Shown here: one piece after another, positions 1 to 64,000 of the stretch
How the letters are laid out: each line of letters opens with the position of its first letter
Numbering within the stretch: position 1 is the stretch's first letter
Assembly (NCBI RefSeq): GCF_001045465.1
Contig: NZ_LFND01000003.1
Span: 744,001 to 808,000 of the forward strand
From: Chryseobacterium angstadtii
GTDB taxonomy: Bacteria > Bacteroidota > Bacteroidia > Flavobacteriales > Weeksellaceae
Direction: 5' to 3'
DNA length: 64,000 bases
Translations under genes and position numbers: made by a program
Notes under the pieces: generated by a model
What the model was told of the DNA's origin: nothing
Database searches by the model: none
What the model saw: the letters and a program-made list of their open reading frames with translations, nothing else

Positions 1-711
1 TTCTTTTAAATCACTTAAAAGAATGTAGGAAGGATTGCCGTTTTCATCCTTTACCTGAACCAGTGGTTCGTCTCTGTATTTTCCGTCATATCCGTATTTT
101 TTAAAATCATTTTTAGAAAAAGCATGAATGCCGCGGTCTTTTTCAATCGATTCTTTGGTTGCAGCATGATTGTAAACATCACTCAGCCACAAATACATTC
201 CGTTTTCCTCATGAATCGAAGCATATTGTAAATCCGGATTTCCGGCTTCTTTATTGACACTTTTAATCGTCTGCTCATATTTCACGGCTCCGCAAAATAG
301 CTCACTGGCACCGCCACGGTTACGGACTCCGCCGGGAACAAGGGAAAAGGTTAACTTTTCAATATACTCTTCACAGTCAAAACTGAATTTGCCGGGAATC
401 GTACCGGAATTTGTACCTGGTGAAGGCATGATCGTAGTATGTATCCCGCCTGCCAATGAAGGTTGACCTATATTTTTATTGTAGTTGGCGTTGTAGCTTA
501 CCCATGTCCCATCCAGTGCTTCCAACACACCATAATCTACATTACGGGCTATTTCCTGCAGGTTTTCTTCCCTAAAAGGCATCACAGGATCATCAATGAG
601 AAGCTTGGAATATCCGTCCATGATTTCGGCCAGCGTTTTCTGGTCTTCGTTTGAACTCTTACGGAGTTGTAGTCCTCCTTTTTCGAGACTTTCTTTTTTA
701 CGTTTAAGCAT
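1..711 (-). CDS. Partial conserved protein of the GMC/ferritin-like operon (C-terminus beyond window)
   Basis: An open frame starts at 711 on the minus strand and runs off the left edge without a stop, giving about 237 N-terminal residues. It begins MLKRKKESLEKGGLQLRK and has no signal peptide. The visible part contains GTWVSYNANYN, a Gly/Pro-rich stretch (PSPGTNSGTIPG), FSLVPGGVRNRGG and a following ELFCGAVKYEQ, which read like a small ligand-binding beta-barrel. I do not recognise the family with certainty. It lies 18 nt after the ferritin-like gene in the same orientation, so it is probably the last or next-to-last member of the four-gene operon that starts at 4935. A role with the oxidoreductase is inferred from position only. 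Confidence 0.7.
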   Translation of the reverse strand, partial: MLKRKKESLEKGGLQLRKSSNEDQKTLAEIMDGYSKLLIDDPVMPFREENLQEIARNVDYGVLEALDGTWVSYNANYNKNIGQPSLAGGIHTTIMPSPGTNSGTIPGKFSFDCEEYIEKLTFSLVPGGVRNRGGASELFCGAVKYEQTIKSVNKEAGNPDLQYASIHEENGMYLWLSDVYNHAATKESIEKDRGIHAFSKNDFKKYGYDGKYRDEPLVQVKDENGNPSYILLSDLKE

Positions 712-729
712 GATATATCGTTTTTATGG

Positions 730-2193
730 TTATAAATTGGTGTATTCGAAAGTAGGTCCTGCATTGGATTGAGAATCCAGCGGTTGTTTCATCAATCCTA
801 CAGCCTGCTCTTTCAGGGCATACATATACATAATTGATTTTTCCAGTTCCTGATGATTTCCTTCTACAGCACTCTGAATGGCATCCAGAAGTTTTCTATA
901 GGTTTTGTTGAATTCAAGTCCCTGTGCATACAGCGCTTTATTACCGGCATAGTCGCTAAGTTTAGGATTTTCTTTCATAGGATAAGCGCCGTTCCAGTCT
1001 ACAGGTAAAGGCTTTCCATTGGGTGGAGTGGAAACTGGCATCATTCCGTTTTCATCCGTAAATGGTTCATAATTTCCTTCTACGTAGAAATGTTCATGAA
1101 AAACTTCTTTAAATCTGAAATAATGAGCGAGTTCTGCACCTTCTTCAAACTGGGAAGGATCAACATCAAAAATAGAATCATCAGCCCCTTCACCCTGACC
1201 TTTAATTTCCTGGAATACAGCAATGACACCCGCCAAAGCTTCTACGGGATGCAACTTTCCTCCGCTGCCGTAATACTGTTCCGGGCGAATCTGCTTAGCA
1301 GGATCTCCGGTGAAAATTCCTCCTCTATTCAGTTCTTTGAAGTTTTGAGGAAGGCTTCCGTGTTCCTGGTAGTACGCTATAATTTGGAAAACGGTAATAT
1401 AAAAGAATAGAACATCATAATATTCTCCAATGGTATGTACATTTTCCATGATAAAGCCTTTCATATTTTCGAGTGTCCAGAAATTGTTTTCCTGTACGGC
1501 GGCAGTTTTTGCACGGAACGAAGCCAATTCCGGTTCTGTCTCATATTTAGGTGCCTTTACTAGTGGATTACTCGGACTTTCAATAGCAATAAAGGTGGCA
1601 ATACTGTTGGAACAGAACGTTTCCAAACCTACATAGAAATCAACATTCATGGGTAATTTCATCGGGTAAGTAGGATAGTTCTGCGGGCGGTTGACGGAAG
1701 GTTGAATATTCACGGCATTCATCACATTGCAGACCATAATCATGTGAAGCATTTCTTCCACAGCCACACTTCTGATAATCTGTGAAGCCAGTGCATTGGT
1801 TCCGTCTTTAATGGAATACAAAGCAGTAAGATAAGGCGGAATGGTAGAATGCTCAATAAGGATAGCTGTCTGCAAAAGATCCTGCAAAACAGGCCGGTAA
1901 TCAACATCTGCCCATCTTTTCTTTACACTGTCTGATACCTCTGAAATTCCTGAACCGAACTGTGAACTCAGATATTCATCAAATTCTTTTATCTGATCAT
2001 TGAGTAAAAGGTTGGTCAGGGTCTTGTTGTGATATTTTAATCCTTCCGTCCATTCCTCTTTACTGATGGAAGAATCAAATAGTAAGGACTGCAGTGAAAT
2101 AGCTTCTTCAACAACAGCATTTCTGCTGAAAGCGTTTGAACCTTTTGATAAAGTTTTCTGAGGTTCTGTTTTATGGATAAGTCTTTGCCTCAT
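730..2193 (-). CDS. Ferritin-like protein of the VioB / iminophenyl-pyruvate dimer synthase type
   Basis: 487 residues, no signal peptide. The N-terminal half holds a helical pair with ILIEHSTIPPYLTALYSI followed about 25 residues later by RSVAVEEMLHMIMVCNVM. These E...(x)n...EExxH motifs are the carboxylate/histidine metal ligands of ferritin-like four-helix bundles, and the wording matches the ferritin-like domain in VioB/RebD-type proteins. Two more bundle helices (VQENNFWTLENMKGFIMEN and AHYFRFKEVFHEHFY) follow. The C-terminal third is uncharacterised. It starts 4 nt after the GMC oxidoreductase stop, so the two are almost certainly cotranscribed. Known relatives include tryptophan-dimer pigment enzymes and many unassigned proteins; no substrate can be named here. 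Confidence 0.75.
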   Translation of the reverse strand: MRQRLIHKTEPQKTLSKGSNAFSRNAVVEEAISLQSLLFDSSISKEEWTEGLKYHNKTLTNLLLNDQIKEFDEYLSSQFGSGISEVSDSVKKRWADVDYRPVLQDLLQTAILIEHSTIPPYLTALYSIKDGTNALASQIIRSVAVEEMLHMIMVCNVMNAVNIQPSVNRPQNYPTYPMKLPMNVDFYVGLETFCSNSIATFIAIESPSNPLVKAPKYETEPELASFRAKTAAVQENNFWTLENMKGFIMENVHTIGEYYDVLFFYITVFQIIAYYQEHGSLPQNFKELNRGGIFTGDPAKQIRPEQYYGSGGKLHPVEALAGVIAVFQEIKGQGEGADDSIFDVDPSQFEEGAELAHYFRFKEVFHEHFYVEGNYEPFTDENGMMPVSTPPNGKPLPVDWNGAYPMKENPKLSDYAGNKALYAQGLEFNKTYRKLLDAIQSAVEGNHQELEKSIMYMYALKEQAVGLMKQPLDSQSNAGPTFEYTNL

Positions 2194-2197
2194 GTTT

Positions 2198-4492
2198 TCA
2201 GTTTTTTAATTGAGTTTGCAAATCATTTAAAATCGATTCTACGGAACGGATGGTAAATGCAGATAAGGTTAAAGTAGGGTTGGATGTTCCCAGTGTTGTC
2301 ATATTTCCGGCACCCACGATGTATAAATTCGGGTGGTCCCATGCCTTACAGTAGCTGTCTGTCACGGAATCCTCCGGATTGGAGCCCATTCGGTGAGTCC
2401 CTACGATATGACCTGCTCCGTTGTAGGAATATCTTACATTGTTGTAAAGAAAAGTATTCGGGTCTGTTGCATTATAGGTTGTGAAATCTTCAATGCCCAA
2501 TTTTTCAAACATCTGATCCGAAGCCAGTTTGGCCTGTTCCATTGCTCTTTTCTCATAATCTGTCAGCTCATAATGAATCACAGGTCGCGGTATTCCAAGA
2601 ACATCCATATACTGGTCATTAATGGTTACTCTGTTATTGGGATTCGGCAGCTGTTCAATTTCAAAATGAAACAAAACCTGTCTGGAGAGGCGGTGCGTAA
2701 GAGCTTCTTTTAATTCTGCCCCGAAAAGACCGTCATTCAAAAATTCTGCAACATCAGAGCTCGGAGAAATCGTTGGCCAGCTCCATCCCCAGTTGTCAAG
2801 CGGTGAAATCCATGCGGAAAACTCACTTCTGAAACTTCCGTCACGGAAAGAAGAAATATTGGTGGTAGAACCGGGACCTCTGTAAGGATAAACCGGCTCC
2901 GGAAATAATCCCCAGGTAAGCATCACCATATGATCCATTAAATTTCTTCCCACCTGATCACTACGGTTGGCTACGGTCTTTTGAACTTTCTGACCGTTTT
3001 CGTTTACTGTATATTTTGAATTCAGAAGGATCTTCGGATTTTCAAAAGCGTTGGCCGCCAGAATGACAATAGAATCTGAGGTATCTACGGCTTCTTCCAC
3101 AAAGGCTGTTTTTTCTCTGGAAGCATATTTTCTTATATGAATCTTTGAAATTCTGTCGTGATTTTCCTGATCCACACTCAATTTGTACACCACACTCTGC
3201 GCCTGAATCTCAATATGCGGATTGCGTTTCAGATTATCATTTTCATTGACTTTATACAAGGCTTTTTTCAGCGTTTTTAAGGCGTTGTATTTCGCCTGAA
3301 CCGGGCAGATGGGAACACATGAGGCATTTCCTTCACAGCGTTCTCCCATATAAGGATTCCAAACAGATCCCAGCGCTTTGTATTCTTCTTTTTCTGAACC
3401 GTCCAAAGCCAGTTTGTAGCCTGCATGGGTAGGCTCGGCTTTGATAATTTTGGTCTTCCCGTATTTCGGATTCGGGACAGAATTTCTTCCCTGTGGTGAA
3501 GGAACCATTAATAACGGAATCTTTTGAAAATTGAGCTGAACACTCATTCCGGAGAGACCGTCAATGATCTTCTGATCCATATAACTCTGAGGAATTTCTT
3601 CCATCGGAAATACATAATTGCCATAATATTCTTCAGTACTTTCATCAATAGGATATTCCTGCTTGGAAACGTCTCCCGAAACCCCGATTTCAAATTCAGC
3701 CATTTCATAATAGGGTCTTAGCGTTTCATAATCAATTGGCCAGTTGATAGGGGCTTTTCCTTTTGAATCAGGTTGATTGATTTCAATGCCGTATTTTTCT
3801 GTAAGTCTGAAATCATTCGGAAGCATTCTCGGGGTAGTTCCCAGCCAGTGAAGTGTAGTTCCGCCTCCGACTCTGATGGCATCGCTGGCGAAAGGCATCG
3901 GACCAAACTGAACCAGATAACCATTTTTATCAGGAAAAGGCGGAGTAATAGGAGTGATGTCCAGCACATTGGGTGAAGGGGCCTGTTTTAAATTAGGATA
4001 AGGTGAATTCGGAACTTTAGCCGATTGTTTATAAAAAGTACGCATATACTCATTATAATTGGTCATTGAAGACGCAGAATCCAGTTCTATTCCGGCTTCC
4101 AGTCCTGCTTCGTACATCAGAACCGATATTTCCTGGAAGAATTGTAAAAACAGATATTTTTTAAAGAATTCTAAACCCAGTTGATTTTTAAGCGTCTCTT
4201 TGTTTGTATTCTTTTTTTCAGCAAGAGTCTCTATTTCCTGGTCCGTTTGATTTTTAGCGTTTTCAGTTTCTTTTTTGTATTGATCAGATTCGCGTAAATC
4301 TTCTATTTTCTTGATGCCATCTGCACCAAGCTCGGTCAGTATTTTTTTGAACTGATGAGTAGCTGTTGCACGGTGAATGAATTTTTTTTCGTTGACATCG
4401 TACACATGATCGGTCAGCAGTTTGGCAATCAGTGATCCGGCGATTCCGGTTCCTACAATGATCACGTCTTTTTTTGCTTGGGTCTGGCTCAT
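2198..4492 (-). CDS. GMC family oxidoreductase (FAD-dependent), possible Fe-S cluster
   Basis: 764 residues. A Rossmann FAD motif (IIVGTGIAGS) lies near residues 11-20. The C-terminal GMC signature includes GTHRMG with His700 and SNPTLT with Asn738, the expected catalytic His/Asn pair. Residues 386-396 carry Cys386, Cys392 and Cys396 in CEGNASCVPICP followed by AKYN. That Cys cluster is typical of the gluconate/FAD-glucose dehydrogenase branch, where it is thought to hold an iron-sulfur cluster. A charged helical insertion rich in Lys, Glu and Asn (about residues 60-105) separates the FAD fold from the rest. The start codon overlaps the preceding small-subunit stop by four bases (ATGA). There is no cytochrome c subunit next to it, so the electron acceptor is unclear. 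Confidence 0.88.
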   Translation of the reverse strand: MSQTQAKKDVIIVGTGIAGSLIAKLLTDHVYDVNEKKFIHRATATHQFKKILTELGADGIKKIEDLRESDQYKKETENAKNQTDQEIETLAEKKNTNKETLKNQLGLEFFKKYLFLQFFQEISVLMYEAGLEAGIELDSASSMTNYNEYMRTFYKQSAKVPNSPYPNLKQAPSPNVLDITPITPPFPDKNGYLVQFGPMPFASDAIRVGGGTTLHWLGTTPRMLPNDFRLTEKYGIEINQPDSKGKAPINWPIDYETLRPYYEMAEFEIGVSGDVSKQEYPIDESTEEYYGNYVFPMEEIPQSYMDQKIIDGLSGMSVQLNFQKIPLLMVPSPQGRNSVPNPKYGKTKIIKAEPTHAGYKLALDGSEKEEYKALGSVWNPYMGERCEGNASCVPICPVQAKYNALKTLKKALYKVNENDNLKRNPHIEIQAQSVVYKLSVDQENHDRISKIHIRKYASREKTAFVEEAVDTSDSIVILAANAFENPKILLNSKYTVNENGQKVQKTVANRSDQVGRNLMDHMVMLTWGLFPEPVYPYRGPGSTTNISSFRDGSFRSEFSAWISPLDNWGWSWPTISPSSDVAEFLNDGLFGAELKEALTHRLSRQVLFHFEIEQLPNPNNRVTINDQYMDVLGIPRPVIHYELTDYEKRAMEQAKLASDQMFEKLGIEDFTTYNATDPNTFLYNNVRYSYNGAGHIVGTHRMGSNPEDSVTDSYCKAWDHPNLYIVGAGNMTTLGTSNPTLTLSAFTIRSVESILNDLQTQLKN

Positions 4493-4935
4493 GAGTTACT
4501 GTTTACAGGTTGAACATTCCAGGATTTGTAGCCGGGCTGTTTGGCTCCCGGCGGATGGGCATGCATCACATTCCACACCAGACCTTCCTGATAAGAAAGA
4601 TCATTGATGTAGTTGCCTTCCCAGGTTCCCAGATACCAGAGGGTAATTATTTTGCCGGCCATATCATTCATTCCGGAGTCTGCTATGATTTCAGCAGTGA
4701 TAGCATTTCTCAGCTGATCCGGGGTGTAAGAATTTTCAATTACATTTTTGGAAACAGTAAGAAATTCGGCAAAGGTGGCCGCTTCTAAATTCCCTAAAAT
4801 ATAGGTGTAATACGTTTCTGCTAAGCCTGTGGATTGCAGTTCGTTCACAGAAAACCCGGTAAGTGCTTCTGAGATCGACATGAACACGTCGAAATAATAA
4901 TCGTCGACGTTGAGGATTTTGTTAATCGTAGTCAT
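4489..4935 (-). CDS. Sugar/gluconate dehydrogenase small subunit-like protein
   Basis: 148 residues resembling the small (gamma) subunit of FAD-dependent glucose, gluconate and sorbitol dehydrogenases. Recognisable features are the helical N-terminal half (FMSISEALTGF, LAETYYTYILGN) and the C-terminal block IITLWYLGTWEGN followed by an aromatic/Pro tail (HAHPPGAKQPGYKSWNVQP). In known complexes this subunit is a chaperone for export and FAD loading of the GMC subunit and usually bears a Tat signal; none is visible here, so the complex may stay in the cytoplasm. First gene of the minus-strand operon, with its stop overlapping the GMC start by four bases. Confidence 0.75.
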   Translation of the reverse strand: MTTINKILNVDDYYFDVFMSISEALTGFSVNELQSTGLAETYYTYILGNLEAATFAEFLTVSKNVIENSYTPDQLRNAITAEIIADSGMNDMAGKIITLWYLGTWEGNYINDLSYQEGLVWNVMHAHPPGAKQPGYKSWNVQPVNSNS

Positions 4936-5310
4936 TTCGTTAAAATTTGGTGGTTAAAGAATTTTCAGTTCCACACAAGGAGGAACTCGTCTTTCCGATG
5001 AATTTTTATCGGTCGGATTTTTCGGGATACCATCTTAGAACCCCTCTTTTTTCAGAAATGGAGGGTTGTTTTTTAAGTGATCCATAGTTATCAGTTTTTG
5101 TTTACTCAAAATTAACCAGAATGTGGTAGCTGGTGTTCAGTATTTCTACCTAATTTTTGATAGCATTTATTTGATGTATTTTAGCTAAGCCTTTATGGAT
5201 AGGGGATTTGAGGTGTTTTGTTTTCACTTAATTTAGAATTATTTTAAATAGAGATAAAATGCTGAAACCAATTTCCCTGCTTTTCAAAGCTGTTTACTCT
5301 TTTTTACTAA
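4936..5310. other. Intergenic region with leader of the GMC operon
   Basis: No gene seen. Read on the minus strand, a TAATTTTG box (5114-5107) fits the Bacteroidota -7 element and would start a leader of about 165 nt before the 4935 start codon. That leader contains a short hairpin (AGTTCC...GGAACT, 4967-4987) and a G-rich/C-rich pair near 5040-5070. I see no riboswitch that I can name. Confidence 0.4.
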
Positions 5311-5675
5311 ACCACAAAAGCCACAAAAGTTTTTGAATGTTTTAGTTTAAAGATGAAAATATATGATGTTATTAAAGTTCACATAGTATTTTAAAAATCT
5401 GCGTAATCTGCGAGATAATTTTTAAACATTAAGATCAATGAAGATGGTAAGTAAAGTTAAGATAAAAATCCAATGGATTTTTTTAAGCTACACAGTAATA
5501 CTTAAAGTGAAGCTTACGTTAATTATTCTTCAATACTTAAAAAATTTTAATGGTTTATTATTTAACCACAAAGGTCGTAAAAGTTTTATTTTAAACACTT
5601 TATTGATTTTTATGTTTAAATACTTCTATCAGATCTAACATCTGTGCAAATAGCTTTTGTCTCTTTTGTGGTTAA
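5311..5675 (+). repeat. Dispersed intergenic repeat, copy 1
   Basis: This stretch shares long blocks with 11133-11510 and, inverted, with 13769-14313. Diagnostic blocks are ACCACAAAAGCCACAAAAG, TCTGCGTAATCTGCGAGATAA, ATTAAGATCAATGAAGATG, a small palindrome AAAAATCCAATGGATTTTT (5465-5484 region) and TTAATGGTTTATTATTTAACC. The open frames inside are low-complexity and are not taken as genes. No transposase and no target duplication are visible. Confidence 0.75.
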
Positions 5676-5844
5676 GTTTAAAATGAGTGTAACAGACTTA
5701 TTTTATACTTTTAATGTTCTGCTAAAAAGTTTAAACAAATTTTTCAGTTAAAAAGAAAGAATTCAAAGATTTAAGAAAAATAATTATTGGAATTGTAAAA
5801 TGAATGTATATTTTTATCTGAAGAAAAAGACACTCCTAAAAACT

Positions 5845-6750
5845 ATGTATTGTACCAAGAAGCTGATTCCTCTGATCATCTTATTCGCTGCCCACCTGAA
5901 TATAAAGGCACAGTCTGCCGAAAATTTAAGAACACAACTCCAAAAGATTCTTTCCACAAAAAATGCGACCGCAGGAATATCCGTGAAAGGGATTGAAGAC
6001 AAAGACACTTTAAGCATCAACGGAAATCTGAATATGCCGATGATGAGTGTTTTTAAATTTCACATTGCATTGGCGGTTCTGAATAAAGTAGATCAGGGAA
6101 AATGGAAACTGGATCAGAAGTTTTTCGTGAAAAAGGAAGAGCTTCACCCCGATACCTGGAGCCCGATGCGGGACGAATTTCCGGACGGAAATATCTATCT
6201 GACATTGGATCAGCTGCTGAGATATACCGTTTCACACAGTGATAATAATGGCTGCGATCTGCTTTTGAACAGACTGGGAGGAACGGAATCTGTTCAGAAA
6301 TTCATCAATAAACAGGGAATCAGAGATTTTGTCATTAAAGTAGATGAACAGCAGATGTCGTCCTGGGAAAATTTATATGTCAATACAACGACTCCTTTGG
6401 CGACTACTGAACTTCTAGAGAAATTTTATAAAGGGAAAGTCCTGAAAAAAGAAACTACGAGATATCTGTATCAGATTATGGTGGAAACTTCACGCGGAAT
6501 TACATGGATGAAAGCAGGGCTTCCAAAAGATACGGAAGTCGCTCACCGGACCGGAATTTCCTCCACAAATGAGGCGAATCTGAGAGCTGCCATGAATGAC
6601 GTGGGGATTGTAAAACTTCCCGACGGAAAGCATTTTATTCTCTCCGTTTATCTTAAAAATATTACGGAAGAAAGGGCAGAAACTGAAAAAATAATAGCAG
6701 ATATAGCCAAAGCAGTGTGGAACTATTACACCATTGAAAAAAAGAATTAG
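5845..6750 (+). CDS. Class A beta-lactamase (subclass A2-like)
   Basis: Serine beta-lactamase, exported, hydrolysing beta-lactams in the periplasm. The start at 5845 gives a clean signal peptide (MYCTKKLIPLIILFAAH...KAQS); the in-frame ATG at 5800 only adds a Lys-rich stretch. Counting from 5845, the catalytic SVFK has Ser68 and Lys71, the SDN loop begins at Ser132, and the third motif is HRTG with Arg235 in place of the usual Lys. The omega-loop region (VDEQQMSSWENLYVN) is closer to subclass A2 enzymes of the PER/VEB/CME kind than to TEM. Chryseobacteria carry resident enzymes of this type. The stop directly abuts the start of a second serine hydrolase, suggesting one transcript. Substrate range cannot be read from sequence. 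Confidence 0.9.
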   Translation: MYCTKKLIPLIILFAAHLNIKAQSAENLRTQLQKILSTKNATAGISVKGIEDKDTLSINGNLNMPMMSVFKFHIALAVLNKVDQGKWKLDQKFFVKKEELHPDTWSPMRDEFPDGNIYLTLDQLLRYTVSHSDNNGCDLLLNRLGGTESVQKFINKQGIRDFVIKVDEQQMSSWENLYVNTTTPLATTELLEKFYKGKVLKKETTRYLYQIMVETSRGITWMKAGLPKDTEVAHRTGISSTNEANLRAAMNDVGIVKLPDGKHFILSVYLKNITEERAETEKIIADIAKAVWNYYTIEKKN

Positions 6751-7791
6751 ATGCAATTAAAACTGACAGGATTCCTGCTGATTATTCTCGGGCTTTCAAC
6801 GGCTAAAGCGCAGCATACGGATGATTTTTCGAAAAAAATAGACAGTATTGTTTCACAGTCGAATCCGATATCCTTTAACGGGACGGTGCTGGTAACAAAA
6901 GCCGGAAAAGTGAAGTACGCCAAAACTTTCGGGTATAAAGACTTTGAAGCGGGGATTCCCTTACAACGTGACGACCAGTTTGAAATCATGTCGAATTCAA
7001 AACAGGTCACGGCTGTTCTTATTTTGAAGGAAGTTGAAAAAGGAAATATACGCCTACAGGCTCCGATAAAACAATATCTGCCTTCTTTAACGGAATCGTG
7101 GGCAGATTCGGTGACGGTTCACCAGCTGCTTAATCATACCCACGGAATTGTTGATACGGAAAAGCCGCTTGCTTTTGAACCCGGCTCGCAGTTCAAATAT
7201 GGCAATCTGTCTTATATACTTTTAGGCGAAATCCTTGAAAAAATATCCGGTAAAACCTACGTAGAACTTGCAGATGAGCTGTTCAGGATGCTGAAAATGA
7301 AAAATACGTTCTGCTATAATAAAGATCATAAAAGAAACCTTGTCAACGGCTATATGAACAAGGAAAATAAGTTCGAAAAAGTAGAGAAATCATTTTTAAA
7401 CAAAGATAATTTGCCTGCTGCGGGAATCATTTCTACGGCTCATGACCTGTCTTTGTGGGATGATGCTTTATTCAACGGAAAATTATTGAAATCAGGGACT
7501 TTTGCGATGATGACCTCAGCAACAACAAGCTCACAGCATAATGTTTTTGGAAAAGAAAGTATGGGATTTGGGTACAATGTGCGTATCATCAAGGAAGCCG
7601 GATTGAATTATTATGCCGTTACCGGGCTGGGAGATGGGTTCACCTGTCTGAATGTTCATTTTCCTGCGACTGATGTCAGTCTTATTATTTTGGAAAACCA
7701 AATGCCGAGAGACAGAAACTACTGGAGCTACAAGGAAGCACAGATTAAAAATGTGATTTTAAAAAGTAGTTTGGTGAAAAATGGACAATAA
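6751..7791 (+). CDS. Serine hydrolase, class C beta-lactamase/PBP-like fold
   Basis: 346 residues with a signal peptide (MQLKLTGFLLIILGLSTAKAQ). The SxxK motif is SNSK with Ser81 and Lys84, and the YxN motif is YGN with Tyr150 and Asn152, both typical of the beta-lactamase/D-alanyl-D-alanine carboxypeptidase (PF00144) family. HQLLNHTHGI is the usual block between them. The C-terminal HxG/KTG-like box is not obvious; VTGLGDGF near residue 290 may take its place. The ATG follows the beta-lactamase stop with no gap. Members range from esterases to peptidases to beta-lactamases, so the substrate is open; cell-wall peptide trimming is one possibility. Confidence 0.82.
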   Translation: MQLKLTGFLLIILGLSTAKAQHTDDFSKKIDSIVSQSNPISFNGTVLVTKAGKVKYAKTFGYKDFEAGIPLQRDDQFEIMSNSKQVTAVLILKEVEKGNIRLQAPIKQYLPSLTESWADSVTVHQLLNHTHGIVDTEKPLAFEPGSQFKYGNLSYILLGEILEKISGKTYVELADELFRMLKMKNTFCYNKDHKRNLVNGYMNKENKFEKVEKSFLNKDNLPAAGIISTAHDLSLWDDALFNGKLLKSGTFAMMTSATTSSQHNVFGKESMGFGYNVRIIKEAGLNYYAVTGLGDGFTCLNVHFPATDVSLIILENQMPRDRNYWSYKEAQIKNVILKSSLVKNGQ

Positions 7792-7849
7792 TAAATTCTC
7801 TGAACTAAAATCACACAAAAGGGTACTTGAAAGATAATTTCCGGTGATT

Positions 7850-7857
7850 TAGATTTG
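7850..7857 (+). promoter_or_regulatory. Promoter -7 box for the metalloprotease gene
   Basis: TAGATTTG matches the Bacteroidota -7 consensus TAnnTTTG exactly, with TTG at 7827-7829 (20-nt spacer) as a -33 element. The predicted start of transcription is near 7864. Confidence 0.6.
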
Positions 7858-7895
7858 TTGATAAGAATCATTGCAATCAACAAAAACTAAAAATC

Positions 7896-8771
7896 ATGAA
7901 AACTCTAATTGTATCTTTGGCTTTGCTCGCTGTAGTAAGCTGTGCGGATAAGAAATCAGAAGGCCAGCCACGGCTTTGTACTGAACTTTATACAGCCTAC
8001 CAGGATGAGAAATCTGTCGGGGCTGAATCTGCTGTATTGAAAAAAAACCTTTGGCCTCATTCTGTAAATTTTCCTCTGCGTATAACGGTTCGTTTTTTAA
8101 ATGGAACAGATTTTCAGAAAAATAAAGTGAGAGAATATGTAAAATTATGGACTCAGGCTTCCGCAAACGGCGTTGAATATAAATTTCATGAAAAGAACAA
8201 AATCAATTTTAAATTTATTCCTTACGATATTACAACCAGCGGAAATGTAGCAGATATCAGAATTTTCTTTGGAAACGGAGGCTCTTCTTCCTATATCGGA
8301 ATAGATAGCAAAGCTGTGCCACAAGATAAACCTACCATGATTTTCGGATGGGTTAATGAATTTGAACCGGAAGAATCTATCAAACAGGTTATATTGCACG
8401 AATTCGGGCATGCTTTGGGATTTATTCATGAGCATCAAAACCCTACGGCCAATATTCCCTGGAATAAAGAGGCGGTATATAAATATTATAAAGATACGCA
8501 GACTCCTCCCTGGACGAAAGAAATGGTAGACAATAATATATTTTACAGATACAGCACTGACGCTACCAACTATACAGCTTATGACCCTGCTTCTATCATG
8601 CACTATGCAATTCCGGCTTCATTAACGGAAGGAGGGTATTCAACACCCTGGAATACAAATTTATCGCCAACGGACGTTTCGTTCATTAAGCAGATTTATC
8701 CTTATCATCCATGCTACGTTAATGAAACATGCTGTTATGACAAAAACGGAAAGAAAATACCATGTCCTTAA
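7896..8771 (+). CDS. Astacin-like (M12A) zinc metalloprotease, lipoprotein
   Basis: 291 residues. The N-terminus ends in a lipobox (LLAVVSC, Cys16), so the protein is probably anchored by lipid. The zinc site HEFGHALGFIHE has His168, Glu169, His172 and His178, the extended HExxHxxGxxHE motif of metzincins, and SIMHYA downstream is the Met-turn. These identify an astacin-type endopeptidase. The C-terminal tail is Cys-rich (CYVNETCCYDKNGKKIPCP) and probably disulfide-bonded. It has its own promoter (7850-7857) and sits 104 nt after the serine hydrolase, so it is probably transcribed separately. Confidence 0.9.
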   Translation: MKTLIVSLALLAVVSCADKKSEGQPRLCTELYTAYQDEKSVGAESAVLKKNLWPHSVNFPLRITVRFLNGTDFQKNKVREYVKLWTQASANGVEYKFHEKNKINFKFIPYDITTSGNVADIRIFFGNGGSSSYIGIDSKAVPQDKPTMIFGWVNEFEPEESIKQVILHEFGHALGFIHEHQNPTANIPWNKEAVYKYYKDTQTPPWTKEMVDNNIFYRYSTDATNYTAYDPASIMHYAIPASLTEGGYSTPWNTNLSPTDVSFIKQIYPYHPCYVNETCCYDKNGKKIPCP

Positions 8772-8830
8772 CACAGATCTATACTTTTTGAGGAAAAAAG
8801 CATAATAAATCTTTAGAAAACACTAACAAA

Positions 8831-8866
8831 AAAAGCAGAGATCAATTCTCTGCTTTTTCTTTTTTT
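8831..8866. terminator. Bidirectional hairpin terminator
   Basis: AAAAGCAGAGA and TCTCTGCTTTT form an 11-bp stem around a 5-nt loop, with T-tracts on both strands. It overlaps the end of the MFS gene and would serve both convergent genes. Confidence 0.8.
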
Positions 8867-10056
8867 ACAGCCTGGTGCATGACGAGGATAATTCCTAAAA
8901 GTATAATGGCAATGGCCAGATAACGCCAGGCGAGACCATCCTGTTCGGTAACGGTTCCGCTTACGGAGATAATAAAACTGGTCACAGAAGTAATCACATA
9001 AACCAAACCTCCCATCAAGCCGCCCGCCGTACCTGCATTTTTCGGAAAGTACAGCATACTCGTTGTAAAGAATGAGGTAAACAGGATCCCGGAACAGATA
9101 TGAATAAAAAACGCAAACGGAATCATAATATAAAGGCTTTCAGCATAAAAGCTGGTGATAATAAGCCCTGCAATCAAAACCAGCTGCAGAATAATAGGCT
9201 GTAGGATTCTTTCTTTGAAATCCAGTTTAAGTCTTCGTTTCCCTATAAAGCCACCAATCATCCATGAAAATCCTAAAATCAGGGTACAGTATCCAATCAC
9301 GACAGGCGTAAAATGAAAAGTGTTTTCAATAATAAAAGGTCCTGTAATATTGAACAGCATAACAATAGAATAACTAAGCCCCAGAATAAAGATGCCGAGC
9401 ATGAAAATTCTGTTTTTAAGCATCATCTTATACAGGCTGATATTTTCGGAAAGATTAAGTTTCTTTTTCTCAGGTAAGCTTTCACCACTGAAGAACCATT
9501 CAAAAAGAAACAGGATTCCGGCATACAGAGCCAGAAAATGAAAATTGGCATGCCAGTTAAACAGTTTTTCAAGATACCCACCCAGAAAAGGCGCAAGAAT
9601 AGGTCCGCAAGACCAAACGATGGTGAAATAGCTGAGATAATGTTTTACTTTTTCAGAATCATAAAGATCTACAAAAATAGCCCGCGTAGCTACCACCAGT
9701 ACAGAAACTGCAGCTCCCTGAAGGATCCTTAGCAGGCAGATCAGGAGGATGCTGTCGGTCATTGTGATCAGAATATTGCTGATGATAAGTAAAAATAAGG
9801 CAATCAGCTTGGGACGGTAGCGTCCGATACTGTCCAGAATTCCTCCCACAAAAAGCTGTGAGATCCCATAGCTCAGTAAATAAGACGTTAATGTGATCTG
9901 GATATCTTTTTCCGAAACCATCATTTCTTTCGCCATCGAAGGGAAAGAGGGTAGATAAATATCTGTGACAAATCCGGAAAGCGGGATAGACACAAATGCC
10001 ATAATGGTTATAAGTCTGATTCTTTTTTCAGACGCTTCTTTCAACAACATATTCAT
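8842..10056 (-). CDS. MFS drug-resistance transporter, Bcr/CflA family
   Basis: 404 residues with about 12 hydrophobic segments. It opens with the family-typical block FVTDIYLPSFPSMAKEM and has GGILDSIGRYRPKL in the loop between TM2 and TM3, as in Bcr/CflA proton-driven exporters of bicyclomycin, chloramphenicol or sulfonamides. Inner-membrane efflux pump by homology; the substrate is unknown. An AraC regulator lies 84 nt upstream on the same strand and may control it. The last codons fall in a terminator hairpin shared with the metalloprotease gene. Confidence 0.88.
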   Translation of the reverse strand: MNMLLKEASEKRIRLITIMAFVSIPLSGFVTDIYLPSFPSMAKEMMVSEKDIQITLTSYLLSYGISQLFVGGILDSIGRYRPKLIALFLLIISNILITMTDSILLICLLRILQGAAVSVLVVATRAIFVDLYDSEKVKHYLSYFTIVWSCGPILAPFLGGYLEKLFNWHANFHFLALYAGILFLFEWFFSGESLPEKKKLNLSENISLYKMMLKNRIFMLGIFILGLSYSIVMLFNITGPFIIENTFHFTPVVIGYCTLILGFSWMIGGFIGKRRLKLDFKERILQPIILQLVLIAGLIITSFYAESLYIMIPFAFFIHICSGILFTSFFTTSMLYFPKNAGTAGGLMGGLVYVITSVTSFIISVSGTVTEQDGLAWRYLAIAIILLGIILVMHQAVKKEKAEN

Positions 10057-10140
10057 TCGTTATTTTACGGTACAAAAATAAGCCAGAAATCTTTGAATGC
10101 AATTTTAAAAGACAAAGTAAAAATTACGAAAATCAAATAT

Positions 10141-11055
10141 TCAGAATGCATTTTTAAATTTTAAAGGAGAAACCTCAGCATGCTTCTTAAAGAAATTATT
10201 GAAATGGGAAGGCTGCTCGAATCCCAATGTATAACCAATTTCTGCAATGTCCCAGTTGGTGTATTTCAGAAGGTTTTTAGATTCCTCAAATACCCTTTCT
10301 TTAATGATCTGCGTAGTGGTAAGCTGTGTTACAGATTTTACCGATGAATTCAGGTGATTAACGTGTACATTCAGGTGCTCAGCGAAGTCAGATGCTGTTT
10401 TCAAAGCCAGCGGATAAGCCGGGGAATCCAGTGGGAACTGTTTGTTGAGAAGTTCATCAAATAAACGGTAAAGACGGATGTTGGCGGGAAGTTCATGAGG
10501 GTGAATATCGTCCACACGGTTTTCAAGGGCCAGATGCATCACAGAAGCCAGATGACTTTTAATACTGTTGCAGCGGAAAGGATAAGCCGAATTATTCAGT
10601 TTGTACATCTGTTCAAAATAAAGAGTAGCCAGCTGCGTCTGTTCTTCCGTTAAAAAAACAATAGGCTTGCTCCATTCCTTGAAAAGAGACGTTTTTTTAA
10701 ATAAATTGAATTCAGAATTTCCGTTGAAAAACTCCTGATTAAACAAACAGAAATAGCCTTCCTGGAGATCTCCGTCACATTCCCACGAATACGGAATATT
10801 GGGGGAAGGAAAAAAGAGGGCAGGACGGTCGATATACAACTCATGAGACCCATACTGAAAAGTCCCTTTTCCGATAATAAAACTTACTTTGTAATAATCA
10901 CGGCGGTTGTACGGACTTTTAAAACTGCAGTATTTCCGCATGGAAATATTGAAATGAGATTTACCGGTTTCAAAATCATCCGAATCAAACATTTTAATTT
11001 GATTGTTCCGGATACGTCGGTAATAATCTTCTATGGTTTCCAACTGATCGCTCAT
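10141..11055 (-). CDS. AraC family transcriptional regulator
   Basis: The start at 11055 (MSDQLETIEDYYRRI) is preferred over the ATG at 11088; it gives about 304 residues. The N-terminal part is a cupin-like sensor domain (about residues 30-150). The C-terminal 100 residues hold two helix-turn-helix motifs: FAEHLNVHVNHLNSSVKSVT and the second, WDIAEIGYTLGFEQPSHFNNFFKKH, which is the classic AraC signature. It is followed on the same strand by the Bcr/CflA-type exporter, its most likely target. Effector unknown. Confidence 0.88.
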   Translation of the reverse strand: MSDQLETIEDYYRRIRNNQIKMFDSDDFETGKSHFNISMRKYCSFKSPYNRRDYYKVSFIIGKGTFQYGSHELYIDRPALFFPSPNIPYSWECDGDLQEGYFCLFNQEFFNGNSEFNLFKKTSLFKEWSKPIVFLTEEQTQLATLYFEQMYKLNNSAYPFRCNSIKSHLASVMHLALENRVDDIHPHELPANIRLYRLFDELLNKQFPLDSPAYPLALKTASDFAEHLNVHVNHLNSSVKSVTQLTTTQIIKERVFEESKNLLKYTNWDIAEIGYTLGFEQPSHFNNFFKKHAEVSPLKFKNAF

Positions 11056-11132
11056 GGTGTAGAAATTATAAAAATCAAAGATACGCAAACCGAAATTAAA
11101 TTTTATCTATTTTTTTGTTTGTAATGATAATT

Positions 11133-11510
11133 GAACCATTAAGCTTTTTTAAGCTTTTAAGAATATTAAGATGAGCTTCGCTTGTAAGAGACACAACTTA
11201 AAAAATCATTTGATTTTCCTTAATTATTCTTATCATCTTCATTGATCTTAATGGTTTATTATTTAACCACAAAAGGCACAAAAGTTTTTAGACACTTTTC
11301 TGTATGAAGTTTAAAATCCTATTGCAGAAAAGTACACTAAAGCTTTATAAAAAATCAAAGATTTTTATTGGGCATTATAAACGAATCTGCCCAATCCGTA
11401 TAATCTGCGGGAGATTAAAAAATTCAACATCAACATCTGTGAAAATCTGTGCATTCTGTGGTTAATATTTTATTTAAAGTTTAAAAAGCTTTTGTGCCTT
11501 TTTGTGGTTA
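11133..11510 (+). repeat. Dispersed intergenic repeat, copy 2 (divergent)
   Basis: Fills most of a 475-nt gap. It shares with the other copies AACCATTAAGCTTTTTTAAG, TCATCTTCATTGATCTTAATG, GGTTTATTATTTAACCACAAA, ATAATCTGCGGGAGATTA and TTTTTGTGGTTAAAAG, but the order of blocks is rearranged and similarity is lower. No gene seen. Confidence 0.65.
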
Positions 11511-11563
11511 AAAGAATCCTGTCAAAATATTTGAAAGAAAAGACCCCATAGCACTGTAAAACT

Positions 11564-12079
11564 CTAACCTCGTCTGATTTCAAATTGTAATATTTGCGAT
11601 GGCAATTGAAAAGGTCCCGCTGTAGTATCCGCCGCCACAGAAAAACCTGATTCTTTTAAAAATGTAGAAAGCGGATCATGGTTCATGATATTCATCCAGA
11701 TAATATCCGTAAAAGATGCTGCAGCTCTACTCTTTTTCCAAAGTGATTCTCTCGCTTCCGGAGAATCAAATTCAGGGAGAATCACAAAACTGATTTGGGT
11801 AGCTCTTTTATCTTCGGGAAGAGCAGGGTGCCCTGAACTGCTTTTCAAAATGCTGTAACCGGCTGGTTTTTCGTCTATATAAGTAATAATAAGCTGATTG
11901 GAAAGATCGTTGAGGTCATTGATCATTTTTCTGGGATCAATATTGTTTTTGATGTATGTTTTAAGGTCTTCCTCCGGAACCAGTCCCTTGTGCATAGTAT
12001 AAACCGAAGAATCAATGATGGTGATGAGATCAGAAATTCCCTCTTCAGAACCTACTGTAAATTTTGAAATGATGCTCAT
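11564..12079 (-). CDS. GNAT-like N-acetyltransferase
   Basis: 171 residues. The middle has the GNAT pattern of a beta-strand pair (LIITYIDEKPAGYSILKSS), a second strand block (ATQISFVILPEF) and an alpha helix, then IIWMNIMNHDPLSTFLKESGF, which resembles the C-terminal GNAT strand-helix where acetyl-CoA binds and a neighbouring residue closes the fold. The pyrophosphate-binding R/Q-x-x-G-x-G/A loop is not clear. The substrate cannot be inferred. It is isolated, with the repeat region downstream and the M1-like peptidase upstream on the same strand. Confidence 0.6.
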   Translation of the reverse strand: MSIISKFTVGSEEGISDLITIIDSSVYTMHKGLVPEEDLKTYIKNNIDPRKMINDLNDLSNQLIITYIDEKPAGYSILKSSSGHPALPEDKRATQISFVILPEFDSPEARESLWKKSRAAASFTDIIWMNIMNHDPLSTFLKESGFSVAADTTAGPFQLPSQILQFEIRRG

Positions 12080-12208
12080 GAATATTTTTTATTCAAAATT
12101 AGAAGATTATTGTCTTCAAAAGGGATACAGTTCTAATTAATTTTATCAATACAGTTGATTAATTCACTAGATATATCAAAGTGTAAAAACGATTTGTCAT
12201 AAAAATAA

Positions 12209-13690
12209 TCACAACGGATATTTTAAGCTGGCATTTTTATCAACCTGAAGCTGTGGAATCTCATCGGTTATTTTAAACTGAAAACCATTGATCCATTTTT
12301 CATTTATGAGATCTATATCTTCACCACTGAGGATATGCTTCTGGAAGAAATAAGAAATATCCTTATCCAGATATTTTTGAGCAAGATCAAGAAAAAGTTC
12401 GTCTGTCAGCTTCAGTTTTTTCTCTTTACATCTATTTAAAAGCTCCTGCATAAAATCGTCCAGTGATTTCTTATAGCCGCTTTTGATCATGATTTGGTTA
12501 TCCAGCCAGAAAGCGAAGACAGCACCTCTTCGGTAGGGTACTTTTTCTGTATTCCGGCTTTTCCAGAAATCATCTTTTATGGTATAGTTCGGGATCTTTC
12601 GCTGTGGATTTTTCCAGTGGCTTCTGATGACTTCCTCATTGAAAAGTTTCAGCCATTCATCGAATGAAATATCTTTTATTCTCAGTCTGTTTTTATAGGT
12701 GTAATAGTCTGTAAAGCCTTCACTGAACCAGTAATTGAGCTCTTCATGCTTGTTCTGTATTGTATTGCCAATCCATTCATGCATCAGCTCATGATGAAGC
12801 AGATAGAGATAAGAGCTTTTGCTGTTAAAAGGGTTGTTGGTCCCTTGTATCATAAATGCATTTTTAATAGCAGATCCGGTAGAGCTGTAGCCTTTAAACA
12901 GACTGTCTTTTTGAGAAACGGTGGGGCTCATGATTACCGTAAAATATTCTTTGTCGTAATCTTTCCAGAAATCCCTCTGGGACTGTACTGCTTTTTTGAG
13001 ATTGGTACAAAGGAAATCGTCGGAAAACCCGTTGTTCCATTCATCTCTTATCGCAAAATAAACAGGCTTTTCATGGATTTTAAAATCATAAATACGGTAA
13101 TCTCCGCCTACAAAAAGAGAATTGTAAAATCCTTCCCACAGTACGGTTTTTATGTTCTGCTTTTTAATCTGGCTTGCAAAGGTATTGTGTATTTTAAAGT
13201 CTTGCGGAAAACCGATCCATTCAATGGAAAATTCAAATTCCTGATCATCCGGCATTTTGGTGAATGAGGTGGGAACCATAAACAGGTTCTTGCCCATAAC
13301 ATGGAAAAATTGATCCTTAACCTTAGGACGGTTGAAAATACGGTAGTTAAGGTCTTTAAAATCCTGTTTGATGTAGTAGATAAAAGAAATTTTCCTGCTT
13401 TCTTTATGGTGGACTCTGATCTTGTTATCTTCCGGTTTAATATCAAAACGTATCCCCGGATTGTCTTTTTCCTGGAGAATAAGACTTTTAAAAAGCTCTT
13501 TCTCGTCCCAGTTGTCATTGGCATAATAAAAAGCGATAGTATCCGAAGATTTTTTCTGGGTATAATCAACCTGGATTTTTAAACCATTCTGTTCAAGATT
13601 CTTGTCGTAAAAAACTTTATAATTGATTTGATGCTGCGAAAAAGCATACAACGGAATAAGAAACAGAAGAAAAAATAAAGACCTGATCAT
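12209..13690 (-). CDS. Secreted M1-like zinc metallopeptidase
   Basis: 493 residues with a signal peptide (MIRSLFFLLFLIPLYAFSQ). The zinc motif is HELMH (His300, Glu301, His304) followed by WFSEGFTDYY with Glu324. The spacing from His304 to Glu324 is 19 residues, one more than the canonical 18 of M1 aminopeptidases. The GAMEN substrate motif is not visible. Residues 30-250 are beta-rich and probably correspond to the N-terminal domain. It probably acts in the periplasm or at the cell surface. Aminopeptidase activity is inferred, not shown. Confidence 0.82.
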   Translation of the reverse strand: MIRSLFFLLFLIPLYAFSQHQINYKVFYDKNLEQNGLKIQVDYTQKKSSDTIAFYYANDNWDEKELFKSLILQEKDNPGIRFDIKPEDNKIRVHHKESRKISFIYYIKQDFKDLNYRIFNRPKVKDQFFHVMGKNLFMVPTSFTKMPDDQEFEFSIEWIGFPQDFKIHNTFASQIKKQNIKTVLWEGFYNSLFVGGDYRIYDFKIHEKPVYFAIRDEWNNGFSDDFLCTNLKKAVQSQRDFWKDYDKEYFTVIMSPTVSQKDSLFKGYSSTGSAIKNAFMIQGTNNPFNSKSSYLYLLHHELMHEWIGNTIQNKHEELNYWFSEGFTDYYTYKNRLRIKDISFDEWLKLFNEEVIRSHWKNPQRKIPNYTIKDDFWKSRNTEKVPYRRGAVFAFWLDNQIMIKSGYKKSLDDFMQELLNRCKEKKLKLTDELFLDLAQKYLDKDISYFFQKHILSGEDIDLINEKWINGFQFKITDEIPQLQVDKNASLKYPL

Positions 13691-13768
13691 ATCGTAAGAC
13701 TAATTAAATTAAAGGATCTAAAATATAAACAACCCAGATATATCATTTCTTACATACAATGTTTATTT

Positions 13769-14027
13769 TGTGGTTAAATCATAAACCATTAAGATTTTTT
13801 AAACATTGAAGAATAATTAAGGTAAGCTTCGCTTTAAGTATTACTGCATAGCTTAAAAAAATTCATTGGATTTTTATCTTAACTTTACTTACCCTCTTCA
13901 TTGATCTTAATTTAAAAATTATCTCGCAGATCAAGCAGATTACGCAGATTTTTAAAATACTTATATGAACTTTAATAACCTCATATATTTCCATTTTTAA
14001 ACTAAAACATTCAAAAACTTTTGTGGT
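13769..14027 (-). repeat. Dispersed intergenic repeat, copy 3a (inverted)
   Basis: First of two tandem copies, opposite in orientation to 5311-5675. It starts TGTGGTTAAATCATAAACC, continues with GAAGAATAATTAAGGTAAGC, TTCATTGATCTTAAT, ATCTCGCAGATCAAGCAG and ends AAACATTCAAAAACTTTTG. It carries no gene. Confidence 0.8.
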
Positions 14028-14313
14028 TAAATCATAAACCATTAAGTTTTTTTAAGCATTGAAGAATAATTAAGGTAAGCTTCGCTTTAAGTATTACAGT
14101 GTAGCTTAAAAAAATCCATTGGATTTTATCTTAACTTCACTTATCATCTTCATTGATCTTAATGTTTAAAAAATTATCTCGCAGATCAAGCAGGTTACGC
14201 AGATTTTGAGCATGACAAATGAAAAATCGCATATTTTTAAAATACTTATGTGAACTTTAATAACCTCATATATTTTCATCTTTAAACTAAAGCATTCAAA
14301 AACTTTTGTGGTT
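14022..14313 (-). repeat. Dispersed intergenic repeat, copy 3b (inverted, tandem)
   Basis: Second tandem copy, 253 nt downstream of 3a and nearly identical to it apart from a short insertion around GAGCATGACAAATGAAAAATC. With 3a it fills most of the 769-nt gap between the peptidase and the ABC/TonB operon. Confidence 0.8.
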
Positions 14314-14459
14314 TAATCAAAAAGTTTAAACAGCTTTGATATTAAAAACAGAATAATAAGCGTTTTACAGAAAAATATTAAAATCCCTGTAAGTAAGCCT
14401 TTTGTTAACTAAATATTTTTTAATTTCGCAAAATTCAGTTTAATCAGCAAATTTATCTA

Positions 14460-14819
14460 TTGAGAATTACGAGGCATTTTAAACACTTTTTAACAGCATT
14501 ATTCATTGCTGTGTATGCCTTTGCGGTCTCTCCGGCGGAATATCTCCACCATCATTTTCTTCACAGTCAGAATGCCGGGAATTCTTTTCAGCAGTCTAAA
14601 GGAGAACATGGAAAGATTTTCAAGAAGGCCTTTTCATCATGTGATACAAAGTGCCCCATCTGCCACCATAAACTTTTGGGCGAAGGTGGAATCGGAAAGA
14701 TTTACACCGCTGTTTTTTCTGTATCAAAAATCACGGGAAAGATCTTCTATTCCCCTGAGTTTCTATTTTCATACACTCTTTTTTCCCTTTCGGACAGAGG
14801 TCCGCCGACCGTATTATAG
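14460..14819 (+). CDS. Small secreted Cys/His-rich protein with TTG start
   Basis: 119 residues from a TTG start codon; no in-frame ATG lies near it. Residues 1-25 form a signal-like hydrophobic segment (FLTALFIAVYAFAVSP), followed by LHHHFLHSQ and, around residues 60-70, SSCDTKCPICHHKL, a plausible metal- or heme-binding site. The end reads SDRGPPTVL; a short C-terminal RGPP is common in small Bacteroidota proteins encoded just before TonB receptors. It precedes the ABC/TonB operon on the same strand, 71 nt upstream. A role in handling metal or a metallophore for that operon is inferred from context. The start codon is uncertain. Confidence 0.6.
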   Translation: MRITRHFKHFLTALFIAVYAFAVSPAEYLHHHFLHSQNAGNSFQQSKGEHGKIFKKAFSSCDTKCPICHHKLLGEGGIGKIYTAVFSVSKITGKIFYSPEFLFSYTLFSLSDRGPPTVL

Positions 14820-14890
14820 TTTTTAAATATCCCTTGCCTGCTTTTGCGGGCTGAACTTTTTTTAATGATTTAATTACATAATACATTGTC

Positions 14891-15592
14891 ATGTCAATAT
14901 TACAAGCAATAGAGCTTAGTAAGCAGTACAACCATGTTACTGCCCTAAGCGGTCTCAATATATCCGTAGAGAAAGGAGAAATTTTCTGTCTGCTCGGACA
15001 AAACGGAGCCGGGAAAACCACTACAATCAATATATTCTTAGGGTTCTTAAAAGCAAGTTCCGGACAGGCTCTTATCAAAGGTGTTCCGGTGGAAATCAAT
15101 GGAGAAACAACTAAAAAGTTTACAGCATATATTCCGGAAGTGGTACAATTATATCCCAATCTTACAGGAATTGAAAATTTAGATTTCTTCAGCCAGATGG
15201 CAGGTTTCAGGTACACCAGAGAGGAGCTGGCCATGCTGCTGGAAAACACGAGTCTTCAGAAAGAAGCCCATCACAAAAATCTGGCAGCCTATTCCAAAGG
15301 GATGCGTCAGAAAGTAGCCATTGCCATTGCTGTTGCGAAATGTGCAGACCTTATCTTAATGGATGAACCTACTTCAGGATTGGATCCGAAAGCTACCGCA
15401 GAGTTCACAAGAATCTGTAAAAATCTTGCTGCAAAAGGGAAGACCATTATGATGGCTACCCACGATATTTTCAATGCGGTGAATGTAGGAACGCGGATCG
15501 GGATTATGAAGGAAGGAAGATTGGTTCATACCCTTGATGCCCAATCTGTGACAGCCAACGAACTGCAGAAGATTTATTTGGAAACCATTTAA
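14891..15592 (+). CDS. ABC transporter ATP-binding protein
   Basis: 233 residues, complete ATPase: Walker A GQNGAGKTTT (about residues 37-46), signature region YSKGMRQKVAIA (the usual LSGGQ is degenerate), Walker B LILMDEPTSGLDP, and H-loop ATHD. It is of the type that works with ABC-2 permeases. The TonB receptor follows after 10 nt, and two DUF3526-like permeases complete the operon, so this is most likely their ATPase in the inner membrane. The direction of transport is not evident. Confidence 0.92.
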   Translation: MSILQAIELSKQYNHVTALSGLNISVEKGEIFCLLGQNGAGKTTTINIFLGFLKASSGQALIKGVPVEINGETTKKFTAYIPEVVQLYPNLTGIENLDFFSQMAGFRYTREELAMLLENTSLQKEAHHKNLAAYSKGMRQKVAIAIAVAKCADLILMDEPTSGLDPKATAEFTRICKNLAAKGKTIMMATHDIFNAVNVGTRIGIMKEGRLVHTLDAQSVTANELQKIYLETI

Positions 15593-15602
15593 GAACCGGG
15601 TA

Positions 15603-18077
15603 ATGAAATATTTGTATATCACAGCAGCACTGGCCGTTGCCGGTGTGAAAGTCTGTGCGCAGGAGACATTGTCCGGAGAAGTGACGGGAGGAAGTCATCA
15701 GAAACTTAAAAATGCCAGAATTATTGTTGAAAATAAAGAAAACAGATATGAAACGGTATCTCATGACGGAAATTTCAGCATACCTGATATCAAAAAAGGA
15801 CGCTACGAAGTAAGTGTAAATGCTGAATCCTATGATGTTTATCACGAGCAGATTGAAGTAGACAGCACTTTTTTAACCAGGAAACTGATCATCCGTCTTT
15901 ATAAGGTCGGAAATATTCAGGAGGTGGAAATTGTAGGCCGGGCATCCAAAAAATACCATAGCGATTATTCCTTTTCTTCAACTAAAATAGGAGTTCAGAA
16001 CAAGGATATTCCTTTTTCTGTTTCTACGGTAAGTAAGGAGCTGATTAGTGACCGGCAGGCTTTCCAGCTGGGAGATGCCGTAAAAATGGCGAGCAGTGTG
16101 ACTCCGGTAAGCTACTACAATCAGTTCAGCATCCGGGGGATTGCTCAGAATGAAGAAGGAACTATTATCAACGGAATGCGGACCCGGCAGTATTATTTTA
16201 TGCAGCCTATCACAACCAATCTGGAAAAGATAGAAGTGATTAAAGGTCCCGCCAGTGCCGTTCTTTCCAGTGTAGATCCGGGAGGTAGTATTGTTTTGGT
16301 CACGAAAAAACCATTGAAAAGTACAAGCCGGGAAGTGACTATGAGTGTAGGAAGTTTCAGTACCATAAGAAGCTCACTGGATTTTACAGGGCCGTTGAAC
16401 AAGGAAAAAACACTTTTATACCGTTTCAACGCAGGTTATGCACAGGCACAGAGCTTCAGGGATATTCAGTCTCAGAAGAGTGTTCTGGTGTCGCCTTCGT
16501 TTTCTTATATTCCCAATGACAGAACCGCAATTAATGTGGAAATGATCTACAGTGATCTGAACGGGAAAATAGACCGCGGACAGCCGATTTTCGGAGCGGT
16601 AGATGGAATGACGGATCTGAAAAGTACACCCATCAGCTTCAATCTGGGAGCCGTGAATGATTATTTTAAATCGAAGGAACTGATCATAATGTCCAATTTT
16701 ACCCATCGTATTACGGAAAAGATCAGTATCAATGCATCCTATATGAAGCAAACCTGGAAAGAAGATCTTCAGGAGCACAGAACAACCAATGCTTTTGCTG
16801 TGGATGCAAACAACAAACCTATTCCCACACTGGCAGGAATGCAGATGGTTCAGAGAAACCAGTTCTGGAATACGGATAACCTTAATGCCTATCTGGTATT
16901 CAACCTTAAAACAGGACCTTTAGAGCATAAAATTCTCGCAGGATATGATTTTATAAGTACTCATAAAACCAAAGGGGGAGCACAGAATACGGCAAGAGGA
17001 TATCTTCTTACCAATGGAAAAACAGCTTCTTCCTACAACCCTCAGAATGCCGGCGATTATCAGATGATAACGGTAAACGGGGTTACCATGCCTAAGCCGA
17101 ATGTAGAACATTTCAATCTGGCTAATCCTGTTTACAGCATTAAAAATCCGGGTGAATATATATTTTCAAAGACTGCACTGCCGGCTGCGCTGATACGTTC
17201 TAACGGAATTTATATTCAGGATCAGATCAAATGGAACCGCTTGAATTTATTTTTAAGCCTCAGACAGGATTGGTTTGAAGATATTACCCGCTATAAAGAA
17301 AATAATGAAATCATCGTTAAAGACAGCAAGGTAATCCCAAGAATCGGTCTTACGTACAATGTGAATGAAAGCATTAATGTGTATGCTTCTTATATCGAAG
17401 GATTTCAGCCACAGTCTAATACAGCCTCATTAGCTCCTGTAGTGATTCCTGAAGGCAGGGCTTTTGAACCTTTGAGGAGTCAGTCTAAGGAAGTCGGGAT
17501 GAAAGCAGATTTCTTTAATAAAAAGATTCATGTGGATGTTGCGTTCTATGAAATCCGTCAGCGGAATATACTTTTGAATGCCAATGACCCTTCCGAACCG
17601 GACCGTCTGGTAACCAGGGGACAGGAGCGGAGCCGTGGATTCGAGATGGATATGATCGGAAATATTCTTCCTGAATGGCAGGTATTTGCCTCTTACGGAT
17701 ACAATGATGCCCGGATTATAGACGATATCAATCCTGCGCTCATCGGAGCGAGAAAACAGAATACTCCGTTTCACAGTGCCAATATCTGGCAGAAATACAG
17801 CTTCAGGGATTCGTCTTATCTGAAGGATATCGCAGTAGGATTCGGAGTTCAGTACAGCGGAAACAAAGTTCCGATGTATAACCGCTCATTCTTGGTTCCG
17901 GGATATACCGTTTTTGATGCTGCTGTTTATTATACTCCAAAACAGGGACCTGTGAGTATATCCTTCAACGTAAATAACCTTTTTAACACCACGTACTGGC
18001 TGGGTGCACAAAATTACCTTCGTCTGTTTCCTGGAGCTCCAAGAAATGCAGTGCTCACAGCCGTATATAAATTTTAA
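15603..18077 (+). CDS. TonB-dependent siderophore-type receptor
   Basis: 824 residues with a signal peptide (MKYLYITAALAVAGVKVCAQ). Residues 22-100 are a carboxypeptidase regulatory-like beta-sandwich typical of Bacteroidota receptors. The plug domain follows (DIPFSVSTVSKELISDRQA; FSIRGIAQNEEGTIINGMR; LEKIEVIKGPASAVLSSVDPGG), which matches the siderophore-receptor branch. The rest is a 22-strand-type barrel ending in a terminal Phe (LTAVYKF). It is an outer-membrane importer energised by TonB/ExbB/ExbD, which are not in the window. Embedding inside an ABC exporter-type operon is unusual and hints at linked transport of one metallophore. Confidence 0.92.
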   Translation: MKYLYITAALAVAGVKVCAQETLSGEVTGGSHQKLKNARIIVENKENRYETVSHDGNFSIPDIKKGRYEVSVNAESYDVYHEQIEVDSTFLTRKLIIRLYKVGNIQEVEIVGRASKKYHSDYSFSSTKIGVQNKDIPFSVSTVSKELISDRQAFQLGDAVKMASSVTPVSYYNQFSIRGIAQNEEGTIINGMRTRQYYFMQPITTNLEKIEVIKGPASAVLSSVDPGGSIVLVTKKPLKSTSREVTMSVGSFSTIRSSLDFTGPLNKEKTLLYRFNAGYAQAQSFRDIQSQKSVLVSPSFSYIPNDRTAINVEMIYSDLNGKIDRGQPIFGAVDGMTDLKSTPISFNLGAVNDYFKSKELIIMSNFTHRITEKISINASYMKQTWKEDLQEHRTTNAFAVDANNKPIPTLAGMQMVQRNQFWNTDNLNAYLVFNLKTGPLEHKILAGYDFISTHKTKGGAQNTARGYLLTNGKTASSYNPQNAGDYQMITVNGVTMPKPNVEHFNLANPVYSIKNPGEYIFSKTALPAALIRSNGIYIQDQIKWNRLNLFLSLRQDWFEDITRYKENNEIIVKDSKVIPRIGLTYNVNESINVYASYIEGFQPQSNTASLAPVVIPEGRAFEPLRSQSKEVGMKADFFNKKIHVDVAFYEIRQRNILLNANDPSEPDRLVTRGQERSRGFEMDMIGNILPEWQVFASYGYNDARIIDDINPALIGARKQNTPFHSANIWQKYSFRDSSYLKDIAVGFGVQYSGNKVPMYNRSFLVPGYTVFDAAVYYTPKQGPVSISFNVNNLFNTTYWLGAQNYLRLFPGAPRNAVLTAVYKF

Positions 18078-18081
18078 ATCT

Positions 18082-19536
18082 ATGAATATGAGAATACCTA
18101 TTATCCGTCTGATTTCAACACAGTTTTGGAAACAGTCATTACAGAATAAGGCGGTTCTTTTTCTTCTGCTGATCCTCAGCCTCCTGTTTGCTTTTGCAGC
18201 GTACACCGGATGGGAGGATTATAAAATACAGGAAGATATCAGGACTGAGCATCAGACAGAAGTCCGCCAGCAGTGGGAAGATAAGCCGGACAAGCATCCT
18301 CACAGAATGGCCCATTACGGATACCTGATTTTCAGAGCGAGATATCCGTTGAGCTTTTTTGATTATGGATTGGAGCGGTATATGGGAAGTTCAGTCTTTC
18401 TGGAAGCTCATAAGCAGAATACGGTTAATTTCTCCGAAGCCGGGTTTTCTTCCGGAATGCTGAGATTCGGGGAAGTAAGTACAGCCATGATTTTACAGAC
18501 TCTGATTCCTCTGTTTATATTTTTTCTTGGTTTTAGTTGTATTTCAGCAGAGCGGGAAAATAATACACTCAAAGTACTCATCAGCCAGGGAGCAGCGTGG
18601 AAAGAGATCTTTGCAGGAAAGATTATAGGGCTGCTTGGGTTGGTAAGCATGGTTTTTATTCCTGTGATGATCCTATCCACAGTGATTTGGTTTTCCCTTA
18701 CAGGTTTTAAAGGCGCTTTCGACGAATTTTTGCGGTTAGTTTGGATCGCAGCGGTCTATTTGGTTTACTTTTTTATCATTTGCAGCGTTTGTGTGATGGT
18801 GTCTGCGGTAAGCAGAACCTCAAAGTCTTCCTTAGTTAAGCTGATTGGTTTATGGTTGCTGTTTATCATCATCATTCCAAGAACGGCTCAGGCTTTTGGA
18901 GCTTATCTGTATCCGGCGCCCTCCAAGATAGATTTTGATACCAAAGTAGAAAACGAACTGGTAAAAACCGGAGACAGTCACAATCCCAAAGATATCTACT
19001 ATAAAGGAATAAAGGATTCCTTGCTGCAGGCTTATCAGGTAAAAACCACAGAAGAGCTTCCTTTTAATTACAGCGGTTACATAATGGCTGAAGGAGAGAA
19101 GATCAGTTCCGGAATTTACAATAGATACTGGCAGAAACAGCTTGATATTTATGAAGAGCAGAACAGCGTCAACCGTTCACTTGCTTTTGTTAATCCTTTT
19201 CAGGCGGTCAAAGACCTGTCTACAGCACTAACAGGATCAGATTTCAATTCCTACATTAGTTATCAGGAACAGGTAGAAGCTTACAGGTATCAGCTGGCCC
19301 AGCTCATGAATAAACTGCAGATGGAAAATATCAGCAATAAAAAACAGCAGGAAAATGATAAACCCTATACCATTAGCAGAGATCACTGGAAAGAACTTCC
19401 CGATTTTCAATACAGATTTATTACCGGGAATCAGCTGTTTCAGAATGAGATTACGTCCTTAATTTCCCTTTTGCTATGGACTCTCGGTATTCTGTTGTGC
19501 CTTTACATCATGTCTAAAACAATAAAAATCAATTAA
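18082..19536 (+). CDS. ABC-2 type permease with DUF3526-like domain
   Basis: Starting at 18082 (MNMRIPIIRLISTQFWKQ), just after the TonB receptor stop, gives 484 residues; an upstream ATG at 18004 overlaps the receptor and is less likely. One TM segment near residue 25 is followed by a long periplasmic loop (residues 50-130), then about five TM segments between 140 and 270, another large extracytoplasmic loop, and a final TM. Text such as CISAERENNTLKVLISQGAAW is typical of ABC-2 permeases. It pairs with the next gene, overlapping in layout. Confidence 0.85.
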   Translation: MNMRIPIIRLISTQFWKQSLQNKAVLFLLLILSLLFAFAAYTGWEDYKIQEDIRTEHQTEVRQQWEDKPDKHPHRMAHYGYLIFRARYPLSFFDYGLERYMGSSVFLEAHKQNTVNFSEAGFSSGMLRFGEVSTAMILQTLIPLFIFFLGFSCISAERENNTLKVLISQGAAWKEIFAGKIIGLLGLVSMVFIPVMILSTVIWFSLTGFKGAFDEFLRLVWIAAVYLVYFFIICSVCVMVSAVSRTSKSSLVKLIGLWLLFIIIIPRTAQAFGAYLYPAPSKIDFDTKVENELVKTGDSHNPKDIYYKGIKDSLLQAYQVKTTEELPFNYSGYIMAEGEKISSGIYNRYWQKQLDIYEEQNSVNRSLAFVNPFQAVKDLSTALTGSDFNSYISYQEQVEAYRYQLAQLMNKLQMENISNKKQQENDKPYTISRDHWKELPDFQYRFITGNQLFQNEITSLISLLLWTLGILLCLYIMSKTIKIN

Positions 19537-19538
19537 TC

Positions 19539-20888
19539 ATGTACCTTTTATTATTTAAGAACTTTATCCGTTCCCAATCTGCCTATCTGGGAATGTTGTT
19601 CCTGATGTTCTCAGGACTGGTAAGTATTTTTGTTGGAAGGCAGTTTATAGACAAGCAAAAAGCCAATATTGATCATACGGCAGTGTATCAGAAAGAACAT
19701 ATTGAGAGATACACAGGCTATATTGAAAAAGACCTTGGACTTCTGCTGTACTACCTGAAATTCGGGTTGGTGAATAAAACAGACAACCTGAATGGCCTGT
19801 TGATAGGGCAGAGAGACGTGAATCCATCCATACAGAGTCTGACGATCAGAAATCTGGAAGGGCAGAAGTACGATACGGATCTTCAGAATCCTGTCAGCCT
19901 CCTTCTGGGAAGTCTGGATCTGGGATTTGTGATTATTTTTCTGTTTCCGCTCGTGATTATTTCCTACTGTTATAATCTTTTGTCCGAAGAAAAAGAGGAA
20001 AGTACATGGATTCTGCTTTCCGTGCAGTCTCAAACCCCATTCAGGATCTTGTTTCAGAAATTCATGGTCCGTTTTGCAGTGATTACCGGAGTTTTATTTT
20101 TTCTGATTATTCTGGCCATTCCCATCCTTGATTTGAGGATTAATGCGGCATTGGGCGGTTTTGTTTTGGTCTCACTCTTCTATATTATCGTTTGGTTTGC
20201 ATTAAGTTTTTGGGTGGTTTCCTGGAATAAGAGCTCCAGAGCGGGCGCTGCGGGGCTTCTGTGTTTTTGGATTGTTTTAACCGTTATTCTTCCTGCGGTT
20301 CTCAATCATTTTATTTTAAATCAATATCCTTTACCGGAAGCATTGGATACGGCTATTGAGCAGAGAGAGGCCTATCATGAAAAATGGGATACCGATCAGA
20401 AACCGACTATAGAAAAGTTTTACAGACATTATCCTCAATTCAGATCTTATGGATTTCCGGAAGGAAATTTCAATTGGCTTTGGTATTATGCCATGCAGCA
20501 GATGGGTGATGACGAATCCAAAGACCAGGCTGATCAGCTGAACGAAAAGCTTTGGAAGAGAGAAGAAATGAGCCGTACGCTTTCTTATTTTGTTCCCGGA
20601 CTTCATGTGCAGTTTCAGTTAAGTGATCTTACAGGGTCCGGATTAGCCGATCAGTTGAGGTTTATACAGGAGACAGAACAGTTTCATGAGAAGAAAAGGC
20701 TTCTTTTTTATCCTAAAATCTTTGCGAATGAGCCTACGGGAAATACCAACTGGAAACAGTTTCAGCTGGAATATTACAATAAACGGAGTACAATCAGGTG
20801 GTTGGTAATGCTGGGACCGCTATTGCTGTTCGGTTTGCTGTTTTATGGTCTGGGAGTTATTAATTTCAGGAAGCAGACAGTTTTGTAA
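19539..20888 (+). CDS. ABC-2 type permease with DUF3526-like domain (second)
   Basis: 449 residues, starting 2 nt after the first permease and probably translationally coupled. The layout is the same: one N-terminal TM, a periplasmic loop, five TMs (residues 125-265), a large loop with YFVPGLHVQFQLSDLTGSG, and a terminal TM. YNLLSEEKEESTWILLSVQS is the counterpart of the permease motif in its partner. The two probably form a heterodimer with the 233-residue ATPase. Last gene of the operon. Confidence 0.85.
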   Translation: MYLLLFKNFIRSQSAYLGMLFLMFSGLVSIFVGRQFIDKQKANIDHTAVYQKEHIERYTGYIEKDLGLLLYYLKFGLVNKTDNLNGLLIGQRDVNPSIQSLTIRNLEGQKYDTDLQNPVSLLLGSLDLGFVIIFLFPLVIISYCYNLLSEEKEESTWILLSVQSQTPFRILFQKFMVRFAVITGVLFFLIILAIPILDLRINAALGGFVLVSLFYIIVWFALSFWVVSWNKSSRAGAAGLLCFWIVLTVILPAVLNHFILNQYPLPEALDTAIEQREAYHEKWDTDQKPTIEKFYRHYPQFRSYGFPEGNFNWLWYYAMQQMGDDESKDQADQLNEKLWKREEMSRTLSYFVPGLHVQFQLSDLTGSGLADQLRFIQETEQFHEKKRLLFYPKIFANEPTGNTNWKQFQLEYYNKRSTIRWLVMLGPLLLFGLLFYGLGVINFRKQTVL

Positions 20889-21182
20889 GAGGATATTTTA
20901 GGGTATTATTAAAAAATCATGTTTTGCAACTGAAAATTATACGTTTTAAAATTGGAAAATTGTATAATCTAAACATAGAATTTTGGAATAAAAATAAATG
21001 TAGTGACAGGGCGATGAAATAATTTCGGAATAATCTTCCAAAAGGCTTGATATGGCTAATAAAATGGATGAATTTTTAATGTAAATGCAAAAAATAACAG
21101 TCTGATGGATTAAAAGCAGAAAAAAATAGCATTTTAACCCAAACTTTTTTAATCTGAGCTAGGCTGGAATTACCATAAAACC
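20889..21182. other. Intergenic region upstream of the histone-like gene
   Basis: No open frame or structural RNA recognised. The sequence is AT-rich with several runs of A and T, perhaps an upstream activating stretch for the strong-looking promoter at 21183. Confidence 0.4.
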
Positions 21183-21190
21183 TATATTTG
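21183..21190 (+). promoter_or_regulatory. Promoter -7 box for the histone-like gene
   Basis: TATATTTG matches TAnnTTTG exactly, 20 nt before the start codon; the transcript leader would be short. Confidence 0.6.
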
Positions 21191-21210
21191 CAGCCTAAAT
21201 TTTAAAAATA

Positions 21211-21387
21211 ATGAAAGAACTAATTGAAAAAATCAACGCTGAATTCGAAGCGTTTGCAACTGAGGCTAACCAACAAGCAGAAAAAGGAAACAAAGCTGCA
21301 GGTACAAGAGCTCGTAAATCAGCTTTGGAACTTAGCAAACTGTTCAAAGAATTCAGAAAAGTTTCTGTAGAAGAAGCTAAAAAATAA
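21211..21387 (+). CDS. Small histone H1-like DNA-binding protein
   Basis: 58 residues starting MKELIEKINAEFEAFATEAN, with QQAEKGNKAAGTRARKSALE in the middle and KEFRKVSVEEAKK at the end. This is the short Lys/Ala-rich H1-like protein found across Bacteroidota, thought to coat or compact DNA. It has its own -7 box just upstream and a strong terminator just downstream, so it is a monocistronic, probably highly expressed gene. No enzymatic motif is expected or seen. Confidence 0.85.
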   Translation: MKELIEKINAEFEAFATEANQQAEKGNKAAGTRARKSALELSKLFKEFRKVSVEEAKK

Positions 21388-21396
21388 TTTGTTCTC

Positions 21397-21424
21397 AAGC
21401 CGGCTCACTGAGCCGGCTTTTTTT
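21397..21424 (+). terminator. Rho-independent terminator of the histone-like gene
   Basis: AAGCCGGCTC and GAGCCGGCTT pair perfectly over 10 bp with a 3-nt loop and a T-tract. Confidence 0.92.
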
Positions 21425-21602
21425 ATGCCTTGATTTAGAGTTTCCACAAGAAATAGGGTGAATCGGTTTGCGCCAGAGTTTTTTATTCTTAGGTAAAATT
21501 GATTAAGAAAATATCTCACTAATACAGTTAATGAGATACTACCTATCATTTTATATCATTAGAAAATGTTTCTGTGTGTTAGACTTTTTTGCTCGGAATT
21601 CA

Positions 21603-22559
21603 TTATAACTTCAGTCTCCAGATTGATCCATTCTTGGTTTGGGTTTTTATAAGTTTTTGACTGTCTGTTAATTGATTAAGAAATTCCTCGCTCTTATCTC
21701 TTTGAATGCCGGATAATTCCGAAAATTCCCTTGCAGTAAGACTGTTATATATTGAAAATAATGATTTCCAATCTTTTGAATACTCATATTTATCTGCGTC
21801 AGGATACAATTTCAATAGAGCTGTCTCGTAAAAAGAGTAAGGCTTGGATCCGGAAATAATCTCTCTGTCACCATTATTATTCTCAAAGAAAATGGTAGGG
21901 AAGGCTCTTACTCCATAACCTTTTGCCTGTTCTAAATCCTGCTCAAACATTAATTTTGCAGAATTTTCAAAATCTGTTTTCAATTTTTTCACATCCAAAC
22001 CTGCCTTTTGAGCTGCTTCTGTTATGTGTTCCCAGCGGGTAATATTCTTTTTTTCAAGAAAAACCAGCTCTCTAAGCTCTCTTAGAAAAACAACAGCCTT
22101 TTCATTATCCTGTATTTGCGCTCCCTTAAACGCTACAGAAGGAGGAAAAGAAGATTGCAAAGGGTCTTGAAGCCAGACGTCTCCATCTATCGGCATATCA
22201 TAATATATACTTACTTCATCCCAATGGTGGGCTACATCAGAAGGTTTACTGATACCTCCTGAATTATAACTCCAGTTAGGCAGAAGTCCTCCCATCCGGT
22301 ATTCTATTGTAATATACTTTCCATACTCCAGTTTTAATTTTCTTAACTGGGGCTCTATTCCCCAACAGGAAGAACAAATAGGATCTGTAAAGTAGATCAT
22401 CTTTACAGGGACTTCTTTTGACTGAGCATGAATGTTTTTTATTACTAACCCTTTCTCCTCAAATGGCAGTATTTCACACATTCCATTCTCAATATTGCAC
22501 AAAAGCGGATTGTTTTTTTCAGGATTTTTTATCGAAGTGTGATCTATTGTGTTTTCCAT
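21603..22559 (-). CDS. DsbA family thioredoxin-like protein
   Basis: The start at 22559 (MENTIDHTSIKN) is preferred, giving 318 residues; an upstream ATG at 22604 is possible. The active site DPICSSCWG has Cys62 and Cys65, and GLLPNW follows as in the DsbA/FrnE/SpxH branch. AFPTIFFENNNG supplies the cis-Pro loop. The C-terminal 60 residues (LTAREFSELSGIQ, EEFLNQL, WRLKL) look like a small winged helix, as in Bacteroidota members. No signal peptide, so it is cytoplasmic. Its 5' end overlaps the end of the SnoaL-like gene by 41 nt, indicating coupling. A divergent HxlR regulator suggests redox- or electrophile-dependent control. Confidence 0.82.
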   Translation of the reverse strand: MENTIDHTSIKNPEKNNPLLCNIENGMCEILPFEEKGLVIKNIHAQSKEVPVKMIYFTDPICSSCWGIEPQLRKLKLEYGKYITIEYRMGGLLPNWSYNSGGISKPSDVAHHWDEVSIYYDMPIDGDVWLQDPLQSSFPPSVAFKGAQIQDNEKAVVFLRELRELVFLEKKNITRWEHITEAAQKAGLDVKKLKTDFENSAKLMFEQDLEQAKGYGVRAFPTIFFENNNGDREIISGSKPYSFYETALLKLYPDADKYEYSKDWKSLFSIYNSLTAREFSELSGIQRDKSEEFLNQLTDSQKLIKTQTKNGSIWRLKL

Positions 22560-23052
22560 TTCTATTTTTTTTAAAAAGTCTTTCAGCTGCGGCCGTGTTG
22601 GCATATTCTTCCATTCTGGTGATCAAACCGTTTTCAACAGTGTATACCTGAACCCATTTCTGTTCAAGAATATTTCCGTTGACTTTAATCTTCTGTTTTT
22701 CGTATCCCAAAGCCACTACGGTATTATTTTCTGCCAGCATTTTAAGCACTTTAAAATCCAGGATTTCTACATTGGAAGAAATGTTGGTGATAAATTGAAC
22801 CACACCTTTTTTGCCTTCATAAGATCCTGTGTAAGGAATTGCGCGAGGACCTTCATAAATCCAGACTGTTTTTTCTGAAACTGTTTTTTTAAGGCTTTCC
22901 ATATCCCCTTTTCCAAAGGCTTCAAACATCTTTCCTACCACTTCCAGTGGCTGGGATTTTACCTGTGCTTTAATAGCGGATGGAATTAAACCAAGCACAA
23001 ATATCCCAATTATAGCCGGCTTTTTTAATACTATTTCCAGTTTGTTTTTCAT
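22519..23052 (-). CDS. SnoaL/NTF2-like secreted protein
   Basis: 177 residues with a signal peptide (IGIFVLGLIPSAIKAQ). The body is an NTF2-like cone fold: EVVGKMFEAFGKGDMESLKK, then TVWIYEGP, GSYEGKKGVVQFI, and a long antiparallel sheet ending EQKWVQVYTVENGLITRMEEY. Such proteins are enzymes or ligand carriers of diverse function. The first gene of a two-gene minus-strand unit with the DsbA-like gene; a TAGATTTG -7 box at 23091-23084 lies about 35 nt upstream. Confidence 0.8.
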   Translation of the reverse strand: MKNKLEIVLKKPAIIGIFVLGLIPSAIKAQVKSQPLEVVGKMFEAFGKGDMESLKKTVSEKTVWIYEGPRAIPYTGSYEGKKGVVQFITNISSNVEILDFKVLKMLAENNTVVALGYEKQKIKVNGNILEQKWVQVYTVENGLITRMEEYANTAAAERLFKKNRNGKHNRSHFDKKS

Positions 23053-23072
23053 TGTATTTTAAATTTTAATTA

Positions 23073-23150
23073 AAAGTATAATGCAAATCTAAAGTATACT
23101 AACTTTCAAATCACTATGGATTTCCTTTTATAAACTGATTTCCTTTAGGA
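23073..23150. promoter_or_regulatory. Divergent promoter/operator region between SnoaL-like and HxlR genes
   Basis: AAAGTATA occurs at 23073-23080 and 23091-23098, and GATTTCCTTT at 23119-23128 and 23137-23146; both pairs are 18 bp apart. The minus-strand -7 box TAGATTTG (23091-23084) lies between the AAAGTATA copies. TTTCCTTTAGGAAA is a small palindrome. Confidence 0.5.
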
Positions 23151-23201
23151 AACTATCTTACTTTTTTTATATCTTTATGAAATATTTCTTAAATCAATAG
23201 C

Positions 23202-23573
23202 ATGAAAAAAAAAGCCATTGTAAATAATAATTTAAACTGTAAAACCAGAATATTAGCTATTAAAGATACCATGGGAATCTTATCCGGGAAATGGAAATTT
23301 CATATCCTTGGAACTTTGATTATGGGAGGCAAGTTGCGTTTTATGGACCTTTTAAGGGAAATTGATGGAATAGGGGCCAAAATGCTTTCTAAAGAGCTTC
23401 AGGACATGGAAATTAATCATCTGGTAACCCGTACTATTTTAAATACAAAACCAGTGACAGTGGAATACGAAATCACAGAATATGGAAGAACAGTGGAACC
23501 TATAATAGATGAAATCGCTAATTGGGGGATTAATTACAGGAATTCAATATACCGGGAACATAAAACCTCATAG
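23202..23573 (+). CDS. HxlR family transcriptional regulator
   Basis: 123 residues, one winged-helix domain of HxlR type: MGILSGKWKFHILGTLIMGGKLRF, then LLREIDGIGAKMLSKELQDME (recognition helix) and the wing VEYEITEYGRTVEPII. A single Cys13 lies N-terminal to the domain, the place of the redox or electrophile sensor Cys in some relatives. It is transcribed away from the SnoaL/DsbA-like pair, and phased repeats lie between them, so autoregulation and control of that pair are likely. Confidence 0.88.
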   Translation: MKKKAIVNNNLNCKTRILAIKDTMGILSGKWKFHILGTLIMGGKLRFMDLLREIDGIGAKMLSKELQDMEINHLVTRTILNTKPVTVEYEITEYGRTVEPIIDEIANWGINYRNSIYREHKTS

Positions 23574-23732
23574 CCATTTATAATTTAGAAATGCAAATAT
23601 TGAGATGATCTAATCAGACTATGAAAACGATTGCAATATTAGAAGTTCTTTCTATAAATCTGCGAGAAGCAACAATTATTTCGGAACTCATAATTTGAAC
23701 CATTGCTTTTTTTAGCTAATTATACGGATACT

Positions 23733-24881
23733 ATGAAACATTTTTACCTTTTTATGATCCTTCTTTCCGGGTTTTTCACAGCCCAGAAATTAAAAGTAGT
23801 CGATTCCGAAAACGGAAAACCTATATCGCACGCGAGAGTTATTCTTCGCGATCAGATTGTTTATACCAATGAAGATGGCTTTGCACCCGTCAGTAATGAA
23901 GCTTCCGATTTTGAAGTTTCGGCTTCCGGTTATCAGAAAAAGAAAGTAGCGGTCTTTAATTCTCAGATCAGGTTGGCTCCTGCCTATAAAAATGTAGGAG
24001 AAGTGAAAATAGCAAGTGTAGATATAAGAAAACTTTTTGGAGACGTAAGTAAAAACTATCACAAAAGATATTACAACGAACCTTCTCTTTATGATGTAGT
24101 GTATAAAGAGAAGAGGCTTGATAATGATAAACTCTATTTCCTGGTGATTGCAGAAACCAAATTATGGAGCAAGAGCAATCATTACAACTATAAAGAAGGC
24201 ATCCGGAAAAATTATGATGAAATCCTGCAGATGCAGCTGAATAATGTAAAATATCTGAAAAATATAAAAGCCGACACTATATTTACCACAGGAAGCAAAG
24301 AGTTTTCGCATGAGTATATGGGAAATTATTTCTTCAATTTTGAACTGAACCGGACTTTGGGGCATATAAGAAATATTGGTTCTAAATATTCGGGAAAGAT
24401 GGTTTTCGAGGAGGGAGATGAGCAGCTGATCACTTTTAAGATCAATTCCTCAGTTGGGATTGAACTGAAAGGGGAGCTTAAATACAATACAACAGATAAA
24501 GTCATTACCTACTTTGAAGTACATTATATACAAACCGGTTATCCTCCTGTAAGAAGAAAAACGGCAGAAGGAGTAGAATACGATTATCAGCTTGGAGATG
24601 CTTCCCTTATTTTCGATTTTTACAAAAAAGACGGCAGTTATCTTCCTGCTATGACCCGGTTTGAAGGGGATAAATACTCCGCATTCTATCTTGGGAAGAA
24701 GCACGAAAGAAAATTCAGCAGGGAAATTATTTATAATACTTTTGAGAAATCCGATAAGGAAGGATTGACTCAGAAAGTAGATTTCAGTAAAAATATCTGG
24801 GAAAATGTACCTGTGAAAGAACAGAAAGAAGATGCCGTTCTGCTTTCTGCAGAGGAACAGGCTTTTGTCAATGAAAAGTAA
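23733..24881 (+). CDS. Exported protein with carboxypeptidase regulatory-like domain
   Basis: The ATG at 23733 gives a signal peptide (MKHFYLFMILLSGFFTAQ); an upstream TTG at 23703 is less likely. 382 residues. Residues 19-75 form a short beta-sandwich (VVDSENGKPISHARVILRD) of the carboxypeptidase regulatory/TonB-receptor N-domain type. The remainder is beta-rich, without a recognised catalytic motif. Proteins of this kind are common outer-envelope proteins of unknown role in Flavobacteriia. The M28 peptidase follows on the same strand after 126 nt. Confidence 0.75.
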   Translation: MKHFYLFMILLSGFFTAQKLKVVDSENGKPISHARVILRDQIVYTNEDGFAPVSNEASDFEVSASGYQKKKVAVFNSQIRLAPAYKNVGEVKIASVDIRKLFGDVSKNYHKRYYNEPSLYDVVYKEKRLDNDKLYFLVIAETKLWSKSNHYNYKEGIRKNYDEILQMQLNNVKYLKNIKADTIFTTGSKEFSHEYMGNYFFNFELNRTLGHIRNIGSKYSGKMVFEEGDEQLITFKINSSVGIELKGELKYNTTDKVITYFEVHYIQTGYPPVRRKTAEGVEYDYQLGDASLIFDFYKKDGSYLPAMTRFEGDKYSAFYLGKKHERKFSREIIYNTFEKSDKEGLTQKVDFSKNIWENVPVKEQKEDAVLLSAEEQAFVNEK

Positions 24882-25007
24882 GGTTTTGGGGCGAAAAGTC
24901 AAAATGAGAAATTGACATTTTATTCCCTGATTCTTTTAGCTTTTTCATCCCATAATCCCTTTGTCCTTCCCATAAATTCTACTATCTTTAAGCTTTCAAT
25001 AAATATT

Positions 25008-26579
25008 ATGAAGATAAATAGATTTTTTGCTGTGCCTGCGGTTGTGCTGGCTGCCCAGTTCTCATGGGCTCAGGTGAAGGTAGATCCTAATGAAAAACTG
25101 AATCCTATTGTAAAAAGCTTTGTAGATGAAATCAACAACAGTTCCCAGCTGGAAAATATGGCCTATGAGCTTCTGGACGGCATTGGACCACGTCTTGTTG
25201 GAACACCTGAAATGTTGGCCGCCAATGAATGGTCTGCAGAAAAGCTCCGTTCATGGGGAATAGATGCCAACCTTCAGCAGTTCGGAACATGGAAAGGATG
25301 GCAGCGTGGGATTACCCATGTAGATATGGTATATCCGCGTGTGAAATCTCTTGCCGCAACGCAGCTTGCATGGAGCCCGGCTACCAAAAAAGCCGTGGAA
25401 GCAGAGGTGGTGATTCTTCCGAAAGTTTCTTCCAAAGCCGAGTTTGATGCATGGCTTCCTTACGCAAAAGGGAAAATAGTACTTATCGCACAATACCAAA
25501 AGATCGGCCGCTCCGATGAGCAGATCAAAGAATTTGCCACTCCTGAGCTTTACGAAAAATTGAAAGCAGAAAAGGAAAAAGCAGCAAAAGATTTCCGTGA
25601 CTATGTGAAAAATATAGGCTACGACAATAATACCCTTCCGGAAGCTCTTGAAAAAGCCGGAGCAGCAGGAATTGCTATTTCCAACTGGACAGGAATCATG
25701 GGAGCCAACAGAATTTTCGGGGCTAAAACCTCAAAGATTCCAATGATAGACATTGATGTAGAAGATTACGGAATGCTTTACAGAATGGCAGAAAATGGCG
25801 CTAAACCTAAAATCAAGGTGGAAGCGCAGTCTAAGATCCTTCCTGATGCGAAAAGTTTTAATACAATCGGAATGATCAAAGGAAAAGAAAAACCGGAAGA
25901 ATATGTCATCCTTTCTGCTCACCTGGATTCATGGGACGGAGCACAGGGCGCAACAGACAACGGAACCGGAACGCTTACCATGCTGGAGACCATGAGGATT
26001 TTAAAGAAATATTATCCCAACAATAAAAGAACAATTGTATTAGGTCTTTGGGGAAGTGAAGAGCAGGGACTTAACGGATCAAGAGGTTTCGTAGCAGATA
26101 ATCCGCAGATCATGAAAGGAGTACAGGCTGTATTTAATCAGGATAACGGAACCGGACGTGTCGTTAATATCAGCGGTCAGGGATTCGTAGATTCTTACAG
26201 CTATATCGGAAAATGGCTGAACGGAGTTCCAAAAACGGTAAGAGATCAGATTAAAACAGATTTTCCCGGAATGCCGGGCGGCGGAGGTTCGGATCATGCT
26301 TCATTCGTGGCAGCAGGAGTTCCGGGCTTCTCTCTAAGCTCACTGAACTGGGGATATTTCGGATATACCTGGCATACAACAAAAGATACCTATGACAAGA
26401 TTGTTTTCGATGAGGTGAAAAACAACGTGGTATTAACAGCTGCTTTAGCTTACATGGCTTCAGAAGATCCTGAATTTACAAGCAGAGAAAGAAGAATAAT
26501 GCCTCAGGATGATAAAGGTGAAACGGTAAAATGGCCGGAAGCGAAGGAGCCGAGGAGGAGTTCTAAGGAGTATAAGTAA
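25008..26579 (+). CDS. Secreted M28 family zinc peptidase
   Basis: Starting at 25008 gives a signal peptide (MKINRFFAVPAVVLAAQFSWAQ) and 523 residues; the upstream ATG at 24912 adds an unlikely extension. A PA-type insertion lies around residues 120-260. The catalytic domain shows SAHLDSWDG (His305), GATDNGTG (Asp317), GSEEQGL (the Glu pair), FNQDNGTG and GGGGSDHASF, the co-catalytic two-zinc set of M28 aminopeptidases and carboxypeptidases. It probably acts in the periplasm or outside on peptides. The heptamer minisatellite starts right after its stop. Confidence 0.9.
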   Translation: MKINRFFAVPAVVLAAQFSWAQVKVDPNEKLNPIVKSFVDEINNSSQLENMAYELLDGIGPRLVGTPEMLAANEWSAEKLRSWGIDANLQQFGTWKGWQRGITHVDMVYPRVKSLAATQLAWSPATKKAVEAEVVILPKVSSKAEFDAWLPYAKGKIVLIAQYQKIGRSDEQIKEFATPELYEKLKAEKEKAAKDFRDYVKNIGYDNNTLPEALEKAGAAGIAISNWTGIMGANRIFGAKTSKIPMIDIDVEDYGMLYRMAENGAKPKIKVEAQSKILPDAKSFNTIGMIKGKEKPEEYVILSAHLDSWDGAQGATDNGTGTLTMLETMRILKKYYPNNKRTIVLGLWGSEEQGLNGSRGFVADNPQIMKGVQAVFNQDNGTGRVVNISGQGFVDSYSYIGKWLNGVPKTVRDQIKTDFPGMPGGGGSDHASFVAAGVPGFSLSSLNWGYFGYTWHTTKDTYDKIVFDEVKNNVVLTAALAYMASEDPEFTSRERRIMPQDDKGETVKWPEAKEPRRSSKEYK

Positions 26580-26580
26580 G

Positions 26581-26664
26581 AGTTAAGAATTAAGAATTAA
26601 GAATTAAGAGTCAAGAATCAAGAATCAAGAATCAAGAATCAAGAATCAAGAGTCAAGAGTCAAG
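26581..26664 (+). repeat. Heptamer minisatellite, 12 units
   Basis: Twelve 7-bp units in tandem: AGTTAAG, three AATTAAG, AGTCAAG, five AATCAAG and two AGTCAAG. They begin immediately after the peptidase stop codon and are non-coding. Unit variants are grouped, as expected from slipped-strand expansion. Confidence 0.92.
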
Positions 26665-26717
26665 ATTTTAGATTTCAGACATTAGATTATATTAGGAAAA
26701 AACAGGGGCTGTACAGA

Positions 26718-27221
26718 TTATTGTGCAGCCTTTGTTTTTTGTGGATAGAGAAGGTTTTTTATTTCCGGGATTTTACTTTTTTTGACGATGTAGGTTTTAC
26801 AGATTTTGTTGTTCAGGTTCATACTGAAATTCATCTGAGTAGATTCATTTTCCCAAGTATGGTTGGGCGGAGGAATATAGTCCGTAAAGATCGGTCTGAG
26901 ATTCGCAAGGCATAATAAGTTTCTTTTTAAAGATAGTAAGAGTCTTGGATTATTTCCAAAATCATCAATTACTTTTATTTTAAACATACTCTTTCCTAAA
27001 GTGCTTCCCCAATACATTTCGCATATAGTTCCTGAAATAATAACACACAGAATAGAGTAGAGAAAGCCAACGATGGCTATTTTTTCAAAAAGAAATAAAG
27101 AAATAAGAAAGAAGGGAAGCATATCAATAAGTTTAGCGAAAAGCCTTTCTCTCTCATTGCCTTTATAAGTAGCATCATAAGGGAAATCATACTCAAAAGA
27201 ATTATAAATCCTGTATCCCAA
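26718..27221 (-). CDS. RDD family membrane protein
   Basis: 167 residues. LFAKLIDMLPFFLISLFLF carries the R/K..D start of the RDD domain in TM1, a second TM (VGFLYSILCVIISGTICEM) follows, and GSTLGKSMFKIKVID is the typical post-TM motif. Three TM segments would place it in the inner membrane. RDD proteins have been linked to ion transport but mostly lack a known role. It stands alone, convergent with the M28 peptidase. Confidence 0.8.
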   Translation of the reverse strand: MGYRIYNSFEYDFPYDATYKGNERERLFAKLIDMLPFFLISLFLFEKIAIVGFLYSILCVIISGTICEMYWGSTLGKSMFKIKVIDDFGNNPRLLLSLKRNLLCLANLRPIFTDYIPPPNHTWENESTQMNFSMNLNNKICKTYIVKKSKIPEIKNLLYPQKTKAAQ

Positions 27222-27366
27222 TTTATCAAACTGCCGGGTGGGTCAGCGAATAATTCTTCTGTCTTTAAGCTCAGATATTTTCATGGATATCTTTTATTTT
27301 TCCGATCATTCAAAAATAAAAATAATAGTTCAATAAAACACGTCAGGTTCTGTCGTATCGCGTATC

Positions 27367-27374
27367 TACATTTG
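27367..27374 (+). promoter_or_regulatory. Promoter -7 box for the beta-helix gene
   Basis: TACATTTG matches TAnnTTTG; the leader to the ATG at 27435 would be about 55 nt. GTATCGCGTATC lies just upstream. Confidence 0.55.
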
Positions 27375-27434
27375 TGTCAGTAAAATGACTGCAGGAATTT
27401 TTACCAATTAATATAAACCAAAAAACAAAATTTT

Positions 27435-29030
27435 ATGATTTACGCAAATGCTTTTTTCACATCGGGTAATAGCTATCCTAATGAAGACATTGTAGAACTG
27501 GCAGATAATTATACGCACCAGGCTGTCACTTACAAAAAGGTAGGAACTGCTGTTGAAGATGGAGTGATCTATCGGAAAAAGGATAATGATTTTTATGAAA
27601 GACAATGGTCAGGCTACGTGAATGCATTGTGGTGGAATATCAAGGAACCGGGTATCTCAGTTACAACCGTTACAGAACGTATTAACAAGGCTCTGGCTCC
27701 GGGATATGATATCTTTTTTGATGAAATGTCTATTGAGATTGATGGAACACTTTATCTGCAAAGTAATCAAAAGATCCTGTCGAATAACTGTAAGATAAAG
27801 CAGACAGCAGAAAGCAAGGAAATTTTTAATTGCGAAAATAAAGAAAATATCTCGATTAAAGGTTTTAGTTTAGAAGGAAAGAAAGGTGAATATGTAGCCA
27901 GTTCCAGTTCCAAAAATGTAGGGATTATGGCTCACAATGCTAAGAATCTTATTATCGAAAAGAATAGGTTTAAAAATTTCACTTATTCTGCAGTATCAGG
28001 ATGGGGTGGAGTTAAACATTTTATTTTCAGATTCAACAGGGTTACCAATGAATTTCCTGATGGTTGGGCAACAGCAGGTTCCAGTTACAAAAAGGATAAT
28101 ATGGGTATTGTAGTAGCCGGAGAAAATCTGACCATTTTTAAAAATCACTTTGAAAATTCGTCACAGGGTATTTACATTGCTGAAAACTCCAATTTTGTCA
28201 GTATTTCAGATAATGATGTTGAAAATACCATTCTGGAACACGGGATGTATCTTGATTCCGGTATTTCAAATCTTACCGTGATAGGAAACAGAGTGAGAAA
28301 TACCGTGAAAGTTGGGATCAAGCTTCAAAACTCTGATAAGGCAGGTTATGTCAGCAATAATATAGTAATTTCTAATAATATTGTTGAAAATACAGGCGAG
28401 GGAGGCGATGGTATTTTGATCAATAATACAACAGCGCCAGAGGTTCCGCAGCTTTATGCAAAAAATGTGGTAGTTTCAGGAAATGTAGTCAGAAATGCAG
28501 GCCAGCATGGGATTAATGTAAGATTTGTAGATCTGGGAGTGGTCTCTAATAATGTAATCAATGATATCCGCTATGCAGGAATTTATATTTCTGATACAAA
28601 AGGAGTTGAAATTGCCAACAATAATATTAAAATGACAAAGGAAAATGGAATTATGATTGAAGCCAATAATTATTTACTGTCTGCCAACTTTAATACCATT
28701 GAAAATCCGGGAATGAAAGATTCAGGTTTGGAAGATCTGTTAACAGGAATTACCCTTCGCGGAACAAAAAATAAAGAAATTTCATTGAGGTATAATAAAA
28801 TGATCGGCAACGGAACTGCTATGAGATACGGTGTTTTTGTAGAGTTCGTAGAACCGGCAGGCCCTAATCCTCAGCAGCAGACTTTTCAGGAGACCTATGA
28901 AATGGTAGGAAATACAGTGCTGAATGTTTTTCGCAGCGAATACAGGTTTTTAAATGTCATTAAAAAACTTAGAGTGTTCCGTAATAATTATATAAATTTA
29001 TCAAGCTTTCCTCCTGTAGAGCAATTCTAA
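27435..29030 (+). CDS. Right-handed parallel beta-helix protein
   Basis: 531 residues. From about residue 110 onward there are many 22-25 residue rungs with the pattern N-x-[VI]-x-x-N-x-[VI] (for example NFVSISDNDVEN, NLTVIGNRVRNT, NIVISNNIVENT, NVVVSGNVVRNA, GVVSNNVINDI), i.e. PbH1 repeats. The N-terminal 100 residues are not helical-repeat and contain YERQWSGYVNALWWN. No signal peptide is visible. Beta-helix proteins include pectate lyases, alginate epimerases and phage-type tail spikes; absence of a secretion signal makes the tail-spike/adhesin-like option worth considering. It has its own promoter and terminator. Confidence 0.78.
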   Translation: MIYANAFFTSGNSYPNEDIVELADNYTHQAVTYKKVGTAVEDGVIYRKKDNDFYERQWSGYVNALWWNIKEPGISVTTVTERINKALAPGYDIFFDEMSIEIDGTLYLQSNQKILSNNCKIKQTAESKEIFNCENKENISIKGFSLEGKKGEYVASSSSKNVGIMAHNAKNLIIEKNRFKNFTYSAVSGWGGVKHFIFRFNRVTNEFPDGWATAGSSYKKDNMGIVVAGENLTIFKNHFENSSQGIYIAENSNFVSISDNDVENTILEHGMYLDSGISNLTVIGNRVRNTVKVGIKLQNSDKAGYVSNNIVISNNIVENTGEGGDGILINNTTAPEVPQLYAKNVVVSGNVVRNAGQHGINVRFVDLGVVSNNVINDIRYAGIYISDTKGVEIANNNIKMTKENGIMIEANNYLLSANFNTIENPGMKDSGLEDLLTGITLRGTKNKEISLRYNKMIGNGTAMRYGVFVEFVEPAGPNPQQQTFQETYEMVGNTVLNVFRSEYRFLNVIKKLRVFRNNYINLSSFPPVEQF

Positions 29031-29042
29031 AAAATCTATAAG

Positions 29043-29082
29043 AATAATAAGGCCGTCAATTTCGGCAGCCTTATTATTTTTG
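29043..29082. terminator. Hairpin terminator after the beta-helix gene
   Basis: AATAATAAGGC and GCCTTATTATT pair over 11 bp and are followed by TTT. The symmetrical A/T flanks allow use by the convergent minus-strand operon too. Confidence 0.82.
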
Positions 29083-29120
29083 CGATGAATTTTTCGTAAA
29101 TTAATTTAGTCTTTTCATTT

Positions 29121-29297
29121 TTACCGGTTCTTATTATAAAGAATTAGACCGGGAACAAGGCAAATTAATGCAACGCCAATCAATGGCCAATCGCCATAGA
29201 GAAACAAGAAGTTGGTTTCCTTTGCAGGTCCCATTTTGAGAATTACCACCAAAATGAAACCGATCAGAATAAGGATAATACCCAGTGTTTTTTTCAT
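29121..29297 (-). CDS. Small two-TM membrane protein
   Basis: 58 residues (MKKTLGIILILIGFILVVIL... GPLIL-type second segment ...YNKNR). Two hydrophobic helices, residues 3-21 and 38-53, are separated by a short loop (GPAKETNFLFLYGDW). The start lies 5 nt after the preceding gene's stop, so it closes the five-gene operon from 31255. The family is not recognised. Confidence 0.7.
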   Translation of the reverse strand: MKKTLGIILILIGFILVVILKMGPAKETNFLFLYGDWPLIGVALICLVPGLILYNKNR

Positions 29298-29302
29298 ATA
29301 TA

Positions 29303-29842
29303 TTATTTTTTTGAACCTACATACTGCACCCCGGAAAGTGCTTGTTTGGCATTCACACTTACTCCTTTTTTCCCTGTTTTGGTACCGCCAGCCGATATCT
29401 CTCCATTGGCACCTACTTTCACGCCTCCGGCTTTAATACCTCCTTTTCCTACAGAAACATTGCCGTAATCTAATGGTGACATTCCGAGACAATTACTTTT
29501 GTTATTCAGAGCAATAGATATCTGCTGCTCTTCTTTGTCAAAAACAATGCATCCTATATTCACAGCATAGCCTGCCATATTTTGTGGCGGAATATTATAC
29601 ACTTCTTTATCTTCGTTGGCCGCGTTTCTTACCGCATAAAAAGTAGTTTTCCCAATAAGATTGCTGATCCATATTTTTTTGGAAGAGCTTTTATCTTGGG
29701 TAATTACTACATCGTTCTGCATCATATTTCTAACCTTATCCGGAGCTATGATAGCTGATTCTGCATATTTTCCAATAATACTTTGTCCGAAACAAATGGC
29801 AAAACCTCCTAGAAGTGTTAGTGTTAAAATTGTCTTTTTCAT
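29303..29842 (-). CDS. Secreted protein with Gly-rich C-terminus
   Basis: 179 residues with a signal peptide (TLTLLGGFAICFGQS). The middle part contains IWISNLIGKTTFYAVRN and a single-pair Cys region (NIGCIVFD, NKSNCLGM). The last 60 residues are repetitive: VSVGKGGIKAGGVKVGANG then AGGTKTGKKGVSVN, i.e. short K-G-G steps that could form a compact beta ladder. No family recognised. It lies between the 58-residue protein and the first PH-like membrane protein on the same strand. Confidence 0.65.
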   Translation of the reverse strand: MKKTILTLTLLGGFAICFGQSIIGKYAESAIIAPDKVRNMMQNDVVITQDKSSSKKIWISNLIGKTTFYAVRNAANEDKEVYNIPPQNMAGYAVNIGCIVFDKEEQQISIALNNKSNCLGMSPLDYGNVSVGKGGIKAGGVKVGANGEISAGGTKTGKKGVSVNAKQALSGVQYVGSKK

Positions 29843-29853
29843 AATCCTAAAAT

Positions 29854-30312
29854 TTATGTATTCAGTATTTCTTCTAATTCATTGTACAGTTGCTGTATTT
29901 TCCTTTTACCAAAGGATTGTGCCAGCACATGGCGCTTACTGGTTTCACCTGTACCGAACCTTACAAAAAGCTCTGTATTGATGGGCAGACGCAGATAATA
30001 AACAGTTTCCAGCTCAAATCCTGAAAAATCGGAGAAGGGGTATTGTATCGGTTCTTTTCCCCGGACTCCTGTATCTATTTTTATCATCTTTTCTTCAGGG
30101 AAAAGCCTTGTTTTGGATGATCTCAACAACATCAAGACTATGATTAACACTGTAAAAGCAATAAGTGAGAGACCGGTTTTGAAATACGCGCTATACACTA
30201 CAGTAGCGATACCTATAAACAGCCATGCAACCAGAATGATATGAGCTAAGGAAACAAATGTTGTTATTTTATAAGCTTTTCCGTCCGGAATAAGATATTT
30301 ATAGGACATCAT
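29854..30312 (-). CDS. Two-TM membrane protein, PH-like, first of three related
   Basis: 152 residues: short N-terminus, two TM helices (residues 16-37, 45-65), then a beta-rich cytoplasmic part (LFPEEKMIKIDTGVRG, FSDFSGFELETVYYL) ending in a helix. This layout matches small bacterial PH-domain membrane proteins. The stop/start of this and the next gene share one base at 30312. Function unknown. Confidence 0.65.
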   Translation of the reverse strand: MMSYKYLIPDGKAYKITTFVSLAHIILVAWLFIGIATVVYSAYFKTGLSLIAFTVLIIVLMLLRSSKTRLFPEEKMIKIDTGVRGKEPIQYPFSDFSGFELETVYYLRLPINTELFVRFGTGETSKRHVLAQSFGKRKIQQLYNELEEILNT

Positions 30313-30794
30313 TAATTTTTTGTATTTATCTGTTTTTGTATAACCGGTAATACTTCTTCTTCAAATATCCGGCACCTCTTTTTATGAGTAAGAAACGGAC
30401 TTATCTGATAAGATTTTCCATAAGGACTGCTTTTGTCTGCAATGGCAAAATAGGGCTTTCCATTCAGGGAATTCTGTACAATCTCTGTTTCATTTTTTGA
30501 AATGAAATTCCGTTTGAAATACCCTCCGAAACTCATGGTTATTTTACCCTCACCAGCTGGTATCATAATCCGGATATCTGCACTGAAAATTTTATATAAA
30601 AGTGCCATTACAGACAAACAGGAGCCGATCGCCAGTGGCAGTTGCCAGAAGTCTCCAAAACGAACGGCAAGAAAAACGGACAAAATCCAGAAGCATAATC
30701 CTGCAATGATTACCCGTACGGCTCTGGGTGCATAACATTTATTAGGAGTCAGCACCAGATTACCTCCTTGCCAATACATCATCTGTTCTTTCAT
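30312..30794 (-). CDS. Two-TM membrane protein, PH-like, second of three related
   Basis: 160 residues: two TMs (about 29-47 and 53-70), then IMIPAGEGKITMSFGGYFKRNFISKNE and a strand-rich C-terminus. Same layout as its neighbours. The 3' end touches the next gene, and the start overlaps the preceding gene's stop by four bases (30791-30794), so the three are translationally coupled. Confidence 0.65.
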   Translation of the reverse strand: MKEQMMYWQGGNLVLTPNKCYAPRAVRVIIAGLCFWILSVFLAVRFGDFWQLPLAIGSCLSVMALLYKIFSADIRIMIPAGEGKITMSFGGYFKRNFISKNETEIVQNSLNGKPYFAIADKSSPYGKSYQISPFLTHKKRCRIFEEEVLPVIQKQINTKN

Positions 30795-31255
30795 CGTATG
30801 CCCAGTATTTTTTCGGTCTCCAACAAGAGCACTTCCGTGTTTTTTGAATTCATAAGGCTTTGCCCCAGCAAAACAGATTTTTGCTTATTTCCGTCCATAA
30901 CCACGGCAAAAGCTGATGAAATGAGTATGAGCACATAAATACGGTTATTAATGCTAAAGCTTTGAATATCTGAAAAGGTAATTTGCTGTGTAGCTGATAA
31001 AAGACCTGCTTTTTGAACAACAGTCTGTCTGTTCATATCAATAACTACGCTGCTGAACATCCGGGAGAGAAAACCACAGCCAAACAACAACACAATGCCT
31101 GCAAAAATGTAGGCTTCTGCTTGAGGTCCTCTTTTAATGAAAAACCACAAACCAACAGCAAAGAGTAGCAATGCCATAATAATGTATTGGTTGTTGAGAC
31201 TTTTACGTTGGTAAACATTCGGACTTGTTTCTTTGTAAAATCGGTAGTCTTTCAT
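30791..31255 (-). CDS. Two-TM membrane protein, PH-like, third of three related
   Basis: 154 residues: an N-terminal strand (YRFYKETSPNVYQRKSL), two TMs (about 25-43 and 48-66), then VVIDMNRQTVVQKAGLLSATQQITFSDIQSFSI, a PH-like beta meander, and a terminal helix. First gene of the operon, divergent from the TPR-HTH regulator. The three paralogues may form a hetero-oligomer in the inner membrane. Confidence 0.65.
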   Translation of the reverse strand: MKDYRFYKETSPNVYQRKSLNNQYIIMALLLFAVGLWFFIKRGPQAEAYIFAGIVLLFGCGFLSRMFSSVVIDMNRQTVVQKAGLLSATQQITFSDIQSFSINNRIYVLILISSAFAVVMDGNKQKSVLLGQSLMNSKNTEVLLLETEKILGIR

Positions 31256-31358
31256 ACTGTTTATTATTGTTTTTTTTTAATTTTTATAACATCAACTTTT
31301 ATCATAGCGAAATTATTTTCCTGACACGCGTTATGCAAAATTATGATGACGTCAAATC

Positions 31359-31397
31359 GACTACAGTCAAATATACCCCGACTACAAAGTGACTACA
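31359..31397 (+). promoter_or_regulatory. Three phased GACTACA direct repeats (putative operator)
   Basis: GACTACA occurs at 31359-31365, 31380-31386 and 31391-31397, start-to-start 21 and 11 bp, about two and one helical turns. The sequence lies in the divergent gap and is just preceded by the palindrome TGACGTCA (31347-31354). Confidence 0.5.
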
Positions 31398-31490
31398 GTT
31401 TTTCTGTTTTCATTTGGTTTTCAATGTTTTAAAGTGTTTTTGTCAAGTCAAAAAAATGGACAATTCCGATTAAACCGATTACAGAATTTA

Positions 31491-31498
31491 TACATTTG
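31491..31498 (+). promoter_or_regulatory. Promoter -7 box for the TPR-HTH regulator
   Basis: TACATTTG matches TAnnTTTG. It lies only 5 nt before the ATG at 31503, implying a leaderless or nearly leaderless mRNA, and argues against the upstream in-frame start at 31389. Confidence 0.55.
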
Positions 31499-31502
31499 TT
31501 TT

Positions 31503-33326
31503 ATGATAAAAAATTTATGTTTCGTTCTTCTGCTGATTGGCAGTATGCTGTATGCCCAAAATACCTATACGGACAGCCTGATCAATAAACTAAAAACAGA
31601 GAAATTATCCATTGCTGAAAAATTGAAACTTTACGAACTTCTTATTGAAATATACAGAAGTGAACAGTTGTACGATAAAGCCTCGGGCTACAACAAAGAA
31701 TTTCTGCAATTTGCACGGTCTGTTAATGATCATTTGGCTATAACAAAGGCTTATACTTATCAGGGTATTATCCTTTGTAACCTTGAAGAGTATGATAAGG
31801 TGCGTCCATATATAGATTCTGCCACAGCCAGTTCATCCAAAAACAATAATAAAATAGCACAGGCTTACGCTGATTTTTTGCCGGCTTATTATATGTTCTC
31901 CCTTTATGAATATAAAAAATCAACTACCTATCTCCTTAAAAGTATATCATTATTGGAAAAAACGGAAGGTGACCCAATGCTTGAATTTAAACTCTATTAC
32001 CTGTTATACGGCACCTATACTACCTGGAGCGATCTGAAAAACAGCTTTAAATACGCTCGTAAATGCATAGAACAAGCAGAAAAGTCGGGAAATAAAAACC
32101 AGTTAAGTAATGCTTACACTGCATTGGCAACCGCTTATACTTATCAATATGAAAAAAGCAACAAAAAGGAAGATCTGAAAGCCATTATGGATAATTCTGA
32201 AAAAGCAGCCATGCTGTATAAAGAGTTTCCTGGGCAGGTATCAGGTAATACCTATGCTATTGCCCGGAATAATATTGCCAGTTATATTCTGAAATATTCC
32301 TCTGATTTAACGCCGGATTTGCGGAAACAAATACAATATAATATAAGTGAAGCACTTAATGCCTCCCAATACATTGCAAAACCACAATCTATAAAGGCTG
32401 GGAGTCTTGGGATGCTGGCTAATTTGGCAACAAGAGATAATGATCTGGACAAAGCGGAAAAATATTTACTGCAGGCAGAAGCGGGATTACTAACCCAATC
32501 ACCGGTTTACTATTACATAATGATACAAATCGTAAGTGATTTGGCAGAATTATATGAAAAGAAAGGGAACCTGGTAAAAGCTATTGAATATCAGAAAAAA
32601 GTAACAAAATATACTATTGACCAATTCAACCAGGACGAAGCATCCAATGTAAAAAGACTGGATGCACAATACCAGGCCGAGAAAAGTGAGCAGGAAGTAA
32701 AATCATTACAAAAACAAAAGCTGCTGTATATTATCCTCGGGATTATAGGAGCTATCGGGTCATTCTTTATGTTCCGTTCTTATCACTTCAAGCTAAGGTT
32801 GTCCATAGAAAAAGAGAAAAAGTTGAATACGGAAAAACATGAAGCCGAAATGCAGATACAGCTTGAACAAGAAGCACAGGCAAGGCTGAAAGCAGAACAG
32901 GAACTCCTGATTCTGAAGCAGCAGAAGCTGAATGATGAAGTGCTTGCCAATCAGTTGCATTTACAGCATAAAGACAATGTTCTGTTGCAGTTAAAGGAAA
33001 AACTGGCCACAGAAGAACCGATCAATATACAGCAGATATTACGGGAAGAAACGCGTGCCAATAACGAATTTGAAAAAACTAAATACCAGATACAGGAGAT
33101 ACACCCTGATTTTTTCAGAAGTCTGAACGAAAAAGCCACCCAGAAACTGACTTTACTGGATCAGAAATACTGTGCTTATTTATACCTGGGAATGGACACA
33201 AAACAAATTGCCAGCCTTCTCAACGTAGAACCCAAAAGTGTACGGATGACCAAATACAGATTAAAGCAGAAATTTGCTCTAAACCCCGAAACTGACCTTG
33301 TAAACTATCTAAAGGGGATAGGTTAA
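31503..33326 (+). CDS. TPR sensor-regulator with C-terminal LuxR-like HTH
   Basis: 607 residues from 31503. Signal peptide (MIKNLCFVLLLIGSMLYAQ), TPR-type helical repeats over residues 25-400, a TM helix near 418-435 (LLYIILGIIGAIGSFFMF), a coiled coil (about 445-530, Glu/Gln/Lys-rich), and a C-terminal HTH (LDQKYCAYLYLGMDTKQIASLLNVEPKSVRMTKYRLKQ read in two parts). This is the Bacteroidota one-protein membrane sensor arrangement: periplasmic TPRs and a cytoplasmic DNA-binding tail. It faces the five-gene membrane-protein operon across a gap with phased direct repeats, a likely target. Confidence 0.85.
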   Translation: MIKNLCFVLLLIGSMLYAQNTYTDSLINKLKTEKLSIAEKLKLYELLIEIYRSEQLYDKASGYNKEFLQFARSVNDHLAITKAYTYQGIILCNLEEYDKVRPYIDSATASSSKNNNKIAQAYADFLPAYYMFSLYEYKKSTTYLLKSISLLEKTEGDPMLEFKLYYLLYGTYTTWSDLKNSFKYARKCIEQAEKSGNKNQLSNAYTALATAYTYQYEKSNKKEDLKAIMDNSEKAAMLYKEFPGQVSGNTYAIARNNIASYILKYSSDLTPDLRKQIQYNISEALNASQYIAKPQSIKAGSLGMLANLATRDNDLDKAEKYLLQAEAGLLTQSPVYYYIMIQIVSDLAELYEKKGNLVKAIEYQKKVTKYTIDQFNQDEASNVKRLDAQYQAEKSEQEVKSLQKQKLLYIILGIIGAIGSFFMFRSYHFKLRLSIEKEKKLNTEKHEAEMQIQLEQEAQARLKAEQELLILKQQKLNDEVLANQLHLQHKDNVLLQLKEKLATEEPINIQQILREETRANNEFEKTKYQIQEIHPDFFRSLNEKATQKLTLLDQKYCAYLYLGMDTKQIASLLNVEPKSVRMTKYRLKQKFALNPETDLVNYLKGIG

Positions 33327-33387
33327 CAGGATCATCATTAAGTCTAGGCTATTATAGATAAAGATTATTTTAAATGATTAAAAGTGA

Positions 33388-33420
33388 TAAGGCTGTCCTT
33401 TTGGGCAGCCTTATTATGGT
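33388..33420. terminator. Hairpin terminator after the TPR-HTH gene
   Basis: ATAAGGCTGTCC and GGGCAGCCTTAT form a 12-bp stem with a T-rich loop; flanks are A/T-rich on both sides. Confidence 0.75.
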
Positions 33421-33441
33421 TATGATGATAATTTTCTTAAA

Positions 33442-34086
<645 letters not shown>

Positions 34087-34122
34087 TTATTTTGTTTGTA
34101 ATATTGAACAGATTTCAGATCC

Positions 34123-36246
34123 TTATAAAATCATGCTCAGCTGAATTCTTTTTCTTGCTTCATCTACTTCTGTCACTTTCACGCGGACATGCTGGTGAAG
34201 TTTTACCACTTCATTCACGTCAGATACAAACCCATCTTTAAGCTGAGAAATATGAACAAGACCGCTTTCCTTAATTCCCATGTCTACAAAACATCCGAAA
34301 GCCGTAATATTATTGACAATTCCGGGAAGAATCATTCCGGGTTTTAAATCTCTGATGCTTTTTACATTAGGATCGAACTCGAATACTTTGGCTGCTTTTC
34401 TGGGATCTAATCCGGGTTTTTCCAGCTCTTTCAAAATATCCTTAATTCCCAAAATCCCGATTTCTTCTGTAGTATAATTTTCAGGTTTTACTAAAGCTAT
34501 CTTCTCCTTGCTGGCAATCAGTTCATGGGTTTTAATGCCCAAATCTTTAGCCATTTTCTCTACAATTCCATAAGCTTCAGGATGAACAGCCGAATTATCC
34601 AGAGGATTTTTTGCATGAGCAATTCTTACGAAAGCGGCTGCCTGCTGAAAAGCTTTTTCTCCCAGTCTCGGAACTTTTTTTAACTGTTTCCGGTCTTCAA
34701 AAGCACCGTTTTCCGTGCGGTAATTCACTATGTTTTCTGCCATTTTCTCCCCAATTCCGGAAACGTAACTCAATAATGATTTACTTGCCGTATTTAAGTT
34801 GATCCCTACGGAGTTAACACATCGCATCACCGTTGAATCCAGTTCGTTTTTCAATTGGGTCTGATCTACATCATGCTGATACTGGCCCACACCGATAGAC
34901 TTGGCATCAATTTTAACCAGTTCTGCCAGCGGATCAGAAAGTCTTCTTCCAATGGAAACGGCACCTCGTACGGTCACATCATAAGACGGGAATTCATCCC
35001 TGGCAATTTTACTGGCAGAATATACGGAAGCTCCGGCTTCAGACACCACAAAAACCTGCAATGGCTTATCAAAAGCGATTTTTTTGATGAAAAATTCAGT
35101 TTCCCGGCTGGCGGTTCCGTTTCCGATGGATATGGCTTCAATATTATAGGCATTCACCATAGAACGGATTTTTTTCATGGCCATTCCGCTTTCATTTTGC
35201 GGGGCGTGAGGGTAGAGGGTCTCATTATGGAGAAGATCTCCTTTTTCATCCAGACATACCACTTTGCATCCGCTTTTGTATCCCGGGTCAATGGCAAGGA
35301 TTCTTTTTTCCCCTAAAGGAGGTGCCAGAAGCAGCTGACTTAGGTTTTCGGAGAATATTTCAATGGCTTTTTTGTCGGCTTTTTCTTTAGCTTCCTGCAA
35401 GGTTTCGTTGGAAATAGCAGGTTCTAAAAGCCGTTTGTAGCTGTCTTTAATGGCGATGGCAATCTGTTCAGAACTTTCATTGTTAGATTTAATGATGGCT
35501 TTTTCTATAAAGTCAATGGCTTCTTCTTTATCAATGCCAATATTCACTTTTACAAAACCTTCAGATTCAGCTCTGAGCATGGCCAAAAGTCTGTGAGAAG
35601 GTGTTCTGCCGAGGCTTTCTTCCCATTCAAAATACTGCGAAAACTTCTGGGCGTCTTCTTCATCCTTTTTAGCTTTAACGACTTTGGAAGTAATCATGGC
35701 TTTACGCTGGAAAAGACGGCGAAGATTTTTGCGGACGTACATATTTTCATTGATCCATTCTGCCATAATATCTCTGGCTCCCTGAAGTGCATCTTCTTCG
35801 GTAGGAACCTCATTGTTCAGATATTTAGAAACCAGAAACTGTAAATTATTGTTTTTCTGACTCATGATAATCTTGGCCAAAGGTTCCAGACCTTTTTCTT
35901 TAGCAGCATCTGCTTTTGTCTTTCTGCGCTTTTTAAAGGGCAGATAAAGATCTTCCAGTTCCAGGATATCAAAACTTTCCTCAATTCTTTGTTTAAGCTC
36001 AGGAGTCAGCGCATTTTGTTCTTCAATGGATTTTAAAATACTTTCCTTTCGTTTCACAAGTTCCTCAAAATGTTTACTGATCTTGGAAATTTCTTCAATC
36101 TGAACTTCATCCAGGTTTCCTGTTTTATCCTTTCTGTAGCGGGAAATAAATGGAACAGTGCAGTCTTCTGCTAATAATTGAAGGGTATTGTTAATGCTCT
36201 TCTCCGAGATATTGAGCTGTTGCTGTATATAAGTTACAATCGTCAT
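34123..36246 (-). CDS. tex: Tex family RNA-binding transcription accessory protein
   Basis: 707 residues with the full Tex order: helical N-terminal part (about 1-190), YqgF/RNase H-like domain (RILAIDPGYKSGCKVV near residue 320), helix-hairpin-helix pair (LNTASKSLLSYVSGIGEKMA; LKKVPRLGEKAF), and a C-terminal S1 domain (PGMILPGIVNNITAFGCFV). Tex binds nucleic acid and supports transcription and viability under stress in other bacteria. Its start codon is about 40 nt from the tracrRNA terminator, so it marks the edge of the CRISPR locus. Confidence 0.93.
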   Translation of the reverse strand: MTIVTYIQQQLNISEKSINNTLQLLAEDCTVPFISRYRKDKTGNLDEVQIEEISKISKHFEELVKRKESILKSIEEQNALTPELKQRIEESFDILELEDLYLPFKKRRKTKADAAKEKGLEPLAKIIMSQKNNNLQFLVSKYLNNEVPTEEDALQGARDIMAEWINENMYVRKNLRRLFQRKAMITSKVVKAKKDEEDAQKFSQYFEWEESLGRTPSHRLLAMLRAESEGFVKVNIGIDKEEAIDFIEKAIIKSNNESSEQIAIAIKDSYKRLLEPAISNETLQEAKEKADKKAIEIFSENLSQLLLAPPLGEKRILAIDPGYKSGCKVVCLDEKGDLLHNETLYPHAPQNESGMAMKKIRSMVNAYNIEAISIGNGTASRETEFFIKKIAFDKPLQVFVVSEAGASVYSASKIARDEFPSYDVTVRGAVSIGRRLSDPLAELVKIDAKSIGVGQYQHDVDQTQLKNELDSTVMRCVNSVGINLNTASKSLLSYVSGIGEKMAENIVNYRTENGAFEDRKQLKKVPRLGEKAFQQAAAFVRIAHAKNPLDNSAVHPEAYGIVEKMAKDLGIKTHELIASKEKIALVKPENYTTEEIGILGIKDILKELEKPGLDPRKAAKVFEFDPNVKSIRDLKPGMILPGIVNNITAFGCFVDMGIKESGLVHISQLKDGFVSDVNEVVKLHQHVRVKVTEVDEARKRIQLSMIL

Positions 36247-36286
36247 TGTTCTGTTTTCGAAAAGCTAAAATAAGGTTTTGGAATGG

Positions 36287-36360
36287 AAAAAGGCGAGTTG
36301 CCCCGCCTTAAATGTTTTCACAACGGAATAATCCTTATTGTGAATTGCTTTCAAAATTAT
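36287..36360 (-). ncRNA. tracrRNA of the type II-C CRISPR-Cas system
   Basis: On the minus strand, TATATTTG (36371-36364) is a perfect -7 box. Transcription would begin at about 36360 with the anti-repeat. Its 21 nt (36358-36338) are the exact complement of bases 2-22 of the only complete repeat (42033-42013). Then come AAGGATTATTCC, a small nexus hairpin, GTTGTGAAAACATTTAAGG, and a terminal hairpin GGCG...CGCC ending in TTTTT (36310-36287). About 74 nt. This anatomy is characteristic of II-C tracrRNAs of Bacteroidota. Confidence 0.85.
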
Positions 36361-36457
36361 AAACAAATATAAATGAAAAAATCTTTTTATCATGTATGGG
36401 AAACCATAATCTGAATATTTTTTTTATTTCTATTTTTATGTAGTTTCAAAATATAAA

Positions 36458-39400
36458 ATGATGATTAAGAATATACTTGGGTTAGATTTAGGAACCAATT
36501 CAATTGGCTGGGCTTTAATTAAACAAAATGCTGAAGAGAGGCAGGGAAGTATTCTGGGAATGGGAACCCGAGTATTGCCTATGTCACAGGATGTTTTAGG
36601 AGATTTTGGAAAGGGAAATTCTGTTTCGCAAACAGCTGCCAGAACTGGTTATAGAGGAATAAGAAGGCTGCGTGAACGGTTTTTACTAAGAAGAGAAAGA
36701 CTGCACCGGGTTTTGAATATTTTAGGTTTTCTGCCGTATTATTATGCTGCTCAAATAGATTTCGATAAAAGATTTGGGAAATTTAAAGCAGAAACAGAAC
36801 CTAAGCTGCCCTATAACAATGAAGGCTTTATTTTCAAGAATTCTTTTGAAGAAATGCTTTCGGACTTTAAAATATCTCAACCTGAGCTTTTATCAGGAAA
36901 CAAAAAAGTTCCTTATGACTGGACTATTTATTATTTAAGAAAAAAAGCAGTCTCTCAAAAAATAGAGAAAGAAGAGCTGGCATGGATTCTTTTGAATTTT
37001 AATCAGAAAAGAGGCTACTATCAGCTCAGAGGAGAAGATTTTGACGAAGAAAAAGATAAAACATTTGTGACGTTAAATGTTGATAAAGTGATTGATTCCG
37101 GGGAAAAAGTGAAAGGAAATATCCTTTTTGATATATATTTTACCAACGGATGGAAATATGAAAAACAAACAACAAAGCCGGAAGATTGGCTCGGGCGTTC
37201 GAAAGAATTTATTATCACCGAATCCCTATTAAAAAATGGTGAAGTAAGGCGGACTTTTAAAGCCGTTGATTCTGAAAAGGACTGGATTGCCATTAAGGCG
37301 AAAACAGAACAGGAGATTGAAACAGCCCACAAAACGGTAGGATCTTATATTTATGATGCCATTCTTCAGAATCCTAAACAAAAAATAAAGGGAAAACTTG
37401 TCCGAACAATTGAACGAAAGTTTTATAAAGAAGAGCTGAGAAAGATTCTTGAAAAACAGAAAGACTTTCATCTTGAACTGCAAAATGAAGACTTATACAG
37501 TGATTGTGTGAGAGAATTATACAGAAATAATGACACCCACCAGTTAAGTCTGGCTAAAAAGAGTTTTATACATCTTTTCTTAGAGGATATCATTTTTTAT
37601 CAAAGACCTTTAAAAAGTCAGAAATCTTCTGTTTCTAACTGTACTTTGGAATGTAGAAAATACAGAGATAAAAACGGAGCGGAAGGAATTCAATTCCTGA
37701 AAGTTATCCCTAAATCAAATCCATATTATCAGGAATTTCGCATCTGGCAATGGATGTCTAATCTGAAAATATACAGAAGAGATGATGATGTGAATATAAC
37801 TTCGGAGTGTTTAAAAACAGCAGAAGACTATGAAGATCTTTTTGTATTTCTAAATATCAGAAAAGAAGTTGACCAGAAAGCATGTTTAAGACATTTTAAA
37901 TTAAGTGAAAAAACACATCGCTGGAACTATGTGGAAGATAAAAAATATCCCTGCAATGAGACCGGAACAATGATTTCGGAAAGACTTAAGAAAGTAGGGG
38001 ATAGCCCGGATAATATCTTTACAAGAGAAATGGAGCAACAAATCTGGCATATAATCTATTCTGTGAATGATAAAACAGAATATGAAAAAGCCTTGAAATC
38101 CTTTGCAAAGAAAAATGAGCTCGATAATGATTCGTTCTTTGAAGCTTTCAGAAAATTTCCTCCGTTTGATAGTGAATATGGCTCCTTTTCTGAGAAAGCC
38201 ATTAAGAAACTATTACCATTGATGAGAATAGGGAAGCACTGGAACTGGGAAGCTGTTGATGAAAAAATAAAAAACAGGATTCAGAAAATAATTATCGGGG
38301 AATATGATGAAAATATTAAAGATAATATAAGAGAAAAGACTCTTTCTCTTCAGAAAGAAAGTGATTTTCAGGGCTTGCCTTTATGGTTAGCTCAATATGT
38401 AGTATATGGAAGGCATTCTGAAGCTTCAGTCGCAGGAAAATGGAATTCTGTGGATGATATTGAAGAGTATTTGAAAGAATTCAAACAGCATTCTCTTCGT
38501 AATCCGATTGTAGAACAGGTGATCATGGAGACTGTCCGGGTCGTGAAAGATATCTGGATAAAATATGGGAATGGAGCAGCAGATTTTTTTGATGAAATTC
38601 ATATTGAACTTGGCAGGGAAATGAAACTTCCTGCAAAGGAGCGAAATAAAATGACTCAAAAAATATCAGAAAACGAAAATACCAACCTTCGTATTAAAGC
38701 TTTACTGGCAGAAATGATGAATGATAGTGAAGTGCAGAATGTAAGGCCTTATTCCCCCATGCAGCAGGAGATTCTGAAGATATATGAAGATGGAGCCCTG
38801 AATTCTGAGATTTCTGTAGATGATGATATTCTTAAGATCAGTAAAACAGCTCAGCCTTCTCCATCCGATCTGAAAAAATATAAACTTTGGCTGGAACAAA
38901 AATACCGTTCACCTTATACAGGAGATATTATTCCTCTTAATAAACTTTTTACAACTGAATATGAAATTGAACATATTATTCCTCAAAGCCGATATTTTGA
39001 TGACAGTTTTAGCAATAAGGTGATTTGTGAATCTTTAGTTAACAGGCTAAAAGATAATTACATTGGTCTTGGATTTATTAAACAGTTTCATGGCTATAAA
39101 ATCTCTGATAAAACTAAAGTCTTTGAAGTAGAAGAATATGAAGACTTTGTGAAGAAAAATTATGCTAATAATCGGTCTAAAAGATCAAAACTCCTGCTGG
39201 AAGAAATCCCGGAAGAAATGATTGAACGTCAGCTTAATGATACCCGGTATATCAGTAAATATATTTCAGGTATCCTTTCTAATATTGTAAGGAAAAAGGA
39301 AAATGATGAGGGCGTAAATTCTAAGGATATCATTCCTGGGAATGGAAAAATTACATCACAACTTAAACAGGACTGGGGATTGAATGATGTCTGGAATGAT

Positions 39401-40699
39401 TTAATTCTTCCTCGTTTTGAACGAATGAACGAGCTTACAAAGTCTAGCTATTTTACGGTCTGGAATGAAAAGTATCAAAAGTTTTTGCCAACAGTACCCG
39501 TTGAATTTTCAAAGGGGTTTTCTAAAAAGAGAATCGATCATCGTCATCATGCATTAGATGCTTTGGTAATTGCCTGTGCAACGAAAGATCATGTTAATCT
39601 ACTTAATAATAAGTCTGCGAAATCAGAAATGAAACGGTATGATTTAAAAAGAAAGCTGATGAAGTTTGAAAAGAAAACCTATCAGCATTCGCAAACAGGA
39701 GAAAGAATTGTAAAAGATGTTCCTGTAGAATTTTTGAAACCGTGGAATGATTTTACTGTTGAAGCTAAAGAGAATCTTGAGAAAATTATTGTAAGTTTTA
39801 AACAGAATCTTCGTGTAATTAATAAAGCCACAAATCATTATGAAAAATGGATTGAAAAAGATAATGTTAAAGTAAAAGGCTTAGTGGAACAGCAAGGTTT
39901 AAATTGGGCAATCAGAAAACCATTGCATAAAGATACGGTTTCCGGAAAAGTAGATTTACCGGGAATCAAAGTTCCTAAAGGAAAAATACTAACTGCTACG
40001 AGGAAAAGTATTGATACTTCTTTTGATTTAAAAACAATAAATTCTATTACAGATACAGGAGTTCAGAAAATTTTAAAAAATTATCTTGAATACAAAGGCA
40101 ATAGTTCTGAAGAAGCCTTTTCGTCTGAAGGAATTGAAGATATGAATAATAATATCGAGAAATTTAATGAAGGGAAACTGCATCAGCCTATTACTAAAGT
40201 GAGGATTTTTGAATTAGGCAGCAAATTTCCTTTAGGCCAAATCGGAAATAAAAAACATAAATATGTAGAAACAGCAAAAGGCACTAATCTCTTTTTTGCC
40301 ATATATGAAGATGACAAAGGTAAAAGGACATACGAAACGATTCCTTTAAATGAGGTGATTGAAAGACAGAAACAGGGATTGGCGCCCGTTACATTAAAAA
40401 GTAAAAACGATTTTTATTTATGTCCTAATGATTTGGTATATGTTGCCGCGGAAGGTGAGTCTGTGAATAAGATTGATTTTAAGTATGCTTCTCAGGAGTT
40501 TATACATAATATTTATAAAGTGGTAAGCTTTTCTGGCAGCCAAATTTTCTTTGTAAAACAAAATATTGCTGTTTCCATTGTAAATAAAGCTGAATTTTCT
40601 ACTTTAAACAAGATGGAAAGAGCTGTTGATGGCAAAATGATTAAAGATTGCTGTATAAAGTTAAAAATTGACCGTATAGGAAATATAACTAAATCGTAA
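36458..40699 (+). CDS. cas9: Cas9 endonuclease, type II-C, long Bacteroidota form
   Basis: 1413 residues. RuvC-I has Asp10 (ILGLDLGTNSIGWAL). The arginine-rich bridge helix follows at about 66-95 (RGIRRLRERFLLRRERLHR). RuvC-II is IHIELGRE with Glu717. HNH is EYEIEHIIPQS with His839 and the downstream NKV/N Asn. RuvC-III is HRHHALDALVIA with His1031 and Asp1034. All nuclease residues are present, so both strands should be cut. The C-terminal about 350 residues form the PAM-interacting region, which I cannot read for PAM. MM at the start leaves 36458 or 36461 possible. cas1 follows after 2 nt. No csn2 or cas4 is present, so II-C. Confidence 0.95.
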   Translation: MMIKNILGLDLGTNSIGWALIKQNAEERQGSILGMGTRVLPMSQDVLGDFGKGNSVSQTAARTGYRGIRRLRERFLLRRERLHRVLNILGFLPYYYAAQIDFDKRFGKFKAETEPKLPYNNEGFIFKNSFEEMLSDFKISQPELLSGNKKVPYDWTIYYLRKKAVSQKIEKEELAWILLNFNQKRGYYQLRGEDFDEEKDKTFVTLNVDKVIDSGEKVKGNILFDIYFTNGWKYEKQTTKPEDWLGRSKEFIITESLLKNGEVRRTFKAVDSEKDWIAIKAKTEQEIETAHKTVGSYIYDAILQNPKQKIKGKLVRTIERKFYKEELRKILEKQKDFHLELQNEDLYSDCVRELYRNNDTHQLSLAKKSFIHLFLEDIIFYQRPLKSQKSSVSNCTLECRKYRDKNGAEGIQFLKVIPKSNPYYQEFRIWQWMSNLKIYRRDDDVNITSECLKTAEDYEDLFVFLNIRKEVDQKACLRHFKLSEKTHRWNYVEDKKYPCNETGTMISERLKKVGDSPDNIFTREMEQQIWHIIYSVNDKTEYEKALKSFAKKNELDNDSFFEAFRKFPPFDSEYGSFSEKAIKKLLPLMRIGKHWNWEAVDEKIKNRIQKIIIGEYDENIKDNIREKTLSLQKESDFQGLPLWLAQYVVYGRHSEASVAGKWNSVDDIEEYLKEFKQHSLRNPIVEQVIMETVRVVKDIWIKYGNGAADFFDEIHIELGREMKLPAKERNKMTQKISENENTNLRIKALLAEMMNDSEVQNVRPYSPMQQEILKIYEDGALNSEISVDDDILKISKTAQPSPSDLKKYKLWLEQKYRSPYTGDIIPLNKLFTTEYEIEHIIPQSRYFDDSFSNKVICESLVNRLKDNYIGLGFIKQFHGYKISDKTKVFEVEEYEDFVKKNYANNRSKRSKLLLEEIPEEMIERQLNDTRYISKYISGILSNIVRKKENDEGVNSKDIIPGNGKITSQLKQDWGLNDVWNDLILPRFERMNELTKSSYFTVWNEKYQKFLPTVPVEFSKGFSKKRIDHRHHALDALVIACATKDHVNLLNNKSAKSEMKRYDLKRKLMKFEKKTYQHSQTGERIVKDVPVEFLKPWNDFTVEAKENLEKIIVSFKQNLRVINKATNHYEKWIEKDNVKVKGLVEQQGLNWAIRKPLHKDTVSGKVDLPGIKVPKGKILTATRKSIDTSFDLKTINSITDTGVQKILKNYLEYKGNSSEEAFSSEGIEDMNNNIEKFNEGKLHQPITKVRIFELGSKFPLGQIGNKKHKYVETAKGTNLFFAIYEDDKGKRTYETIPLNEVIERQKQGLAPVTLKSKNDFYLCPNDLVYVAAEGESVNKIDFKYASQEFIHNIYKVVSFSGSQIFFVKQNIAVSIVNKAEFSTLNKMERAVDGKMIKDCCIKLKIDRIGNITKS

Positions 40700-40701
40700 T
40701 C

Positions 40702-41930
<1,229 letters not shown>

Positions 41931-41954
41931 TTTTAAAATTCTAATTAAGCAATA

Positions 41955-41982
41955 AACCCATTGAATTTCAATGGGTTAAATT
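41955..41982. terminator. Bidirectional hairpin between cas2 and the CRISPR array
   Basis: AACCCATTGAA and TTCAATGGGTT form a perfect 11-bp inverted repeat around one T (41955-41977). A/T-rich flanks follow on both strands, so it can end the cas operon on the plus strand and the crRNA precursor on the minus strand. Confidence 0.7.
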
Positions 41983-41987
41983 TTGAG

Positions 41988-42111
41988 GCTGTGACTAATC
42001 ACTAAGATAGTAAATTTTGAAAGCAATTCACAACTGCTCATATGCTGTTATCTGTCTCTTTAAAACTGTGACTAATCACTAAGATAATAAATTCATCCTT
42101 AAAGAAAATGT
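41988..42111 (-). CRISPR. Minimal CRISPR array: one spacer, one complete and one truncated repeat
   Basis: Read on the minus strand, the complete repeat (42034-41988, 47 nt) begins GTTGTGAATTGCTTTC and ends TAGTGATTAGTCACAGC. The other repeat (from about 42092 to 42065) keeps only the last 28 nt of the unit with few mismatches; its 5' half is replaced by unrelated sequence. Between them is a 30-nt spacer (42035-42064). Repeat 47 and spacer 30 fit Bacteroidota type II-C arrays. The order upstream-to-downstream on the minus strand is truncated repeat, spacer, complete repeat, so the mature crRNA would be this spacer joined to the tracr-pairing half. Confidence 0.8.
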
Positions 42112-42123
42112 TCTGACTGAAAT

Positions 42124-42810
<687 letters not shown>

Positions 42811-43024
42811 TTAACAATTTTCTATTGACATTAACAACCATCATCAGCAAGTCAGAATTGATTCGAAATTATAATTATTTTCTAAGCTGCTGTGAAAGTT
42901 TAATTCGCTTAAAGATAGTGAATTTGAAATCGGTTATTTTACCTCTATTATTAATTATTGAACAATAAAACGAGATATTTTTCATTTCTTGATGTATGTT
43001 AAGTTTATCATTAATAAGGTTTTC

Positions 43025-43032
43025 TAATTTTG
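43025..43032 (+). promoter_or_regulatory. Promoter -7 box for the YceI-like gene
   Basis: TAATTTTG matches TAnnTTTG, 50 nt before the ATG. Confidence 0.5.
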
Positions 43033-43081
43033 AAATTCTTAAATTTAAAGTTTTAAACAATTTTCTAAACAAATAAATAAT

Positions 43082-43759
43082 ATGAAAAAACTTAGTGTAA
43101 TTGCGTTAGTAGGAATAGGATTGCTTGCGGCATCATGTAGTAAAGAGAAATCGGCAGAGACTGCTGCTACAGCTACGGAACAGAAAGTAGCAGAAAGCAA
43201 AGGAGAAGTTTTAGCAGTTGATGTAGCTACTTCTGTAGTGAACTGGAAAGCTTTCCATAAAGGAGGAATGGCTCCTCGTTGGGGAACACTTAACGTAAAG
43301 TCAGGAGATCTGAGCATTGAAGGAGGTCAGCTGGCTGCCGGAAACTTCGTAATTGATATGAATTCAATTAAAGTAGATCCAGCTTCAGTAACAGAAAAAG
43401 ATAAAAAACCTGGAGATCTTGAAGCGCACTTAAAAAATCCTGATTTCTTTGATACAACAAAGAACCCAACTTCAGATTTCAAAATTACAAGTGTTACCGA
43501 TTTGAAAGAAGCACCTAAAGATGCAGTAGCCGGAGCTAATAAAACTGTGAGCGGAAACCTTACATTATCAGGAAAAACAATGAACGTAACGTTCCCTGCT
43601 AAAGTGGATGTAACAGATAATTCAGCGGCTGTTCAGGCTAAATTCACAGTAAACAGAGCAGATTGGGGACTTAAGTTTGGGACTTCAGAAGCAGATCCTG
43701 CAGAATGGATGATCAGCAAAGACATTGAAATTGCTGTTGATGTAAAAGCTAAAAAATAA
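43082..43759 (+). CDS. YceI-like lipocalin-fold lipoprotein
   Basis: 225 residues. A lipobox (LLAASCSKE, Cys19) predicts lipid anchoring. After an Ala/Thr/Glu linker, residues 50-225 form the YceI beta-barrel: VVNWKAFHKGG, NFVIDMNSIKVDP, LEAHLKNPDFFDT, NPTSDFKITS, VSGNLTLSGKTMNVTFPAKV, and FTVNRADWGLKFG. YceI proteins bind polyisoprenoids or similar lipids in the periplasm. It has its own promoter and a strong terminator. Confidence 0.92.
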   Translation: MKKLSVIALVGIGLLAASCSKEKSAETAATATEQKVAESKGEVLAVDVATSVVNWKAFHKGGMAPRWGTLNVKSGDLSIEGGQLAAGNFVIDMNSIKVDPASVTEKDKKPGDLEAHLKNPDFFDTTKNPTSDFKITSVTDLKEAPKDAVAGANKTVSGNLTLSGKTMNVTFPAKVDVTDNSAAVQAKFTVNRADWGLKFGTSEADPAEWMISKDIEIAVDVKAKK

Positions 43760-43780
43760 CTTGTTAGATACAATAGTGAG

Positions 43781-43811
43781 AGCTGCTTTCGTAAGAAGGC
43801 AGCTTTTTTTA
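43781..43811 (+). terminator. Rho-independent terminator of the YceI-like gene
   Basis: AGCTGCTTTC and GAAGGCAGCT pair over 10 bp around GTAA, then a run of T. Confidence 0.9.
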
Positions 43812-43860
43812 TTCGGTAAACTCAGGTTATATGAGTAAATTTTATGTTTGAGAAAAACTG

Positions 43861-43995
43861 AAGGTGGCTTCGAGAGCCTCAGCCACCTTTTGGTGGGTAG
43901 TTGTGATGTTTTTTTAATTAATAAAATTGAGAAGTAAAAAGATAACTTTTAAATCAAAAGGCGAATAGTAGGTGGCTGAGGCTCTCGAAGCCACC
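43861..43995. repeat. REP-like hairpin doublet, copy 1
   Basis: Two 25-nt units in inverted orientation: GGTGGCTTCGAGAGCCTCAG with its end AGCCACC (43863-43887), and its reverse complement (43971-43995). They are joined by an 83-nt A/T-rich linker. Each unit alone has GGTGGCT/AGCCACC arms. It lies 36 nt upstream of the GIY-YIG gene. Confidence 0.9.
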
Positions 43996-44031
43996 GCATC
44001 AAAAAACATCTTATATTTATAAAAACACAAT

Positions 44032-44337
44032 ATGAAAAACGAAATTAAAGGCTGGATGTATATTTTGCTGTGCTCTGATGGCAGTTATTATACAGGAAGC
44101 ACAAATGATCTCGAAAGAAGAATTGAGCAGCATCAAGCAGGAAATGGTTCGAATCATACGAAGAAACGATTACCCGTAAAACTTATTTATTTTGAAGAAT
44201 ATGATAGAATAGATCTGGCTTTCTACAGAGAAAAGCAGATTCAGGGGTGGAGCCGAAAGAAAAAGGAAGCTTTGATTAATGGTGAGCCAGAATTACTGCC
44301 CGAACTGGCGATTGCATGTAGAGATTTGAGGGATTAG
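44032..44337 (+). CDS. GIY-YIG single-domain nuclease
   Basis: 101 residues, all one GIY-YIG domain: MYILLCSDGSYYTGSTND (the GIY and YIG strands), LERRIEQHQAG with the conserved Arg, and FYREKQIQGWSRKKKEALI with the metal-binding Glu. Stand-alone domains of this type cut or process DNA structures; most have no known role. It has no fused partner. It is bracketed by two copies of a hairpin doublet (43861-43995 and 44463-44595), with a degenerate unit at 44368, which suggests a functional link like that between REP sequences and RAYT transposases. Confidence 0.92.
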   Translation: MKNEIKGWMYILLCSDGSYYTGSTNDLERRIEQHQAGNGSNHTKKRLPVKLIYFEEYDRIDLAFYREKQIQGWSRKKKEALINGEPELLPELAIACRDLRD

Positions 44338-44367
44338 TAATGGTGGATTTGAGAATGGAGAGCTGCA

Positions 44368-44392
44368 GGTGGCTGAGGTTTCCGAAGCTACA
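44368..44392 (-). repeat. Degenerate REP-like unit
   Basis: GGTGGCTGAGGTTTCCGAAG and CTACA match the inverted unit at 43971 with several changes. It stands alone, 30 nt after the GIY-YIG stop. Confidence 0.7.
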
Positions 44393-44462
44393 TTTTTTTG
44401 AATAATTTTGATGTGTTTTTGATTAATGAGTAGAAGTACTTATTAAATTGAACAAGAAATAG

Positions 44463-44595
44463 AAGGTGGCTTCGAGAGCCTCAGCCACCTTTTGTGGGTA
44501 GTTGTGATATTTTTTAACTAATAAAATTAGAAGTAAAAAGACATCTTTTTAAATCAAAAGGCAAATACAAGGTGGCTGAGGCTCTCGAAGCCACC
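44463..44595. repeat. REP-like hairpin doublet, copy 2
   Basis: The same doublet as copy 1: units 44465-44489 and 44571-44595 with a near-identical linker. The two copies are in the same orientation, 602 nt apart start to start, with the nuclease gene between. The second unit ends 11 nt before a -7 box at 44607. Confidence 0.9.
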
Positions 44596-44606
44596 TCCAA
44601 ATTCCT

Positions 44607-44614
44607 TACTTTTG
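44607..44614 (+). promoter_or_regulatory. Promoter -7 box for the DUF1294 gene
   Basis: TACTTTTG matches TAnnTTTG only 5 nt before the ATG at 44620, implying a leaderless or nearly leaderless transcript. The -33 region lies inside the REP-like unit. Confidence 0.5.
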
Positions 44615-44619
44615 CACAG

Positions 44620-44877
44620 ATGATATACATTTTGCTTATAATCAATCTCTTCACTTTCGTTGTTTTTGGGCTGGATAAAAGGTTGGCGGTTAAACACAAA
44701 AGGAGAGTTCCGGAAATCACGCTTTTAGGTCTTACTCTTACAGGAGGAAGTGTGGGAGCCGCTTTAGGGATGCTGATATTCAGACATAAAGTTTCAAAAG
44801 TATCTTTTTTATTAAAATGGGTGGCGATTATTTTAATTCAGGCGGCAGGTATTTATTTTTTTGAAAAATATAGGTGA
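44620..44877 (+). CDS. DUF1294 family membrane protein
   Basis: 85 residues from ATG 44620. A longer frame from GTG 44572 would translate the REP-like unit and is rejected. TM1 is YILLIINLFTFVVFG, then LDKRLAVKHKRRVPEITLL, the DUF1294 signature, followed by GGSVGAALGMLIFRHKVSK and a last TM (WVAIILIQAAGIYFF). Inner membrane; no assigned role. Confidence 0.85.
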   Translation: MIYILLIINLFTFVVFGLDKRLAVKHKRRVPEITLLGLTLTGGSVGAALGMLIFRHKVSKVSFLLKWVAIILIQAAGIYFFEKYR

Positions 44878-45036
44878 TATTAATCATTAAAGTCTAATGC
44901 ACTATTCTTAAACTTATCATTAATTGTAATTCTAAAATATTCAATTTTAAAGCTTTAACAGGGAAAAGTAGTGAAAGTGCTCATTATGAATTTGTTAATT
45001 AATTGATATTCTTGCTTATTATTCATTGAAAATCAC

Positions 45037-45044
45037 TATTTTTG
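45037..45044 (+). promoter_or_regulatory. Promoter -7 box for typA
   Basis: TATTTTTG matches TAnnTTTG, 18 nt before the ATG; TTG at 45012-45014 may be the -33 element. Confidence 0.55.
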
Positions 45045-45062
45045 CACCCGTAAAAATCATTC

Positions 45063-46868
45063 ATGCAAAACATTAGAAATATTGCGATTATCGCACACGT
45101 TGACCACGGAAAGACCACTTTGGTTGACAAGATCATTCATGCTACAAACATTTTCAGAGAAAATCAGGAAAGTGGAGAATTAATAATGGATAATAACGAT
45201 CTTGAAAGAGAAAGAGGGATTACCATTCTATCTAAAAATATTTCTGTTACCTATAAAGACACTAAAATTAATGTAATTGACACTCCTGGTCACGCCGATT
45301 TCGGTGGAGAGGTAGAAAGAGTTCTGAAAATGGCAGACGGGGTAATCCTTTTAGTTGATGCCTTTGAAGGACCAATGCCTCAGACAAGATTCGTACTTCA
45401 GAAAGCATTGGAATTAGGCCTTAGACCTTTGGTGGTAATCAACAAAGTAGATAAGCCAAACTGCCGTCCGGACGAAGTTCACGATCAGGTATTCGATTTA
45501 TTCTTCAACCTTGAAGCTACTGAAGAGCAGTTGGATTTCCCAACTTTCTACGGATCTTCAAAACAAGGTTGGTTCAATACTTCACTAGAACAAACTGAAG
45601 ATATCCTGCCGTTATTGGATGGAATTTTACAGTATGTTCCTGCACCAAAAGTAACTGAAGGAAACCTTCAGATGCAGATTACTTCTTTGGATTTCTCTTC
45701 TTTCTTAGGAAGAATTGCTATCGGGAAAGTAACAAGAGGGGAGATCAAGGAATCTCAGTGGATCGGTCTTGCACAGGCAGACGGAAAAGTAGTGAAAGGA
45801 AAAGTAAAAGAACTTTACGTTTTCGAAGGATTAGGAAAGAAAAAAGTAACTGAAGTACAGGCAGGAGATATCTGTGCTGTGGTAGGTTTCGATGCTTTCC
45901 AGATCGGAGATTCTTTCGTAGATCTTGAAAATCCTGAACCATTGGAAAGAACTGCTATTGATGAGCCTACATTGAACATGACGTTCTCTATCAACAATTC
46001 ACCTTTCTTCGGTAAAGACGGTAAATATGTAACTTCTAACCACCTGAAAGAAAGATTAACAAAAGAATTAGAGAAAAACCTTGCATTAAGGGTTCAGCAG
46101 ACAGATGATGCCAATACATTCCTTGTTTTTGGTAGAGGTATTCTTCACTTGTCAGTTTTAATTGAAACCATGAGAAGAGAAGGGTATGAAATGACTATCG
46201 GTCAGCCGCAGGTTATCTTTAGAGAAATTGATGGAGAAAGATGTGAGCCTTACGAATCTTTGGTTGTTGACGTTCCTGAAGAATATGCTTCAAGAGTTAT
46301 CGACCTGGCAACTCAGAGAAAAGGTGACCTTCACATTATGGAAACTAAAGGTGAAATGCAGCACATGGAATTCGAAATTCCTTCAAGAGGTTTGATCGGA
46401 TTGCGTTCTCAAATGCTTACGGCTACTGCTGGTGAAGCTATTATGGCGCACCGTTTCACAGAATACAAGCCTTTCAAAGGTGTTATTCCTGGAAGAAACA
46501 ATGGAGTACTGATCAGCAAAACTCAAGGTCCTGCTACAGAATATTCTATTGCTAAACTACAGGATAGAGGTAAGTTCTTCGTAGATCCGGGTGAGGAAAT
46601 CTATGCAGGTATGATCATCGGTGAACAAAACAAACCTGGAGACCTGGTAGTAAACATCGTAGAAGCAAAACAGTTGAATAACATGAGAGCTTCAGGAAAA
46701 GATAAAGATACCGGTGTTGCTCCGAAAATCTTATTCTCACTGGAAGAATGTATGGAATATATTCAGGGTGATGAAGCGATTGAAGTAACTCCGAACTTCA
46801 TCAGAATGAGAAAGAAAGTCCTTTCTGAAGAAGAAAGAAAAAGAATGGAAAGATCAGCGAAAGCTTAA
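45063..46868 (+). CDS. typA: Translational GTPase TypA/BipA
   Basis: 601 residues with the usual order: GTPase domain with G1 AHVDHGKTTL (about residues 10-19), G2 RERGITI, G3 DTPGHADFGG, and G4 NKVDK; then domain II (ITSLDFSSFLGRIAIGKV), an EF-G III-like domain, the V-like domain (CEPYESLVVDVPEEYA; PSRGLIGLRSQMLTATAG), and the BipA-specific C-terminal domain. It is a ribosome-associated factor needed for assembly and stress adaptation in other bacteria. Monocistronic, with its own promoter and terminator. Confidence 0.96.
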   Translation: MQNIRNIAIIAHVDHGKTTLVDKIIHATNIFRENQESGELIMDNNDLERERGITILSKNISVTYKDTKINVIDTPGHADFGGEVERVLKMADGVILLVDAFEGPMPQTRFVLQKALELGLRPLVVINKVDKPNCRPDEVHDQVFDLFFNLEATEEQLDFPTFYGSSKQGWFNTSLEQTEDILPLLDGILQYVPAPKVTEGNLQMQITSLDFSSFLGRIAIGKVTRGEIKESQWIGLAQADGKVVKGKVKELYVFEGLGKKKVTEVQAGDICAVVGFDAFQIGDSFVDLENPEPLERTAIDEPTLNMTFSINNSPFFGKDGKYVTSNHLKERLTKELEKNLALRVQQTDDANTFLVFGRGILHLSVLIETMRREGYEMTIGQPQVIFREIDGERCEPYESLVVDVPEEYASRVIDLATQRKGDLHIMETKGEMQHMEFEIPSRGLIGLRSQMLTATAGEAIMAHRFTEYKPFKGVIPGRNNGVLISKTQGPATEYSIAKLQDRGKFFVDPGEEIYAGMIIGEQNKPGDLVVNIVEAKQLNNMRASGKDKDTGVAPKILFSLEECMEYIQGDEAIEVTPNFIRMRKKVLSEEERKRMERSAKA

Positions 46869-46888
46869 TTAATTTCTATATAATATAC

Positions 46889-46916
46889 AAACCTCCGGAT
46901 TTTTTCGGAGGTTTTT
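46889..46916 (+). terminator. Rho-independent terminator of typA
   Basis: AACCTCCG and CGGAGGTT pair around a T-rich loop and are followed by TTT. Confidence 0.9.
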
Positions 46917-47086
46917 GCTTTTATAATGGGCTTCATACTTAAAATTGTTACTGTATATTTTTATGAAATATTGTCTTTTTAATTTTTAAAATTAAATCAT
47001 TATTGCGTTTTTAATTTATTTTAATATTGAATTAAATCTATTTGTTTAAACTAATTGATTTTCATCTGTTTAAATGATATTAATTG

Positions 47087-47111
47087 TATGTTTGTTCCTA
47101 CGCATCGCGTA
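47087..47111 (+). promoter_or_regulatory. Promoter -7 box and palindrome at the transcription start
   Basis: TATGTTTG (47087-47094) matches TAnnTTTG. The inverted repeat TACGC-ATC-GCGTA (47099-47111) sits at the expected transcription start, a natural operator position. Confidence 0.55.
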
Positions 47112-47127
47112 ATTAAAAACACAAATA

Positions 47128-48456
47128 ATGAAAAAAAAGACCTTACAATTAGTTTGTTCTCTATCCTTGTTGTGCCCTGTATTAGGGGTAGCACAGAATA
47201 CTACAGACAAGAAAAATGATTCTTTATCATTAACTGTTAATCCCGTATCATCAAAAGAAGTAAAAGATCTTTCCGTAAAGGTTAGTTTTTATGGCTTTCT
47301 GAGAAACTATATATTTTACGATACCAGACAGACCATTGGTGCCGGTGAAAATCTGGTTCCGCTGTATCCAAAAGATAGACAGTTGGATGTAAAAGGAAAC
47401 GACATTAATGATGCTCCTAAATTTCATATGCTTTCCGTATTATCAAGAGCCGGAATTAATGTAAAAGGCCCCAAAGTATTAGGAGCAGAAACGGCCGGGA
47501 TTTTAGAAGCTGAATTCTTCGGATCTACAGAAGCAGGTATCAACGAACTAAGACTTCGCCATGCCTATGTAACGTTTGATTGGGAAAAAACACAGCTGGG
47601 AATAGGGCAGTACTGGAATCCTATTGTTATTCTGGATTGCCTTCCGAACGTTGTCAATTACGGATCAGGTTCTCCTACTTTTGCTTTAAACCGTAATCCG
47701 CAGGTAAGACTTACCCAAAAACTGGACGAACATTTTAAAATTATTGCTGCCGTTACTTCACAACGCGATTTCACCCCCAATACTTCTCCGTACAGAGACA
47801 GCGGAATGCCTTCCACTCACTTACAGCTTCAGTACAAATCGCCCAATTTCATAGCCGGAATAGCCGGGCAGTATGAGGTACTCAGGCCTCAGTTATCCTC
47901 GGGGAATCCTCCGGTAGTTAATCACAATAAAGTAAAAAGCATTACTGCAGTATTGTATGCAAAAGTGATTACCAAGCCCTTAACAATCAGTGCTTCGGCA
48001 ATAATGGCTCAGAATGCAGCAACATTTGTTATGCTGGGTGGTTTTATGGGGTATTCTGCTCCCGGGGAAGCTGATATTTTCAGAACCATGAATACAAGAA
48101 GCGCCTGGATAGATTTCCAACAGGTTACAGACAAAAAAATAGCACTGGGTCTTTTTGCAGGAGCAGTAAAAAATCTGGGAGCAAATGATCCGGTACAAGG
48201 CAGAACTCCCACGGCATATGGTGTCACGGCAGCTTGGGGTGCTGTTTCTGGGACTCCCGGTGCGCGTAGCGTAGATCATCTGTGGAAGGTCGTACCGCGG
48301 GTAGACTGGATCCTGAACAAGAACATCAAGTTTAGATTTGAGGTGGAAAATACCTTTGCTACCTGGGGAGATGCTCAAATTAGTGGTAGAGGGGTTGGAA
48401 ATGAGTTTAATGCCAAAAACAACCGTTTCCACCTTGCTACATTTTTTATGTTTTAA
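47128..48456 (+). CDS. Outer-membrane porin-like beta-barrel protein
   Basis: 442 residues with a signal peptide (LVCSLSLLCPVLGVAQ). From residue 50 onward there are alternating amphipathic strands (VSFYGFLRNYIFYDTRQ; AEFFGSTEAGINELRLRHAYV; TQLGIGQYWNPIVI), ending in Phe (FHLATFFMF), as for barrel proteins. It resembles DcaP-like or related porins, but the match is loose. The transporter gene follows after 29 nt, so the pair probably brings one substrate through both membranes. Confidence 0.75.
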   Translation: MKKKTLQLVCSLSLLCPVLGVAQNTTDKKNDSLSLTVNPVSSKEVKDLSVKVSFYGFLRNYIFYDTRQTIGAGENLVPLYPKDRQLDVKGNDINDAPKFHMLSVLSRAGINVKGPKVLGAETAGILEAEFFGSTEAGINELRLRHAYVTFDWEKTQLGIGQYWNPIVILDCLPNVVNYGSGSPTFALNRNPQVRLTQKLDEHFKIIAAVTSQRDFTPNTSPYRDSGMPSTHLQLQYKSPNFIAGIAGQYEVLRPQLSSGNPPVVNHNKVKSITAVLYAKVITKPLTISASAIMAQNAATFVMLGGFMGYSAPGEADIFRTMNTRSAWIDFQQVTDKKIALGLFAGAVKNLGANDPVQGRTPTAYGVTAAWGAVSGTPGARSVDHLWKVVPRVDWILNKNIKFRFEVENTFATWGDAQISGRGVGNEFNAKNNRFHLATFFMF

Positions 48457-48485
48457 ACAGATACACAAATAATTTAAACACAATA

Positions 48486-49861
48486 ATGATGAATACAGAA
48501 AACAAAACCACTAAAAATAGCATATTAACAGTAATTATTGCATCATCTGCAGGAACACTTATAGAATGGGATGACATGTTTCTTGCAATAATTCTTGCAG
48601 GAACCCTTTCTTTAAATCTTTTCCCGGCCGATGGATCACATTTTCTCGAAACATTAGGAGTAGTGGCCTCATCCTTTATGTTTCGTCCGATAGGTTCACT
48701 TATTTTTGGAAGTATCGGAGATAGGATTGGGCGGAAATATTCTTTTATTCTGTCTTTGGTTTTAATGGGAGTATCTACATTCTTTATTGGTTGTATTCCT
48801 AATTTTTCCAGTATAGGATGGGCGGCTCCTGTTTTATTATTAATTTGCAGGTTGATGCAGGGGCTGGCCATCAGTGGTGAATATGCCGGTGCAGTGATCT
48901 ATGTGGCAGAGCATGCCCCGGTAAACAGAAGAGGATTTTATACCGGATTTATTCAGGCTACCGTACCTATAGGTCTTTTAATCTGTCTTAGTGTGATATT
49001 CATTACAAGGAGTGCTATGTCTGAAGCTGATTTTACCGATTACGGATGGCGAATTCCTTTTCTTTTAAGCTCCGTTCTTGTCATTTTAAGCTATTCTGTC
49101 CGAAGAAAACTGCATGAGAGTCCTGTTTTTGAAGCTCTGAAACAGGCCGGAAAAACAAGCAGATCTCCAATTAAAGAGGCATTCAGTACAAAAGGAAATA
49201 TTAAGACGATGCTGAAAGCAATTTTTGGAGGCAATGCAGCCCAAAGTTCGGTAATGCAAACCAGTTTGTTTGTTACCCTTTTTTTATGCAGCGTGCCGTA
49301 AAGCTTGAAGATACTACGGTGCTCTTAATTACGGGTACTGTTACTCTTTTCAGTTCTTATTTTTATCAGTATTTTGGCGCATTAAGTGATCGTGTGGGCC
49401 GTAAGAAAGTCCTTCTTGGAGGGCTTATTTCAAGCCTTATTATGATTCCGGTTTCTTTTTATCTTTTCATGAAAATTGGAAACCCGGACGGGCTTACAGA
49501 AGTACATTCAATCAGTAATATGGCCATTTTAAAAATTATGGGAGTCAGCTTTTTACTTTCGGTGGCGGGAGCCGCCACCTATGGCCCTTTAGGAGCTTTT
49601 ATGCTGGAAATTTTTCCTACAAAAATAAGGTATACAAGCATGGGATTTGCTCAGAATATGGGAAACGGATTTATTGGTGGTGCAACTACTTTTGTTACTG
49701 AACTAATTAAATCATCATTTGTTGTAAGTGCTGTACTTTCACCATATACTGGTTTAATTTATCCTTTACTTTTAGTGATTCTTGCTATAATTATCAATAT
49801 CATATACATTCCGGAAACTTATAAAAATGATCTTACAGAAGAGGAAAGTATTGAAAAATAG
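48486..49861 (+). pseudogene. MHS-type MFS transporter, split by a -1 frameshift at 49279-49286
   Basis: The first frame (48486-49301) encodes 271 residues with an MHS-type start (GTLIEWDDMFLAIILAG), SIGDRIGRKYSF and RLMQGLAISGEYAGA, about 6-7 TMs, and then ends. The rest continues in the -1 frame from 49286 (MQRAVKLEDTTVLLITG to 49861), with GALSDRVGRKK and five more TMs. Joined by one extra base or a -1 shift the protein would be about 458 residues, the normal length for the family. The junction is a run of seven T reading T_TTT_TTA in the zero frame. It may be a decayed gene, a base-calling error, or programmed frameshifting. The porin upstream points to uptake of a small organic acid. Confidence 0.85.
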
Positions 49862-49999
49862 ATTTTAAACCTTTATAATCAGACAGATAAGCTTCAAATT
49901 TATTGGCAATAACTAAGGCAGTATGAATAAAAATATGCATACTGCTTTTGTTTTAACTTTTTTTACTTTCCAAATTCGGATAAATGGTCTTTATATTGT

Positions 50000-50007
50000 T
50001 AGTTTTG
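50000..50007 (+). promoter_or_regulatory. Promoter -7 box for the glycosyl hydrolase gene
   Basis: TAGTTTTG matches TAnnTTTG, 43 nt before the ATG. Confidence 0.5.
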
Positions 50008-50049
50008 TATTTTTAAAATCGAAAGCAAATCCTTTTCAGACCACAACGT

Positions 50050-51654
50050 ATGAAAATCAATACCATAAAATTAATTTATCTTCTGGGTGCATCAGCCTTT
50101 GTAAGTACTTCATGTGCAGCAAACAAAATACCTGCTACGGAAGTGCCTGCAAAAAATACAGCAAAACCCAACACCAACTCAGCAAAACCAAAAGACCCTG
50201 TAAAGCCTATAGCAGCAATTCCTCCGGCCGAAGAAAATTTCAGAACCACTCTTCCTGAAGTTAAAAGAGAATTTCGCGGAGCCTGGATCGCAAGTGTAGC
50301 CAATATCAACTGGCCTTCAAGAAATAATTTAACCGTCGATCAGCAGAAAGCAGAAGCCATAAGCATGCTGGATATGCTTAAAGACAATAATTTTAATGCC
50401 GCCATCTTTCAGATCAGACCTTCTGCAGATGCACTTTATACAAGCAACATAGAACCCTGGTCGTACTTCCTGACCGGACAGACGGGAATTGCTCCTTATC
50501 CTAATTATGATCCTCTTCAGTTCTGGATTGAAGAAGCCCATAAAAGAGGCCTGGAGCTGCACGTATGGCTGAATCCTTACCGTGCCCATCATACCAACGG
50601 AGGTTCTGTAAACAGCCTTTCCATGGCGAATAAGCTTTCCGATATCGTGATTAAATTAAAAAACGGAATGTATTGGTTTGATCCTGCCAATCCCAAAACA
50701 CAGGGCCATGTTTCGAATGTAGTAAAAGATATCGTGCAGAGATATGATATTGATGCCGTACATTTTGACGACTATTTTTATCCTTATGCCACCTACAACA
50801 GAGGAGCCGATTTCCCGGATAATGCAAGTTGGAACGAATACCTGAGAAACGGAGGAACATTATCCAGAGCAGACTGGAGAAGAGATAATGTGAACAGATT
50901 TGTAGAAAGGATCTATAAAGAAATTCACGCAGAAAAAAATTATGTAAGATTCGGAATCAGTCCGTTTGGAATCTGGAAACCCGGATATCCTGCAGGAATC
51001 GTTGGTTCTTCCCAATATGACGAATTGTATGCGGATGCCAAATTATGGCTGAATAAAGGCTGGGTAGATTATTTTTCGCCACAGCTGTACTGGCCTATAG
51101 ATTCAAAAGGACAGGGTTTTGAAGCTCTATTGAACTGGTGGAAGTCTGAAAATACAATGAACCGTCATTTATGGCCCGGACTGAATACTGTTGAAATCAA
51201 AGTATCAGACCGTCCTGAGGAAATTAAGAACCAAATAGAAATCTCAAGACAGGTCCTAAAAAACGATGCTGGGGAAATTCACTGGAGCATTGCCGGACTT
51301 ACAAAAAATCCCAATATGCTTCCCGTATTGAAAAACGGTCCTTACAAAGAAAAAGCTCTTGTTCCGAAAACTCCGTGGATAAAGGCTGTTCCATTGCAGA
51401 CTCCGACTATATTTGTGACGGATAATGGAAGTTCTGTGAAAACAAGCTGGAGTATTAAGAACATCGGAGACGTTTTCCAATGGGTTCTTTTTACTCAGTA
51501 CAATGGCGTTTGGGAAACAGAAATTCTTACATTGGATACCCTTTCAAAAGATATTCTGAAATTTAAAGACGGAAAAAAATTAAATGCAGTTGCCATCAAA
51601 GCGGTAGACAGACTTGGAAATGAAAGCGATTACATGGCGAAAAAGATCAAATAG
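50050..51654 (+). CDS. Family-10-like glycosyl hydrolase (GHL10/YngK type), lipoprotein
   Basis: 534 residues. Lipobox STSCAANK near Cys24, then a Lys/Pro/Ala-rich linker (about 27-62). The catalytic TIM barrel starts with REFRGAWIASVANINWPS and continues through FNAAIFQIRPSADALY, LELHVWLNPYRAHH, VHFDDYFYPY and IHWSIAGLTKNP; these match the GHL10 (DUF187) family found in YngK. The last 100 residues look like a fibronectin-type sandwich. Members act on bacterial or host polysaccharides at the cell surface; the substrate is not known. Confidence 0.9.
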   Translation: MKINTIKLIYLLGASAFVSTSCAANKIPATEVPAKNTAKPNTNSAKPKDPVKPIAAIPPAEENFRTTLPEVKREFRGAWIASVANINWPSRNNLTVDQQKAEAISMLDMLKDNNFNAAIFQIRPSADALYTSNIEPWSYFLTGQTGIAPYPNYDPLQFWIEEAHKRGLELHVWLNPYRAHHTNGGSVNSLSMANKLSDIVIKLKNGMYWFDPANPKTQGHVSNVVKDIVQRYDIDAVHFDDYFYPYATYNRGADFPDNASWNEYLRNGGTLSRADWRRDNVNRFVERIYKEIHAEKNYVRFGISPFGIWKPGYPAGIVGSSQYDELYADAKLWLNKGWVDYFSPQLYWPIDSKGQGFEALLNWWKSENTMNRHLWPGLNTVEIKVSDRPEEIKNQIEISRQVLKNDAGEIHWSIAGLTKNPNMLPVLKNGPYKEKALVPKTPWIKAVPLQTPTIFVTDNGSSVKTSWSIKNIGDVFQWVLFTQYNGVWETEILTLDTLSKDILKFKDGKKLNAVAIKAVDRLGNESDYMAKKIK

Positions 51655-51741
51655 CTGGTTTCTTTAGCAAACTTCATTGGTCGTAATATTATTAGGACAT
51701 TCTCTGGTTAGGATGTCCTGTTTTTATAGAGTCTTAGCCTG

Positions 51742-53241
51742 CTACCAGATATTTTTTATCAGTTTATTATACACCTGGGCAATCTCTATGATTTTATTTT
51801 GCATCAGATGTTTTCTTACTGCTGTATGCCCCAGAATAATCCCGTTTCTGGCAGAAGATATAAAACACTTGCTGTAGGGGTGGGCAATAATCTGATGGTC
51901 TTTAAGGATACTCACCAGTTTCCTGTCATCCAGTGACTGGTCTATATTCCCCAAAAGATGAAGGCTTCGTACCCCTGAGTCTTGCAGCCTGAAGGATTCA
52001 TGAATGTTCTCGGTAAGGACCGTTTTAAATATGTACTCACGTTCTTCCGCAGCATCAATTACATTTTTGATGTGATTAAACAGATAATTTCTTTTTATAA
52101 ATTCACTCATCACAATCTGATTGGAAGGCGAAACAAACCTGTGGGAATGCTTTTGGAGAGCCTTTATCACATCCAGAAGATAATAAGGTACAATCATATA
52201 ACCCAGCCTGATGGAAGGGTGCAGCAATCTGTTGAAAGTACCCAGGTAAACTACCCTGTCATGATGATCCATTTCAAATAGAGAAGGATCTTTTAGTCCC
52301 CAGTTGCTGATTTCATGATCATAATCATTTTCTATGATGATTGATCCCTTTTCTGTAGCCCATTCCAGAAGATCCAGCTTTCTTTTCCGGCTCATTTTAA
52401 TTCCTGTCGGATACTGATTGGAAGGAGTAACATGGATGATCTTGGGTTTTATTTCTTCTGGAAAAAGATGAACATTAATCCCTTCTTCATCTACTTCTAG
52501 TGCATGAAGCTCTGCATTCAGGCTTTTAAAAATAGAGTGTACATTGGGAAAGGTAGGGTTTTCCATGATCACCGGATCACCGGGATTGATTAGGGCGGAA
52601 CCTACTAAAAATAACGACTGCAGGGAGCCGGATACAATGATGATCTGCTCAGGATTACATTGGATGCCCCGCATTGAGTAAAGATATTCCGCAATATTTT
52701 TTTTGAAATTGATGATGCCGGACACATTGGAATAGTTCAGAGAAGATGCCTTTACATTGCGCCAGTAGAGATTGTAGAGATTCTTCCATTGGTTGATTGG
52801 GAAAATATCCAGCGGAGGAAGCCCCGGCCTGAAAGCAATATACTGGTCTGAAGTAGTATTCATAATATGAACATTGGACTGAAAGCTTTTTCCGGTATCA
52901 GATATGGAAGGATATCTTATTTCCGGATTTATTTTATCCTTTGTATCAACGTCTTTCTTCACTCTTTCCAGAATGATATAACCAGCCCCTTTTTTTGACT
53001 CTATAAGCCCTTCAAAAACAAGCAGCTCATAAGCTTTTATCACCGAACTCCGGGACACCTTCAGAAGCTCCGCAAGAACACGGCTGGAAGGTATTTTTGT
53101 GCCTGTGAGGATTTTGTTTTGTTCAATAATATCTCTGAAAACTTCCTTAATGGTTAAATATTTAAGCTGATTTTTTTTAAATTTTTTATAAAACAGATCA
53201 GGAGATATAAAATTGCTAATATTTACGACTGGTATGCTCAT
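51742..53241 (-). CDS. MocR/GabR-type regulator (GntR HTH + aminotransferase-like domain), lacking PLP lysine
   Basis: 499 residues. The N-terminal winged helix (about 35-100) reads GTKIPSSRVLAELLKVSRSS, VIKAYELLVFEGLIES. The aminotransferase-like domain (130-499) has TPSNQYPTGIK, ENDYDHEIS (PLP pyridine Asp) and YLGTFNRLLHP then SIRLGYMIVP. In GabR-type proteins the fourth residue of that GTFSK box is the Schiff-base Lys; here it is Arg338 (codon AGA at 52230-52228). PLP could bind only without the internal aldimine, if at all. It is transcribed away from the seven-gene operon at 53381-61899, its probable target. Confidence 0.9.
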   Translation of the reverse strand: MSIPVVNISNFISPDLFYKKFKKNQLKYLTIKEVFRDIIEQNKILTGTKIPSSRVLAELLKVSRSSVIKAYELLVFEGLIESKKGAGYIILERVKKDVDTKDKINPEIRYPSISDTGKSFQSNVHIMNTTSDQYIAFRPGLPPLDIFPINQWKNLYNLYWRNVKASSLNYSNVSGIINFKKNIAEYLYSMRGIQCNPEQIIIVSGSLQSLFLVGSALINPGDPVIMENPTFPNVHSIFKSLNAELHALEVDEEGINVHLFPEEIKPKIIHVTPSNQYPTGIKMSRKRKLDLLEWATEKGSIIIENDYDHEISNWGLKDPSLFEMDHHDRVVYLGTFNRLLHPSIRLGYMIVPYYLLDVIKALQKHSHRFVSPSNQIVMSEFIKRNYLFNHIKNVIDAAEEREYIFKTVLTENIHESFRLQDSGVRSLHLLGNIDQSLDDRKLVSILKDHQIIAHPYSKCFISSARNGIILGHTAVRKHLMQNKIIEIAQVYNKLIKNIW

Positions 53242-53380
53242 GTTCTGGGTATTGGTATGTACAAGTTACTGAAAACTTTGTTCATTTTTGTTTTTGTTAA
53301 ATAAAAAATAATTAAAACACTTTAACGGTAAGAAATCTATAATGATCACCCGTTATCGAACAAAATATAAAGTAATCATC

Positions 53381-53992
53381 ATGAAAACGAATATTTCCTT
53401 ACTTCTCAGTTTTGTATCTTTTTTACTTATTGCCTGTAAAACAGATGATGTGATGATGGAAGATGCCATTGTATCAGATCCACTCATCATTAACGAAGTT
53501 CTTTATGACCCGTCCAATGTAGCTCTTGAAGGGGATGCTAACGGAGACGGAAAATACAGCCAGGAACAGGATGAGTTTATTGAGTTTTTCAATACCACCA
53601 CTACAGCATTGGATGTAAGCGGGTACAAAATTTTTGATGCAACCGGGCTTACCAATAATATTCCCGTTCATGTTTTTCCTGCCGGAAGCATAATTCAGCC
53701 GCGTAAAGCTTTAGTTGTTTTCGGAGGCGGTACTCCATCCGGAACCTTTGGCGGAGCAGTAGTGCAGACTTCCACTACAGGAAACCTCAGTTTGAATAAT
53801 GAAGTTGATTTTATCACAGTTACTGATGCTGCAGGAACTACTGTAGCTACCTTTGATATTGGTCCGCTTTCAAACAATCCTAATGAAGCTTTTACAAGAA
53901 ATCCTGATATTACAGGAAGCTTTGTTCAGCACAGTTCGGTAAGCAGCAGTCTTTTTTCACCGGGAAAGAAGAATAATAACTCTAATTTTTAA
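53381..53992 (+). CDS. Lamin-tail-domain lipoprotein
   Basis: 203 residues from ATG 53381; an upstream ATG at 53342 has no signal character. Lipobox LLIACKTDD (Cys17). Residues 30-150 form a lamin tail domain (IINEVLYDPSN, EFIEFFNTTTTALDVSGYKIFD, ALVVFGGG). DANGDGKYSQEQDEF inserted there looks like a calcium-binding EF-hand-type loop. Surface-exposed by inference. First gene of the operon, 11 nt ahead of the DcuC-type carrier. Confidence 0.82.
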   Translation: MKTNISLLLSFVSFLLIACKTDDVMMEDAIVSDPLIINEVLYDPSNVALEGDANGDGKYSQEQDEFIEFFNTTTTALDVSGYKIFDATGLTNNIPVHVFPAGSIIQPRKALVVFGGGTPSGTFGGAVVQTSTTGNLSLNNEVDFITVTDAAGTTVATFDIGPLSNNPNEAFTRNPDITGSFVQHSSVSSSLFSPGKKNNNSNF

Positions 53993-54003
53993 AAACAAAA
54001 ATT

Positions 54004-55359
54004 ATGTATTCAGGTCCTCTTATTTCCATTGTATTTATTGGTATTGTAGCATATTTGCTGATCAAAAAATACTATCCGCATGCTGTTTTATTATCAGCAG
54101 GAATGTTGATGCTGGTTATCGCATACTATCTTCCCGGTCACAATCCCTTTCCGAAATCTAGCGGGTTTGTTGGCTTTGATGCTTTTGCGGCCGTAAAAGA
54201 TTCATTCGTAAAAACCAATACTGATGTAGGGCTTATGATCATGGCTATCGGTGGATTTGTGGCTTATATTGATAAGATAGGAGCGTCAACTTCCCTGGTA
54301 TATCTTGCTATGAAGCCCCTGAAACTATTCAGAAAGTATCCTTATGTGGCGGCATCGCTCACCATTCCCATCGGGCAGGTTCTTTTTGTGTGTATTCCTT
54401 CGGCAGCCGGGTTGGGACTTTTGCTTATGGCTTCCATATTTCCTATTCTTGTTAATCTCGGAGTAAGCCGCTTATCAGCAGTATCCGTTATTACAGCAAG
54501 TACAGCCTTATGCCTTGGACCGGCTTCACCTACCACGGTAAGTTCTACTTCCATTTTACAGATGGATCCTATTAACTATTTTGTACAGGAGCAGATTCCG
54601 CTGGTAATTCCCCTTACCATAGTAATGATGGTTGTCTATTATTTAGTCAACAGGTATTTCGATAAAAAAGATGATTTTACAGAAAAGGAAGGCCATTCAG
54701 AAAATATAGAGCTTACAGCCCCTTTGTATTATGCACTTATTCCGGTACTTCCGATGATTTTACTGATCATGTTTTCAGATATATTTGATTTTTTAGGAGT
54801 AAAAATAAGCATCGGGACTACTACTGCTATGTTTGTAAGCCTCTTTGTTGCGATAATCCTTGAATCCATCAGAAAAAGATCCGTAAAAGAGGCCTTTAAG
54901 ACCATGAATGTTTTCTGGTCCGGAATGGGAGATATCTTTAAAACGGTGGTTACCCTGATCATAGCAGCAGATATTTTTGCGCAGGGGCTCATTCACCTTG
55001 GATTTATTGATGGTCTTATTGATCTTACGCAGCATTTGGGATTCGGAGCAATAGGGATTGGTGTGGTGATGGCTATTATGATTTTTCTTGCTGCAATGCT
55101 GATGGGAAGTGGAAATGCCGCTTTTTTTGCCTTCGGCCCGCTTATCCCGGATCTGGCAGGCAGGCTTGGAATAAAAACGGTTTCTATCCTTTTGCCCATG
55201 CAGTTTTCAGCAACGTTGGGGAGGACGGTTTCTCCGGTTTCAGGGATACTTATTGCGGCGGCAGAAGTCGCCAAAGTGCCCGTCATAGATCTTGTCAAAC
55301 GGAATATCATTCCCGTTGCAGTAACCTTAATAATCATGTTAATCTACCAATTTATTTAA
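54004..55359 (+). CDS. C4-dicarboxylate carrier, DcuC family
   Basis: 451 residues with about 12 TM segments. The blocks PIGQVLFVCIPSAAGLGLLL, LCLGPASPTTVSSTSI, MGSGNAAFFAFGPLIPDLA and GRTVSPVSGILIAAAEVAKV are the DcuC-family pore motifs. These inner-membrane carriers move C4-dicarboxylates such as aspartate, fumarate or succinate. Placement next to a beta-aspartyl dipeptidase fits aspartate or aspartyl-peptide traffic. Operon gap to the next gene is 3 nt. Confidence 0.85.
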   Translation: MYSGPLISIVFIGIVAYLLIKKYYPHAVLLSAGMLMLVIAYYLPGHNPFPKSSGFVGFDAFAAVKDSFVKTNTDVGLMIMAIGGFVAYIDKIGASTSLVYLAMKPLKLFRKYPYVAASLTIPIGQVLFVCIPSAAGLGLLLMASIFPILVNLGVSRLSAVSVITASTALCLGPASPTTVSSTSILQMDPINYFVQEQIPLVIPLTIVMMVVYYLVNRYFDKKDDFTEKEGHSENIELTAPLYYALIPVLPMILLIMFSDIFDFLGVKISIGTTTAMFVSLFVAIILESIRKRSVKEAFKTMNVFWSGMGDIFKTVVTLIIAADIFAQGLIHLGFIDGLIDLTQHLGFGAIGIGVVMAIMIFLAAMLMGSGNAAFFAFGPLIPDLAGRLGIKTVSILLPMQFSATLGRTVSPVSGILIAAAEVAKVPVIDLVKRNIIPVAVTLIIMLIYQFI

Positions 55360-55362
55360 AAT

Positions 55363-56505
55363 ATGCTTACACTTATAAAAAACGCAGAAGTTTACGCTCC
55401 TCAGCATCTGGGGACAAAAGATATTCTTATCGGATCAGGAAAGATTATTGCCATAGAAGATCAGATAGATGCCCATCCGGCATTCTCTGACATCATAGAT
55501 GCCTCGGGAAAAATCGTGACACCGGGTTTTATCGATCAGCATGTTCATATCATAGGTGCAGGCGGTAAATACGGATACGCTTCCATGACACCGGAAATTA
55601 TGCTCAGCGAATTGGTATCATGTGGTACCACAACCGTAGTAGGCCTTCTGGGAACAGATGGAACAGCAAGAAGTGTTAAAACCCTTTACGCTAAAGCCAA
55701 ATCCCTTACCGATGAAGGAATCAGTGCTTATATGTTTACCAGCTATTTCAGTATAGATCCCGTTACTATTACCTCCAATATTCAGGATGACATGATCTTT
55801 ATTGATAAAGTATTGGGATGTAAAGTGGCTATAAGTGACGAAAGGTCTTCTTATCCCACAGCAAGAGAGCTTCTGAAGCATTTACGTGAGGTAAGTGTAG
55901 GAGGAATGATTTCAGGAAAAAAAGGAATTCTTCATATTCATCTTGGAAGAATGTCTTCACAGATTGATGTGTTGATGGAGATCGTGGAAAAATATGAATA
56001 CCCCATTGAACATATTTCCCCTACGCATGTAGCCAGAACCAAAGAACTTTTCGATCAGTCATTGAAATTCGCTGCATTGGGAGGAATGATTGATATTACA
56101 ACAGGAGCATCTCAATATACGGAGCCTTACAAATCTGTGCTGTATGCATTGGAACAGGGAATTTCCATTGATCAGCTTACCTTCAGCAGTGACGGAAACG
56201 CAGGTCTGGCAAAGCTGGATGAAAATAAAAAAATGATAGGCTTCAGAAAAGCTCCGGTTCACCTTAATTACGAACAGTTTAAAGCCCTGGTTAAAGAAGG
56301 AAATTTGCCCATTCAGGATGCCATTAAGCTTATTACTTTCAATCCTGCTAAGAACCTTGCTTTAAAAAATAAGGGAAGAATAGAAAAAGGCTGTGATGCT
56401 GACTTATGCTTTATGGATAAGGATTTACAGCTTACGGATGTATTTGCAAATGGCAGACAGATGATGTCAGACGGAAAGATCATAGTGAAAGGAAATTTTG
56501 AATAA
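55363..56505 (+). CDS. iadA: Beta-aspartyl (isoaspartyl) dipeptidase, IadA-like
   Basis: 380 residues, amidohydrolase fold. Zn ligands His60 and His62 (FIDQHVHIIG), the carbamylated Lys154 (LGCKVAISDERS), His residues in GILHIHLGR and EHISPTHV, and Asp277 (TFSSDGNAG). TTTVVGLLGTDGTAR is typical for isoaspartyl dipeptidase. The enzyme splits beta-aspartyl dipeptides formed by isomerised Asp/Asn or cyanophycin breakdown. Central enzyme of this operon. Confidence 0.9.
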   Translation: MLTLIKNAEVYAPQHLGTKDILIGSGKIIAIEDQIDAHPAFSDIIDASGKIVTPGFIDQHVHIIGAGGKYGYASMTPEIMLSELVSCGTTTVVGLLGTDGTARSVKTLYAKAKSLTDEGISAYMFTSYFSIDPVTITSNIQDDMIFIDKVLGCKVAISDERSSYPTARELLKHLREVSVGGMISGKKGILHIHLGRMSSQIDVLMEIVEKYEYPIEHISPTHVARTKELFDQSLKFAALGGMIDITTGASQYTEPYKSVLYALEQGISIDQLTFSSDGNAGLAKLDENKKMIGFRKAPVHLNYEQFKALVKEGNLPIQDAIKLITFNPAKNLALKNKGRIEKGCDADLCFMDKDLQLTDVFANGRQMMSDGKIIVKGNFE

Positions 56506-56511
56506 CCTGAT

Positions 56512-57810
56512 ATGAAAAGGTTTTTAATTTTTGCTCTTATGGTATTTTGGGCTACCTATATTTCCGGCCAGATCCGGTTGGAGAAATACAATTTTGGAGA
56601 AGGGCTCCAGTTTACGGGTGATAGCGGATACAAAATGCAGCTGGACGGTTTTATCCAGCCTTACCTGGAAACAAGGAAATTTTCCAACAGCGATGATCTT
56701 TATAACAGGTTCAGAATGCGCCGTTTCAGGGTAAGATTATCCGGGACTTCTGAAAATGAAAAATTCAAATACAGACTCCAGGTAGACCTCAGTGGCTCTA
56801 CCGAGGCAGATGTTGATGAAGGAGGCAATACCATGCTTCTCGATGGTTTTGTCAGCTATGATATTAATGATAATTATACGGTTACATTTGGGCAGAAAGC
56901 TACTCCCACGGATAACCTGGAACTGGGAATGAGTTCACAAACGCTGCAGCTGCCGGAGAGGAGCCGGGTTACCTCTGTGTTTTCGTCTATCAGGGAATTC
57001 GGATTATTTATTGATGCCTCCTATAAAATCAGAGGAACTGATGTGCACATCAAACCTTCACTTGCCGTTACCAACGGAGATGGGATGAATGTTTTTAAAA
57101 AGGACAGAGGTGGGCTTAAATACGGAGGCCGGATCAATATCCTTCCGCTCGGGCTTTTCAGAAATTTCGGGCAGTTCAGACAGGGCGATTTGATGAGAGA
57201 GCTCACTCCGAAACTGTTGATAGGATTTACCTATAGCTATAATAACGGAATCAGCGACAGAAGAGGAAGAGAAACCGGAAGCATTCTGTATCTTGATGCA
57301 GACGGGAATGAAGCCCTTCCGGATTATGAAAAATTCGGAATCGATATGTTGTTCAAATACAAAGGATTTTCCCTGTTGGGAGAATATGTAAAAGCCAATG
57401 CACATGTGGGTGATGATATTACCCAGAGAGTACGAAATGACGGATCATTAACTCCCGATTTTGCAATAGACGGAATTCAGGATGTTGGCAATTATGTAAA
57501 AAACAGGATGATGCTGGGATCAGGTTTTAATTTGCAGGCAGGATATATTTTTAAAAATCTGTGGTCTGTGGATGCCCGGTACACTCATTTAAAGGCAGAT
57601 AAATATTCATACCTGAACAACGCCGCTTTTTATGCCCGTCCCAATTACTATACATTAGGCATTACAAAATATCTTGGGAAAAATTACGGAGCAAAAATCC
57701 AGCTGGCAGGTACTTACGTGGATGCTGATCCTACCGCAACGGATAATGACGGAATTTTGATTAATGGGCACGAATGGATCGGTACTCTGGTATTTACAGT
57801 AGGTTTTTAA
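56512..57810 (+). CDS. Phosphate-selective-porin-like outer-membrane protein (first)
   Basis: 432 residues, signal peptide (FLIFALMVFWATYISGQ). The barrel is of OprP/OprO type: LDGFIQPYLETRKF, RFRMRRFRVRLSG, VTFGQKATPTDNLELG, KYGGRINILPLG, and a terminal Phe (FTVGF). Such porins are not limited to phosphate; the operon suggests anionic peptides or acids. 6 nt after iadA. It resembles the second porin, 59382-60599, indicating duplication. Confidence 0.85.
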   Translation: MKRFLIFALMVFWATYISGQIRLEKYNFGEGLQFTGDSGYKMQLDGFIQPYLETRKFSNSDDLYNRFRMRRFRVRLSGTSENEKFKYRLQVDLSGSTEADVDEGGNTMLLDGFVSYDINDNYTVTFGQKATPTDNLELGMSSQTLQLPERSRVTSVFSSIREFGLFIDASYKIRGTDVHIKPSLAVTNGDGMNVFKKDRGGLKYGGRINILPLGLFRNFGQFRQGDLMRELTPKLLIGFTYSYNNGISDRRGRETGSILYLDADGNEALPDYEKFGIDMLFKYKGFSLLGEYVKANAHVGDDITQRVRNDGSLTPDFAIDGIQDVGNYVKNRMMLGSGFNLQAGYIFKNLWSVDARYTHLKADKYSYLNNAAFYARPNYYTLGITKYLGKNYGAKIQLAGTYVDADPTATDNDGILINGHEWIGTLVFTVGF

Positions 57811-57823
57811 TAAAGAAAAGAGC

Positions 57824-59377
57824 ATGAAAAGTATAATAAAATATGCATTGATACTGGTATTTCCTGGAATGGGGCTGGCCCAGGTATTTAATCCGCAGAG
57901 TAAAAAAGTAACAGAGACGTTTTTCCCTGAATTTTCACAGGAAATCACTACGCCGGCTTTTCAGAAGAAAAAAGGTTTTACGAAATATAAAGAAATGATG
58001 TCTTTTTTACAGAATCTGGGGAGCAAGCATAAAAATATAATGAAACTGTCTTTTGTAGGAGAAAGCCAGAAAGGAAAGAAGATCCCGTTAGTAATCCTGA
58101 ACAAAACATCCACCGTTGAAGATAAAATAAAAATATGGATCCAGGGCGGAATTCATGGTAATGAACCGGCAAGTACGGAAGGAGTCCTGTACCTGATTCA
58201 GGAATTGCTTGAAAATCCGGAATATTCACAACTCCTGGATAAGCTGGAAATAGGCATCATTCCTATGGCGAATATAGACGGCTACGAAATGCAGGAAAGA
58301 ACGGCTGCGAACGGCATGGACCTGAATCGGGATCAAACCAAACTTACTGTTCCGGAAAGCATTTATTTAAAGCAGGCATTCAGTGATTTTAATGCGGAAG
58401 TGGCTTTGGATTTCCATGAGTTTCATCCGTTCCGGACAGATTATCTGCAAATGGGGAAGGCCGGATATACTGTTCCTTATGATGTGATGTTTCTGTATTC
58501 AGGAAATCTTAATGTACCGGGATCTTTAAGAGAACTTACGGAAAATACATTTGTGAAAAATGCAGAAAAATTTTTAGCAGAACATCAGCTTTCAGCTCAT
58601 GATTACTTCACTACATCTAAAGACAACGGGTATACAGTATTCAATCTTGGATCCATCAATGCACGGGCAAGTGCCACATCATATGCCCTGAGTAACTGTG
58701 TATCTTCCCTGATTGAAGTAAGAGGAATTGATATAGGAAGAACCTCATTTAAAAGAAGAATCGCTACTACTTTTTTCATTGCAGTTTCCTATATGCAGTC
58801 GGCTGTACAAGAGAAAGAGAAACTAAGGAGTATTTTAAAAGAAGCTCAACAGGAAAATAAAGACGTCATCATCAGATCTTCCAGAAAACCAACTCAAAAA
58901 GAGCTGGACTTTATTGACCTTTCCACCAATAAAATAGTGACAGAAGAAGTAAATATCCGCAATGCCTTAAGGTCCAAACCTATTTTAACCCGGCCAATGC
59001 CAACTGCCTATCTTATTTTGCCGTCTGAAAAAAAGATGATCGAAAAACTGAAGATTCTGGGAGTAAAAGTTGTACAAACCCAGCAGCCTGAAAAACTTGA
59101 GGTTGAAAACTATATAGTAACCAGGTATAAGAAAGCCGCTGTAAAATTTGAAGGAACATTTGAACAGACTCTGAGTACGGAAAATCATTCAGTAACAAAA
59201 GATTTCCCGGCAGGAACCTACATTGTTTATACCAACCAGAAGAATAAAGGACTGGTCTTCGAAACCGTAGAACCTGAAGCAGACAACGGCTTTGCAGCGT
59301 ATGGAGTACTGAAAGCAGCTTTAGGGGATGAGCTTCCCGTGTACCGATATATGAATTCAAAACTTTTATCCAATTAA
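57824..59377 (+). CDS. Secreted M14 family zinc carboxypeptidase
   Basis: 517 residues with a signal peptide (ALILVFPGMGLAQ). Zn ligands His111 and Glu114 (GIHGNEPAS) and His198 (DFHEFHP); DLNRDQ supplies the substrate-binding Asn/Arg pair and LIEVRGIDIG is near the catalytic Glu. Exported, so it trims peptides before or during uptake through the neighbouring porins. 13 nt after the first porin. Confidence 0.9.
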   Translation: MKSIIKYALILVFPGMGLAQVFNPQSKKVTETFFPEFSQEITTPAFQKKKGFTKYKEMMSFLQNLGSKHKNIMKLSFVGESQKGKKIPLVILNKTSTVEDKIKIWIQGGIHGNEPASTEGVLYLIQELLENPEYSQLLDKLEIGIIPMANIDGYEMQERTAANGMDLNRDQTKLTVPESIYLKQAFSDFNAEVALDFHEFHPFRTDYLQMGKAGYTVPYDVMFLYSGNLNVPGSLRELTENTFVKNAEKFLAEHQLSAHDYFTTSKDNGYTVFNLGSINARASATSYALSNCVSSLIEVRGIDIGRTSFKRRIATTFFIAVSYMQSAVQEKEKLRSILKEAQQENKDVIIRSSRKPTQKELDFIDLSTNKIVTEEVNIRNALRSKPILTRPMPTAYLILPSEKKMIEKLKILGVKVVQTQQPEKLEVENYIVTRYKKAAVKFEGTFEQTLSTENHSVTKDFPAGTYIVYTNQKNKGLVFETVEPEADNGFAAYGVLKAALGDELPVYRYMNSKLLSN

Positions 59378-59381
59378 CGAA

Positions 59382-60599
59382 ATGAAGAAAATAGCAATAT
59401 ATATAGCATTGATTTTCTTTTGCACAATAGATGCACAGAAAAAGAAAACTGAGAATACAGCGAATTTTGAATTGGGTTCCGGACTCAATTTCAGCTTTGA
59501 AGACAATAATTACAGGTTTACGATAGGAGGATTTCTGCAGCCTGCCTACACTTACAGCAAAATAACGGATAAAAAAGGAACCAATGAGCTGAATGTTCAA
59601 CGGGCTTATTTTTCCCTGGGAGGCAAAGCAGTGAAAGAGAAAATAAGTTTCTTTATCCAGACTGATTTCAGCCTGAGCCAGCCTTTGCTGGATGCTTGGC
59701 TCGCCTATCATCCCACTGAGAACATTTCCATTACGGCAGGACAGAAAAGAACTCCACTGAATAATAAAGAAATGAACATCAACGAGAGCCAGTTTCAGTT
59801 TACGGAGAGAAGTCTTTTAAGCACATCACTCACCAATACGGGCAGGGAATTCGGGCTCTTTGCAGATGGAAGATTTCAGTTGGGAAGCTTTGGAATAATT
59901 CCTCAGCTGGCGATGACCTCAGGAGACGGAAGAAACTCTTTCGGAAGCAATTCAAGGGATACGGATCGGGGAGGTCTGAAGTATGGAGCAAGGCTGGACT
60001 TATATCCACTGGGCTTTTTCAGTGAGGGGAATGAAGAGGCTATTGCAGATTTGCTTCATGAGCCCAACCTGAGGATAGCAGCAGGAGCAGCAGCATCTTA
60101 CAACAAAGGAGTGAGCAGTCCGGTAGGTGAAGGGCATGGAGACTTCAGCCTTTATGATGCCGGGCAGAAACTGAAATACCCGGATTATCGCAAGTTTTAT
60201 GCAGATCTTTTACTTAAATACAAAGGATTTTCTCTGTTGGGAGAATATGCGAATGCCAATGCCACGGCCCTGGATGGAATATATACCAATCAGACGGCCA
60301 CAGACCTGTTGCGGCCGCAGCAAATCAGTTCTTATTTGGTATTGGGAGATGCGTATAATGTCCAGTTGGGATATGTTACATTAAACGGTTGGGCAGCAGA
60401 TCTGCGCTATTCCAGAATATCTCCGGAATTTAAAGATTTTGAGAATTCTGTAATGAAAGATGTTTCAGCATATACTCTGGGTTTAACCAAATATATTAAA
60501 GGAAATAATCTGAAGATACAGGCAGCAGTCTCCAGTCTACAGTATACAGGTGATATTAATGAATTAAAAGCAGACCTTGTTTTCCAGATCGTTTTTTAA
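59382..60599 (+). CDS. Phosphate-selective-porin-like outer-membrane protein (second)
   Basis: 405 residues, signal peptide (IAIYIALIFFCTIDAQ). Barrel strands match those of the first porin in order: FTIGGFLQPAYTYSK, NVQRAYFSLGGKAVK, ITAGQKRTPLNNKEMN, GGLKYGARLDLYPLG, KYKGFSLLGEYANA, end VFQIVF. It lies 4 nt after the peptidase gene. Two related porins around one exported peptidase imply two peptide or product sizes or classes. Confidence 0.85.
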   Translation: MKKIAIYIALIFFCTIDAQKKKTENTANFELGSGLNFSFEDNNYRFTIGGFLQPAYTYSKITDKKGTNELNVQRAYFSLGGKAVKEKISFFIQTDFSLSQPLLDAWLAYHPTENISITAGQKRTPLNNKEMNINESQFQFTERSLLSTSLTNTGREFGLFADGRFQLGSFGIIPQLAMTSGDGRNSFGSNSRDTDRGGLKYGARLDLYPLGFFSEGNEEAIADLLHEPNLRIAAGAAASYNKGVSSPVGEGHGDFSLYDAGQKLKYPDYRKFYADLLLKYKGFSLLGEYANANATALDGIYTNQTATDLLRPQQISSYLVLGDAYNVQLGYVTLNGWAADLRYSRISPEFKDFENSVMKDVSAYTLGLTKYIKGNNLKIQAAVSSLQYTGDINELKADLVFQIVF

Positions 60600-60648
60600 T
60601 AACTACTTCTTACGGTTGTTTTTTACAGCCATTTATCTTTTTTAAACA

Positions 60649-61899
60649 ATGAAAATAATAAAAAGTTTATATTTTCAGGTTATCATAGGTATCCTGACAG
60701 GAATTGTACTGGGGATATTTTACCCTGATCTGGCCGTAAAACTCAAACCTATGGGAGACGGGTTTATCAAGCTCATCAAAATGGTGATTGCTCCGCTGAT
60801 CTTCTGTTCCATCGTAATAGGAATTGCCGGAATGCAGGATATCAAAAAAGTAGGAAAAATAGGTCTTACCTCCATTATCTATTTTGAGATTATGACCAGT
60901 AGTGCCTTGCTTATCGGGCTTGTTTTTGTTAATTGGATTAAACCCGGAGAAGGGATGCACATTCAACCGGAAAGTCTGGACGGCTCATCTGTTTCCTCAT
61001 ACATTAAGCAATCGGAGCATACCAAAAGTACGGTAGAATGGCTGCTGGATATTATTCCTGAAAATGTTATTGCATCCATTGCTTCGGACAATTTGCTGCA
61101 GGCTCTTTTCTTTGCTGTAATTTTCGGTATTGCACTCACCAAGATTGGAGAGAAAAATGCTGCTCCTGTCCTTAATGTACTGCAATCCTTTTTGAAAGGC
61201 TTGTTTGCTGTCATTAAAATGGTGATGTATCTGGCTCCGTTCGGGGCGATGGGGGCGATGGGATTTACGATTGGGAAGTATGGCTGGGAATCATTATCTT
61301 CTCTCGGACTGTTGATGATAAGCTTTTATCTTACCTGCATATTCTTTATCGTTTTTGTAATTGGTGGAATTCTTTATTTCTATACGAAGATCAGCATTTT
61401 TCAGCTTCTGAAATATATAAAGGAAGAACTCTTCATTGTATTGGGAACATCTTCTTCCGAAACCGTATTGCCGGCTGTGATGCAGAAGCTGGAAGAGGCA
61501 GGCTGCTCCAAACCCGTTGTGGGATTGGTTATTCCTACAGGCTATTCATTTAATCTGGATGGAACCTGTATTTACCTCACTATGGCAGCCGTATTCATTT
61601 CCCAGGCGTTGGATATGCACCTTACATGGCAGCAGGAAATTACATTATTATTGGTACTTCTCCTTACTTCCAAGGGAGCAGCCGGGGTTACAGGAAGCGG
61701 ATTTGTTACTTTGGCAGCCACTTTACCGGTTGTAGGGCATGTCCCGGTAGAATCGGTAGCGCTGATTTTGGGAATAGACCGTTTTATGAGTGAAGCCAGA
61801 GCCTTGACGAATGTAATCGGAAATACAGCTGCCACAATTATTGTAGCCAAATTTGAGAAAAATCTCGATGAACAGGTTCTCTTTGAAAAGATGAAATAA
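60649..61899 (+). CDS. Dicarboxylate/amino acid:cation symporter (DctA/GltP family)
   Basis: 416 residues with eight TM helices and two re-entrant hairpins. ELFIVLGTSSSETVLPAVM is the serine-rich HP1 motif; PTGYSFNLDGTCIYL holds the NxDGT-type binding site; SKGAAGVTGSGFVTLAATL is HP2. It imports aspartate, glutamate or C4-dicarboxylates with H+ or Na+. Last gene of the operon, 49 nt after the second porin. Confidence 0.9.
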   Translation: MKIIKSLYFQVIIGILTGIVLGIFYPDLAVKLKPMGDGFIKLIKMVIAPLIFCSIVIGIAGMQDIKKVGKIGLTSIIYFEIMTSSALLIGLVFVNWIKPGEGMHIQPESLDGSSVSSYIKQSEHTKSTVEWLLDIIPENVIASIASDNLLQALFFAVIFGIALTKIGEKNAAPVLNVLQSFLKGLFAVIKMVMYLAPFGAMGAMGFTIGKYGWESLSSLGLLMISFYLTCIFFIVFVIGGILYFYTKISIFQLLKYIKEELFIVLGTSSSETVLPAVMQKLEEAGCSKPVVGLVIPTGYSFNLDGTCIYLTMAAVFISQALDMHLTWQQEITLLLVLLLTSKGAAGVTGSGFVTLAATLPVVGHVPVESVALILGIDRFMSEARALTNVIGNTAATIIVAKFEKNLDEQVLFEKMK

Positions 61900-62075
61900 A
61901 CGTATTTTTACAGGAATCCAATAGAGTTTCTATTTTAGAATAACTATAAACTGAATGATTAATTTGTTTTAAATCAATCAATTGCGTGCTGTGTTCAAAA
62001 TAGGGGATAGGAAAATAAAACACCCACGGACCCATTTTTGTATTATTATTTACATAATCACAAAAATATAGTATT

Positions 62076-62627
62076 ATGAATACGAACAGACTCTCCAAAA
62101 CAATTGAAAAAGCACTTAGTGATCAGATGAACAAAGAAATTCACGCGTCCCATGTTTTCCTGTCTTACGGAATATGGGCAGATGATAAAGGATATCAGGG
62201 TATCGCCAATTTCCTTTACAGACATTCGCAGGAAGAAAGAAATCACTCCATTAAATTTATGGAGTATGTGCTGAACAGAGGAGGAAAGCCCAAAGTAAGT
62301 GCCATTCCGGCTCCTCCCGCTGATCCGGATTCTCTGACAGCCTGTTTCGATGGGGTATTCAAACATGAGGTAGATAATACAACGGCTATCTACAAAATTG
62401 TTGACCTCGCTCTAAAAGAAAAAGACTGGGCCACCTGGAATTTCATGCAGTGGTTTGTACAGGAGCAGATTGAGGAAGAAACACTGGCTGCCAGCCTTAT
62501 AGATAAACTTAAAATTGCAGGAGGAGACAGAGCAACGGATGAATCTTTATTTACTTTAGATAAAGCGTTACAGGAAGCTCCGAATGATGTCCTGCTGGCT
62601 CAGGATGCTACAGGAACCAATCCTTAA
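62076..62627 (+). CDS. ftn: Ferritin
   Basis: 183 residues. The ferroxidase site residues are in place: Glu near residue 17 (MNKEIHASHVFLSYG), EERNHS (Glu/His pair) and later EQIEEETLAASL. The overall four-helix bundle plus short C-terminal helix fits non-heme ferritin FtnA. It stores iron in the cytoplasm. Monocistronic; the promoter is not clear. Confidence 0.9.
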   Translation: MNTNRLSKTIEKALSDQMNKEIHASHVFLSYGIWADDKGYQGIANFLYRHSQEERNHSIKFMEYVLNRGGKPKVSAIPAPPADPDSLTACFDGVFKHEVDNTTAIYKIVDLALKEKDWATWNFMQWFVQEQIEEETLAASLIDKLKIAGGDRATDESLFTLDKALQEAPNDVLLAQDATGTNP

Positions 62628-62712
62628 AAGCCTTTTGGTGAAGAGAAATTTATTTGAAAATCTGTCAAAATATGAGCAGATTTTTTTATTATGAATCTCC
62701 CTTTAAAATCAC

Positions 62713-62720
62713 TATCTTTG
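62713..62720 (+). promoter_or_regulatory. Promoter -7 box for ychF
   Basis: TATCTTTG matches TAnnTTTG. The leader to 62831 would be about 105 nt and contains short near-repeats (TTGAACATTAAACTTTGAA). Confidence 0.5.
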
Positions 62721-62830
62721 CAGGCTGAAAGTTCAATGGTCCTGAGCAGATAAAGGATAACTTTACACGTAAGACCCTGAACCATGAACTTTAATCGTAT
62801 CATTGAACATTAAACTTTGAATTTTACAAT

Positions 62831-63922
62831 ATGAAATGTGGAATTGTAGGCCTTCCGAATGTAGGTAAATCAACGCTTTTTAACTGCCTGAGCAATGCAA
62901 AAGCACAGTCTGCGAACTATCCTTTCTGTACCATAGAACCGAACTTAGGAACGGTATCTGTACCGGATCACAGATTGTTTGAACTGGAGAAATTAGTAAA
63001 TCCTGAAAGAGTACTTCCGGCTGTAGTTGAAATTGTTGACATTGCAGGTCTTGTAAAAGGAGCCAGCAAAGGAGAAGGTTTAGGAAACCAGTTCTTAGCC
63101 AATATCCGCGAATGTGAAGCCATTATCCATGTTTTAAGGTGCTTTGACAACGGTAATATCATCCATGTGGAAGGTTCTGTAGATCCAATGAGAGACAAAG
63201 AAATCATTGATATCGAATTACAGCTTAAAGACCTTGAAACTGTTGGAAAAGCTGTTGAAAAAGCTAAAAAATTCATCAAATCCGGAAAGAAAGATGATAT
63301 TCTGGTATATGAAACGCTTCAAAGTCTGGAGAAATTCATTGAGAATGGTAAGAATGCAAGAGAGTTTCCGGTCAATGACTTAACGAAACCTATCATTGAT
63401 GATATTCAGCTTTTAACCAAAAAGCCTGTATTATATGTTTGTAATGTAGATGAAAACTCTATCAAAAACGGAAACGAATGGATAGAGAAAATTGATGCAA
63501 TGGCTAAAAACGAAGGGGCAGAAATTGTGGTACTAGCAGCACAGATCGAGGCAGATATCAACGAGCTTGAAACCTATGAAGAAAGAGAGATCTTCCTTGA
63601 AGAACTTGGTCTTGAAGAGCCGGGAGTAAACCGTCTGATCAGAAAAGCTTATGATCTGTTGAAACTTCAGACCTATTTTACTGCCGGAGTGAAAGAAGTT
63701 AGAGCCTGGACAATAGGACAGGGATGGACAGCTCCACAGGCTGCCGGAGTAATCCACACCGATTTCGAAAAAGGTTTCATCCGTGCGGAAGTCATCAAGT
63801 TTGATGATTATGTAACTTATGGCTCGGAATTAAAAATTAAAGAAGCCGGAAAACTTTCGGTAGAAGGTAAAGAATACATCGTTCAGGATGGTGATATTAT
63901 GCACTTCAGATTCAACGTATAA
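62831..63922 (+). CDS. ychF: Ribosome-binding ATPase YchF
   Basis: 363 residues. G1 GLPNVGKSTLF (residues 7-17), the OBG-family switch (ANYPFCTIEPNLG), G3 DIAGLVKGASKGEGLGN, NVDE in place of the GTP-specific NKxD (ATP preference), then a coiled-coil insertion and the C-terminal TGS domain (VKEVRAWTIGQG ... IHTDFEKGFIRAEVI). Universally conserved; involved in ribosome-linked stress control. Confidence 0.96.
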   Translation: MKCGIVGLPNVGKSTLFNCLSNAKAQSANYPFCTIEPNLGTVSVPDHRLFELEKLVNPERVLPAVVEIVDIAGLVKGASKGEGLGNQFLANIRECEAIIHVLRCFDNGNIIHVEGSVDPMRDKEIIDIELQLKDLETVGKAVEKAKKFIKSGKKDDILVYETLQSLEKFIENGKNAREFPVNDLTKPIIDDIQLLTKKPVLYVCNVDENSIKNGNEWIEKIDAMAKNEGAEIVVLAAQIEADINELETYEEREIFLEELGLEEPGVNRLIRKAYDLLKLQTYFTAGVKEVRAWTIGQGWTAPQAAGVIHTDFEKGFIRAEVIKFDDYVTYGSELKIKEAGKLSVEGKEYIVQDGDIMHFRFNV

Positions 63923-63951
63923 AAGTATATTAAAGTTAGTTATAAATAAAA

Positions 63952-63985
63952 GCCGCTTCAGAGACCTTCTCTGAAGCGGTTTTTG
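63952..63985 (+). terminator. Rho-independent terminator of ychF
   Basis: CCGCTTCAGAGA and TCTCTGAAGCGG pair perfectly over 12 bp with a 3-nt loop, then TTTTT. Confidence 0.93.
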
Positions 63986-64000
63986 CTTATTTTAAGTTGT

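What the first reader, a model, noticed from the sequence alone, without database searches (positions are those of the whole stretch)
43861..44595. GIY-YIG nuclease gene bracketed by two REP-like hairpin doublets: candidate RAYT-like system
Seen: the 101-residue stand-alone GIY-YIG gene sits between two near-identical elements of 133-135 bp. Each element is an inverted pair of 25-nt units with GGTGGCT/AGCCACC arms, and a fifth, degenerate unit lies just after the gene. Known: in gamma-proteobacteria, REP palindromes in inverted pairs (BIMEs) accompany and are spread by RAYT transposases. Inference: here a GIY-YIG nuclease may recognise, cut or propagate the hairpins, or the doublets may mobilise the gene. 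I do not know of an established function for such a pair. This is my best candidate for an undescribed system in the window.
Basis: partly seen in the sequence, partly recalled or inferred. Interest (0 to 1): 0.72.

Follow-up and report, generated by a model that had tools for sequence, protein, structure and literature searches.

The report
Nuclease gene nested in its hairpins
A small DNA-cutting enzyme gene sits among copies of a short bulged hairpin that is also scattered between other genes, and relatives of the gene in distantly related bacteria sit beside hairpins of the same design, so the enzyme very probably recognises them.

Summary
A 101-residue stand-alone GIY-YIG gene (44032-44337) lies between two inverted doublets of a 25-nt hairpin, with a fifth, degraded unit behind it. 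The genome (genus Chryseobacterium) holds about 85 such units; 67 of 71 read in context lie between genes.

The pairing is general. All 20 Chryseobacterium loci of this subtype have the hairpin core within 500 bp, at about 80 times background density. Of 80 named loci (Bacteroidota and other phyla), 71 have one design: any self-complementary arm, a 2-nt TC bulge, a GA:TC pair, a loop, the closing arm. Seven control bulges give 0 or 1 of 80. Loop type follows the protein tree, and two nuclease subtypes each track their own repeat, not the other's.

Units also occur in 32 of 128 genomes without this subtype, fewer and more decayed. At this site 12 loci lack the gene; 5 keep a clear one-unit remnant, as if the gene had been deleted between units.

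Best reading: an Ssn-like, hairpin-recognising nuclease with its cognate repeats (Ssn is recalled; its paper is not held). It resembles RAYT/REP in layout but is not RAYT. Cleavage, and spreading of the repeats, are untested.

The parts
44032..44337 (+). stand-alone GIY-YIG nuclease gene, 101 aa (subtype S1); invariant Y10, Y20, G22, R30, H34, E67
   Evidence: AlphaFold2 model pLDDT 91.6, nearest solved folds UPF0213 1zg2 and 1ywl
43863..43887 (+). hairpin unit 1 (7-bp stem, 2-nt TC bulge, GAG:CTC, 3-nt loop)
43971..43995 (-). hairpin unit 2, inverted partner of unit 1
43863..43995 (.). upstream inverted doublet (133 bp)
   Evidence: 26-bp perfect inverted repeat across the doublet
44368..44392 (-). 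degenerate fifth unit just after the gene
   Evidence: the scan scores it 2 mismatches from the consensus
44465..44489 (+). hairpin unit 3
44571..44595 (-). hairpin unit 4, inverted partner of unit 3, 24 bp before the next start codon
44465..44595 (.). downstream inverted doublet (131 bp), spacer alignable with the upstream one
43082..43759 (+). YceI-family gene, left border of the site (context)
   Evidence: left neighbour at most occupied and empty sites read
44620..44877 (+). DUF1294 gene, right border of the site (context)
   Evidence: one search lists a longer ORF from 44572, the start at 44620 is my choice

Best explanation
The gene encodes a small structure- and sequence-specific GIY-YIG endonuclease. 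Its substrate is the hairpin that these units form when the DNA is single-stranded (replication, repair, or DNA taken up by the cell), recognised by the TC bulge and the adjoining GA:TC pair, while the outer arms and the loop may vary. Shown by computation: the gene-hairpin pairing, the shared design, arm covariation, loop type following the protein tree, dispersal of units in intergenic DNA, fewer and more decayed units in genomes without the gene, and one-unit remnants at some gene-free sites. Inferred: that the protein binds and nicks the folded unit. Inferred further: that breaks at units are repaired from other copies, which keeps units alike, occasionally copies them to new places, and lets the gene enter by homologous recombination at units and leave by deletion between them. 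This is how the recalled Ssn/NTS pair of Neisseria is described at the biochemical level (site-specific single-strand cleavage, effect on transformation); here it would be a branch, mostly in Bacteroidota, with a bulged hairpin.
For: Core within 500 bp in 20 of 20 S1 and 24 of 26 S2 loci, 80-fold over background in S1. Design test with any arm sequence: S1 17 of 20, S2 23 of 26, S3 14 of 14 loci, other bulges 0-1. Same test on 80 named loci fetched afterwards: 71 of 80, 3.22 against 0.08 per kb, other bulges 0-1; leaving out 10 loci already seen under other names, 63 of 70; outside Chryseobacterium by title, 62 of 67. Arms pair far above shuffles at the first arm position. Loop type needs 10 changes on the protein tree against 22.8 shuffled, 0 of 500 as low. 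Crossed control over 148 genomes: S2-type units track the S2 gene (37 of 40 against 44 of 108, p 1e-9) but not the S1 gene (p 0.85), and S1 units do not track the S2 gene (p 0.49). GIY-YIG residues invariant. Unit folds with the 2-nt bulge. Copy number and intactness track the gene. One-unit remnants at 5 of 12 gene-free sites. Fold also resembles Slx1, a branched-DNA nuclease.
Against: No binding or cleavage data. 32 of 128 genomes without this subtype have units, up to 27 copies, so units persist without the gene. 11 of 27 S1-like loci elsewhere in the phylum lack the strict core, though most show variants by eye. Nine of 80 named loci fail the design test, although a looser core motif is present in all nine. 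Five of 12 gene-free sites show no remnant by the test (L145, L149, L154, L158, L162). An S2 stretch that I folded (L051) did not form the bulged hairpin and was no more stable than shuffles. Genome counts are not independent (related species; the copies beside the gene are included). The Ssn paper is not held, so the parallel rests on recall.
Confidence: 0.62

Rival explanations
1. RAYT analogue in the strict sense: the nuclease excises and re-inserts hairpin doublets (REPINs) and so mobilises them as non-autonomous elements.
For: Inverted +- pairs are the commonest arrangement (16 of 29 neighbour pairs within 250 bp, 14 of the 16 at 70-120 bp); some doublets share their spacer (7 of 171 pairs above the null maximum, 19 above its 95% point where 8.6 are expected); unit number tracks the gene.
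Against: Spacers of the 19 doublets compared are mostly unrelated, and the strongest match is the window's own two doublets. 21 of 42 places hold a single unit. At the one site examined the remnants fit deletion between units, not insertion of a doublet.
Confidence: 0.18
2. Passive nesting: the hairpins are ordinary intergenic repeats (terminators or recombination hot spots) into which the gene was repeatedly carried; the protein does not recognise them.
For: 67 of 71 units are intergenic and convergent spaces are over-represented (24 of these 67 units against 30 of 164 spaces; units in one place are not independent), as for terminators; the gene occurs at several unrelated places.
Against: The same bulged design accompanies the gene in 71 of 80 loci labelled as several phyla, where the hosts' other repeats should differ; the repeat changes with the nuclease subtype inside one genus and each of two unit types tracks its own subtype only; loop type follows the protein tree.
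Confidence: 0.1
3. Self-regulation: hairpins in the nuclease transcript are cut by the enzyme to control its own expression; dispersed copies are by-products or further regulated genes.
For: In three subtypes the nearest downstream unit usually has the same orientation relative to the gene (S1 14 of 16, S2 16 of 19, S3 10 of 11); in several S2 loci the protein's C-terminus reads GFDSAQPD, which matches a translation of the repeat (read by eye).
Against: Upstream and dispersed copies occur in both orientations, also in divergent spaces; no RNA-acting member of this family is known to me (recall).
Confidence: 0.08

Closest known systems
Ssn / NTS (GIY-YIG site-specific single-strand nuclease of Neisseria meningitidis and homologues; recalled, Nat Commun 2025, paper not held)
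   Same: Small stand-alone COG2827-type GIY-YIG protein with a dispersed repeat as cognate site; thousands of homologues with their own cognate sequences (all recalled). Here: copies hugging the gene and scattered in the genome.
   Different: Here the unit has a conserved 2-nt TC bulge and GA:TC pair with freely varying arms, occurs in BIME-like inverted doublets, and the gene seems to be lost by deletion between units. Four of six S4b loci (L135-L137, L139) have a repeat GTCATTCCG[T/C]AGGAATC that resembles NTS as I recall it. Homology to the Neisseria protein was not tested, and I cannot say which of these points the paper already covers.
RAYT / REP, BIME, REPIN systems of gammaproteobacteria (recalled; one passage on rayt and BIMEs seen in PMC9465073)
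   Same: Nuclease gene flanked by intergenic bulged palindromes often in inverted pairs; one repeat family per nuclease clade; copies persist after gene loss (RAYT side recalled).
   Different: Catalytic domain is GIY-YIG, not Y1 tyrosine transposase; little evidence of transposed doublets.
UPF0213 proteins (1zg2 BH0048, 1ywl EF2693)
   Same: Same family by sequence (E 2e-14, 8e-13) and best structural matches.
   Different: Those entries are structural-genomics targets, named hypothetical in the sequence table; I did not look for repeats beside their genes.
Slx1 (Slx1-Slx4 structure-specific nuclease)
   Same: GIY-YIG fold that acts on branched DNA (entry titles; fold name recalled).
   Different: Works with the partner Slx4 (entry titles); no cognate repeat that I know of (recall).

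Membership tests
Ssn nuclease family | stand-alone about 100-residue COG2827-type GIY-YIG protein with intact active site | tested here: met
   (COG label and the naming of active-site residues recalled)
Ssn nuclease family | cognate repeat in many genomic copies and next to the gene | tested here: met
   85 copies, 20 of 20 S1 loci in the genus, 71 of 80 named loci; that the repeat is the cognate site is inferred
Ssn nuclease family | sequence homology to Neisseria meningitidis Ssn | not tested
Ssn nuclease family | site-specific cleavage of single-stranded DNA; effect on natural transformation | not testable with these tools
   needs purified protein and a competent strain
RAYT / REP system | Y1 (HUH) tyrosine transposase domain in the associated gene | tested here: not met
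   only PF01541 found; the two Y1_Tnp loci of the genome have no units
RAYT / REP system | intergenic bulged palindromes, often inverted doublets, flanking the gene | tested here: met
RAYT / REP system | doublets move as units (REPINs) | tested here: inconclusive
   7 of 171 spacer pairs alike above the null maximum, 19 above its 95% point (8.6 expected)
GIY-YIG homing endonuclease | gene inside an intron, intein or interrupted cognate site | tested here: not met
   free-standing intergenic gene with intact units on both sides

The most novel reading that the evidence does not exclude
A self-spreading nuclease-hairpin system on an unrelated catalytic fold, convergent with RAYT/REP: a GIY-YIG enzyme reads only a TC bulge and a GA:TC pair, so that its repeats may change their arms freely. 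It propagates and homogenises its own recognition hairpins by break repair and crosses phyla together with them.
Probability: 0.3. Interest if true: 0.85.

Novelty: new variant of a known kind. Interest (0 to 1): 0.62.

Why it matters
It gives a likely owner for a class of intergenic palindromes (CTTCGA-N-CTCAG cores) in Bacteroidota and apparently other phyla, and a compact recognition rule (TC bulge, GA:TC pair, free arms) that can be tested with one protein and a few oligonucleotides. If the enzyme cuts single-stranded hairpins, it is a candidate modulator of DNA uptake and of genome rearrangement, and subtypes S1 to S4 would be a ready set of site-specific single-strand cutters with different repeat partners.

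Tried and rejected
Y1 transposase as the owner of the repeats: two PF01797 matches in the genome, one below the cut-off, no unit near either. Other GIY-YIG genes of the same genome: three further matches, two inside open frames of 600 and 729 aa; the third (L010, open frame 127 aa) has no core copy. Core motif near subtypes S3 and S4: 0 of 14 and 0 of 20; most of these have other repeats beside them. Plasmid and phage collections: 5 and 23 records, all under 60% identity, so no sign there of a plasmid or phage vehicle for S1. Literature: ten searches; no listed title or abstract start deals with GIY-YIG nucleases and extragenic palindromes. Only listings were seen, except PMC9465073, of which I saw four passages: it lists a RayT and a GIY-YIG gene as separate clade markers of Moraxella. 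The Ssn paper is recalled and not held. The S4a rule was read off the same loci on which it was counted.

Rows dropped or partial: the stretches are 80 of the matches listed (all 20 S1; 26 of 42 S2 rows, and 14 S3 and 20 S4 rows picked by hand; one S2 row, L100, looks like a broken S1-type gene). S1 'carriers' include genomes in which the gene looks broken (G126, G012, and a stop in G048). In one search four carriers whose repeats have other arms (G018, G032, G044, G048; intact-arm fraction 0 to 0.09) and genomes with fewer than 7 units were left out; with those four put back the difference would shrink (not recomputed). Only the 30 best of the DUF1294 loci (138 of 148 genomes have a match) were read for empty sites: 5 with an open gene, 3 with a broken one, 12 counted as empty, one (L169) without the gene but with 0.5 kb between the neighbours, 9 without the YceI neighbour or the gene. 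The pattern misses the 26-nt unit variant. One search compared 16 +- and 3 of 5 -+ doublets. One search read three genes on the wrong strand (L066, L074, L078); those rows were not used. Remnants at the site were first read by eye as 8 of 12; the test leaves 5 clear and 2 weak (p about 0.01).

Full report
Observation. The window holds a 101-residue GIY-YIG gene at 44032-44337 between two inverted doublets of a 25-nt unit (133 and 131 bp) and one degraded unit behind the gene. As single-stranded DNA one unit folds into a 7-bp stem, a 2-nt TC bulge, three more pairs and a 3-nt loop (-6.9 kcal/mol; z -3.3 and -2.7 on the two strands), and the degraded unit folds weakly (-2.5, z -0.75).

Genome. 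The window lies in a 5.2-Mb genome; named relatives with the nearest genes are Chryseobacterium. The unit consensus occurs 85 times with up to 3 mismatches, the reversed control 0 times. Of 71 units read in context at 42 places, 46 are exact; 67 lie between genes, 2 inside predicted ORFs and 2 at an edge of the stretch, in DNA that is 84% ORF. Neighbouring units within 250 bp are most often an inverted +- pair (16 of 29), mostly at 70-120 bp. Spacers of the 19 doublets compared are mostly unrelated: 7 of 171 pairs exceed the null maximum and 19 its 95% point (8.6 expected); the window's two doublets are the strongest match. So mainly the unit, not the doublet, is what is kept alike.

Pairing with the nuclease in the genus. 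A search of 148 Chryseobacterium genomes gave this subtype (S1) in 20. I fetched 18-kb stretches for all 20 S1 matches (one, L077, lies on a 5.4-kb contig) and for 60 more distant matches (S2 26, S3 14, S4 20). The core CTTCG[AG]-N3-5-CTCAG lies within 500 bp in 20 of 20 S1 and 24 of 26 S2 loci; 13 and 18 have it on both sides. In S1 the density is 6.8 per kb within 250 bp and 0.085 per kb at 4-9 kb, while three scrambled motifs give almost none. S3 and S4 loci have no such core near the gene, but de novo repeat search shows other inverted repeats hugging most of those genes.

One design. Asking only for a perfect 5-bp arm of any sequence, then TC, GA, a loop of 3-26, TC and the closing arm, hits S1 17 of 20, S2 23 of 26, S3 14 of 14 and S4 1 of 20 loci; replacing TC by seven other dinucleotides gives 0 or 1 locus each, and replacing the GA:TC pair gives 0-2. 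Fourteen S4 loci (S4a) share a related design, with TC next to both arms (14 of 14, other dinucleotides 0-2; rule derived on the same loci). The other six (S4b) do not; in four of them (L135-L137, L139) the repeat is GTCATTCCG[T/C]AGGAATC, which resembles the Neisseria repeat as I recall it. Arms pair far above shuffled partners at the first position: 0.95, 0.98 and 0.85 in S1, S2 and phylum-wide S1-like loci, against shuffled maxima of 0.76, 0.69 and 0.48; further out the S1 arms hardly vary, so positions 2 and 3 say little there. Pairing is thus kept while sequence changes. An S2 stretch folded alone (L051) did not show the bulged hairpin.

Beyond the genus. Among 395 genomes of the phylum 187 have a match at E 1e-8. 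Of 27 S1-like loci outside the genus 16 have the strict core within 500 bp, and most of the others show variants by eye. By record title 13 are Chryseobacterium. Others are Flavobacterium, Aquimarina, Kordia, Bacteroidales, and one or two loci each labelled Ignavibacteriales or Ignavibacterium, Anaerolineales, Leptospiraceae, Melainabacteria, Calditrichaeota, Chitinispirillaceae and Ca. Kuenenia (all metagenome bins, so labels may be wrong) and the isolate Desulfobotulus alkaliphilus. The design test, fixed beforehand, hits 71 of 80 (3.22 per kb near, 0.08 per kb beyond 1 kb); the seven control bulges hit 0 or 1 of 80. Ten of the 80 are loci I had already seen under G handles; without them it is 63 of 70, and outside Chryseobacterium 62 of 67. 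With a looser core, 80 of 81 loci (window included) have one within 500 bp. A Sphingomonas plasmid relative (50.6% identity) has two core copies just upstream and one inside the 3' end of the gene; a Methylobacterium one has none by this test.

Co-divergence. On a tree of 81 S1 proteins (few columns, many unresolved forks) two loop types need 10 changes against a shuffled mean of 22.8, 0 of 500 as low; 13 loci hold both types and were labelled by majority, ties to the first type. Chryseobacterium proteins fall in separate parts of the tree, and one starred cluster of 13 rows, including C. taeanense and C. mucoviscidosis, has only the second label. This fits joint horizontal movement of gene and repeat type.

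Copies with and without the gene. With the exact-arm pattern, 20 carriers have a mean of 11.2 units (16 of 20 above zero; at least some of the zeros have a 26-nt variant that the pattern cannot match), 128 non-carriers a mean of 1.5 (32 above zero, maximum 27; p 8.6e-8). As a crossed control, an S2-type unit is found in 37 of 40 genomes with an S2 gene and in 44 of 108 without (means 3.4 and 1.1, p 1e-9), does not track the S1 gene (p 0.85), and S1 units do not track the S2 gene (p 0.49). Copies beside the gene are counted in, and related genomes count separately, so these p-values overstate the case. The intact-arm fraction is 0.46-0.83 in 10 carriers and 0.12-0.64 in 22 non-carriers (p 0.0036); four carriers with other arms were left out of that.

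The site. Among the 30 best DUF1294 loci, five have the open nuclease gene (one without the YceI neighbour), three a broken one, and 12 have YceI and DUF1294 with no gene between; the other ten lack the gene and either the YceI neighbour (9) or a short spacer (L169). The 12 empty spacers are 67-161 bp; five keep a clear single-unit remnant (p about 0.001 each), two a weak one (p about 0.01), five none. One also seems to keep the gene's leader sequence (L143, by eye). The S1 gene also occurs at several other places with different neighbours, and in L072 it is inverted relative to the same neighbours. Deletion and inversion between units explain this best; that is inference.

Mechanism and placement. 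The protein belongs to the UPF0213-type GIY-YIG family, with Y10, Y20, R30, H34 and E67 invariant in S1 and across the S1-S4 rows aligned. A nuclease that reads the bulged hairpin in single-stranded DNA is the simplest account; this step is inferred. It matches the recalled Ssn/NTS pair in kind, so I file it as a probable Ssn-like variant, not as a RAYT system; how much of this the Ssn paper already covers I could not check. Whether the repeats spread actively, or only persist and are homogenised, is open.

Noticed in passing
L080-L105 (subtype S2 loci), e.g. L081-L084: In several S2 genes the protein's C-terminus reads GFDSAQPD, which matches a translation of the hairpin repeat itself, so the repeat seems to form the gene's 3' end (read by eye). 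The Sphingomonas relative L317 likewise has a core copy inside its 3' end.
   Followed up: no
L106-L119 (S3) and L120-L139 (S4): Two further GIY-YIG subtypes in the same genus sit among other repeats: S3 with ACTTCTCGATAC..ACTCGAAGTGACG, S4a with ATTCTTCA..TTCAGAAT, four of six S4b loci with GTCATTCCG[T/C]AGGAATC.
   Followed up: partly
G000 contig C4 143909-144179 (L293): Three exact units in the same orientation at exactly 82-bp spacing, followed 82 bp on by an inverted one: a small tandem array.
   Followed up: no
G000 contigs C1 and C9: Units look unevenly spread: 3 exact-arm units listed on the 1.2-Mb contig C1, 6 on the 0.11-Mb contig C9. Position relative to the replication terminus was not examined.
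   Followed up: no
L072 (G138:C2): The nuclease gene lies between the same neighbours as in the window but in the opposite orientation, as after inversion between inverted units.
   Followed up: partly
L317, Sphingomonas parapaucimobilis plasmid NZ_CP155752.1: An alphaproteobacterial GIY-YIG gene with CTTCGACTTCGCTCAG core copies just upstream and at its 3' end, close to nrdR.
   Followed up: partly
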